From the NCBI GenBank assembly GCA_022574415.1, contig JACZSC010000005.1, positions 1 to 32,609 on the forward strand: a stretch of DNA of 32,609 nucleotides, written 5' to 3'. The notes below the pieces were generated by a model. It did no database searches. It was not told the DNA's origin and was given only the letters and a program-made list of their open reading frames with translations. The stretch is from Nitrososphaerota archaeon (lineage in GTDB: Archaea; Thermoproteota; Nitrososphaeria; Nitrososphaerales; Nitrosopumilaceae). Made by a program: the position numbers and the translations under genes. Below, in pieces: positions 1-32,609 of this stretch. How positions within the stretch are numbered: position 1 is the stretch's first letter; every line of letters starts with the position of its first letter.

Positions 1-38
1 CTAAAAATTCTTAATTCTTAGTTTAATCTAGAAAAGAC
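1..38 (+). promoter_or_regulatory. ATTCTTA-tandem promoter element, leaderless start
   Basis: The sequence AAATTCTTAATTCTTAG lies at 5-21 and its central TTAATT (11-16) is 25.5 bases before the first base of the ATG at 39. That is where an archaeal TATA box sits for a transcript beginning at the start codon. The same word, followed by a similar TCTAGAAAA-type spacer, precedes the HNH gene at the other end of the window on the opposite strand. Archaeal TATA spacing is established knowledge; that this word acts as the TATA box is inferred from its repeated position. Confidence 0.6.
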
Positions 39-290
39 ATGTCAGATGAATCAGCAGATTATATTGATTTTAAAATATCAGATTGGGAGTTAGTACCAAA
101 ATCGAAGATAAACGAACCTAAATTGATTGCGTTAGTAGAAAATGCATCCCTTGAAGCAACTTCTACTGATGGCAATAAGAGAATTGTTCATTTTAAGAGA
201 GGAGCTGTAATTAAAATTATTGAATCTCCTCGTGGTGTTAGCAATATTTGGGATCCTGCAGATGTATTATCTGACACATCCACAAGATAA
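39..290 (+). CDS. small acidic hypothetical protein (83 aa)
   Basis: I do not recognise this family. The 83-residue product has no signal peptide, membrane segment or cysteine motif. The N-terminal third is acidic (MSDESADYIDF), the middle is basic (NKRIVHFKRGAVIKII), and the tail is polar. The pattern of alternating hydrophobic residues suggests a small beta-rich cytoplasmic protein. The ATG at 39 is supported by the promoter-like element centred 25 bases upstream. The next gene starts about 90 bases downstream on the same strand with no obvious shared function. Function unknown. Confidence 0.6.
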   Translation: MSDESADYIDFKISDWELVPKSKINEPKLIALVENASLEATSTDGNKRIVHFKRGAVIKIIESPRGVSNIWDPADVLSDTSTR

Positions 291-380
291 GACAAAAATT
301 GTCTCTTAGAATTTTTTAGACTTTGATTATTCCTCTCTTCCGTTTTTATCTTAATATCATGAAGGCTAGTGAAAATCTAC

Positions 381-686
381 ATGGAGATTCTTGATGAGAA
401 GGTACTTGTTTGGCTTGAAAATGCTCAATTTGTTAAAGCCAGCCCTGCCGTGTATGTTCTTTATGATAAAAATTTGGATGCAATTTACATTGGAGAAAGT
501 GAAAATCTTCAGAATCAATTTGCAATGTATTTTAACACAAACTTTGAGAATGATTCTTGTAAACAAAAAACCCATACTTATCAAAGAGCATTTGTTGAAA
601 ATCCAAAAGAACGAAAAAGACAGCTTTTAGAAGACTATAAGAAAAAACATGGCAAGATGCCACGTTGTAATGCTGACATTGATTGA
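381..686 (+). CDS. GIY-YIG-like domain protein, putative catalytic Arg missing
   Basis: The 101-residue product has the two signature strands of the GIY-YIG nuclease fold: AVYVLYD near residues 23-29 and IYIGESENL near 35-43. In family members such as UvrC the following helix carries a catalytic arginine (pattern NL..R); here the pattern reads NLQNQFAMYF, with Gln in that place, so cleavage activity is doubtful. The C-terminal half is charged, with a PKERKRQLLEDYKKKHGKMP stretch. I chose the ATG at 381 over an in-frame GTG at 369 because the decayed paralogue at 15725 begins at the equivalent ATG. Role unknown; DNA or RNA binding without cleavage is possible. Confidence 0.6.
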   Translation: MEILDEKVLVWLENAQFVKASPAVYVLYDKNLDAIYIGESENLQNQFAMYFNTNFENDSCKQKTHTYQRAFVENPKERKRQLLEDYKKKHGKMPRCNADID

Positions 687-763
687 AAATCAGTCATTTC
701 TCGACACTGGAATAACAAACCATAATGAAAATCTCTTAAACAATTTCTTCGTAACATTATGTA

Positions 764-916
764 ATGACAGAACCATCTAAACCAAAAGAAGGGGATGAAG
801 TTTGTCCCATGTGTGGGAGACCAAAAAGTAAACATTCTTCCGAAGAATTACTTACATGCTCTCGTAAGAGGGGAGAGTTTAAGAAAAATATTACAGGTGG
901 GGCTGGAATTGAATGA
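764..916 (+). CDS. tiny zinc-knuckle protein (50 aa)
   Basis: ATG at 764 opens a 50-codon frame ending in TGA. The product begins MTEPSKPKEGDEVCPMCGR and later has LLTCSRKRGEF, so one clear CxxC knuckle is followed by a single Cys about 22 residues on, with His between them. The rest is rich in Lys, Arg and Glu. This fits the small zinc-binding proteins common in archaea, which usually bind nucleic acid or a partner protein, though nothing here shows the target. It ends 27 bases before the 3' end of the convergent tfb gene. Confidence 0.5.
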   Translation: MTEPSKPKEGDEVCPMCGRPKSKHSSEELLTCSRKRGEFKKNITGGAGIE

Positions 917-942
917 ATATTTGCAAACTGTTAATGGAACTA

Positions 943-1854
943 TTAAGACGATATTAACAATTCTGAAAGTCCTTTGTACCTATTCCTAATGGTTACTTCG
1001 GTTATGTTAGAAGCTTCTGCAATATCTCTTTGAGTCTTATTTTCTCCATTTGTAATACATGCCGCGTAAAGTGCAGCTCCAGCCAATCCCATTGGATTTT
1101 TTCCAGCTGAGATTTTATCTTCTTCAGCTTGTCTAAGAATTTCAATTGCATAACGTTTTGTTTTTTCGGATATCCCTATTTTGCTAGCAATTCTGGCCAC
1201 ATTTTGTACTGAATCTACAACGGGCAGCTTCAAGTCTAATTCCTTTACTAATAGTCTGTAATATGCTGCTAGATCTTTTTTTCTGATATTCGCTGTCACG
1301 GCAATCTCCTTGAGGGTTCTTGGGGTTCCGATCTCACGGCATGCGGCATATAATGCTGAACTCATCATGCCAGTTATTGATCTACCCCTTACCAATTTTT
1401 TGTCTACAGCCTTTCTGTAGATGTATGCAGCTTTTTCCACTACTGCATCAGAGAGGGAGAGTTTATCTTTGAGTCTGTTGAGTTCATTGAAGGCCTGTCT
1501 AAGGTTCTTTTCTTTACGTTCATTTTGACTTCTACTATCCCATATTCTTAGACGTTTGAGAGTCTGTTTCATAGAGCTAGATAGAGGTTTTCCTGTGGAA
1601 TCTCTGTTTGTTGGGCCGATTACTGTCGACAGACCCTGATCATGTATTGCTAAAGATGTACCAGCTCCCGTCCTTTCTCTATTGATTCCATCACCAGAAA
1701 ATGAGCGCCTTTCCGGACCAGTACTTTCTGTATGCTCAGATGACACAAAGCCACAACCACCACAAAAAATCTCACCTGTTTCGGTATCTGTGATTAGTTC
1801 CTTCTTCCCACATCTTAAACAACTTTGTTTGATGTTAGGAATTTGATTAACCAT
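943..1854 (-). CDS. tfb: transcription initiation factor IIB (TFB)
   Basis: TFB binds the TBP-TATA complex and recruits RNA polymerase. The 303-residue length is typical. An N-terminal zinc ribbon is visible (CLRCGKKELI near 13-22 and CGGCGF near 31-36). It is followed by the B-finger/linker region (PERRSF, then TGAGTSL) and two cyclin-fold repeats of about 90 residues, each with the family pattern YAACRE or YAACI (near 168-173 and 265-269). Repeat one includes RGRSITGMMSSALYAACR. Start is ATG at 1854, just ahead of the zinc ribbon. Thaumarchaea usually carry several TFB copies, so this may be one of a set; tbp lies about 12 kb away. Confidence 0.95.
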   Translation of the reverse strand: MVNQIPNIKQSCLRCGKKELITDTETGEIFCGGCGFVSSEHTESTGPERRSFSGDGINRERTGAGTSLAIHDQGLSTVIGPTNRDSTGKPLSSSMKQTLKRLRIWDSRSQNERKEKNLRQAFNELNRLKDKLSLSDAVVEKAAYIYRKAVDKKLVRGRSITGMMSSALYAACREIGTPRTLKEIAVTANIRKKDLAAYYRLLVKELDLKLPVVDSVQNVARIASKIGISEKTKRYAIEILRQAEEDKISAGKNPMGLAGAALYAACITNGENKTQRDIAEASNITEVTIRNRYKGLSELLISS

Positions 1855-1903
1855 GCCTCATTCAAGTGTGTGAGGTCTTAAACGTGGTGATTAAATTAAT
1901 TAC

Positions 1904-2162
1904 CTAATAGCAGGTAGGAAGAAAACCTAGATTATTCTCATTCATATCGTCAGGATTAGTTGTAAGAAACCATCGCTTACTTTCAGGATGTTGCTTCTTG
2001 TGAACTACTGCCCTTTTGTTATCTTCTAGGGGTGTAGAACGTATGTCTCCGATCTATCCACGCGATAACTTTGCTAATTGACTGTATGCCATTATTATGT
2101 ACTCCAACATGCGTTATTCCTACTTCACTTTCTTGTTTGCAATTTATTTGTAAATCTGCCAC
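1904..2162 (-). pseudogene. DUF3892-like gene broken by a one-base frameshift
   Basis: From a GTG at 2162 the first frame reads 47 codons (VADLQINC..., THVGVHNNGIQSISKVIAWI, HTFYTP) and stops at TAA 2019-2021. Shifting by one base just before, at the C run 2029-2032, continues as LEDNKRAVVHKKQHPES, RWFLTTNPDD, NENNLGFLPTC and ends at TAG 1904-1906. The joined product of about 85 residues resembles the small DUF3892 family, whose members end in a similar 'NNL..LP.C'. Family match is from memory of the pattern. An extra C in the run would explain the break; it may be a true mutation or a sequencing error. Too short in each half to stand out as an open frame. Confidence 0.6.
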
Positions 2163-2250
2163 ATTTCATATTTTAAGTTCTATTATTTTAGTACACTACA
2201 TTCATACAAATTCATTTACCATTGATTCACTCAAAGATTAACACTTACTC

Positions 2251-2484
2251 TTAGTCCTTTGTTACCATCAGCGTAAGCGTTGACCTTACCCTGTTTAATT
2301 TTCTAATTTTCCAAGTAATTATGTCCTTTAGGTTTTCTACATTAGCTAACTCAAGCTTTACAAGAATATCATATGCACCAAAAACCCAGTGGACTTCCTT
2401 TACATCCTCAAGCTGTTTTATCTCATGAATTATTTCTGCATCAAATCCCAAATCACAACTAATTAAAACATAAGCTGTTGCCAT
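2251..2484 (-). CDS. Lrp/AsnC-type effector-binding domain protein, no HTH
   Basis: The 77-residue product starts MATAYVLISCDLGFD and has the alpha-beta pattern of the Lrp/AsnC C-terminal (RAM) domain, including VKEVHWVFGAYDILVKLE, where Lrp proteins show 'G.YD....v'. There is no DNA-binding helix-turn-helix, so it is a stand-alone effector domain of the kind that forms oligomers and may bind amino acids. I prefer the ATG at 2484 to one at 2499 because the conserved first strand starts there. A second stand-alone domain of the same family follows purF at 21.1 kb. Confidence 0.75.
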   Translation of the reverse strand: MATAYVLISCDLGFDAEIIHEIKQLEDVKEVHWVFGAYDILVKLELANVENLKDIITWKIRKLNRVRSTLTLMVTKD

Positions 2485-2575
2485 GATATAATTACACAAG
2501 TATCGTATTTCAAGCCTCTTTAATGAAACTTGGATTTGTAAATTCTTAAATCAAACTGCTACCGTTACAAAATGT

Positions 2576-2592
2576 CTGTGTGAATCACACAG
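2576..2592. repeat. 17-base inverted repeat
   Basis: CTGTGTGA and TCACACAG flank a single central A, giving an almost perfect palindrome. Shorter TCAAACTG and CAGTTTGA arms lie around it (2550-2557 and 2590-2597), so two alternative foldings are possible. It could be an operator for the Lrp-domain gene about 90 bases away on the other strand or part of an RNA hairpin. Nothing in the sequence decides this. Confidence 0.55.
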
Positions 2593-2635
2593 TTTGAAAT
2601 TTCCATCCGTAAGAAATGTGGTTCATTCTAGATAA

Positions 2636-2693
2636 CTAAGTGAGGGCTTTAGGGCATAATATCCACTTGTCACGAATTTAGAGCCTCACTTAG
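2636..2693. repeat. stem-loop with 10-base-pair perfect arms
   Basis: CTAAGTGAGG at 2636-2645 is the exact reverse complement of CCTCACTTAG at 2684-2693. With a one-base bulge, two more pairs (CT with AG) extend the stem. The loop is about 38 bases. The ATTCTTA repeat begins 5 bases after the right arm. It may be a transcript end hairpin, a small RNA or the relic of a small inverted-repeat element. Confidence 0.55.
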
Positions 2694-2697
2694 AATT

Positions 2698-2728
2698 TAA
2701 ATTCTTAATTCTTAGTTTGATGCGAACT
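2698..2728 (+). repeat. ATTCTTA tandem joined to a TTTGATGCGAACT repeat
   Basis: AAATTCTTAATTCTTAG runs straight into TTTGATGCGAACT. The first part is the word used as a promoter core elsewhere in the window; the second is a one-mismatch copy of the ACATTTGATACGAACT family. There is no start codon about 25 bases downstream of the TTAATT core, so if this is a promoter the transcript is non-coding or has a leader. Confidence 0.6.
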
Positions 2729-2889
2729 ATTAGAGATAAAAGGTAAATAAAACCGACAAAAAATTGGGCAGTGGAACAAGGCCGGCCTTATTTTATTACC
2801 TATATTGTTAATCATAGTTTTAGCCATAAGCAAGCTGGAAAATTTATTTAAAAAAGGATTCCAGAATGGATCAAACAATACCTAAATTT

Positions 2890-2905
2890 ACATTTGATAC
2901 GAACT
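2890..2905 (+). repeat. ACATTTGATACGAACT dispersed repeat, exact copy
   Basis: This copy is identical to the one at 25235-25250. It is followed by AAATCCTGAAAAT, which resembles the TCCTGAAAATTC that follows the copy at 26856. It lies about 135 bases upstream of the secreted NHL protein gene. Confidence 0.75.
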
Positions 2906-3038
2906 AAATCCTGAAAATATTCAAAGATCTGATTTTTAATTCAGTAAAAAATGGTAATTTAAGCTTAGGCACACCTCTAACTTAATCAAAATCCCCCAAA
3001 TTCGTTAAATAATTAAATTTAATTTCAATAAGTACCTC

Positions 3039-5420
3039 ATGAAAACTCTTTTATGTTTATTGTTGTTTTTTGCGATAATTTTTACATTACAAGAGGCGTA
3101 TGCCACAGAAATTATTGCAAATCCATTAAAAAATCCCTTTGGATCCAATGATTGGATTCAGATTGAACTTGAAATAGACGGATATGTTGGCGGTATTTTT
3201 AATTGGAATGCTACAAAACCTGATCAGTCTACTATTTCAGGTGAACTTTCAAATTTCAAATACGGAAAAACAACTCATGTTATTACCAGGAGTGCATTTG
3301 ATAATCAATTTGGAACATGGATGATCCGATATTATTACAATGATATCGTAAAAACTGTAACAGCAGAAGTTGAACCATTAACTGTTAAAGTTACTACTGA
3401 TAAAGAAAATTATTTTCCAGGAGATATCGGTACTGTAACTTTAACAACTAATTACTTTGAACCAATTTCAGCCAAAGCTTATTCTTATAAAATTGAAATC
3501 CATAACGAAAATGGAGAACTTGCATCACAAACAGATTCTACCACTCTTAAAGTTTATCAGATTTCAACAACTTTTCAATTTACCGTCAATAAACTCATAA
3601 AATTTAATCCGCCAGGAATATACACCGCAGTTGTTCAATATTTCAATTTGATAACAAAACATTCCTTCACTATAGGATACCAATCAGTTGATGTCACAAT
3701 CTTTTTGGGCTCACACAAATCACACTATAAACCTGGTGAGATAGCTGAATTAAATATCGTAGTTACTGAAATTTTAAATTCAGACGCAATTTTAAAAATA
3801 ACTGATCCATCAGGCAAGATGATAACAAGAACTCTTCCAATTACCACTTCATCTACAGATGTAATTCTAAATGATGTTGACACCACGCTTCCTGGTTCAT
3901 ACCAGTATGCTCTTGAGTATGGTGGTGCAACGAAAATAAGCACGTTTATTGTGATAGAAGATAAAACAGAATCAACCGAGTCTGGAATTGAACTAAGTTT
4001 AACATTGGATAAAAAACAGTACAGACCTGGTGAAGCAATTTCAGCAACTTTTCAAACAAACAAAATAACTGAAGGACAAATCTTTTATTGGTTTGAAGAT
4101 CCCTTAGGCGCTATCACAAGTATTAAAACGCAATTTTCCAATCCAACATCAGGCATTTTTTCAATTCCATATGTTTTATCGCCAGAAACTAGTCAAGGTC
4201 CCTGGAAGATGTATGTTGATTATGGTGGCACCAAAACTTTTGCAATATTCTTTGTGGCTGGTGAACCTGTGGAAGGTCCCATTCAATCTTCACTTCAATA
4301 TGATGGTCCTGAACTATTACTAACAATTGACGGCTCACAAACTAATTTTCAAAAAATTCAAGACATTGGATTTGATTCAGAAAAAAATCTCTATGTTGTT
4401 GACTCCAGCAATTCTAAAATTCATAAATTTAATTCTAATGGTAATTTTCTACTTTCATGGGGAGCGTTTGGTTCAGGTGAAGGCCAACTAAATAACCCTT
4501 CTGGAATATTCATTAATTCTGATACTATACATGTAATTGATAAAGGAAATTCAAGAATTGTTACTTTCGATAAAGATGGCAACTTCAAAAAATCATGGGG
4601 AAACTTAGGAATTGAATCACAATCATTAAAAAATCCAGAAGACCTTACTATTGATTCTCTGGGAATATCTTATGTTTCTGATTCAGGTTGGAATAAGATC
4701 TTGAAATTTGATCAAGAAGGAAAATATGTTGGTGATATTAAATCACTACTTACCTCTGCAGCAAAATTTTCTGCCACTAATTCTATTGTATCCTACGATG
4801 ATAACCTATTCATTCTCGTTTCTAATGACAATCGGATCCTACACTTTCTTACTAATGGAGCATTTATCAAATCCTTTGGGACAACTGGTGAGGAAAATGG
4901 AAAGCTCATTTTGCCTACTTCTTTAGCCCTTGATTCTAGTGGGAACTTGTATGTTGCCGACTCCGGAAATCATAGAATCCAAGTTTTTGATTCTAACGGT
5001 AAGTTCTTGAAAAAATGGGGCACATTTGGAGCTGGTTTTGCTCAGTTTATACAAATTTCAGGAATTGAAATTGACTCTATTGGCAATGTTTGGACTAGTG
5101 ATTCTTCAATAAATAAAATTCAAAAATTTGCTCCATTCAATATGATCAAACTAACAATTCCTGATTGGATTAAAAATAACGCTAATTGGTGGGCAGATGA
5201 TCAAATTAGTGATGACGATTTTGCAAGTGGAATTCAATTCATGATAAAACAATCAATCATTGTAATTCCAGAACTAGGTGAAACTGAAGAAACAACTAAG
5301 CAAAAAATTCCTGATTGGATTAAAAATAATGCTAGATGGTGGTCAGAAGAAAAGATTTCTGATGAAGACTTTGCAAATGGTATAGAATACATGGTCAAAA
5401 ATGGTATTATTCAAGTTTAA
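3039..5420 (+). CDS. secreted NHL-repeat beta-propeller protein with two C-terminal IPDWIKN motifs
   Basis: A cleavable signal peptide is visible at residues 1-22 (hydrophobic LLCLLLFFAIIFTL, then AYA). Residues about 25-400 form several Ig-like/MG2-like beta domains, seen in repeats of the type 'tDKenYfPGDigtvtl' and 'DKKQYRPGEAIS'. Residues about 425-700 hold NHL repeats with the pattern 'G.iyVaDsgN.RIqkFd..G.fl..WG', a six-bladed-propeller type fold. The last 87 residues carry two copies of a 37-residue motif beginning IPDWIKNNA.WW, near 707 and 757. The product should lie outside the membrane, binding a ligand or other surface proteins; no catalytic motif is seen. No membrane anchor follows. 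The same motif appears in the protein at 21872. Confidence 0.85.
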   Translation: MKTLLCLLLFFAIIFTLQEAYATEIIANPLKNPFGSNDWIQIELEIDGYVGGIFNWNATKPDQSTISGELSNFKYGKTTHVITRSAFDNQFGTWMIRYYYNDIVKTVTAEVEPLTVKVTTDKENYFPGDIGTVTLTTNYFEPISAKAYSYKIEIHNENGELASQTDSTTLKVYQISTTFQFTVNKLIKFNPPGIYTAVVQYFNLITKHSFTIGYQSVDVTIFLGSHKSHYKPGEIAELNIVVTEILNSDAILKITDPSGKMITRTLPITTSSTDVILNDVDTTLPGSYQYALEYGGATKISTFIVIEDKTESTESGIELSLTLDKKQYRPGEAISATFQTNKITEGQIFYWFEDPLGAITSIKTQFSNPTSGIFSIPYVLSPETSQGPWKMYVDYGGTKTFAIFFVAGEPVEGPIQSSLQYDGPELLLTIDGSQTNFQKIQDIGFDSEKNLYVVDSSNSKIHKFNSNGNFLLSWGAFGSGEGQLNNPSGIFINSDTIHVIDKGNSRIVTFDKDGNFKKSWGNLGIESQSLKNPEDLTIDSLGISYVSDSGWNKILKFDQEGKYVGDIKSLLTSAAKFSATNSIVSYDDNLFILVSNDNRILHFLTNGAFIKSFGTTGEENGKLILPTSLALDSSGNLYVADSGNHRIQVFDSNGKFLKKWGTFGAGFAQFIQISGIEIDSIGNVWTSDSSINKIQKFAPFNMIKLTIPDWIKNNANWWADDQISDDDFASGIQFMIKQSIIVIPELGETEETTKQKIPDWIKNNARWWSEEKISDEDFANGIEYMVKNGIIQV

Positions 5421-5466
5421 GACACATCAATCAATTATATTGAGTAAATTAATCTGCCTTAAAGGC

Positions 5467-5847
5467 TTGAATTATTACCAAGGATTAGAATTTGTGGATA
5501 TAGTTGAGGATATAATTGATTTGGATCCTAAAATGAGATTTGCGGCAATAATAGATCTTGATGGAAACATTGTTGAATCAATTATGAAGAGTGGGAAAAC
5601 TTCATTAGAATCACAAAAGGAGGAAGAACATTTTTGCAGACAGGTTGCAGAAAGGAGACATATGCGGCATGAGTTTGATAAAACTCTGGGTAAAGTTCGA
5701 TACGTCCAAGTGGAAAGAGAGAAATTAACACAAATGGTAACATATACTAAAAAATTCACTCTGTATTTTTCGATGGAGCCAGAAATGACAATAGAACAAA
5801 AACTACGAATTGTCAATAAAATAAAAAAGATGACTTCTCATCTCTAA
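5467..5847 (+). CDS. DUF6659-like conserved archaeal protein
   Basis: About 126 residues. The conserved core reads DPKMRFAAIIDLDGNIVES, then QKEEEHFCRQVAERRHMRHEF and LGKVRYVQVEREKLTQMV, ending in a helix of MEPEMTIEQKLRIVNKIKK type. This matches my memory of a thaumarchaeal roadblock/profilin-like family (DUF6659); function is unknown. The open frame extends back to an ATG at 5401, but that overlaps the previous gene's end and encodes an unlikely hydrophobic tail, so I place the start at TTG 5467. ATG 5533 would cut off a conserved helix. The next gene starts 3 bases after the stop, so the two are probably co-transcribed. Confidence 0.65.
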   Translation: MNYYQGLEFVDIVEDIIDLDPKMRFAAIIDLDGNIVESIMKSGKTSLESQKEEEHFCRQVAERRHMRHEFDKTLGKVRYVQVEREKLTQMVTYTKKFTLYFSMEPEMTIEQKLRIVNKIKKMTSHL

Positions 5848-5850
5848 ACC

Positions 5851-6138
5851 ATGACTTTAAAAAATCAAAAAATCCTTGTTGATGAAATGGATGATGGAAT
5901 GGATGAAAAATTAAAAGAGATAGGTTATGATGCGTATAGTGTCAAAAAATTACGTACAGAAGGAAAAAAACTACATGCTGATTACTCTGTAATCAATTAC
6001 GCTCGTGAAAATGACATGATTCTAGTCACAAGAGATACTGAAAGTGGAATTGCCTGTCAAGAAAATAATCTTCCATGTATTCTTTTAGATAATGATGAAA
6101 TCTTTAAGATCGTAGTTGAAAAATTAAAGCAGTTTTGA
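5851..6138 (+). CDS. DUF5615 PIN-like protein
   Basis: The 95-residue product has the PIN-like layout of DUF5615/Mut7-C relatives: an opening strand with acidic residues (ILVDEMDDGMDEKLKEIGY), a middle aspartate (LHADYSVINYARENDMILVTRD), and a final short strand. The first acidic pair and the TRD aspartate are the expected metal-binding positions of PIN-fold RNases. Such proteins are often toxin-like or RNA-processing, but no antitoxin-like partner is adjacent; the upstream neighbour, 3 bases away, is DUF6659-like. It overlaps the 3' end of the convergent membrane protein gene by 15 bases. Confidence 0.65.
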   Translation: MTLKNQKILVDEMDDGMDEKLKEIGYDAYSVKKLRTEGKKLHADYSVINYARENDMILVTRDTESGIACQENNLPCILLDNDEIFKIVVEKLKQF

Positions 6139-6957
6139 TGGCTTTGAGCAATCTATTCCAGAATTTTTTAATTTTCTCGCCATGATAAATGGTGTTGTAA
6201 GTAATATTGGAATTGATATTGCAATAAACAAGGTTTGTAGTTGAGTTAAAGCTATTGTTAATGCTATGCCACTAGCTGTTCCAATAAATAAAGAAAGAAA
6301 ACTTCCAGAACACGTCGGACACGCAATAAACAAACCAGTTATTGCTCCAATTGTACTTGTATTACGTCCTTTTTTCGAAATGGAATAAGCACTTACTGCA
6401 ATTGCAGTGTTAAGACCTACTAGATATGACACAACAACCTGTAAAACCAGATTGATAGGAATTATTTGTAGACCAACATGATCTGTTAGATAAACAAGAA
6501 TTTCTGGCATATATCCTGGCTGGTCACAACATGGAAAAATAATTGCCGATGGAATAATTGCTCCATAATGATGTGAAAAAGAAACTTCTGGCTGATATAC
6601 TAAAGTACCTGAAAACAATGAAAAAAATATACCATAACTAACAAATGTTGCCAAAAAAATTTTTCTTGATTTATTATTCCAGGTAATATTCGCAATTATT
6701 GAAATAATGCCTTTTTCATTTTCTTTTACTTTTTGTTTATGGAATTGATATAATCCGAATGAAATTGCACCAAATGCAATCAGCAAAATAATGTAAAAAC
6801 CAATGGCCATTCTTTGAATTGGGTCAATTACTTCTGGAGTAATCAATTCAGAATCTTGATACCTAGCATAAACCAAGAATAGAATAACAATGCTAACAAA
6901 ACCTACTATGATTAACGTCTTACCAGCAGGATTACTCTCTGTAGTCTGTTTTTCCAC
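6124..6957 (-). CDS. polytopic membrane protein with CC and CPTC motifs
   Basis: I do not recognise a named family. The 277-residue product has about six to seven hydrophobic segments, starting at residue 14 (IIVGFVSIVILFLVYA). Between segments three and four an extracytoplasmic stretch reads FSHHYGAIIPSAIIFPCCDQPGYMPE; later a segment begins ACPTCSGSFLSLFIG. Paired Cys and His on or near one face suggest binding of copper or another metal or a redox disulfide, which is inference only. It follows the trkH-like gene in the same direction after a 58-base gap and may share its transcript. Confidence 0.6.
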   Translation of the reverse strand: MEKQTTESNPAGKTLIIVGFVSIVILFLVYARYQDSELITPEVIDPIQRMAIGFYIILLIAFGAISFGLYQFHKQKVKENEKGIISIIANITWNNKSRKIFLATFVSYGIFFSLFSGTLVYQPEVSFSHHYGAIIPSAIIFPCCDQPGYMPEILVYLTDHVGLQIIPINLVLQVVVSYLVGLNTAIAVSAYSISKKGRNTSTIGAITGLFIACPTCSGSFLSLFIGTASGIALTIALTQLQTLFIAISIPILLTTPFIMARKLKNSGIDCSKPSKLL

Positions 6958-7015
6958 CTATCTCAAAAATTGAATGCTTGAATTAAATCCTATCCAAGCT
7001 AAGAATATGAAAATT

Positions 7016-8836
7016 CTAGATTAATTTAGGCACAAATATGTAAACTACTGCGATTATTTCCAACCTGCCAATTATCATGAGAAAACTTAGTGCAATCTTT
7101 GTGGCAGGATCTGTGTCAATTGTGATTACATTTGCAGATAGTCCTCCAGTTGTTATGACGCCTGCAGCATCTAGAAAAGCATCGCCAAATTCTGCATCAG
7201 TAACATTCATCAAATGAAGTGCAACAAATGCAGAGATTAATGGGAATGAAACTATAATTATCACAGCGGTTATGATTTCTTTTTTCTTTTGATCTGTCAA
7301 GTTTTTGCGCGTAGACTTTTTAATGGCTTTTTGAAAATCTTTAAGATTAAAAAATCTGAATATTTTAATTCCTCCAGCAGTTGAAAAACCACAACCACCA
7401 ATAAACATCAATATAATCAAAATTGTTTCTGCGCCCTCTGGTAGTGTATCGAGAGGTTCTAATTGTAATCCTGTTGTAGTACTAGCCGAAACAGAATAAA
7501 ATGCACCGAGTAGAGGGTCCCAACCACTAGCTAATGTAAAAAGGATTATGGCAACAATTAAAACTGCAAAGTAGATCGAAACCTCTTTTCCTAATTTAGG
7601 AGACAAAAATCTCTTTCGAACAAAAGCATAGTGGAATGTAAACGGTAATGCACCTAATATCATTGAACCCATTAAAATAAGATGTTCTTGCCAAACTAAG
7701 TTTTGCAGGATTGTAGAATTAGGAAGGAACCCTCCTGTTGCTAACGTACTCATTGCAAGAGAGAAATTATCAATAATATTTCTTTCACCAAATACATATA
7801 ACAATAATGCAACAATTACAATATACACACTGAAAATGATTGTAATGGTGCCAAATAATTCCTTCATGTGTAATGTTTTACCTGAAATGAAACCACGCAT
7901 TGATTGTAACTTACTTTCAGGAAAAAATGCTGTCATAATGAGGTAGATGAAACTCATCCCACCTACTAGTTGTGTAAAGCTTCTATAGAATGTAAAACTC
8001 TGCGAAAGTTGTTCTTCTGGCTTATCAAATAAAGAAATTCCGCCAGTAGTAAATCCTGCAGCGCTAGAAAAGAAACTATTTGCAAAAAGTTCAATTTCAG
8101 ATCCGCTAGGATATGGTGATACATAGAGATATGGAATGGTACCAAATAATGTAAGAATAAACAGGCTTGAAAAAACTAAGATTGAAGCGTCCCTTAGATT
8201 TAGACTAGCTTTTTCACCGTAGGAATTCAGAAAGAATCCTGTGATTAGCAAAAGTACCATAGTAAGGTAAATTCCTGTTGCAGTAACAGTGTCATTTAGT
8301 ACTGTAGCAAGAATGGCTGGAACGATTATCAAGACACCTGCAAATTGAAGTACAAAACCAAGATTTCCTAGAATAGCTTTAACGGGCGGGCTTAGTAACC
8401 TTGGTTGAGTAGTAGTTGCGTTTCGTATTATATTGGCAATATTAGTCTGTAAAATAATACCCATAACCTTTGAATTTTTTCCAATGACGGGTAGTTTTCG
8501 AATATTATGATCACGCATTTTACGTAGTGCGTCCTGTAACGCCGCATTTTCTTCAATTGTTATCAAAGGGGTACTCATGATATCCTTTAGAATTGTAGTT
8601 TCAGCATAGACTGTAACATCACTTACCTTACTTAGAATATCTTCATCTGTAACAATACCGACTGGCTCCTTGTTGGTACCAGTAACTACTATGTCGTCTC
8701 GTTCATAATGTTGAAGCATTCTAGCTGCTTCACCCGTCCGAGTATATTGATCAAGCATTAAAACATCTTTATCCATAAACTGGCTTACTGGTTTAGAAAG
8801 CACATATGATACAGATTTTCTTGGATTTACTGACAT
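7016..8836 (-). CDS. trkH: TrkH-type potassium uptake protein with N-terminal CBS pair
   Basis: The 606-residue product has two CBS domains in the first 140 residues (GIVTDEDILSKV and VMGIILQTNIANII are the domain-end strands), then a TrkH/KtrB membrane domain. All four selectivity-filter loops can be seen: SAAGFTTGGISLF, STLATGGFLPN, SASTTTGLQ and AAGVITTGGLSA. TrkH proteins admit K+ (or Na+) driven by ion gradients and are usually gated by separate TrkA/KtrA ring proteins; here an adenine-nucleotide-binding CBS pair is fused to the channel and no TrkA is nearby. A TATA-like TATTTAAA at about -26 supports the ATG at 8836. Confident in family, not in ion preference. Confidence 0.85.
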   Translation of the reverse strand: MSVNPRKSVSYVLSKPVSQFMDKDVLMLDQYTRTGEAARMLQHYERDDIVVTGTNKEPVGIVTDEDILSKVSDVTVYAETTILKDIMSTPLITIEENAALQDALRKMRDHNIRKLPVIGKNSKVMGIILQTNIANIIRNATTTQPRLLSPPVKAILGNLGFVLQFAGVLIIVPAILATVLNDTVTATGIYLTMVLLLITGFFLNSYGEKASLNLRDASILVFSSLFILTLFGTIPYLYVSPYPSGSEIELFANSFFSSAAGFTTGGISLFDKPEEQLSQSFTFYRSFTQLVGGMSFIYLIMTAFFPESKLQSMRGFISGKTLHMKELFGTITIIFSVYIVIVALLLYVFGERNIIDNFSLAMSTLATGGFLPNSTILQNLVWQEHLILMGSMILGALPFTFHYAFVRKRFLSPKLGKEVSIYFAVLIVAIILFTLASGWDPLLGAFYSVSASTTTGLQLEPLDTLPEGAETILIILMFIGGCGFSTAGGIKIFRFFNLKDFQKAIKKSTRKNLTDQKKKEIITAVIIIVSFPLISAFVALHLMNVTDAEFGDAFLDAAGVITTGGLSANVITIDTDPATKIALSFLMIIGRLEIIAVVYIFVPKLI

Positions 8837-8996
8837 TAATCTACCCTACTAATTATTTGACAATTTAAATACAAACTGGATCAAAATTCTAATTGTTTTG
8901 AAAGAAATTTTAGACACTTAATAAATTTTTAAAATATTACATTTTTTGTTGCTAGAATTATTTAATATCTTTATAAACACTGTATTGTAATTTTAG

Positions 8997-9434
8997 ATGA
9001 TATTTACTATGAAAATTGATCAAGCTCAAGAAGTAGATTATGAATCTGTAAAAATTGATTACGTTGGATTTGTTGATCCATATGCCGTTGAAGGCATGTT
9101 AATTTTAAAGGCTGACAATGGACGCGATTTTCATATGAGAGCATTTTCTGGCGAAGTAGCAAAGCATATTACAAGTTTTATGGAAGATATTAAGGATTCT
9201 GTTCCTACTATTTACAAAATGTTAGAGGAGATTTGTGAACAAAATGAAATCATGCTTGTTAAAGTCAAAGTTTATGAAAGCGGACAAGTTCTTCGTGCTA
9301 ATCTATACTTTACTGGCAAAAAAGATCTTGTCTTGAGAAATTACCGTGCATCCGATGCGATGGCACTTGCAACATATTATAACATTCCAATTTTAGTTAG
9401 AAAAAATTTGCTCAAAGAAAAAATGGAAGTTTAG
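8997..9434 (+). CDS. DUF151 bifunctional-nuclease-family protein
   Basis: The 145-residue product has the BFN/DUF151 pattern: a first half with VDPYAVEGMLILKADNGRDFHMRAFSGEVAKHI and a second half with LRANLYFTGKKDLVLRNYRASDAMALA, where 'R.SDA.ALA' is the family hallmark. Plant and bacterial members have reported nuclease activity; the archaeal role is not settled. TTTATAAA at 8970-8977 lies about 23 bases before the ATG at 8997, which favours this start over the in-frame ATG at 9009 and suggests a leaderless mRNA. Its 3' end overlaps the convergent purP gene by 4 bases. Confidence 0.8.
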   Translation: MIFTMKIDQAQEVDYESVKIDYVGFVDPYAVEGMLILKADNGRDFHMRAFSGEVAKHITSFMEDIKDSVPTIYKMLEEICEQNEIMLVKVKVYESGQVLRANLYFTGKKDLVLRNYRASDAMALATYYNIPILVRKNLLKEKMEV

Positions 9435-10522
9435 GTAACAATCTCATCAAGCCTACCTTCTTGTTGTGCACGTTTAATCTCCATTGCGATTCTTCTACCA
9501 ACACCAAATGTTGTTCCATATTGATATTTTGTATATGGTGTTGTAGTAGCAACAATAGGATTTCCGGGAACGCGTAATGATACATCATATACAACCAACT
9601 CAAGGTCCTTCGTTATGACACTTTGAAGTGAAAAGGGACCAATAATTCCAGGGGGGTATTCCCTTTTCACTGCCTTTACAAATTTATCGCCCATAGAGAT
9701 AACTTTCTCTAAAAGTGACTCTCTTACAGTTGCAGGAGTATGACCCACTTCAATATTTTGTATATCTATGTTAAGATCAAGTTGTTGTTTTGCAGGTAAC
9801 GAGTTAAAGTCATACAAATTAGTTTGAAGTCTTCTTTCAATTCCAATAAAGTCTACATTGTCTGAAATCGGCGTGTGAAAATAAGTAAAATTCATGTATG
9901 TCCCAACAGAAAACTCTTCAATACTTGCTTCTTCAAGATCTTTTCTAGTGATCACTCCTTGTTTGATTTTTTCTTCAGATTTTTCCTTGTAATCTTTGTA
10001 TGAAGAAACTGTAAAGAACGCTCTTTCAAGTTTACGTTTTTTTTCTTGAACTTTGACAATAGCAGGTTTATTGATATTTTTTGGATTTTTGAAAAGCCTT
10101 GGATGTTTAATCCGTGCTTTTTCTAATAGATAGTATTGGTTTTTCCTATATGATCGCTCTTCTGCTTGGAATAATGCTCTATTACCAAAAATTGGAACTT
10201 TAAACGAATTTTCAATTGATTTGTAACCCAAATAAGCTGTTAGTGCACGGTGTGGAATAATTACTGTATTTGTATCTCTAAGGATTTTTTGATTTTGTGC
10301 AGAAACAATGTCTTTGAATTTTTTAAGAACAACAATTTCATCAGCAATCCTTCCAAATCTTTTGTATGGTTCTTCGCGTCCTTTTTGACAGTAAACAACA
10401 GTAGACAATTCTTCATCCTTTGCTCCGTCCATAATTTCTAATGCAGAATGGCTGCCTAGAACACCAATTCTAACATCAGAGTAGTCATTAACAATTTTTT
10501 TAATCTCGTTAATCTTAATCAT
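9431..10522 (-). CDS. purP: PurP, formate-dependent FAICAR synthetase
   Basis: PurP uses formate and ATP to formylate AICAR in the archaeal branch of IMP synthesis, replacing the folate-dependent PurH step. The 363-residue length and ATP-grasp-like layout fit. The start IRIG-type strand VRIGVLGSHSALEIMDGAKDE binds substrate; YLGYKSIENSFKVPIFGNR and EEFSVGTYMNFTYFHTPI follow; the C-terminal stretch includes PGIIGPFSLQSVI and VSLRVPGNPIV. The other pur genes of the window lie 6-17 kb away. Transcribed away from the small membrane protein gene at 10616. Confidence 0.93.
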   Translation of the reverse strand: MIKINEIKKIVNDYSDVRIGVLGSHSALEIMDGAKDEELSTVVYCQKGREEPYKRFGRIADEIVVLKKFKDIVSAQNQKILRDTNTVIIPHRALTAYLGYKSIENSFKVPIFGNRALFQAEERSYRKNQYYLLEKARIKHPRLFKNPKNINKPAIVKVQEKKRKLERAFFTVSSYKDYKEKSEEKIKQGVITRKDLEEASIEEFSVGTYMNFTYFHTPISDNVDFIGIERRLQTNLYDFNSLPAKQQLDLNIDIQNIEVGHTPATVRESLLEKVISMGDKFVKAVKREYPPGIIGPFSLQSVITKDLELVVYDVSLRVPGNPIVATTTPYTKYQYGTTFGVGRRIAMEIKRAQQEGRLDEIVT

Positions 10523-10615
10523 ATTATTTCTTCATGAGCGGTTCTAATATAGCTATAATTTTTTCATCCACAACTCAATCAAAGAGTTTATCATGAACCT
10601 TTTTCCAAAAAACCC

Positions 10616-10771
10616 ATGTTCTATTCCTTTGAATTGATCCTTGCCGGAATTATTCTTCTAACTGCGATGACTGTTGGCGGAATTAGTTTGTGGCTGAAAA
10701 GAAGGAATGAAAAAATTGAACAATTGAAACAAGCTGAAAATGAAGAACAAAATAATCAGAATCCTCCCTAG
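10616..10771 (+). CDS. single-pass small membrane protein (51 aa)
   Basis: ATG 10616 begins a 51-codon frame ending in TAG. Residues 5-26 are hydrophobic (ELILAGIILLTAMTVGG), followed by KRRNEK and a polar, Gln/Asn/Glu-rich tail ending NNQNPP. This is the shape of a small bitopic membrane protein with a basic cytoplasmic boundary. Family unknown. It lies between divergent purP and ubiX, 38 bases before the latter, so it could share a transcript with ubiX. Confidence 0.5.
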   Translation: MFYSFELILAGIILLTAMTVGGISLWLKRRNEKIEQLKQAENEEQNNQNPP

Positions 10772-10808
10772 TGATAATTTCTTTTTCAGGAGTAATAGCT
10801 AAAATAGT

Positions 10809-11387
10809 GTGATTCTTCATCAGCAATTATTGAGATTAATTGTTGGAATCACTGGAAGCACTGGAGTGATTTATGGAATTAGATTATTGGAGGTTTTAAA
10901 AAAATTGAATGTGGAAACACACTTGATCATGACGAAGTGGGCCATAAAATGTATTGGAATGGAAACTGATCATGATGCTGATTATGTAAAATCGTTGGCA
11001 CATTCATTTTCCGATGAGGGAAACATGGCTGCTAGCGTTTCAAGTGGCACTCATAAGGTTGATGGGATGATTATTGCACCCTGCAGCATGAAAACTCTAT
11101 CTAGTATTGCTAATGGTTATGATGAAACATTGGTAGCAAGAGCAGCTGCTGTAACAATCAAAGAAGGCAGAAAATTGATTTTGATGGTACGCGAAACTCC
11201 ATTGAGTGCAATTAACATTGAAAACATGTTGAAATTGGCACGACTTGGTATTGTGATATTGCCCCCTGTAACTGAATTTTACACAAAACCAAAAACTATT
11301 GATGATATAGTGAATCACGGAATAGGAAAATGTCTCGATCAATTTGACATCGAACACGATTTATACCACCGATGGGGAAGCTTTTGA
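10809..11387 (+). CDS. ubiX: UbiX-family flavin prenyltransferase
   Basis: UbiX joins a dimethylallyl group to FMN to make the prenyl-FMN cofactor of UbiD decarboxylases. The 192-residue product shows the Rossmann-like FMN-binding start LIVGITGSTGVIYGIRLLE, the VDGMIIAPCSMKTLSSIANGY motif and the late RETPLSAINIENMLKL region, all family hallmarks. No ubiD is in the window. The frame opens with GTG at 10809; TTG at 10830 would also keep the conserved start. The SRPBCC gene follows 10 bases after the stop. Confidence 0.92.
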   Translation: MILHQQLLRLIVGITGSTGVIYGIRLLEVLKKLNVETHLIMTKWAIKCIGMETDHDADYVKSLAHSFSDEGNMAASVSSGTHKVDGMIIAPCSMKTLSSIANGYDETLVARAAAVTIKEGRKLILMVRETPLSAINIENMLKLARLGIVILPPVTEFYTKPKTIDDIVNHGIGKCLDQFDIEHDLYHRWGSF

Positions 11388-11396
11388 AAGTAACAA

Positions 11397-11834
11397 TTGA
11401 CCAGAATTAATTTTGAAAAGATTGTAAAAGCTGAAAGAGATAAGATTTTTAAAATTGTTACTAATTATGAAAAACTTCAAAAAACAATTCCTCAATACTT
11501 TATATCAATTCGTGTCATATCATCTCGGGATAATGTTACTGTAATCGAAGAACATCTTAATTTGGCTGGTTATGAATTAGTCATGATGACAAAACATGTT
11601 ATAAAATTTCCAGAAATTCATGAGGTCTTTGTTATTGGTGGTGATGCCAAAGGCAGTCATATAGTTGAAAAATATGAAAAGATTCCAGAAGGAACAAAAA
11701 TTACTGTTGACGTTGATCTAAAACTTAGAGGACCATTAAGAATCGTTGCTTATTTCGGTAAATCAAAAATTACTAAAGGATTTTCTAGAATAATGGACGA
11801 ATTTGCAAAAATTGCAGAGAATCAGTCTGATTGA
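11397..11834 (+). CDS. SRPBCC/START-like ligand-binding protein
   Basis: The 145-residue product has the helix-grip pattern of polyketide cyclase/START-like proteins: an opening strand INFEKIVKAERDKIFKIVTNYEKLQKTIPQYF, a run of beta strands, and a final amphipathic helix ITKGFSRIMDEFAKIAE. Such proteins bind hydrophobic small molecules, possibly quinones or lipids; downstream placement next to ubiX, 10 bases away, hints at a prenyl or quinone substrate, but this is weak inference. The only possible start is TTG 11397, since TAA lies two codons upstream. The 3' end overlaps the convergent tatA by 13 bases. Confidence 0.7.
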   Translation: MTRINFEKIVKAERDKIFKIVTNYEKLQKTIPQYFISIRVISSRDNVTVIEEHLNLAGYELVMMTKHVIKFPEIHEVFVIGGDAKGSHIVEKYEKIPEGTKITVDVDLKLRGPLRIVAYFGKSKITKGFSRIMDEFAKIAENQSD

Positions 11835-12028
11835 TCCTTTTGTTTTCCCTTAAGCTCTTCTAGTTCTTTGTCGCCTTCAATTCTTCCTTTTTCATATTCC
11901 CCTTTCGCTTTTCCAAATGTTTTTGCAAGCTCAGGAATTTTCTTTACGCCAAAAAGCAGGACAGCAACAATAACTATGATCCAAATCCATTCTGCTCCTG
12001 CGACAAAATTTGTTATGTTTTCAAGCAT
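11822..12028 (-). CDS. tatA: TatA, twin-arginine translocase subunit
   Basis: TatA oligomers form the pore-like part of the Tat exporter for folded proteins. The 68-residue product has the family layout: a short N-terminal membrane helix (WIWIIVIVAVLLFG), the FGxKKIPEL hinge seen as FGVKKIPELAKTFGKA, and a charged amphipathic tail. It lies 43 bases downstream of tatC on the same strand. A TTTAAAT at 12054-12060, about 26-30 bases before the ATG, suggests its own promoter in addition to read-through from tatC. Confidence 0.93.
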   Translation of the reverse strand: MLENITNFVAGAEWIWIIVIVAVLLFGVKKIPELAKTFGKAKGEYEKGRIEGDKELEELKGKQKDQSD

Positions 12029-12071
12029 TTACATTTCCTTCTCGTGTTTATGATTTAAATGTTCACGAAAA

Positions 12072-12866
12072 CTAAGTTAACGGTTCAAGTTTCCTTTCTT
12101 TTCGTTCAATGATTGCCATGCCGCCAAGATAAAGCGCGATCATAGGTACTGCAATAAACCACATCGTTACACCGCTGCCATCTGGAGTAATGATTGCTCC
12201 AAATATCACAATTATCACAATTGCGTAGCGAATATTTTTTCGCCAAAATTTTGCATCGGTCATGCCAGAAGCAGTAGTTGCGTACATTATCATTGGAAGC
12301 TGGAATGATAAACCAAACGCAAGTAAAAACTGTAAAACAAAGGTTACAAAATCCATTATGTTCAGGAACGTAACCAATCCAGCTGACTCACCATATTTGT
12401 ACAGAAAATCAAGTATGTATGGAATTACCAAAAAATACGAAAATAAACATCCTGCAACAAATAACCCTAGAGATGGAATTGTTATAGTCCTACTTATGTG
12501 AATCTCATTTTCTTTGAGGGCAGGTTTTAGAAATGCTGCCGCTTCTCGTATAATGATCGGCATTACAGCTACAACCCCCACAAGCGCGGCGATGTATACT
12601 TGAGCAAAAAATGCTTGTCCCGGTGCAGTTTGAATGAGTTGAACACTTTCTGGAACTAGGTTTACTCTAAAGTAATCTGTGATTTGCGCTGCGATATTAT
12701 CTAACGGTTGTGGGATTGGATAAAATAATTTAATACCGAAGATTTCTCCTGGTTCTGCATGAAAAGTTAGAAGAAAAGCAGTAATTGCTATAACTACTAT
12801 CACAATTTTTAGAATACGACGTCTTAACTCTTCTAGATGTTTATTAATTTCTTGAATCTCTGACAT
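12072..12866 (-). CDS. tatC: TatC, twin-arginine translocase core
   Basis: TatC recognises the twin-arginine signal peptide. The 264-residue product has six hydrophobic segments and conserved family regions, including the opening HLEELRRRILK, the GVVAVMPIIIREAAAFLKPAL stretch and the late FQLPMIMYATTASG region, followed by a YAIVIIVIFGAIITPDGSG segment near the end. It is slightly longer than bacterial TatC because of an extended first periplasmic loop (residues about 32-80). It is the middle gene of a possible three-gene unit: unknown 154-residue protein, tatC, tatA. Confidence 0.95.
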   Translation of the reverse strand: MSEIQEINKHLEELRRRILKIVIVVIAITAFLLTFHAEPGEIFGIKLFYPIPQPLDNIAAQITDYFRVNLVPESVQLIQTAPGQAFFAQVYIAALVGVVAVMPIIIREAAAFLKPALKENEIHISRTITIPSLGLFVAGCLFSYFLVIPYILDFLYKYGESAGLVTFLNIMDFVTFVLQFLLAFGLSFQLPMIMYATTASGMTDAKFWRKNIRYAIVIIVIFGAIITPDGSGVTMWFIAVPMIALYLGGMAIIERKERKLEPLT

Positions 12867-12896
12867 CTGAGATCATATTACAATAAACTAATTTAT

Positions 12897-13361
12897 CTAC
12901 TTTCCAGGAATCGGCAAAAGCTTTGCACCAGGTAGACCTGATTCCTTTACTTCTTCATCTGTTAAGTCTTGAAATTCTAACGAAATGATGGGTTTTGTAT
13001 TAAATTTTGATTCTAATTCTTTTGCTAATGAAGCGATATCTTTTCCAGAATAAATTTCCCTAGAACCTTGGAGGAAAATCCTTTCCGCTTTCTCTTTTTC
13101 AGTTCCTCCAAACTTTTGTTTTAGAAATTTGGTAATACTTGGCAATTCGCTTAGTGGTATATGATTATGGTAATAGACAATACCCTTTACTGGCTCATAA
13201 TCTAAAGGGATTCCATGTCTGAAAAGAAAAACACCAATGAAAATCGCATCTTCTTCAGGCTCTCTTACGCACTTGATTTCCCAATTAAGTAATTTATCCT
13301 CATTATAGGTGAATTTTTCAACCTCATCTGAAGTTAATTTCCAGTATCTTGATTTACCCAT
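12897..13361 (-). CDS. conserved hypothetical protein upstream of tatC
   Basis: I do not recognise this family. The 154-residue product is soluble, with no signal peptide or cysteine motif; one Cys is at about residue 31. Recognisable patches are RHGIPLDYEPVKGIVYYHNHIP, an acidic EFQDLTDEEVKESG near the end, and a closing LLPIPGK. Only 30 bases separate it from the tatC start, so it is probably co-transcribed with the Tat genes, which is the one hint on its role. Start ATG 13361 gives MGKSRYWKLT. Confidence 0.55.
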   Translation of the reverse strand: MGKSRYWKLTSDEVEKFTYNEDKLLNWEIKCVREPEEDAIFIGVFLFRHGIPLDYEPVKGIVYYHNHIPLSELPSITKFLKQKFGGTEKEKAERIFLQGSREIYSGKDIASLAKELESKFNTKPIISLEFQDLTDEEVKESGLPGAKLLPIPGK

Positions 13362-13460
13362 TTCAAATTTTTCACAATTCTTCTGTTATAAATTCCAAAC
13401 CTAATTCACAATGTATAGTCAAATAATAGATCTTTAATACGATTATGAGTATCATATATT

Positions 13461-13616
13461 ATGGGAATACGGGTTACTGTGGTTCTAGATGAATCTAATG
13501 TGGAAAAACTCCGTGGAATACAAGCAAAGATGTTACGCGGTTCAACAAAATCGATTAGTTTTTCCTATGTTTTGAATCGTGTTACAGAAGAGGGATTAAG
13601 AAAATTCAAACCATAA
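13461..13616 (+). CDS. tiny ribbon-helix-helix-like protein (51 aa)
   Basis: ATG 13461 opens a 51-codon frame. The product reads MGIRVTVVLDESNVEKLRGI, then QAKMLRGSTKSISFSYVLNR and ends in a basic tail KFKP. A short beta strand with alternating hydrophobics, followed by two helices with SxSFSxVLN between them, is the pattern of CopG/Arc-type ribbon-helix-helix DNA-binding proteins, which act as dimers. No target is evident. It is too short to be seen by length alone, but codon use and motif support it. Confidence 0.6.
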   Translation: MGIRVTVVLDESNVEKLRGIQAKMLRGSTKSISFSYVLNRVTEEGLRKFKP

Positions 13617-13643
13617 AAATAGAACTACACAAAATAAGATAGA

Positions 13644-13868
13644 TTATTCTTTAGGAAATGAAATAATTAATGCATTATTTCCTTGTAGAATAATTTTATC
13701 TAGATTTTTTACTTTGTCATCAGTAACATCCTCAGATTCTATAAAAATGAGATTAATGTGTTCATCAAAAGTCTGCAACTTTCCCTGAATTATCTGGTTA
13801 ATTCTCAGCTAGGCTAAAATGACTTTGTTGACACAACTAACCAATGTTTTGACTATTTCGGAAGACAG
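13644..13868 (-). pseudogene. decayed Sm-like (Lsm) RNA-binding protein gene
   Basis: Reading the minus strand from CTG 13868 gives SSEIVKTLVSCVNKVILA, then TAG (13809-13811), then LRINQIIQGKLQTFDEHINL, IFIESEDVTDD and a closing IILQGNNALIISFPKE before TAA. This is the full two-motif Sm fold: Sm1 with 'G.L..fDeH.Nl' and Sm2 with 'i.G.n...is'. The amber codon falls inside the first conserved strand, and the expected ATG is replaced by CTG right after an in-frame stop. So the gene looks inactivated by two substitutions, not by sequencing slips. In archaea intact Lsm proteins form rings binding U-rich RNA. Confidence 0.7.
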
Positions 13869-14094
13869 CTATTTACTAACAAATAATTTTATGTTATATG
13901 TTTGTCCTTCAAACAAGCGTCACAATTGAAACTACGAGTGGAATAACTCTCATACAGTTACACTCTACGCACATACAATTAATTTCTGCTAAAACCTGCA
14001 GATTATCTGATTTATAATTCTCTGACAACAGACTTTCTCAACTTTAGACACAATATAGTTTAATTTACCAAAAGTCATTAGTGAAAAATGATCC

Positions 14095-14655
14095 CTAGTC
14101 ATAAATCATGAGGTCCTTTTCCTCAAGTAAATTATGAAGTTGGTTCACAGCACGATAGACATCCTTTTCGGTTTTGCCCCCTGTACATACTAATTTGCCA
14201 GAAGAAAAAATCAGAATTACTGTTTTTGGATCAAGCATTCTAAATATCAACCCGGGAAATTGTTCTGGTTCGTACATACTTCTTGGCAATGTTCTTGCAG
14301 CTTGTTCCAAGCTAACTCTACCACCAAGACTAATGGACGCTACGATATTTTGAATTGTCACCACAGCTTCCTTTTTTATCTTAATTCCACCTTTTCTCAA
14401 CTTTTGAACCACCATTTTTACTGCCTTTCTTGCCAGATCTTCTGATTTTGCACCAGTACATACCATCTTTCCAGTTCTGAAAAGCAGTGTAGCCGTCTTT
14501 GGATTCTTTATTCTAAACACAGCACCTGGAAATGTGTCTGGATGCCACTCTACATCAGGAAATTTTTTTTGGATATCTTTGAGATCTAGTTTTTGATCAA
14601 TTGTTGCTGATGCAACAACATTCTCGATGCTGATTATTGGTTTAGTGAAAGGCAT
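14095..14655 (-). CDS. tbp: TATA-box binding protein
   Basis: TBP binds the promoter TATA box with its saddle-shaped surface. The 186-residue product consists of two related repeats of about 90 residues. Repeat one has PDVEWHPDTFPGAVFRIKNP followed by LLFRTGKMVCTGAKS; repeat two has MYEPEQFPGLIFRMLDP followed by ILIFSSGKLVCTGGKT. These are the paired hallmarks of the family. A short acidic/hydrophobic tail (EEKDLMIYD) ends it. TTTTAAAT about 26-33 bases upstream of the ATG is a TATA box, so transcription is probably leaderless. It diverges from the tiny Cys-rich gene at 14724. Confidence 0.97.
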   Translation of the reverse strand: MPFTKPIISIENVVASATIDQKLDLKDIQKKFPDVEWHPDTFPGAVFRIKNPKTATLLFRTGKMVCTGAKSEDLARKAVKMVVQKLRKGGIKIKKEAVVTIQNIVASISLGGRVSLEQAARTLPRSMYEPEQFPGLIFRMLDPKTVILIFSSGKLVCTGGKTEKDVYRAVNQLHNLLEEKDLMIYD

Positions 14656-14723
14656 TGTTCTTTGGCTTTAATGAACCGTAATTTAAAACAAAGTTATAAA
14701 AATCGGTTACCTAGACACAAGTT
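14656..14723. promoter_or_regulatory. divergent promoters of tbp and a Cys-rich mini-protein
   Basis: The 68-base gap holds two TATA-like boxes facing opposite ways. TTTTAAAT on the minus strand (14681-14688) is about 26-33 bases before the tbp ATG. TTATAAAAA on the plus strand (14694-14702) is centred 26 bases before the ATG at 14724. The two boxes are only 6 bases apart, so the two initiation complexes could hardly form at once. Confidence 0.65.
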
Positions 14724-14819
14724 ATGGTCATGTGTGACAAATGTGATCAAGAAAAGCATGATCAGTGCATGGGTAAGGCTGGTATGTTTGACTGTGATTG
14801 TAAGTGTCTCAAATCTTAG
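14724..14819 (+). CDS. Cys-rich mini-protein (31 aa)
   Basis: ATG 14724 opens a 31-codon frame ending in TAG. The product begins MVMCDKCDQEKHDQC and ends FDCDCKCLKS: six cysteines in 31 residues, as CxxC, a Cys seven residues later, and a final CxCxC, with one His. This is a metallothionein-like or small zinc/iron-sulphur arrangement. The start is backed by a TATA box centred 26 bases upstream. Function unknown; expression from a promoter facing that of tbp is the only context clue. Confidence 0.6.
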   Translation: MVMCDKCDQEKHDQCMGKAGMFDCDCKCLKS

Positions 14820-14832
14820 TTTTTCTAGAAGG

Positions 14833-15629
14833 TTATTTTCTAATTTCTAATAGTATATTCTCATCTTGCCATGTAATGTTATCCATATCTTCAAAATTTT
14901 TCAAAATATTTTTTCTAAATTCATCCAAGTAATTTCCAAATATGCCATCATAAAATTCGAAGGTAGAGTAGTGCTTATTCTTTGCTTGTTCTACAAGCCT
15001 TTCCAAACTAGTAGTCCTATGATACCCAAATATTTTGGTAGAATAAATCTTCATGTCGGCTTGATGAATATGGCTTTTCAGTTCATCAAATTCATACAAT
15101 CGATTTTCTATCTCATTAAATAACGGAAAGTATTTGCCCCAGACACTTCTTGAATTTTGATTTTTCAGCCGTGTGTAAATAAACAAATGGCAGTCCTCTT
15201 TGAGTGACCTTAATGTTTCTCCTAAAAATTTTTGAATATCAAAATGATGTATGGCGTTAAACGTTATAATACAATCCATCGAGTACTTTCTAAGGGCAGT
15301 TTGTTGGCATCACCATGTCTAACACAAAAATTCAGAGTATTTTGTTCGGTCAAGTAATCCTCCAAACAACTCAGCATATCTTCATTGGTATCAATACAGT
15401 GAAGAAAGCAGTCATCATTCAAACATCTCAGAAGTTCTAGTGAATATCTTCGATCACCGCAACCCACATCTACAATGTTAATACTGGTTTTTGCGTTTAG
15501 CCTATTTTTAATGTGTAAAATTGGCTTTATGTCAGTTGTTCTTACAGTTCTATATTTTGAGGCAATCCTTGAAAAATGGTTATACATGATTTTCTTGTCA
15601 ACTGTTAATTCATTTTTAGTGCCCAGCAT
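14833..15629 (-). pseudogene. class I SAM-dependent methyltransferase split by a frameshift
   Basis: The 5' part (15629 to 15264, 121 codons) carries the SAM-binding motif I, INIVDVGCGDRRYSLELL, and the acidic end of strand two (LHCIDTNEDML), then reaches DANKLPLEST and goes out of frame. The 3' part (14833-15279) resumes with MDCIITFNAIHHFD, which is the expected motif IV region, and a C-terminal domain rich in aromatic and charged residues. Loss of one base near 15279-15282 would join LPLEST to MDCII, giving an ordinary protein of about 265 residues. Either inactivated, or a sequencing error, or less likely a recoded gene. Substrate unknown. Confidence 0.75.
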
Positions 15630-15724
15630 ATCATAAATTAATCAGAGTGACTATAAACTTTTGATAACTATTTTCGTTTAGGTTTCCAATTGCTTTATTA
15701 CTATAGTGTAAAGATTTAATTAAC

Positions 15725-16035
15725 ATGGAAATTCTCGATGATGAAATTTACTTGTAGTTTCAAAGCGCGAGATTTGTTAAAACAAAGCTAGACATGTATG
15801 TTCTTTATGATAAAAACAAGGATGTTATCAACATTGGAGAAAACGAAAATCTTCAGAATCAATTTGCAAAGTATGTTGTCACAAACTTTGAAAATGATGC
15901 CTGTAAACAAAAACCTATACTTATCAAAGAGGGTTTGTCGAACATCCAAAAGAACGAAAAAGATATCTTTTAGAAGACTTTGAGGAAAAGCATAGAAAGA
16001 TTCCTGTTTGTAATGATGATAATCCCGAAAATTAA
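15725..16035 (+). pseudogene. decayed paralogue of the GIY-YIG-like gene at 381
   Basis: Nucleotide identity to 381-686 is obvious over the full length (for example TGTATGTTCTTTATGATAAA and GAAAATCTTCAGAATCAATT occur in both). This copy has TAG at codon 11 where the intact gene has TGG, and a one-base deletion in an A run near codon 69 (intact CAAAAAACCCAT, here CAAAAACCTAT), after which the frame is regained relative to the intact copy's ERKR..LLED and continues to TAA 16033-16035. The Gln that replaces the catalytic Arg is present here too, so that change predates the duplication. Confidence 0.85.
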
Positions 16036-16093
16036 GTAACAAATTTTTTAGTTGAAAAGATAGATTAATTATAATACTAACCTGATAACTTAT

Positions 16094-16354
16094 ATGACAA
16101 CATACCGAGTTCATGTGATCATTGAAAATAAACCAGGAATACGTGATCCTGAAGGGGATACAATTCTTAATGATTTAGTTCTAAAAGATAGTTTTTCATC
16201 CGTAACAAAGATTCGTTCTGCTAAAATGTTAAAATTTGAAATTACAGAAAAAAACAAAAATCTCGCCAAGAAAAAAATTCAAACCCTCTGTGATGAATTA
16301 AGAATTTATAATCCAGTGGTTAGTAAAATTTCAATTGAAGCTTTTGACGATTAA
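16094..16354 (+). CDS. purS: PurS, FGAM synthase small subunit
   Basis: PurS bridges PurL and PurQ in the multi-subunit phosphoribosylformylglycinamidine synthase. The 86-residue product fits the family: YRVHVIIENKPGIRDPEGDTI near the start is the typical 'v.i.lk.gi.DPqG..i', followed by a ferredoxin-like alpha-beta fold. A TATA-like ATTAATTATAATAC lies about 20-30 bases upstream. It overlaps the 3' end of the convergent CBS gene by 4 bases; that gene separates it from purQ. Confidence 0.93.
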   Translation: MTTYRVHVIIENKPGIRDPEGDTILNDLVLKDSFSSVTKIRSAKMLKFEITEKNKNLAKKKIQTLCDELRIYNPVVSKISIEAFDD

Positions 16355-16773
16355 CCAGTATTTGCTTCTAAATTTTCCATTGTCCCATCAATCAAAAGTT
16401 TACTTCGTAAAAAAGATGTCAAATCAGTTTGCGTAATGGCACCAACTAATTCATCATTATCAATCACCAAAAGTCTACGAATTTTATAGTTCAGCATTTT
16501 TTGTATTGCGTCTTCAATTTTGGTGGTTGGTTCAACAGATCTATATTTGTAGGACATGATCTCACTTAATGGAACTTTGGATGGCGATTTATTTTGCGCA
16601 ACCAGTTTTTGAACAAAATCCCTTTCTGTCACGACCCCAACTGGTTTTTCAGCCTTAACTATTACTAGAAAACTAATGTCTTTTTCTGCGAGTATGTGTG
16701 CTGCATCAAGCGCGGTTTTATCCTGCTCGATGGTAACTACATTTTTCGCCATAATATCTCGTACTTGATCCAT
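16351..16773 (-). CDS. two-CBS-domain protein
   Basis: The 140-residue product consists only of a CBS pair: DIMAKNVVTIEQDKTALDAA with GVVTERDFVQKLV, then SEIMSYKYRSVEPTTKIEDA with LVGAITQTDLTSFL. Such stand-alone pairs sense adenine nucleotides and regulate partner enzymes or transporters. Its position inside the purine gene cluster, on the opposite strand between purS and purQ, is suggestive of sensing purine nucleotides but proves nothing. TTTATTTAAA about 26 bases upstream on its strand is a probable TATA box, in the intergenic gap shared with purQ. Confidence 0.88.
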   Translation of the reverse strand: MDQVRDIMAKNVVTIEQDKTALDAAHILAEKDISFLVIVKAEKPVGVVTERDFVQKLVAQNKSPSKVPLSEIMSYKYRSVEPTTKIEDAIQKMLNYKIRRLLVIDNDELVGAITQTDLTSFLRSKLLIDGTMENLEANTG

Positions 16774-16852
16774 GTTATCTCGTACCGGATTTTTTTAAAT
16801 AAATTTTTTTTGGTTTGCTTTCAATTAAATACAGCTCAAATTGAAAATAAAT

Positions 16853-17527
16853 GTGAAAGTTGGGATCATAGTTTTCCCAGGGAGTAATTGTGATCGAGAC
16901 ATGTTTCATGTTTTGACTGATGTCTTCAATCTTGACGCACAGTTTTTTTGGCATGAAAAAAACCTGCCTAGTGGAATTGATGCTGTTGTTTTACCTGGCG
17001 GCTTTTCATATGGTGATCGCTTAAGAGCTGGAATTATTGCAGCACATAGTCCAATCATTAAAGATGTTAAAAAATTAGCAAATAAAGGAATTCCAATTCT
17101 GGGCGTTTGTAATGGATTTCAAATTTTAGTTGAATCTGGCCTATTGCCTGGCGCTCTTTTAAAAAATAATTCTCTTAGTTTCATATGCAAGTGGATAAAT
17201 TTGATAGTAGAAAACAATATAACTCCATTCACTAACAAGTTGAAACTTCATCAAAAAATTCCAATCCCGGTTGCGAATGGTGAAGGAAGGTATTATGCTG
17301 ATGATTCAACACTAAAAAAACTTAAAAAAAACAATCAAATTGTTTTTCGCTATAGTACAGTTGTAAACGGATCTTTATTTAGAATTGCTGGTATATGTAA
17401 TGAAGATGCTAATGTGGTTGGTATGATGCCACATCCAGAACGTGCTACAGAATCTGTGATCAATCCAACAGATAGTAAACCATCTTCACTAATCTTTGAA
17501 TCACTTTTGAGTTGTATTGGTGCGTAA
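16853..17527 (+). CDS. purQ: PurQ, FGAM synthase glutaminase subunit
   Basis: PurQ hydrolyses glutamine to supply ammonia to PurL. The product of about 224 residues starts VKVGIIVFPGSNCDRD, exactly the usual PurQ opening. It has the nucleophile elbow LGVCNGFQILVESGLLPGAL and the late MMPHPERA motif with catalytic His and Glu. The frame extends upstream to TTG 16841, but I prefer GTG 16853: its sequence matches the family start and CAATTAAATAC at 16822-16832 is centred 26 bases before it, giving a leaderless mRNA. It ends 2 bases before the purL ATG. Confidence 0.92.
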   Translation: MKVGIIVFPGSNCDRDMFHVLTDVFNLDAQFFWHEKNLPSGIDAVVLPGGFSYGDRLRAGIIAAHSPIIKDVKKLANKGIPILGVCNGFQILVESGLLPGALLKNNSLSFICKWINLIVENNITPFTNKLKLHQKIPIPVANGEGRYYADDSTLKKLKKNNQIVFRYSTVVNGSLFRIAGICNEDANVVGMMPHPERATESVINPTDSKPSSLIFESLLSCIGA

Positions 17528-17529
17528 CA

Positions 17530-19695
17530 ATGAATCTCACGACACAGGAACTTGCACATCTCAAATCCAAAATAAAAAGAGAGCCAACCAATACAGAACT
17601 TCAGATTGTAGCAGCTGAATGGTCAGAACACTGTTCGTACAAATCATCTAAAAAGCATCTCAAAATGCTACCAATGAATGGACCATTAGTAATTTCTGAA
17701 AAAGGATTTGATTCGGGTGTTCTTGATGTTGGTGATGGCTACGTTGTGACTGTACATATTGAAAGCCATAATCACCCTTCAGCTGTCGAACCATATGGTG
17801 GAGCAGCAACTGGAGTTGGCGGTGTTATTAGAGATATTCTTTCCACTGGTACGCGGCCAATTGCAATTTTAGATGGGTTGAGATTTGGAAATATTGAAAA
17901 AGATCCTCAAGCAAGATGGCTTTTCAAAAATGCTGTGGTTGGGATTGCAGACTATGGAAACTGTTTAGGTGTTCCGACAATAGGTGGTGAAGTAGAATTT
18001 GATGATTCCTACACAAATTATGCACTTGTAGATGTTGCAGCAATTGGCTTTGGGAAAAAAGACAGACTGATTAAAAACCATGCAAAAAAAGATGACGTTG
18101 TTGTCTTACTTGGTGGTTCAACAGGACGTGATGGAATTGGCGGCTCGCAATTTGCCTCAGATTTACTTGAATCTGAAGACAGATCAGCAATTCAAATACC
18201 TGATCCATTTATTGAAAAATTAATTATTGAAGCCATTCTTGAAGCTAGAGATCACAAATTAATCAAGGCGATGAAAGATTTAGGTGGCGGTGGCCTGTCG
18301 TGTGCAATTTCCGAAATAGCAGATTCACTTTCTATTGGAATTGAACTTGATGTAAACTCTGTACACACTCGTGAACAAGATATGAATATTGATGAAATAA
18401 TGATTTCTGAATCTCAAGAAAGAATGTTAATAATTACAGATAAGACAAAACTCAAAAAACTTGAAAAGATCTGCAAAAAATTTCGTATTAAATGTTCTGT
18501 AATTGGTAAAGTTACTTCTAATCAAATAATGCTTGTAAAAAAAGGAGCAAGAATATTTGCAAAGTTACCCACAAGTGTTGTTGTGAATGCTCCTCTTTTG
18601 GATAGACTTTCCACTACTCCAAAATATCTACAAAAAATTCAAAATGAAAAAAAATTTAAACCTACAAAAGACCTTTCAATTATTCTACTTAAAATGCTCT
18701 CTTCCCCTAATTTAGCCGATAAAAATTGGGTTTATGGTCAATTTGATCATGAAGTGGGGATTAGAACTGTAGTAAAACCTGGTCATGATGCATCTGTACT
18801 TCGATTAGATAATGGTAAATTTCTAGCTGTAAAAATTGATGGTAATCCAAAACAATGTTACCTGAATCCCAGAGATGGGGCAATAGGATGTTTTGAAGAA
18901 GCTTGTAGAAATGTAGTTTGTACGGGTGCAAGACCAATAGGAATGGTTGACCATCTTCAATTTGGGAATCCTGAAGATCCAGAGATATTTTGGACATTTT
19001 TAGAATCATTGAAAGGATTAACAGATTTTGCAAAATATTTCAAAATCCCATGTGTTGGTGGTAAAGTTAGTTTTTACAACGAAACCTCCAAAGGACCAAT
19101 TAAACCATCTCCGTTGATTGGCGTTCTTGGTTTAATAGAAAAAAAACCACTTCAACCTAGAATCATTTCAAAAAATGATCTAGTTTTGTTGATAGGAAAT
19201 ACAAAAAATGAGCTTGGCGGTTCAGAATATTTTGAATATATTTATAATTTTGTTGGAGGAAGATGCCCAATTGTTGATTTCAAAACTTCAAAAATGAATA
19301 TGAATGCAGTACTAGAATTAATAGAGAAAAATTTGATCAAAGTAGCTCATGACTGTTCAAAAGGTGGTATTGCCATAGCGATTTCTGAATTATGCATGCA
19401 AAATAAAATTGGTTGTTACATAGGAATGGAAAAAATACCTGCTGAAAAACTCTCTGAAGACAGATCCCTTTTTTCAGAAAGTCATTCTAGATACTTGCTC
19501 GTGATTAAAAGAAAAAATCTTAAAAAAATTCAAAGTTTTTTGGAAAGAAAAGTTATAACATATGCTATAATAGGAAAATTTGTAGGCGATCAGATTCTTT
19601 TCCAAAAAAATTCTAGACCAATAATAAAACTAAGCGTTGATATGGCTAGACAAACTTGGATGAAATCATTGGGTGAATTAGTATTACATGGTTAA
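17530..19695 (+). CDS. purL: PurL, FGAM synthase large subunit
   Basis: PurL makes formylglycinamidine ribotide from FGAR, ATP and ammonia. The product of 721 residues is the small-type PurL of archaea and Gram-positives. Visible hallmarks: EWSEHCSYKSSKKHLK with the catalytic His, HIESHNHPSAVEPYGGAATG, LGGSTGRDGIGGSQFAS, DLGGGGLSCAISEI and, in the second half-repeat, VCTGARPIGMVDHLQFGNPE and AHDCSKGGIAIAISE. The frame extends to ATG 17512 inside purQ, but ATG 17530 (MNLTTQEL) is the natural start. Overlaps purF by 8 bases, so translation is likely coupled. Confidence 0.95.
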   Translation: MNLTTQELAHLKSKIKREPTNTELQIVAAEWSEHCSYKSSKKHLKMLPMNGPLVISEKGFDSGVLDVGDGYVVTVHIESHNHPSAVEPYGGAATGVGGVIRDILSTGTRPIAILDGLRFGNIEKDPQARWLFKNAVVGIADYGNCLGVPTIGGEVEFDDSYTNYALVDVAAIGFGKKDRLIKNHAKKDDVVVLLGGSTGRDGIGGSQFASDLLESEDRSAIQIPDPFIEKLIIEAILEARDHKLIKAMKDLGGGGLSCAISEIADSLSIGIELDVNSVHTREQDMNIDEIMISESQERMLIITDKTKLKKLEKICKKFRIKCSVIGKVTSNQIMLVKKGARIFAKLPTSVVVNAPLLDRLSTTPKYLQKIQNEKKFKPTKDLSIILLKMLSSPNLADKNWVYGQFDHEVGIRTVVKPGHDASVLRLDNGKFLAVKIDGNPKQCYLNPRDGAIGCFEEACRNVVCTGARPIGMVDHLQFGNPEDPEIFWTFLESLKGLTDFAKYFKIPCVGGKVSFYNETSKGPIKPSPLIGVLGLIEKKPLQPRIISKNDLVLLIGNTKNELGGSEYFEYIYNFVGGRCPIVDFKTSKMNMNAVLELIEKNLIKVAHDCSKGGIAIAISELCMQNKIGCYIGMEKIPAEKLSEDRSLFSESHSRYLLVIKRKNLKKIQSFLERKVITYAIIGKFVGDQILFQKNSRPIIKLSVDMARQTWMKSLGELVLHG

Positions 19696-21121
19696 GGAAA
19701 ACTGTGGCGTAGTTGGAATTTTTAGTCTTGATGGCTCAAATGTCATCCCTATGGCAATTGATGCTCTGAGGGCGCTACAACATAGAGGTCAAGAAGCATG
19801 GGGGATTGCAATTCCAAATAAACCTCCACTAAAAAAACTAGGTTTGGTATCTGCGTCAGCTACAGAATTTAAAAAAATTGCTGATGAGTACAATTCTTCT
19901 GCAGTAATTGGTCATGTTAGATACTCAACAATTGGGAAAAGCAATTTAGAAAATGCCCAACCACTCAAAGTGAAAGATCTTTGTGTCGCTCATAATGGGA
20001 CTATATCTAATGTTCAAGAACTATCTAACATGGTTGGGGGTTGTTCATTTACGCCACAAAATGCGAGTGATACACTTGTTGCAACTCAAAGATTGGTTTC
20101 ACTTATTTCAGAACAAGGCCAGCTTGGAAAAGCACTTTCAATTTTGAAAAATGAAATAGTTGGATCATATTGTTTTACTTTTCTTTCAGATGATAATTCA
20201 GTTTATGCTGCACGAGATCCTAAAGGATTCAGACCAATGGTACTTGGATACAAAAAAGAAAACAATTCCTACGTGGTTGCATCCGAATCCTCGGCACTAT
20301 CTGCTGTGGGAGCAAAGTTAGAACGTGATGTAAAACCAGGTGAGCTCATTAAACTTAGTAAAAATGGTTTTGAGACAGAGATGTTCTCGAGTGATTGCAA
20401 AAAGGCTCATTGCTCATTTGAATTTACTTACTTTGCTCATCCTGCAAGCAAAATGGAAGGTTCTAACATCTACTTGGCCAGAAAACGAATTGGTAAATTT
20501 ATGGCAAAAAAATTCCCAATTAATGACGCTGATTTAGTAATTCCAGTTCCAGATTCTGCACGACCTGCAGCACTAGGTTATTCGCAAGAACTTGGAGTAC
20601 CTTTTGATGAAGGATTGTTAAAAGATCGATACAGTAGAAAAGGACCACTTCGAAGTTTTATTGAACCGCATCAAAGCGATAGAATAGAAATTAACAGATG
20701 GATTATTCCAATCACTGAAATAATTGAAGGAAAACATGTTGTAGTTGTTGATGATAGCTTAGTTAGGGGAACTAGCTCAAGGGCCATTATCAAAGCATTA
20801 CGAAGAGCCGGCGCAAAAAAAATTAGCATGTTAATCACTTATCCCCCAATTCGTTATCCATGTTATGCTGGAATTGATTTCCCATCACAAGAGGAACTTG
20901 CCACATTTGTAAATGGAGAAAATCAGGATGAAGAAACAATTATTGAAAAAGTTAGGTCTGATATCGGCGCTGACTTTCTAGGATATAATGATGCAGAAAA
21001 TCTAGCAAACGCAATTGGAATTCCAAAAGATTCTCTTTGTTTTACTTGTTCAACAGGAAATTATGATTCTCTTGGCATAAAACCAGAATTTAAGACAAGA
21101 GAAGAAATGAAAGGCGAATAA
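19688..21121 (+). CDS. purF: PurF, amidophosphoribosyltransferase
   Basis: PurF catalyses the first step of purine synthesis, from PRPP and glutamine. The 477-residue product has an N-terminal Ntn glutaminase domain; Cys6 in MVKENCGVVGIF would become the N-terminal nucleophile after removal of five residues. RALQHRGQEAWG and GHVRYSTIG follow. The phosphoribosyltransferase domain has the PRPP motif VVVVDDSLVRGTSS. Cysteines in AHCSFEF, YPCYAGIDFP and SLCFTCSTG match the iron-sulphur ligands of the Bacillus-type enzyme. Last gene of the purQ-purL-purF run; the Lrp-domain gene follows immediately. Confidence 0.95.
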   Translation: MVKENCGVVGIFSLDGSNVIPMAIDALRALQHRGQEAWGIAIPNKPPLKKLGLVSASATEFKKIADEYNSSAVIGHVRYSTIGKSNLENAQPLKVKDLCVAHNGTISNVQELSNMVGGCSFTPQNASDTLVATQRLVSLISEQGQLGKALSILKNEIVGSYCFTFLSDDNSVYAARDPKGFRPMVLGYKKENNSYVVASESSALSAVGAKLERDVKPGELIKLSKNGFETEMFSSDCKKAHCSFEFTYFAHPASKMEGSNIYLARKRIGKFMAKKFPINDADLVIPVPDSARPAALGYSQELGVPFDEGLLKDRYSRKGPLRSFIEPHQSDRIEINRWIIPITEIIEGKHVVVVDDSLVRGTSSRAIIKALRRAGAKKISMLITYPPIRYPCYAGIDFPSQEELATFVNGENQDEETIIEKVRSDIGADFLGYNDAENLANAIGIPKDSLCFTCSTGNYDSLGIKPEFKTREEMKGE

Positions 21122-21363
21122 CAACGGAAATTGCATATGTTTTGTTAAACAGTGAATTAGCTCACGAAATGGATGTGATGCGAGAATTATTAAAGTTGGA
21201 ATTTGTTAAAGAAGCGAAAGGTACTTTTGGTGTTTATGATGTTTTTGTAAAAATTGAAGCAAATTCTAGCAAAGAAATTGAGGATATTGTCACAAAACAA
21301 ATACGAAAAACGAAACATGTATTGTCTACTACAACACTTCCGATAATCCCTGAACAAGATTAA
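21118..21363 (+). CDS. Lrp/AsnC-type effector-binding domain protein after purF
   Basis: The product is a stand-alone Lrp/AsnC RAM domain like that at 2251: EIAYVLLNSELAHEMDVM, then VKEAKGTFGVYDVFVKIEA. No helix-turn-helix. The first canonical start, TTG 21142, would cut off the conserved first strand EIAYVL. In frame upstream lies ATA 21118, sharing bases with the purF stop in ATAACAACGGAA; an ATGA in a relative would give the usual stop-start overlap with product MTTEIAYVLL. So the true start may be a non-standard ATA or ATT (21130), or the protein is truncated. I give the long form; the start is uncertain. Confidence 0.65.
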   Translation: MTTEIAYVLLNSELAHEMDVMRELLKLEFVKEAKGTFGVYDVFVKIEANSSKEIEDIVTKQIRKTKHVLSTTTLPIIPEQD

Positions 21364-21417
21364 CCTTGAATAATATTTTCAAACACTATTATTGATAGGA
21401 TTAGATGATATCTAGCA

Positions 21418-21804
21418 GTGAATAATTACACCATCCTAATTAGTGCAGGTATTGGTGCTATAGTAATTATCGCTCTAGTTATTACTCTTGATATTTCTAA
21501 AGTAGCGATTGCGACACAGGATTATGATATTTACGTAGACCCACTTATTGATCGACAAAGTCTTTTTGTCATGGCTAGAGTTATAATTCAAAATACTGGA
21601 TCTCAACCATTAACTAATGTTAAAGTTAATTTTGGTGGAGGTGATACTCTGGAACTTGGCACCCTTGATGCAGGAGAAAAACTTATTCTTTCCCCACCTG
21701 CTGAAAATGAATTGAAATTTGTTCAGGTTTCAGCTGATCCAGATATTTTTGTAAGCAAGGCCTATAGATCTCCTCCAAAAATGGTCGGAATGATGGGTTC
21801 CTAG
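21418..21804 (+). CDS. membrane-anchored extracytoplasmic beta-domain protein
   Basis: I do not recognise a named family. The 128-residue product starts at GTG 21418, with a membrane helix at residues about 6-26 (LISAGIGAIVIIALVITL). The rest is a beta-sandwich-like domain: IYVDPLIDRQSLFVMARVIIQNTGSQPLTNVKVNFGG looks like the CARDB/Ig type 'n.G...l.nV.v' pattern. The tail is Met/Pro-rich (SPPKMVGMMGS). It is probably anchored on the outer face. It opens the run of secreted proteins that follows the purine cluster. Confidence 0.55.
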   Translation: MNNYTILISAGIGAIVIIALVITLDISKVAIATQDYDIYVDPLIDRQSLFVMARVIIQNTGSQPLTNVKVNFGGGDTLELGTLDAGEKLILSPPAENELKFVQVSADPDIFVSKAYRSPPKMVGMMGS

Positions 21805-21836
21805 AACTTCGTTAGCTCTTAAGTATGCTTAATCCT

Positions 21837-21871
21837 GTAAATTCTTAATTCACAGTATACTAAATCATTAG
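21837..21871 (+). promoter_or_regulatory. ATTCTTA-type promoter element of the DUF7482 protein gene
   Basis: AAATTCTTAATTCACAG is a variant of the tandem heptamer. Its TTAATT (21845-21850) is centred 24.5 bases before the ATG at 21872, matching the other copies of this element and a leaderless start. Confidence 0.55.
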
Positions 21872-23053
21872 ATGCTTAGAATTACTTTGATCCTACTAAT
21901 TGTTTGTCTGGGAATTTTCAGTCTTACTCTAATTGTAAATGTTGAAGGGGCTTACGCACCAGATGAAGTAGACATCGAGGTATCAACAGACAAACCATCA
22001 TACAAACAAGGTGATCTTCTAACAATCAAGGGGAATGGAATTCATTCCTATACTGTATTTATTGAAATAACTTCTTCTGCAGGTGAAATCATAACTAAAT
22101 TAATGATCATAGCTTCTAACAACGGAGATTTTTCAACACCTTGGATATTACCAACTACTCTAGATGATGGTGAATATACTGTACATGTAAGGGACATTAT
22201 CAAGACTGCTCAAACAAAATTTTATGTTGGAAATCCTCCAAATAATTTTAGTGATTCGGATCCAGTATTAAAATCAAAAATTCCTGATTGGGTTAGGAAT
22301 ATTTTCATCTGGTATGGACAAGGACAGATCTCCGAAGACGATGTTCTCAATGCCATAATATTCTTGGTTGCAAATCAAATCATCCAGATAGATTTAGCAA
22401 ATCAATCAATGGGAATGATGAGTCAAGGATTAATGATGCAAAATATGCCATTTAACGTTGATGCTCCAGTTATCATGCCAATGATTGATGGGTACTACAA
22501 AGGAAACAAGGTTAACTTTGTACACACTGAAGTTTCTGACTCTGGCATGGCAAAGATGATGACTAGTATGATTAATTTTCCAACACTACACGTACCAGAA
22601 TTAAAAAATATTCCAGAAGATCAAACAGCTAAAGTCTACATCTTTACAAATGGAATACCTGGTTCAGAACCCTATGGGGGTGGACCATTCATGTTTCAGA
22701 TAGATGTGTTTGACTCAATTCCAGGACAAGGAGAATACTCACAATTTAGAGTTCCATATTTAGTAACTTGGAATGAAAATGCCAAACCAAGAGTTCTGAC
22801 TTCAGAATCTAATATCTTAAAAGCAGAAGCGAGTGGTGAATTGACAATTCAAAAGAGTGACATTGTTGTAAATGCACCAATGATAACTTGGGAAATTCAA
22901 GGAGGTTATGGTACAACTATGGCAAAAACCTCTATAATTCCAAGGATTTTTGAAAGCATGCAAGTTGAAGGAGAACTAACTTTTTTTGATGTGAAAAACC
23001 ACATTGCAGTCTTCAAGCTACATTCTGAAAAAGGAACGGGCATAGAACCATGA
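21872..23053 (+). CDS. secreted protein with beta domain, IPDW motif and DUF7482-like C-terminus
   Basis: The 393-residue product has a signal peptide (residues about 1-27, LILLIVCLGIFSLTLIVNV then EGAYA). Residues 30-115 form an MG2/Ig-like domain (VEVSTDKPSYKQGDLLTI type). Residues about 133-170 carry one copy of the IPDW motif, here IPDWVRNIFIWYGQGQISED. The C-terminal 190 residues, with NFVHTEVSDSGMAKMMT, VYIFTNGIPGSEPYGGGPF and FRVPYLVTWNENA, match my memory of DUF7482, an archaeal domain of unknown role. The protein should sit outside the membrane. The Met-rich stretch GMMSQGLMMQNM near 193 is notable and could bind copper, which is speculation. Confidence 0.75.
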   Translation: MLRITLILLIVCLGIFSLTLIVNVEGAYAPDEVDIEVSTDKPSYKQGDLLTIKGNGIHSYTVFIEITSSAGEIITKLMIIASNNGDFSTPWILPTTLDDGEYTVHVRDIIKTAQTKFYVGNPPNNFSDSDPVLKSKIPDWVRNIFIWYGQGQISEDDVLNAIIFLVANQIIQIDLANQSMGMMSQGLMMQNMPFNVDAPVIMPMIDGYYKGNKVNFVHTEVSDSGMAKMMTSMINFPTLHVPELKNIPEDQTAKVYIFTNGIPGSEPYGGGPFMFQIDVFDSIPGQGEYSQFRVPYLVTWNENAKPRVLTSESNILKAEASGELTIQKSDIVVNAPMITWEIQGGYGTTMAKTSIIPRIFESMQVEGELTFFDVKNHIAVFKLHSEKGTGIEP

Positions 23054-23064
23054 CTATGAAATGA

Positions 23065-23373
23065 CTCAAAATAGTTCTGATCATGATGATGGGGGCACTT
23101 TCTATACCCATGTATCTTGTTCATGGTATTGATGTCGAATTTATTCTACTGTTCTACATGGCATGAATCATGCGAATTAATCTCAAAATCTGAATTTATT
23201 ATGGTGTGGAGAAAGAGGTGGTTGATTGTTTTGATGTGTTGGATACGTGGGCTGGTAAATTATTTTTGTGGCATAATTAGGATTTAGTTACAGATGAAGA
23301 ATTAGAAACAGCAATCACATACCTCATCAAAAAAGGTTTTATTACTTTTTCATTATACTTACTACCAAATTGA
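23065..23373 (+). pseudogene. decayed gene for a secreted IPDW-motif protein
   Basis: From about 23068 one frame reads KIVLIMMMGALSIPMYLVHG, a good signal peptide, and soon stops (TGA after YMA). Further on, in other frames, WIRGLVNYFCGII and DLVTDEELETAITYLIKKGF can be read; together they resemble the IPDW-motif module found in the proteins at 3039 and 21872. Frame changes and stops between the parts show it is not a working gene. It follows the DUF7482 gene by 11 bases and is followed by an ACATTTGATACAAACT repeat. Confidence 0.5.
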
Positions 23374-23398
23374 GGGACCAATATTCATAACATTACTA

Positions 23399-23414
23399 AC
23401 ATTTGATACAAACT
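23399..23414 (+). repeat. ACATTTGATACAAACT dispersed repeat, one mismatch
   Basis: This copy differs by one base from those at 2890 and 25235. It lies between the decayed secreted gene and the 3' end of the minus-strand membrane protein gene at 23420. Confidence 0.65.
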
Positions 23415-23419
23415 GTAAA

Positions 23420-23995
23420 CTAGAGCCTTTTTTCCATTTTTTTTCTTCTAGAGATAAACACTGAAATCCCTACAAGTATAATCGCACCAACTTCCATCAA
23501 GATCCAATCGGCTCCTTGGAATGTGGTTAATTCATTGGTGAATGGTGTGAAAAATGGAAATCCAGCTGTTCCAGTCAATAGGATATCATACGAAATGTGT
23601 GAAAGAACAGCTGCAAAAGCGATGGCCCCAAGCAGATAGTCTCTTTTTCCGAAAACCATCATCATTACAAAGATAGCAATAATGCCAAATGAAACTGAAT
23701 GGGCCATTCTGGGTACGATCTCTATACCCAAGAACTGAATCAGATGGTCAGCGTCTAAGATAATTGAAAAAATCCCACCCAGCAAAAAATACCTTAGACT
23801 TAAAGTTACTATTCCAACCATCATTCCCAATACTATATGACCTGTAACGTGTTCTATTGTGACATTGCTGACTTCCAAAGGGCTACCAATAATATCAGCC
23901 TCGGGAGAAGATAATCCAATTAGAGAAAAGGCAGCTGCAAGAGCACCATAAAGAATTGATGTTTTTATGATGAATGGAAAATTTTTCGAATGCAT
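23420..23995 (-). CDS. YdjM/DUF457-type membrane-bound hydrolase-like protein
   Basis: The 191-residue product has about five hydrophobic segments with a scattered set of His and Asp: HVTGHIVLG near 49, ILDADHLIQFLG near 79, RMAHSVSFG near 95 and SHISYDILLTGTAGFPFFTPF near 132. The 'D.DH' and following His are the hallmark of the YdjM/DUF457 family of membrane-bound metal-dependent hydrolases, whose substrate is poorly known. Start ATG 23995 gives MHSKNF ahead of the first segment. It lies on the opposite strand to its secreted-protein neighbours. Confidence 0.7.
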   Translation of the reverse strand: MHSKNFPFIIKTSILYGALAAAFSLIGLSSPEADIIGSPLEVSNVTIEHVTGHIVLGMMVGIVTLSLRYFLLGGIFSIILDADHLIQFLGIEIVPRMAHSVSFGIIAIFVMMMVFGKRDYLLGAIAFAAVLSHISYDILLTGTAGFPFFTPFTNELTTFQGADWILMEVGAIILVGISVFISRRKKMEKRL

Positions 23996-24252
23996 GGTTG
24001 ATAAAATAAAATTTGAGATAAATGAATCTTAATACTGAAAATTGTTAATTCGTAGCTCGTCCTATACTTAACACAGAAGACAAAAAAAAAATAACTGAAG
24101 GTTTAGACCCGGTTTAAGGTATCAGACAACGAGATAATCTGTAACGGTCTGGGGCTATATGAGTTGGGCCAAAAAAATTCCAGCGAGTCATCACTTCAGT
24201 CATACTTCATTTACAAACACCAATTATTAGAGTAAATTTGTAGACTAATTCT

Positions 24253-24648
24253 ATGACTAAATGGAAAGCACTTAGGGCCACGTTCCCTGATGATGAGTTT
24301 GAGGAAATTAAGAGAATAAGGGACAAGTACGATATCAGTTACAACGAGATTATTCGTAGTGGGGTAAAATTCTACATTGGCTTGACATTGATAAAAGAAT
24401 TGTTAGCCTCTACTGGTATTGCCAAGAGCCTTCAAATACACGGTAAAAAACTAAGTGAGCATCTTACCAGCCGTCAATATCAGTCAAAAATGGAGCAAAA
24501 AATTACGAGTCTAATCAAAGTAGTCGCAGTTGATCTTATTGAGAAGGCTATCGAGTTTGAAGAACGCACTGCTTCCCTAAGAATGGATAGAAAGGTTGGT
24601 AGACCCAAGAAGAAACGCAAAGTTGGAAGACCAACGCAGTACGATTAG
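24253..24648 (+). CDS. ribbon-helix-helix protein with C-terminal AT-hooks
   Basis: The N-terminal 40 residues (WKALRATFPDDEFEEIKRI, then ISYNEIIRSGVKFYI) look like a ribbon-helix-helix or related DNA-binding dimerisation fold. A central helical region of about 65 residues follows. The last 20 residues hold two AT-hook cores, VGRPKKKR and VGRPTQ, joined as RKVGRPKKKRKVGRP. AT-hooks insert into the minor groove of AT-rich DNA. The 131-residue protein is thus probably a DNA-bending or chromatin protein. The next gene, about 107 bases downstream, also codes for AT-hooks. Confidence 0.65.
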   Translation: MTKWKALRATFPDDEFEEIKRIRDKYDISYNEIIRSGVKFYIGLTLIKELLASTGIAKSLQIHGKKLSEHLTSRQYQSKMEQKITSLIKVVAVDLIEKAIEFEERTASLRMDRKVGRPKKKRKVGRPTQYD

Positions 24649-24755
24649 GGGGTAAATTTTTAGACAAATTTCCCTTTGATACAATGCCAAGAACGCTAGC
24701 TACAGGATGAATTGGTCTACAAAATTCTACTAATAATTATACAATTACATCAATA

Positions 24756-25211
24756 ATGGTAAAAATGGATTTTGATGAACAAGGAAGAAGAACCTCAAAC
24801 TATGGCCAGCTTTTAGTGATGTCAGAGCGTGGTAGAGGAAGACCAAAAAAACTTGATACAACAGAGTTAGACCAGATTGCTCTAAGCAAACCAGCTAATG
24901 ATTGTCCACCGTTACAACAAAAACGTAGTAGAGGAAGACCAAGAAAGAATCCAGTTGAAGTAGAGAATCAAGTTCCAAGCAAACCAGCAAGCAACTTTTT
25001 AATCCAGAAACGTGATAGAGAAATAACAAGAAAGAATCCAATTGAATCAGAAATTCAAATAAATCTCAAGGAAAATTATATTTCGGATGTCAAAGAAAAA
25101 TTAAAACTACTTGAATCCATCACTAATGGATATAGGGAAATTGAAAGAATAGATGAAGCGACTCAAAAAAACGTAGAGAAATTATGTGTCATGACACACA
25201 ATTCAAAGTAA
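24756..25211 (+). CDS. AT-hook protein
   Basis: The 151-residue product has two clear AT-hooks, ERGRGRPKK near 29 and KRSRGRPRKNP near 56, and a third, degraded one, KRDREITRKNP near 88, in which the RGRP core has become REIT. Spacing between hooks is about 27-32 residues, and the linkers share 'SKPA' (LSKPANDC, PSKPASNF), so the region arose by internal repeat. The C-terminal 50 residues form a probable helix/coiled coil (VKEKLKLLESITNGYREIERIDE). A TATA-like AATAATTATACA lies about 25 bases before the ATG. Partner of the gene just upstream by context. Confidence 0.65.
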   Translation: MVKMDFDEQGRRTSNYGQLLVMSERGRGRPKKLDTTELDQIALSKPANDCPPLQQKRSRGRPRKNPVEVENQVPSKPASNFLIQKRDREITRKNPIESEIQINLKENYISDVKEKLKLLESITNGYREIERIDEATQKNVEKLCVMTHNSK

Positions 25212-25234
25212 TCGTACCTATTGCTTTTTTATTA

Positions 25235-25250
25235 ACATTTGATACGAACT
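25235..25250 (+). repeat. ACATTTGATACGAACT dispersed repeat, exact copy
   Basis: Identical to the copy at 2890. It is followed by ATTAACGGGTCC and a small hairpin, AGACC at 25270-25274 with GGTCT at 25285-25289. Another copy begins 90 bases downstream. Confidence 0.75.
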
Positions 25251-25324
25251 ATTAACGGGTCCAAAATAAGACCAACAGTGGTGCGGTCTCAATAGATTCG
25301 GACAATATTGTACTGTATCTTGAA

Positions 25325-25340
25325 CCATTTGATACGAACT
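25325..25340 (+). repeat. CCATTTGATACGAACT dispersed repeat
   Basis: One base differs from the consensus (first A to C). It lies 90 bases after the copy at 25235 and 66 bases before the start of the LamG-like gene. A separate TATA-like ATATTAAAAAACAATA follows at about 25370-25385. Confidence 0.7.
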
Positions 25341-25405
25341 GTTAATGAATCTTGGAATCAATTATGAGAAATATTAAAAAACAATAAGATATCATTAAGC
25401 TAGAT

Positions 25406-26842
25406 TTGAAAGATTCCAAGGTAGTATGGGCTTTATCATTTTCATTCTTTCTCTTATTTTCAATAAATTCGAGTTCAGTTTATGCCCAAAGCTCATCCGA
25501 GTCCATCAATCTGTCTGAATGGACAACCTATACTGGAGAAAGCATTCTAACCGATCCCATTGCTCAAAAAATCCTTGAAAATATTGAGATTTCAAAACAA
25601 ATACTTTACGACCTTCAAAATCCACAAAGAATAATGACTGAACACCAGATATTCATTGAAGAGCAAAGAAAGATCGTGCAGCAACAACTTCAGGAAGAAC
25701 TAGACAGAATGAACAAAAGAGATGCTGATAAAACTCCCCGTGCAGCCTTTGAAAAAATGGTAGCAAAATATCCTGCACAGTATCATGATTATCTTTGGGA
25801 GCTTTTTGATTATTTTTACTCCAAGGTGACAACTGCAAGAGAATATCGTGACAATTTTTTAGCCCATGGTGGTTCATATCTTGAAGCTCAACAGGTCTTC
25901 ATTGAATATGCCGCCATTACAAAAGCTGAAAGAATTCAGTTTGCCCATGAAACGGCTCTAAAATACGGGCTGATTAACAAAGTTTCAAACATTGATCATT
26001 TCAATGCACTACCAACCCAGACAAAACAAGCTTTTGTCTCATACATGGATTCCAAAGGGTTAGGTGAATTTGCTATGAATCCAATGTATGATATAGAATC
26101 TGTAACTAATGAAGTAACTCAAGAACAAAAATCTGAGACAATAACAATTGATTATTCTGAGGATACAAATGGTTTAGAGCAAATCTTTGAAATCAATTCT
26201 GAAGAAAATGATCTCGTTCAGCTTACCGTCGAAGAACCTGTCTCTCTAACGGTGAAGGAATATAATGGCTACAATTATAGAATTTTTGAAAGCCAGATTA
26301 TACAATACCATTTATCAAAATTAATGAATGATGCTTCAGAATTTACTGTATCTGCTTGGGTAAAACCAGATTATAGTTCCGGTTCATCTGAATTTACTGT
26401 TCTAAGTAAGGAGAATGCATTCAAGCTATCAATTAACAACATCAACACACCAGAAAATATTGTAAAATTTTCCGTTTTTAATGGGTTCAAGTGGACAACA
26501 ATAGAATCCTATTCTATTGTTGAAGAGGAATGGAGCCACGTTGCAGCCAAACTTGATGGACAAACCATTAGTCTTTACCTAAATGGAAACTTGGAAGCCA
26601 CAAAACAGATCGAGAAAATTCCAATCTTGAACTCATATGGATATGTTGAATTTGTTCCAATTGATGGAATTTCTTCTGATTCTGCCATTCTTTTTGGAGC
26701 CCAACAAACATCAAGAACGGATGATGTGTCAACTCACGGATTCTTTTCTGGACAAATAGATGAGATTATTATTGATAATCACAGCTTTACAGACGAGGAA
26801 ATTGTTGAACTTTGCAAAAAAAGCCCCTACTTTTCAGCATAA
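25406..26842 (+). CDS. secreted protein with C-terminal LamG/ConA-like domain
   Basis: The 478-residue product begins at TTG 25406, with a signal peptide (ALSFSFFLLFSINSSSVYAQS, residues about 9-29). Residues 45-230 are helical and charged, with no family I recognise. Residues about 290-478 are a concanavalin-like LamG-type domain: FTVSAWVKPDYSSGSSEFT, EEEWSHVAAKLDGQTISLYLNGN and IDEIIIDNHSFTDEEI follow the 'sv.aWvkp.....w.hva...dg..l.LYvnG' pattern. Such domains bind carbohydrates or proteins. A TATA-like sequence about 26-36 bases upstream supports the start. No anchor is seen. Confidence 0.75.
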   Translation: MKDSKVVWALSFSFFLLFSINSSSVYAQSSSESINLSEWTTYTGESILTDPIAQKILENIEISKQILYDLQNPQRIMTEHQIFIEEQRKIVQQQLQEELDRMNKRDADKTPRAAFEKMVAKYPAQYHDYLWELFDYFYSKVTTAREYRDNFLAHGGSYLEAQQVFIEYAAITKAERIQFAHETALKYGLINKVSNIDHFNALPTQTKQAFVSYMDSKGLGEFAMNPMYDIESVTNEVTQEQKSETITIDYSEDTNGLEQIFEINSEENDLVQLTVEEPVSLTVKEYNGYNYRIFESQIIQYHLSKLMNDASEFTVSAWVKPDYSSGSSEFTVLSKENAFKLSINNINTPENIVKFSVFNGFKWTTIESYSIVEEEWSHVAAKLDGQTISLYLNGNLEATKQIEKIPILNSYGYVEFVPIDGISSDSAILFGAQQTSRTDDVSTHGFFSGQIDEIIIDNHSFTDEEIVELCKKSPYFSA

Positions 26843-26855
26843 GCTATTCAAATTT

Positions 26856-26897
26856 ACATTTGATAGAAACTGGTTGATCCTGAAAATTCTTAATTCT
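26856..26897 (+). repeat. composite dispersed repeat ahead of purC
   Basis: ACATTTGATAGAAACT (26856-26871, two mismatches) is followed by GGTTGATCCTG and then AAAATTCTTAATTCTTAG (26883-26900). This is the only place where both repeat families lie in this order and close together. The copy at 2890 is followed by the same ATCCTGAAAAT but lacks the ATTCTTA tandem. Confidence 0.6.
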
Positions 26898-26957
26898 TAG
26901 GCACGATAAGCAGTCAGTTAAATAATATTTGCATGATAATAAAACCAGGTTTTCTAA

Positions 26958-27782
26958 TTGAAGTTCTTAGGTTCAGGAAAAGTAAAGGATATCTATGCAC
27001 TCGAGGATGGAATTCTACTCTTCAAATTTAGTGATAGAGTTTCTGCATATGATGTAAAATTCAATGAAGATATTCCCAAAAAAGGTGAAGTACTCTGTAA
27101 ATTTGCCGAATTTTGGTTTAATGAACTCAAAACCCCAAATCACTTTGTAAAACGAAAATCTGATACTGAAATTATAGTTAAAAAAATGGAAATGCTTCCA
27201 ATTGAGTGTGTTGTTAGGGGTTATTTTTATGGAAGTTTAGTAAATAGGTGGAAAAATGGTAATGTGAAATTACCTTCTGGAACTGACACACGATTAGCTG
27301 CAAAATTACTTGAACCAATTTTTGATCCTACAACAAAAGCTGAACATGATATTCCAATTACCAAACAAATGGCAATAGATAAAAAATTGGTTTCAGAGGA
27401 AGAATACAATTGGTTATCAAGAACTTCTATTGAAATCTACAAACAAATGGCGGTAATAGCAGAAAAAGCAGAATTTATTCTAGCTGATCTTAAATTAGAA
27501 TTTGGGAAATCAGATGACAAAATTCTATTAGGGGATTCTGTGGGTCCAGATGAGTATAGATTGTGGCCAAAATCAGATTATGAAATAGGGAAAATACAAG
27601 AAGCATACGACAAACAATTACTAAGAGATTGGTTAACTGAGCATGGATATCAAAAACAATTTGATGATGCGAGAGCAGCAGGAAAAAATCCAATAGCACC
27701 ACAAATACCAACTGAATTAATTAACAAAATGACCGAACGATATGTTACATCCTATGAAAGCCTGACTGGCAACACTCTTTAG
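26958..27782 (+). CDS. purC: PurC, SAICAR synthetase
   Basis: PurC joins aspartate to CAIR with ATP. The 274-residue product has the expected opening [31 protein letters not shown], then [14 protein letters not shown], the KAEHDIPIT-type region and the late [15 protein letters not shown] motif. Start is TTG 26958; no ATG is close. AT-rich TTAAATAATATTT about 30-40 bases upstream is a probable TATA box. It is separated from purF by about 5.8 kb of accessory genes. Confidence 0.95.
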
Positions 27783-27919
27783 CTCGAATTTTACTTTTTG
27801 TTGATAAATAATTTTTTCATTTTTGCGTCTTTAGACCTATCATGACCCTGAAAATGCTAATATTTTCCCCAGACCTTTTATTACTAAAATTCGAAATTAT
27901 TATTATTTTCTTGATAGCA

Positions 27920-27978
27920 TAACTAAATAGTTAGTATTATTATCATTATAATTATAGCGGTTATGATTTTTTCATAAC
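27920..27978. promoter_or_regulatory. two palindromes ahead of an HTH regulator gene
   Basis: The 272-base gap before the gene at 28055 holds TAACTA-AA-TAGTTA (27920-27933) and GTTATGA-TTTTT-TCATAAC (27960-27978). Both are perfect inverted repeats of the size bound by dimeric winged-helix regulators. A TATA-like ATATGATATAAG follows at about 28009-28020. They are candidate operators, perhaps for self-regulation; this is inference. Confidence 0.5.
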
Positions 27979-28054
27979 GGAAAAAAATTGATGCGACAGG
28001 ACAAAAAAATATGATATAAGGAACTTTTAGATCACATATGCAAAAACAAAATAC

Positions 28055-28564
28055 ATGTCAATATTAGCAGAAAAACAAATTCAAGTTAATCGTATTCTTA
28101 CACTAAATTCAAATCAAGCTCGTGCAATTGAAGATCCTGCAAGGGCAGCAATTATAAAAATTCTATACAAAAAAGCACTTTCTGCTGACCAAATTAGAAA
28201 CAAACTTCATAAATCTGGACACAAAAAAGCGTTAACTACAATTCGTCATCACCTTGAAATTCTCAAAAAAACTGGTTTGATTGAAATTGTGAGGATGGAA
28301 GAAACACGTGGTGCAGTAACAAAATTTTATAGCACTTCAACAAAGCTTTTGGGATTTGACATCCCTGATGATTTTGAAATCAAATACTCTTCAGTGATTA
28401 AGAATACTTCAACAAAGATGAAAAAGCTGCTCAAAGGAATATCCTCAAAAACAATAGTTAAAACAAAAAACCAAAAGAAAAATGATACAGAATACTCTCA
28501 ATACCTTATGATAGAAATTATAAATCGTGCTGTAACAAATGTTCTAGAAAATGGACACAAATAA
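28055..28564 (+). CDS. ArsR-like winged-helix transcription regulator
   Basis: The 169-residue product has a winged helix-turn-helix in residues about 20-105: IEDPARAAIIKILYKKALSADQIRNKL, then TTIRHHLEILKKTGLIEIVR and a wing with GAVTKFYSTS. This is the ArsR/HTH_20 pattern. The C-terminal 60 residues are basic (MKKLLKGISSKTIVKTKNQKK) and end in a helix; no metal-binding Cys are present, so it is not a metal sensor of the classical type. Two palindromes lie in its upstream gap. Target genes unknown; the PPOX-family gene downstream is a candidate. Confidence 0.75.
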   Translation: MSILAEKQIQVNRILTLNSNQARAIEDPARAAIIKILYKKALSADQIRNKLHKSGHKKALTTIRHHLEILKKTGLIEIVRMEETRGAVTKFYSTSTKLLGFDIPDDFEIKYSSVIKNTSTKMKKLLKGISSKTIVKTKNQKKNDTEYSQYLMIEIINRAVTNVLENGHK

Positions 28565-28674
28565 TCACCTCAAATAATAATTATAATCAGAAAACTCTAA
28601 AGTACTTAAAACTTGAACAAAAACATCACTATGATGGAACGGTTACCAACAATATGGAGATATGAACAATAAAA

Positions 28675-29082
28675 TTGGAGCAAAAGGCCATCGATCTCTT
28701 AAAAGGTAAGAATCTTGTATTTATTGCAACATTAATGAAGGATGGTTCCCCCCAACTGTCTCCAGTGTGGGCCGATTATGAAGATGGATCTGTAATGATA
28801 AACACTGCTGAAGGAAGAATAAAACACAAAAACGTTCTAAACGATACTAGGGTAGCTGTTTCTGTTGTTGCAAATGAAAATCCTTTGGATATGATAACAA
28901 TTCGCGGCAAAGTTGTTGAAATTTTACCAGATTATGATTACGCACACATAAACAAACTAACTAAAAAATACATGGGAGTAGAAAACTATCCATTTCGTAG
29001 AGAAGGTGAAAAAAGAATTGTTTTCAAAATCAAACCCGACAAAGTTTTTGTTTTACCAGAATTAAAAATGAATCATGACTAA
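28675..29082 (+). CDS. PPOX-family flavin/F420-binding protein
   Basis: The 135-residue product fits the pyridoxamine-5'-phosphate-oxidase-like split-barrel family: KNLVFIATLMKDGSPQLSPVWADYEDGSVMINTAEGRIKHKN is the typical 'a.lat...dG.p..sPvw...dg..i.i.t....rK..nl'. DPRV-type NDTRVAVSVVANENP and a closing IKPDKVFVLPE follow. Members use FMN or F420; in thaumarchaea, which make F420, an F420-dependent reductase is possible. Start TTG 28675 is preceded by no ATG in frame. A palindrome follows 13 bases after the stop and may mark the end of the transcript. Confidence 0.8.
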   Translation: MEQKAIDLLKGKNLVFIATLMKDGSPQLSPVWADYEDGSVMINTAEGRIKHKNVLNDTRVAVSVVANENPLDMITIRGKVVEILPDYDYAHINKLTKKYMGVENYPFRREGEKRIVFKIKPDKVFVLPELKMNHD

Positions 29083-29094
29083 AGATTTATTATA

Positions 29095-29116
29095 TTTCTA
29101 AATTCGAATTTAGAAA
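29095..29116. repeat. TTCGAA-centred 22-base palindrome, copy 1
   Basis: The left arm TTTCTAAATTC and right arm GAATTTAGAAA form a perfect palindrome 13 bases after the PPOX gene stop and 68 bases before the 3' end of the convergent basic-protein gene. It lies where two convergent transcripts should end. Confidence 0.75.
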
Positions 29117-29183
29117 CATTAAATTTCCATACTAGTAAATCATATACAAATAAAAAAAATTTAAAAAAAGAAAATTGAGGCGT

Positions 29184-29414
29184 TTAACGTCGACGACGTT
29201 TCGCACTGCGTTTTCCAGCGGCTCGGCGTTTACTGCCTCTCTTTTTTCCGCCAGTACTTCGTCTTCTTTTCGTTGCGCCTTTTTTAGCTGTAGCACGTCG
29301 TCTCTTTCGTGTTGCAGATTTTTTGCGAGCTGCATCTTTTGCTGCTGCATTTCGCTTACGCGTTCTAGCTGCTTTTTGCGCAGCTGCTTTGCGTCTAGCT
29401 TTTGAAATTGCCAT
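29184..29414 (-). CDS. Lys/Arg/Ala-rich chromatin-like protein
   Basis: The 76-residue product starts MAISKARRKAAAQKAARTRK and is almost wholly Lys, Arg, Ala, with a few Ser, Gly and Thr; it has no acidic residues save one Asp and ends AKRRRR. This is the make-up of histone H1 tails and of the small basic DNA-binding proteins of several archaea. It probably coats DNA or RNA. The base composition is far richer in GC than its surroundings because of its Ala and Arg codons. CTACATAAGAC, centred 26 bases upstream, is a likely TATA box. Longer frames in the other readings are shadows of its repetitive codons. Confidence 0.75.
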   Translation of the reverse strand: MAISKARRKAAAQKAARTRKRNAAAKDAARKKSATRKRRRATAKKGATKRRRSTGGKKRGSKRRAAGKRSAKRRRR

Positions 29415-29526
29415 TGATAATTTGTGTGTCTATTGTGTCTTATGTAGTACAAGTCACGAAATTTTGTTCAGTTAATACATTTTTTTGACAAGAATTTTAA
29501 TTTCAATCACAAATTTTGATGTGATC

Positions 29527-30012
29527 TTAACAATTAATTATACAAACAATGCCAATGTCCATTGAAGATTGCTCTTTTGTTGGCAAGATACCTATCTTAT
29601 ATTGTTTATTTTCATCGTAAGGGATATCAAATTGTGTAGTAAATGATATTGGTACTTGTTGCTCTAACATATCATTAAGTAAATCATTCTCTGAAAAATT
29701 GCCATAAACAGGTTGAAACTTAGCATCATTTTCGTCGATGATGTAGAACTGTCCTCCATTCATTCTGGTCGATTCTTTACCTAAATTTTCTGCAATAATA
29801 CTAATCTGAACAAAAGTATGTTCAGGACTAGTTTTTTCATCACCATTATGCTCTCCAATGTGTTCGATAATGTATTTTACAGGCCCAACTTGGACAGATT
29901 CACCTCCACTTACATAGATAAAATTTGGTTGAAATTCAAGATAATATGCTATTGCAAACCCAATTGATACAGTTATGCCAACTACAACTGCAATAATGAA
30001 CACTCTAACCAT
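29527..30012 (-). CDS. membrane-anchored DUF4352-like protein
   Basis: The 161-residue product has an N-terminal membrane helix (FIIAVVVGITVSIGFAIAY, residues 5-23) and an outer beta-sandwich domain with VQVGPVKYIIEHIGEHNGD, FVQISIIAENLGKESTRMNGGQFYIID and ISFTTQFDIPYDE, in line with DUF4352 (an immunoglobulin-like telobox-protein domain). Two Cys close to the end (IVCIINC) could form a disulfide. Function unknown. Confidence 0.65.
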   Translation of the reverse strand: MVRVFIIAVVVGITVSIGFAIAYYLEFQPNFIYVSGGESVQVGPVKYIIEHIGEHNGDEKTSPEHTFVQISIIAENLGKESTRMNGGQFYIIDENDAKFQPVYGNFSENDLLNDMLEQQVPISFTTQFDIPYDENKQYKIGILPTKEQSSMDIGIVCIINC

Positions 30013-30078
30013 TTCGTTAGTTAATTTTCAATCTTTACACTATATTTTCTTTTTAGGTTGAAACAGCAGTTTACGCTT

Positions 30079-30258
30079 AAAAGCTAAACCCCTTACCAAA
30101 AAACTTTGTTTACGAATGATGTGATTTTTCCAAAAATCATGATTTTTGGTGGGGGTTTAACACTTGTTCGTAAATAATACAGACAAGCCTAAAACCACCT
30201 AGATAACTCATCTCAATTTGGGCGATCATTTTTTCATAGGCTCAAAAGTTAAACCCCT
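30079..30258. repeat. nested inverted repeats flanked by a direct repeat
   Basis: AAAAGCTAAACCCCT (30079-30093) and AAAAGTTAAACCCCT (30244-30258) are 15-base direct repeats with one mismatch. Between them are TTTACGAA (30109-30116) and TTCGTAAA (30167-30174) as outer arms, GGGGTTTA (30152-30159) pairing with TAAACCCC (30085-30092), and the perfect 20-base palindrome CCAAAAATCATGATTTTTGG (30130-30149). The second direct repeat overlaps the stop codon of the minus-strand gene at 30257. No gene is seen inside. Confidence 0.65.
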
Positions 30259-30481
30259 AAATATTGATCCCAAAATTTTGATCGATCTCTACCAATTGAG
30301 GTCCAATTATAAGAAACGTACCGATTTGAATAACTGTTAACAAAATTCCAAATTGAAGACAAAATTTTGCTAATCTCGGATCATCATTTTTAAGAATAAA
30401 GTATGCAATTACACTCCCAATTATCCCAAAAAAATTGGGTAGCAAAATCCACCAAAGGCTTCGTTGTCTTTCAGGATGCAT
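30257..30481 (-). CDS. small two-helix membrane protein
   Basis: The 74-residue product begins MHPERQRSLWWILLPNFF and has two membrane helices (residues about 8-30 and 43-63) linked by a charged loop, KNDDPRLAKF. This is a helical hairpin with both ends inside or outside together. I do not recognise the family. It follows the zinc-ribbon gene at 30502 by 20 bases on the same strand and is probably co-transcribed with it. Confidence 0.6.
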   Translation of the reverse strand: MHPERQRSLWWILLPNFFGIIGSVIAYFILKNDDPRLAKFCLQFGILLTVIQIGTFLIIGPQLVEIDQNFGINI

Positions 30482-30501
30482 GATATGATGCCTATTTAGG
30501 G

Positions 30502-30747
30502 CTATTTAGAATCTAACTTTTTTCGAATTTGTGTAATTTCAATTTCTACAGTTTCAAGAGGGTCTTGAACCTGGTTTCTTTTTATGGAAAACATTTTTGG
30601 TCTATCAAAATCATTTGTACAATCTGGACACGCATATACCAACACTCGATATTCATTAGGTGCCTTTGGGTTTGATAATCTTGGATAATAAACCAGTCTT
30701 GCACCACAATCTACACAATATCTGTTGGCCCTTCTAGTTCTGGCCAA
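30502..30747 (-). CDS. zinc-ribbon protein (81 aa)
   Basis: The product starts MARTRRANRYCVDCGARLVYY and has a second knuckle, YACPDCTNDF, so two CxxC pairs about 29 residues apart form a zinc ribbon. The basic N-terminus suggests nucleic acid or ribosome contact. The C-terminal half (SIKRNQVQDPLETVEIEITQIRKKLDSK) forms a charged helix. Such small ribbons are common in archaea; the exact partner is unknown. Confidence 0.65.
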   Translation of the reverse strand: MARTRRANRYCVDCGARLVYYPRLSNPKAPNEYRVLVYACPDCTNDFDRPKMFSIKRNQVQDPLETVEIEITQIRKKLDSK

Positions 30748-30834
30748 AGTAAACCTCCTGCATTATTGGTAATATGAGATCAAATATTAGATCCTTCCAG
30801 TCTAACAGAATACACTAACTAGTTTCAAACGATC

Positions 30835-30864
30835 AATATTTCATAATTCGAATTTAGAAATATT
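30835..30864. repeat. TTCGAA-centred palindrome, copy 2 (imperfect)
   Basis: A 30-base inverted repeat with arms starting AATATTTC and ending GAAATATT; the inner right arm GAATTTAGAAA matches the other copies exactly, the left arm differs at two positions. It is 39 bases from copy 3. Confidence 0.65.
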
Positions 30865-30903
30865 CTATTTTTAACCATTCAGTAACCTCCCATTTAAAAT
30901 TTA

Positions 30904-30931
30904 ATGTTTCTAAATTCGAATTTAGAAACAT
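30904..30931. repeat. TTCGAA-centred 28-base perfect palindrome, copy 3
   Basis: Arms ATGTTTCTAAATTC and GAATTTAGAAACAT are exact reverse complements. It lies 5 bases beyond the 3' end of tRNA-Asn (in the tRNA's direction of transcription), so it could end tRNA transcription, be a processing signal or be an insertion target. Confidence 0.75.
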
Positions 30932-30936
30932 ATATG

Positions 30937-31010
30937 CGCCGCCCACCAGACTTGAACTGGCGACCAACGGATTAACAGTCCGACGCTCTACCACGCTGAG
31001 CTAGGGCGGC
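30937..31010 (-). tRNA. tRNA-Asn (anticodon GTT)
   Basis: On the minus strand a full cloverleaf can be drawn: acceptor stem GCCGCCC with GGGCGGC, D arm GCTC-loop-GAGC, anticodon arm with loop CTGTTAA (anticodon GTT), five-base variable loop TGGTC, T arm GCCAG-TTCAAGT-CTGGT, discriminator G. Length is 74 bases. The CCA end is not encoded. The first anticodon-stem pair is a T-T mismatch and one T-stem pair is G-T. No intron is seen. Confidence 0.93.
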
Positions 31011-31065
31011 AACAAATTTGTACTTTGATAAATGCGATTTAATCCTTGCTAAGTTAGTAGCTTGA

Positions 31066-31353
31066 TCAGTTAAATTTTGAAAAAAAATCTTGAATTTCTT
31101 TTGAATAATTTTCTACTAAGGTAACAATTTCCATGTGTTCATCTGCCGTGGGCTCTCTTTTATGAAAAATTTGAAATGCACTAAGAGCTGAACCAACCAT
31201 TTCACCAACAAAAAAACCACAAAGAAAATCTCCAACATTTTTGATATTCCAAACTTCAGTAATTCGTGGTGACACGCCAGCATTTTTGTAAAGCTCTAAA
31301 GTCTGTTTTATAAGATGGTCTGTTTGTTTTGTGAATTCTGTGTCTAAAGTCAT
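31066..31353 (-). CDS. conserved hypothetical protein (95 aa)
   Basis: I do not recognise this family. The 95-residue product is mostly helical: EFTKQTDHLIKQTLELYKNAG, then VGDFLCGFFVGEMVGSALSAFQIFHKR and a final amphipathic helix MEIVTLVENYSKEIQDFF. The central stretch is hydrophobic and Gly-rich (GxxxG) but interrupted by charges, so it may be soluble. GTATATAATAAA about 16-27 bases upstream is a TATA box, and a GGGTAT-GG-ATACCC palindrome lies further upstream at 31407-31420. Confidence 0.55.
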   Translation of the reverse strand: MTLDTEFTKQTDHLIKQTLELYKNAGVSPRITEVWNIKNVGDFLCGFFVGEMVGSALSAFQIFHKREPTADEHMEIVTLVENYSKEIQDFFSKFN

Positions 31354-31406
31354 TTAATTATTTTTATTTTATTATATACGCCATTTATTAGCTTCTGGGA
31401 GGTATA

Positions 31407-31420
31407 GGGTATGGATACCC
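31407..31420. promoter_or_regulatory. GGGTAT-GG-ATACCC palindrome, possible operator
   Basis: A perfect 14-base inverted repeat, GC-richer than its surroundings, lies about 30 bases upstream of the TATA-like GTATATAATAAA of the minus-strand gene starting at 31353. That position suits an upstream regulatory site. Confidence 0.4.
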
Positions 31421-31472
31421 CCTGTCTTGAAAGACCTTGGTTTAAAAAAGTGGTTCTGAAAATTCTTAAAAT

Positions 31473-31589
31473 TTACATTTTTTCCAAAAATCCTAGCAAT
31501 CCAACAATTGCAAGAATTATTGCAAAAGCTACTCCTATGCCAAAAATTACAGTATTCCCTTTTCCACCAGATGACGCTCCGAATTTCAA
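31473..31589 (-). CDS. single-pass membrane mini-protein (38 aa)
   Basis: TTG 31589 opens a 38-codon minus-strand frame: KFGASSGGKGNTVIFGIGVAFAIILAIVGLLGFLEKM. One long membrane helix covers residues 13-35 with a Gly/Ser-rich start. A 26-codon frame (31672 to 31592, MEKIMTLVDLLQITKGK...) lies just upstream on the same strand, and an ATTCTTA-type element at 31685-31706 is centred 23.5 bases before that ATG, so both may be on one leaderless mRNA. A plus-strand frame over the same bases is a shadow. Confidence 0.5.
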   Translation of the reverse strand: MKFGASSGGKGNTVIFGIGVAFAIILAIVGLLGFLEKM

Positions 31590-31711
31590 TCTTAACCCTT
31601 TACTAAAATAAATACCACAACTTTACCTTTAGTTATTTGTAAAAGGTCAACTAAGGTCATTATTTTCTCCATTATTTCATAGCCAAACTAGGAATTAAGA
31701 ATTTTTTCAGT

Positions 31712-31894
31712 TTAGTCTTCTTCTTTCTTTACGTAAAAAATCATCACACCAAACTTAGCCTCATCCAAAGCACTCTTTTCGTTTGTTGCAACCATTTGTG
31801 CCTTCTTGATGCGAATGTTTCCTACTTCATCCAAAAAAGAGTTCACAGATTTATCCAAATCAATGGAATCACCTGTAAAAAATTTCGCTTTCAT
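31712..31894 (-). CDS. small alpha/beta hypothetical protein (60 aa)
   Basis: The product starts MKAKFFTGDSIDLDKSVNSFL and reads on to IKKAQMVATNE and closes FGVMIFYVKK. This strand-helix-strand-strand pattern, with a final 'vmIfY', resembles small bacterial proteins of the Cse60 type; the likeness is only in pattern. ATG 31894 is better than TTG 31900 because the conserved first strand starts there. Function unknown. Confidence 0.5.
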   Translation of the reverse strand: MKAKFFTGDSIDLDKSVNSFLDEVGNIRIKKAQMVATNEKSALDEAKFGVMIFYVKKEED

Positions 31895-32036
31895 ATTCAA
31901 AGATTCCTGCTATACTATTTCAATTTTATACTTTGATTAAAAAATTAGTTTTTAAGAATTTTCAGGATTAACGAATTTTTAGAACACCCTAAGAGGTATT
32001 TCATCAAGAGTTTATGGTATGAGTTGCTTGATTTCC

Positions 32037-32150
32037 TCAGATCGTAGAACCTGAGCCAAAACTTGTTTTTACGAAACCACAAGATTCACAAACATTAGAT
32101 TCTTCATTATATTTCATTTTCAGACATCTACCACATCTAGTGAGAGCCAT
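32037..32150 (-). CDS. tiny zinc-ribbon protein (37 aa)
   Basis: ATG 32150 opens a 37-codon minus-strand frame: ALTRCGRCLKMKYNEE, then VCESCGFVKTSFG. Two CxxC pairs 12 residues apart form a compact zinc knuckle. An AAAATTCTTAATTCCTAG element on the same strand (32168-32186) has its TTAATT core 25.5 bases before the ATG, supporting the start and a leaderless mRNA. Target unknown. Confidence 0.6.
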   Translation of the reverse strand: MALTRCGRCLKMKYNEESNVCESCGFVKTSFGSGSTI

Positions 32151-32190
32151 AAAACATTCACAATAAACTAGGAATTAAGAATTTTTGTGG

Positions 32191-32424
32191 TTACCTTAAT
32201 TCACTTTTTTTCTTATCTCGTCCTTCAATAAGATTATGATGGTTATCACAATAGATTGCAATGTTTTTGTAACTATTATTTTCAGAATTTCCGTCTCTGT
32301 GATGTAAGTTTAATTTTATATCAAGTGCAGTTATTCCACATTTTTCACATCTAGCCCTATTAACAGTAAATTGACCAAGATACTTCAAAAGCTCAGTTTG
32401 ACTGAAGTCTTTCCTATCGCCCAT
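32191..32424 (-). CDS. HNH-endonuclease-like protein
   Basis: The 77-residue product has a CEKCG knuckle near 26-30, then LNLHHRDGNSENNSYKNIAIYCDNHHNLI: the 'LHH.d.n..nn...n....C..HH' pattern of HNH nucleases, with His-His, Asn and a second zinc pair. The motif is complete. Members cut DNA, in mobile elements or in repair and restriction; no partner is adjacent. An ATTCTTA tandem at 32440-32458 is centred 25.5 bases before the ATG, with the same spacer words as the gene at 39. Confidence 0.75.
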   Translation of the reverse strand: MGDRKDFSQTELLKYLGQFTVNRARCEKCGITALDIKLNLHHRDGNSENNSYKNIAIYCDNHHNLIEGRDKKKSELR

Positions 32425-32460
32425 GTGTTTTCTAGCTCAAACTAAGAATTAAGAATTTTC
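32425..32460 (-). promoter_or_regulatory. ATTCTTA-tandem promoter of the HNH gene
   Basis: Read on the minus strand: AAAATTCTTAATTCTTAG, then TTTGAGCTAGAAAACAC and ATG. At the left end of the window the gene at 39 has the same word, then TTTAATCTAGAAAAGAC and ATG. Similarity beyond the TATA position suggests the two promoters share descent or a regulator. Confidence 0.6.
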
Positions 32461-32521
32461 AAACAAGTAGGGATTCACTTAACTTCTATCGTTTATAAGA
32501 GGAAAAATTTTTTGTGTACGT

Positions 32522-32609
32522 ATGGGAGGATCAAAAAAAACATCTCCAGCACAAGCACAGAAAAGACAGGCTGATGAAGCTGCGAAAAAAGATGGTACTA
32601 AATCAAAAA
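32522..32609 (+). CDS. probable ribosomal protein S25e, N-terminal part
   Basis: ATG 32522 opens a frame that runs off the end of the window: MGGSKKTSPAQAQKRQADEA, then AKKDGTKSK. The Lys/Ala-rich opening 'MGG.KK....A' is what archaeal S25e proteins of this group show, but the globular part is outside the window. TTTATAAG at 32493-32500 is centred about 25 bases before the ATG, a strong TATA box. Another basic protein cannot be excluded. Confidence 0.5.
   Translation, partial: MGGSKKTSPAQAQKRQADEAAKKDGTKSK

Follow-up and report, generated by a model that had tools for sequence, protein, structure and literature searches.

Two adjacent genes of AT-hook type lie on the forward strand of the window, the whole 32,609-nucleotide stretch analysed here, which is contig C53 of a 1.34-Mb genome estimated to be 89% complete. 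By its gene content and its relatives (Nitrosopumilus and Nitrosarchaeum), the window belongs to the Nitrosopumilaceae. Gene A (24253 to 24648, + strand) encodes a 131-aa protein with a ribbon-helix-helix (RHH)-like N-terminus and a tandem AT-hook-like tail, and is followed by gene B (24756 to 25211, + strand), which encodes a 151-aa AT-hook repeat protein. Both open reading frames are intact and in frame at these coordinates. The pair announced by the first-pass annotation is therefore real: gene B scores above the Pfam AT_hook cut-off, and gene A carries conserved hooks.

The gene A protein ends in RKVGRPKKKRKVGRPTQYD, in which GRP occurs twice, at aa 116-118 within RKVGRPK (hook 1; 24598 to 24606, + strand) and at aa 125-127 within RKVGRPT (hook 2; 24625 to 24633, + strand). 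Both hooks are kept in homologues, and two GRPs arose by chance in 5 of 200,000 composition shuffles. The hook core is VGRP and not RGRP, and gene A alone reaches 8.6 bits against the AT_hook profile (PF02178), under the curated cut-off of 17.4 bits. At the other end of the protein, a profile search matched RHH_1 (PF01402) in two of nine gene A homologues (best E 0.028), with no match above the cut-off among the nine. A structural model built from 18 sequences, which replaced an earlier nine-sequence model of too poor quality (pLDDT 56), predicts helices at residues 13-26 and 30-53 (pLDDT 82-86) and, as a monomer, lacks a strand. Most of its best structure matches are to RHH proteins (CdbA, Arc, CopG, ORF56, and VapB), with HicB also among them, all at E > 1. 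Of the annotated combination of an RHH-like start with paired hooks, the hooks are conserved in homologues, and the RHH-like N-terminus is supported by the model but falls below every formal cut-off.

Gene B has no domain other than its AT-hooks, and scores 22.9 bits against the AT_hook profile. Like other PF02178 proteins, and unlike gene A with its sub-threshold VGRP cores, it has RGRP cores flanked by basic residues; these lie at aa 27-30 (24834 to 24845, + strand) and aa 59-62 (24930 to 24941, + strand), and two RGRPs appeared in one of 200,000 composition shuffles. A third repeat has the core REIT (aa 88-91; 25017 to 25028, + strand). Since this repeat shares 80% DNA identity with repeat 2 across 54 nt, REIT is read as a decayed hook, as the first-pass annotation had it. 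AT_hook matches (E ≤ 0.05) occur in just 6 of 150 genomes of the family, this one included, so such proteins are uncommon there. Other AT-hook proteins of the family, in L152 and L153 (genus g15), carry KRGRGRPRK as three regular repeats (the L152 protein has 98 aa), in a layout unlike that of gene B. Searches of 200 family genomes and of viral contigs found no homologue of gene B outside its own genome. A sequence search of the PDB returned nothing relevant to either protein, and PHROGs, NCBIfam, PADLOC, and Rfam gave no usable match. Gene B, an orphan, has a putative role as an accessory hook-repeat protein, and its product may bind DNA weakly and broadly.

Homologues and upstream dyad of gene A

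Gene A is present in 9 of 200 family genomes (its own included) and in 17 of 400 genomes of the class, some copies being partial, and no homologue was found in viral contigs. The hooked tail is kept in homologues down to ~25% identity; conservation in orthologues was thus found for the hooks of gene A, but not for gene B, whose homologue search was empty. The homologues fall into two sets. Close orthologues (53-59% identity), found in Nitrosopumilus and its relatives, are mostly flanked by an SDR gene on one side and a SufT-like gene on the other, and those of Nitrosopumilus have dN of 0.02-0.09 and dS of 0.5-1.3, which indicates purifying selection. A contig titled as a Saprospiraceae MAG (L015; JAJCYI010000042.1) contains a Nitrosopumilus-like syntenic stretch that includes gene A, and is probably a misbinned archaeal contig.

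The second set comprises seven distant loci, all of which adjoin an AbrB-like gene (so labelled by eye, with no Pfam match) and a gene whose 410-440-aa product was matched to tyrosine recombinases by profile comparison (98.9%); a Zn-ribbon gene, labelled from a sub-threshold Pfam match, lies nearby. Six of these loci also have a tRNA gene ~10-110 bp beyond the integrase. At L074 (7694 to 8113) an in-frame fusion joins the start of the RHH-hook gene to the Zn-ribbon gene, apparently a deletion remnant of the mobile cassette. In the island of the window, neither an integrase nor a tRNA gene stands beside gene A, and no homologue of gene A has a gene B-like partner at its locus.

A Zn-ribbon family and a CopG/RHH family are listed with the most frequent families of integrated elements in thaumarchaea (Krupovic et al., 2019; PMC6563490). 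The CopG/RHH (arCOG08805) and Zn-ribbon (arCOG08677) families of these elements share with the gene A loci the same hosts, XerC/D-type integrases, the Zn-ribbon gene, and tRNA targets (PMC6563490); gene A probably belongs to this CopG/RHH family. Neither the hook tail nor the dyad described below is mentioned for these elements in that paper, in which the term AT-hook has no occurrence.

Gene A and all seven integrase-linked homologues have a dyad, AATTTGTAKACAAATT, immediately upstream, with 2-3 nt separating its end from the start codon. The dyad scores 14-15 of 15 matches in these eight places, a level reached by none of 400 shuffles of each. Comparison of the window with the mobile copies gives 75-88% identity for the dyad but only 20-40% for the preceding 40 nt. 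At the same position, MnTg01 (L017) and the distant L078 have a weaker form, while the close Nitrosopumilus orthologues keep the tail but have no dyad upstream. In the window, the operator-like copy AATTTGTAGACTAATT (24235 to 24250, + strand) lies downstream of a TATA-like box and stops 2 nt short of the gene A start codon; a second copy, AATTTTTAGACAAATT (24655 to 24670, + strand), falls just past the gene A stop, and a third, ATTTTGTAGACCAATT (24710 to 24725, - strand), lies 30 nt before gene B, so that the two dyads upstream of gene B are 30 and 85 nt from its start. These are the window's only dyads at up to two mismatches. Genome-wide, at up to one mismatch, there are five places, and only at gene A does the dyad precede a gene; the three outside the window are inside genes or in a gap with no gene start beside it. 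A 30-nt inverted repeat around gene A, considered as a transposon end, resolves into two of the operator-like copies. In the mobile elements, where the RHH-hook gene and the AbrB-like/integrase operon diverge, the dyad occupies the gap between them; its distance to the AbrB-like start is 13-32 nt in five loci, and in the other two the dyad overlaps the called AbrB-like ORF. From its conservation and placement, the dyad is the likely operator at gene A's own promoter.

A candidate local repressor and its alternatives

The reading we prefer, and regard as quite probable, is that gene A encodes a local repressor, autoregulatory and descended from a mobile element, that would combine RHH-type operator reading with an AT-hook clamp. 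We infer that the protein adopts an RHH fold and dimerises, and that its N-terminus would read the dyad through the major groove. AATT-type sequence suits hooks of the HMGA type. Because the flanks of the dyad are of this kind, the tandem C-terminal tail would probably clamp them through the minor groove. As the dyad lies between the TATA-like box and the start codon, the bound protein would block initiation of transcription. The homologues in mobile elements would probably also control the integrase operon, given the dyad in the divergent gap, and so act as a lysogeny-type switch. In the window, the two dyads between the genes suggest that gene A probably controls gene B, whose product may be an accessory protein of hook repeats with the third decayed. 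With CopG/Arc-type RHH repressors, archaeal plasmid ORF56 included, gene A would share a predicted strand-helix-helix start, mobile carriage, and likely autoregulation through a dyad at its own promoter; it differs in its longer middle helix, in its conserved tandem tail, and in a sequence that falls below the Pfam cut-off. Counting against the repressor are the sub-threshold scores of both the RHH start and the VGRP cores, the Nitrosopumilus orthologues that have no dyad, the greater distance of the dyads from gene B, and the lack of an integrase beside gene A.

The first-pass annotation had proposed that the pair shapes chromatin or silences accessory DNA, in which case the two would be nucleoid-associated or xenogeneic-silencing proteins coating AT-rich accessory DNA, with an action like that of H-NS, Lsr2, or MvaT. 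The AT-hook tails, the AT-rich genome, and the accessory surroundings would suit such proteins, and one of the structure matches of gene A, CdbA of Myxococcus, is an RHH protein that acts as a nucleoid protein (PMC7156744). A nucleoid protein should, however, be present in the majority of relatives and occupy numerous sites, whereas gene A is patchy and linked to integrases, gene B occurs in one of the 200 family genomes and has a hook in decay, and the conserved dyad precedes genes only locally; a chromatin role is therefore disfavoured, and we hold it to be unlikely. A second possibility draws on the same tie to integrases: the relatives of gene A could be recombination directionality or architectural factors that aid the integrase, with the dyad as an arm site and not an operator. 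Integrase genes do adjoin all seven loci, with tRNA attachment genes at six, but the dyad keeps a constant distance of 2-3 nt to the start codon of the gene itself, away from the element's tRNA end, and persists in the window with no integrase beside it, which leaves this proposal quite unlikely. The arrangement of the two genes might also recall an antitoxin/toxin-like pair in which gene A is an autoregulating RHH antitoxin, for RHH antitoxins autoregulate via promoter dyads, gene B follows gene A by 107 bp, and VapB and HicB are found among the structure matches. Gene B, however, is a hook-repeat protein that matches no toxin or defence family, and the homologues of gene A have no partner resembling it, so that we consider such a pair highly improbable.

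Taken as a whole, the original observation is confirmed and its chromatin reading is not supported; that a local hook-tailed repressor descended from a mobile element is the better account of gene A we judge quite probable. Elsewhere in the window (29184 to 29414, - strand) is a gene for a 76-aa protein that is extremely rich in Lys, Arg, and Ala and resembles a histone H1 tail, with a similar ORF in the same place in G002 (L026, 14021 to 14251); its product would make a likelier nucleoid protein than that of either A or B.

The accessory island and its core repeats

Genes A and B sit in a 5.1-kb island flanked by a conserved 128-aa gene and by purC, with approximate boundaries at 21829 and 26930. 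In G002, of the same genus, 45 bp separate purC from the gene that precedes the island, and the island is absent; in G024, also of the genus, a different gene replaces it. The region is therefore accessory, in agreement with the first-pass annotation's description of the surroundings as accessory DNA. It is punctuated by a core repeat, TTTGATACGAACTRTTAA, which occurs in the window at 23402 to 23419 (+ strand; two mismatches), left of the segment that carries A and B, at 25238 to 25255 (+ strand), right of it, and at 25328 to 25345 (+ strand), where a segment for a LamG protein begins; that segment ends at a degenerate copy (26859 to 26876, + strand). The directional 26-bp core is also seen at 2716. 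A second dispersed element, TCCTGAAAATTCTTAATTCTTAG, is present at 21829, 24029, and 26874 and at many other loci, often near a core; often lying a short distance before an ATG, it is treated as a separate, promoter-like element.

Genome-wide, TTTGATACGAACTRTTAA is found 106 times at up to two mismatches, against one for the reversed pattern. The genus is represented by four genomes, with 104, 120, 89, and 51 cores; G009 has 30, and other sampled genomes of the family have at most 4. In the present genome, adjacent cores are co-oriented in 55 of 58 cases, and they avoid genes, with 1 of 79 inside an ORF where 75% of the sequence is coding. Information is confined to ~26 bp, and by inspection the core consists of two inverted 9-bp arms that flank a 6-bp spacer (TTWACATTT GATACG AACTGTTAA). 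In a cassette analysis that covered part of each genome, flanks were shared on the left only in 10 pairs of cores, on the right only in 27, and on both sides in none. Whole inter-core segments are alike in 14 pairs, most of them in different surroundings, both within this genome and across species, and in all five recurring segments inspected identity stops at the core. At one site G002 has a single core, where G040 has, between the same flanks, extra segments and two further cores; two further cases concern a segment with a serpin gene, present in G002 and absent at the matching sites in G024 and G040. Since no second copy of the A/B segment was seen, its own mobility is argued from its position and its absence from relatives.

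These recurring segments with sharp edges, independent flanks, and empty and filled sites lead us to infer a site-specific, integron-like cassette system with a site that would be dif-like and not attC. A role as promoter or terminator does not suffice as the sole explanation of the cores, given that whole inter-core segments recur with sharp edges. For attC, the mean fold z of the cores is 0.14 and -0.16, and an R'' box was found in 1 of 54 against 3.1 expected by chance. No serine resolvase that could serve as the core recombinase was found in the genus; its tyrosine integrases are diverse, with none tied to core arrays, and none was found in G009. A viral contig with an exact match to the core was set aside, the match being inside a large repetitive gene. 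Several paralogues of TFB (transcription factor B) are recognised by sequence likeness (L051, 543 to 1448; L053, 4422 to 5327; L060, 3510 to 4414; window, 943 to 1854); some of them adjoin core repeats, and cassettes may spread general transcription factors.

The pdif modules of Acinetobacter plasmids are Xer/dif modules, in which gene modules lie between short cores with inverted arms and a 6-bp spacer. The core system resembles these in its short core, in the inverted arms about a 6-bp spacer, and in the gene modules between copies, and differs in that neighbouring sites are all direct, that it is archaeal, and that it has 50-120 copies. With integrons, archaeal ones included, it shares single-gene segments, directly oriented sites, new orders, and more than 100 sites per genome (Ghaly et al., 2022; PMC9668308); unlike them, it has a 26-bp core with no attC folding or R'' box, no tyrosine integrase tied to its arrays, a dispersal over many contigs, and cassettes in both gene orientations. 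No core-type cassette system for these archaea turned up in the literature searched. On balance we think it probable that this genus of the Nitrosopumilaceae has an unreported integron-like system with the 26-bp core TTWACATTTGATACGAACTGTTAA, whose cassettes, mostly of single genes, would move chromosome-wide and between species with the AT-hook genes as cargo.

The gene pair places AT-hooks in archaea, with a sequence-reading domain joined to a putative minor-groove clamp, a design that, with its operator-like dyad at a fixed place, probably controls integration in thaumarchaeal mobile elements. More novel are the core repeats, which would allow a one-at-a-time shuffling of genes in ammonia-oxidising archaea outside the known architecture of integrons. 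If confirmed, they would make gene flow in these abundant ammonia-oxidising archaea directly testable.
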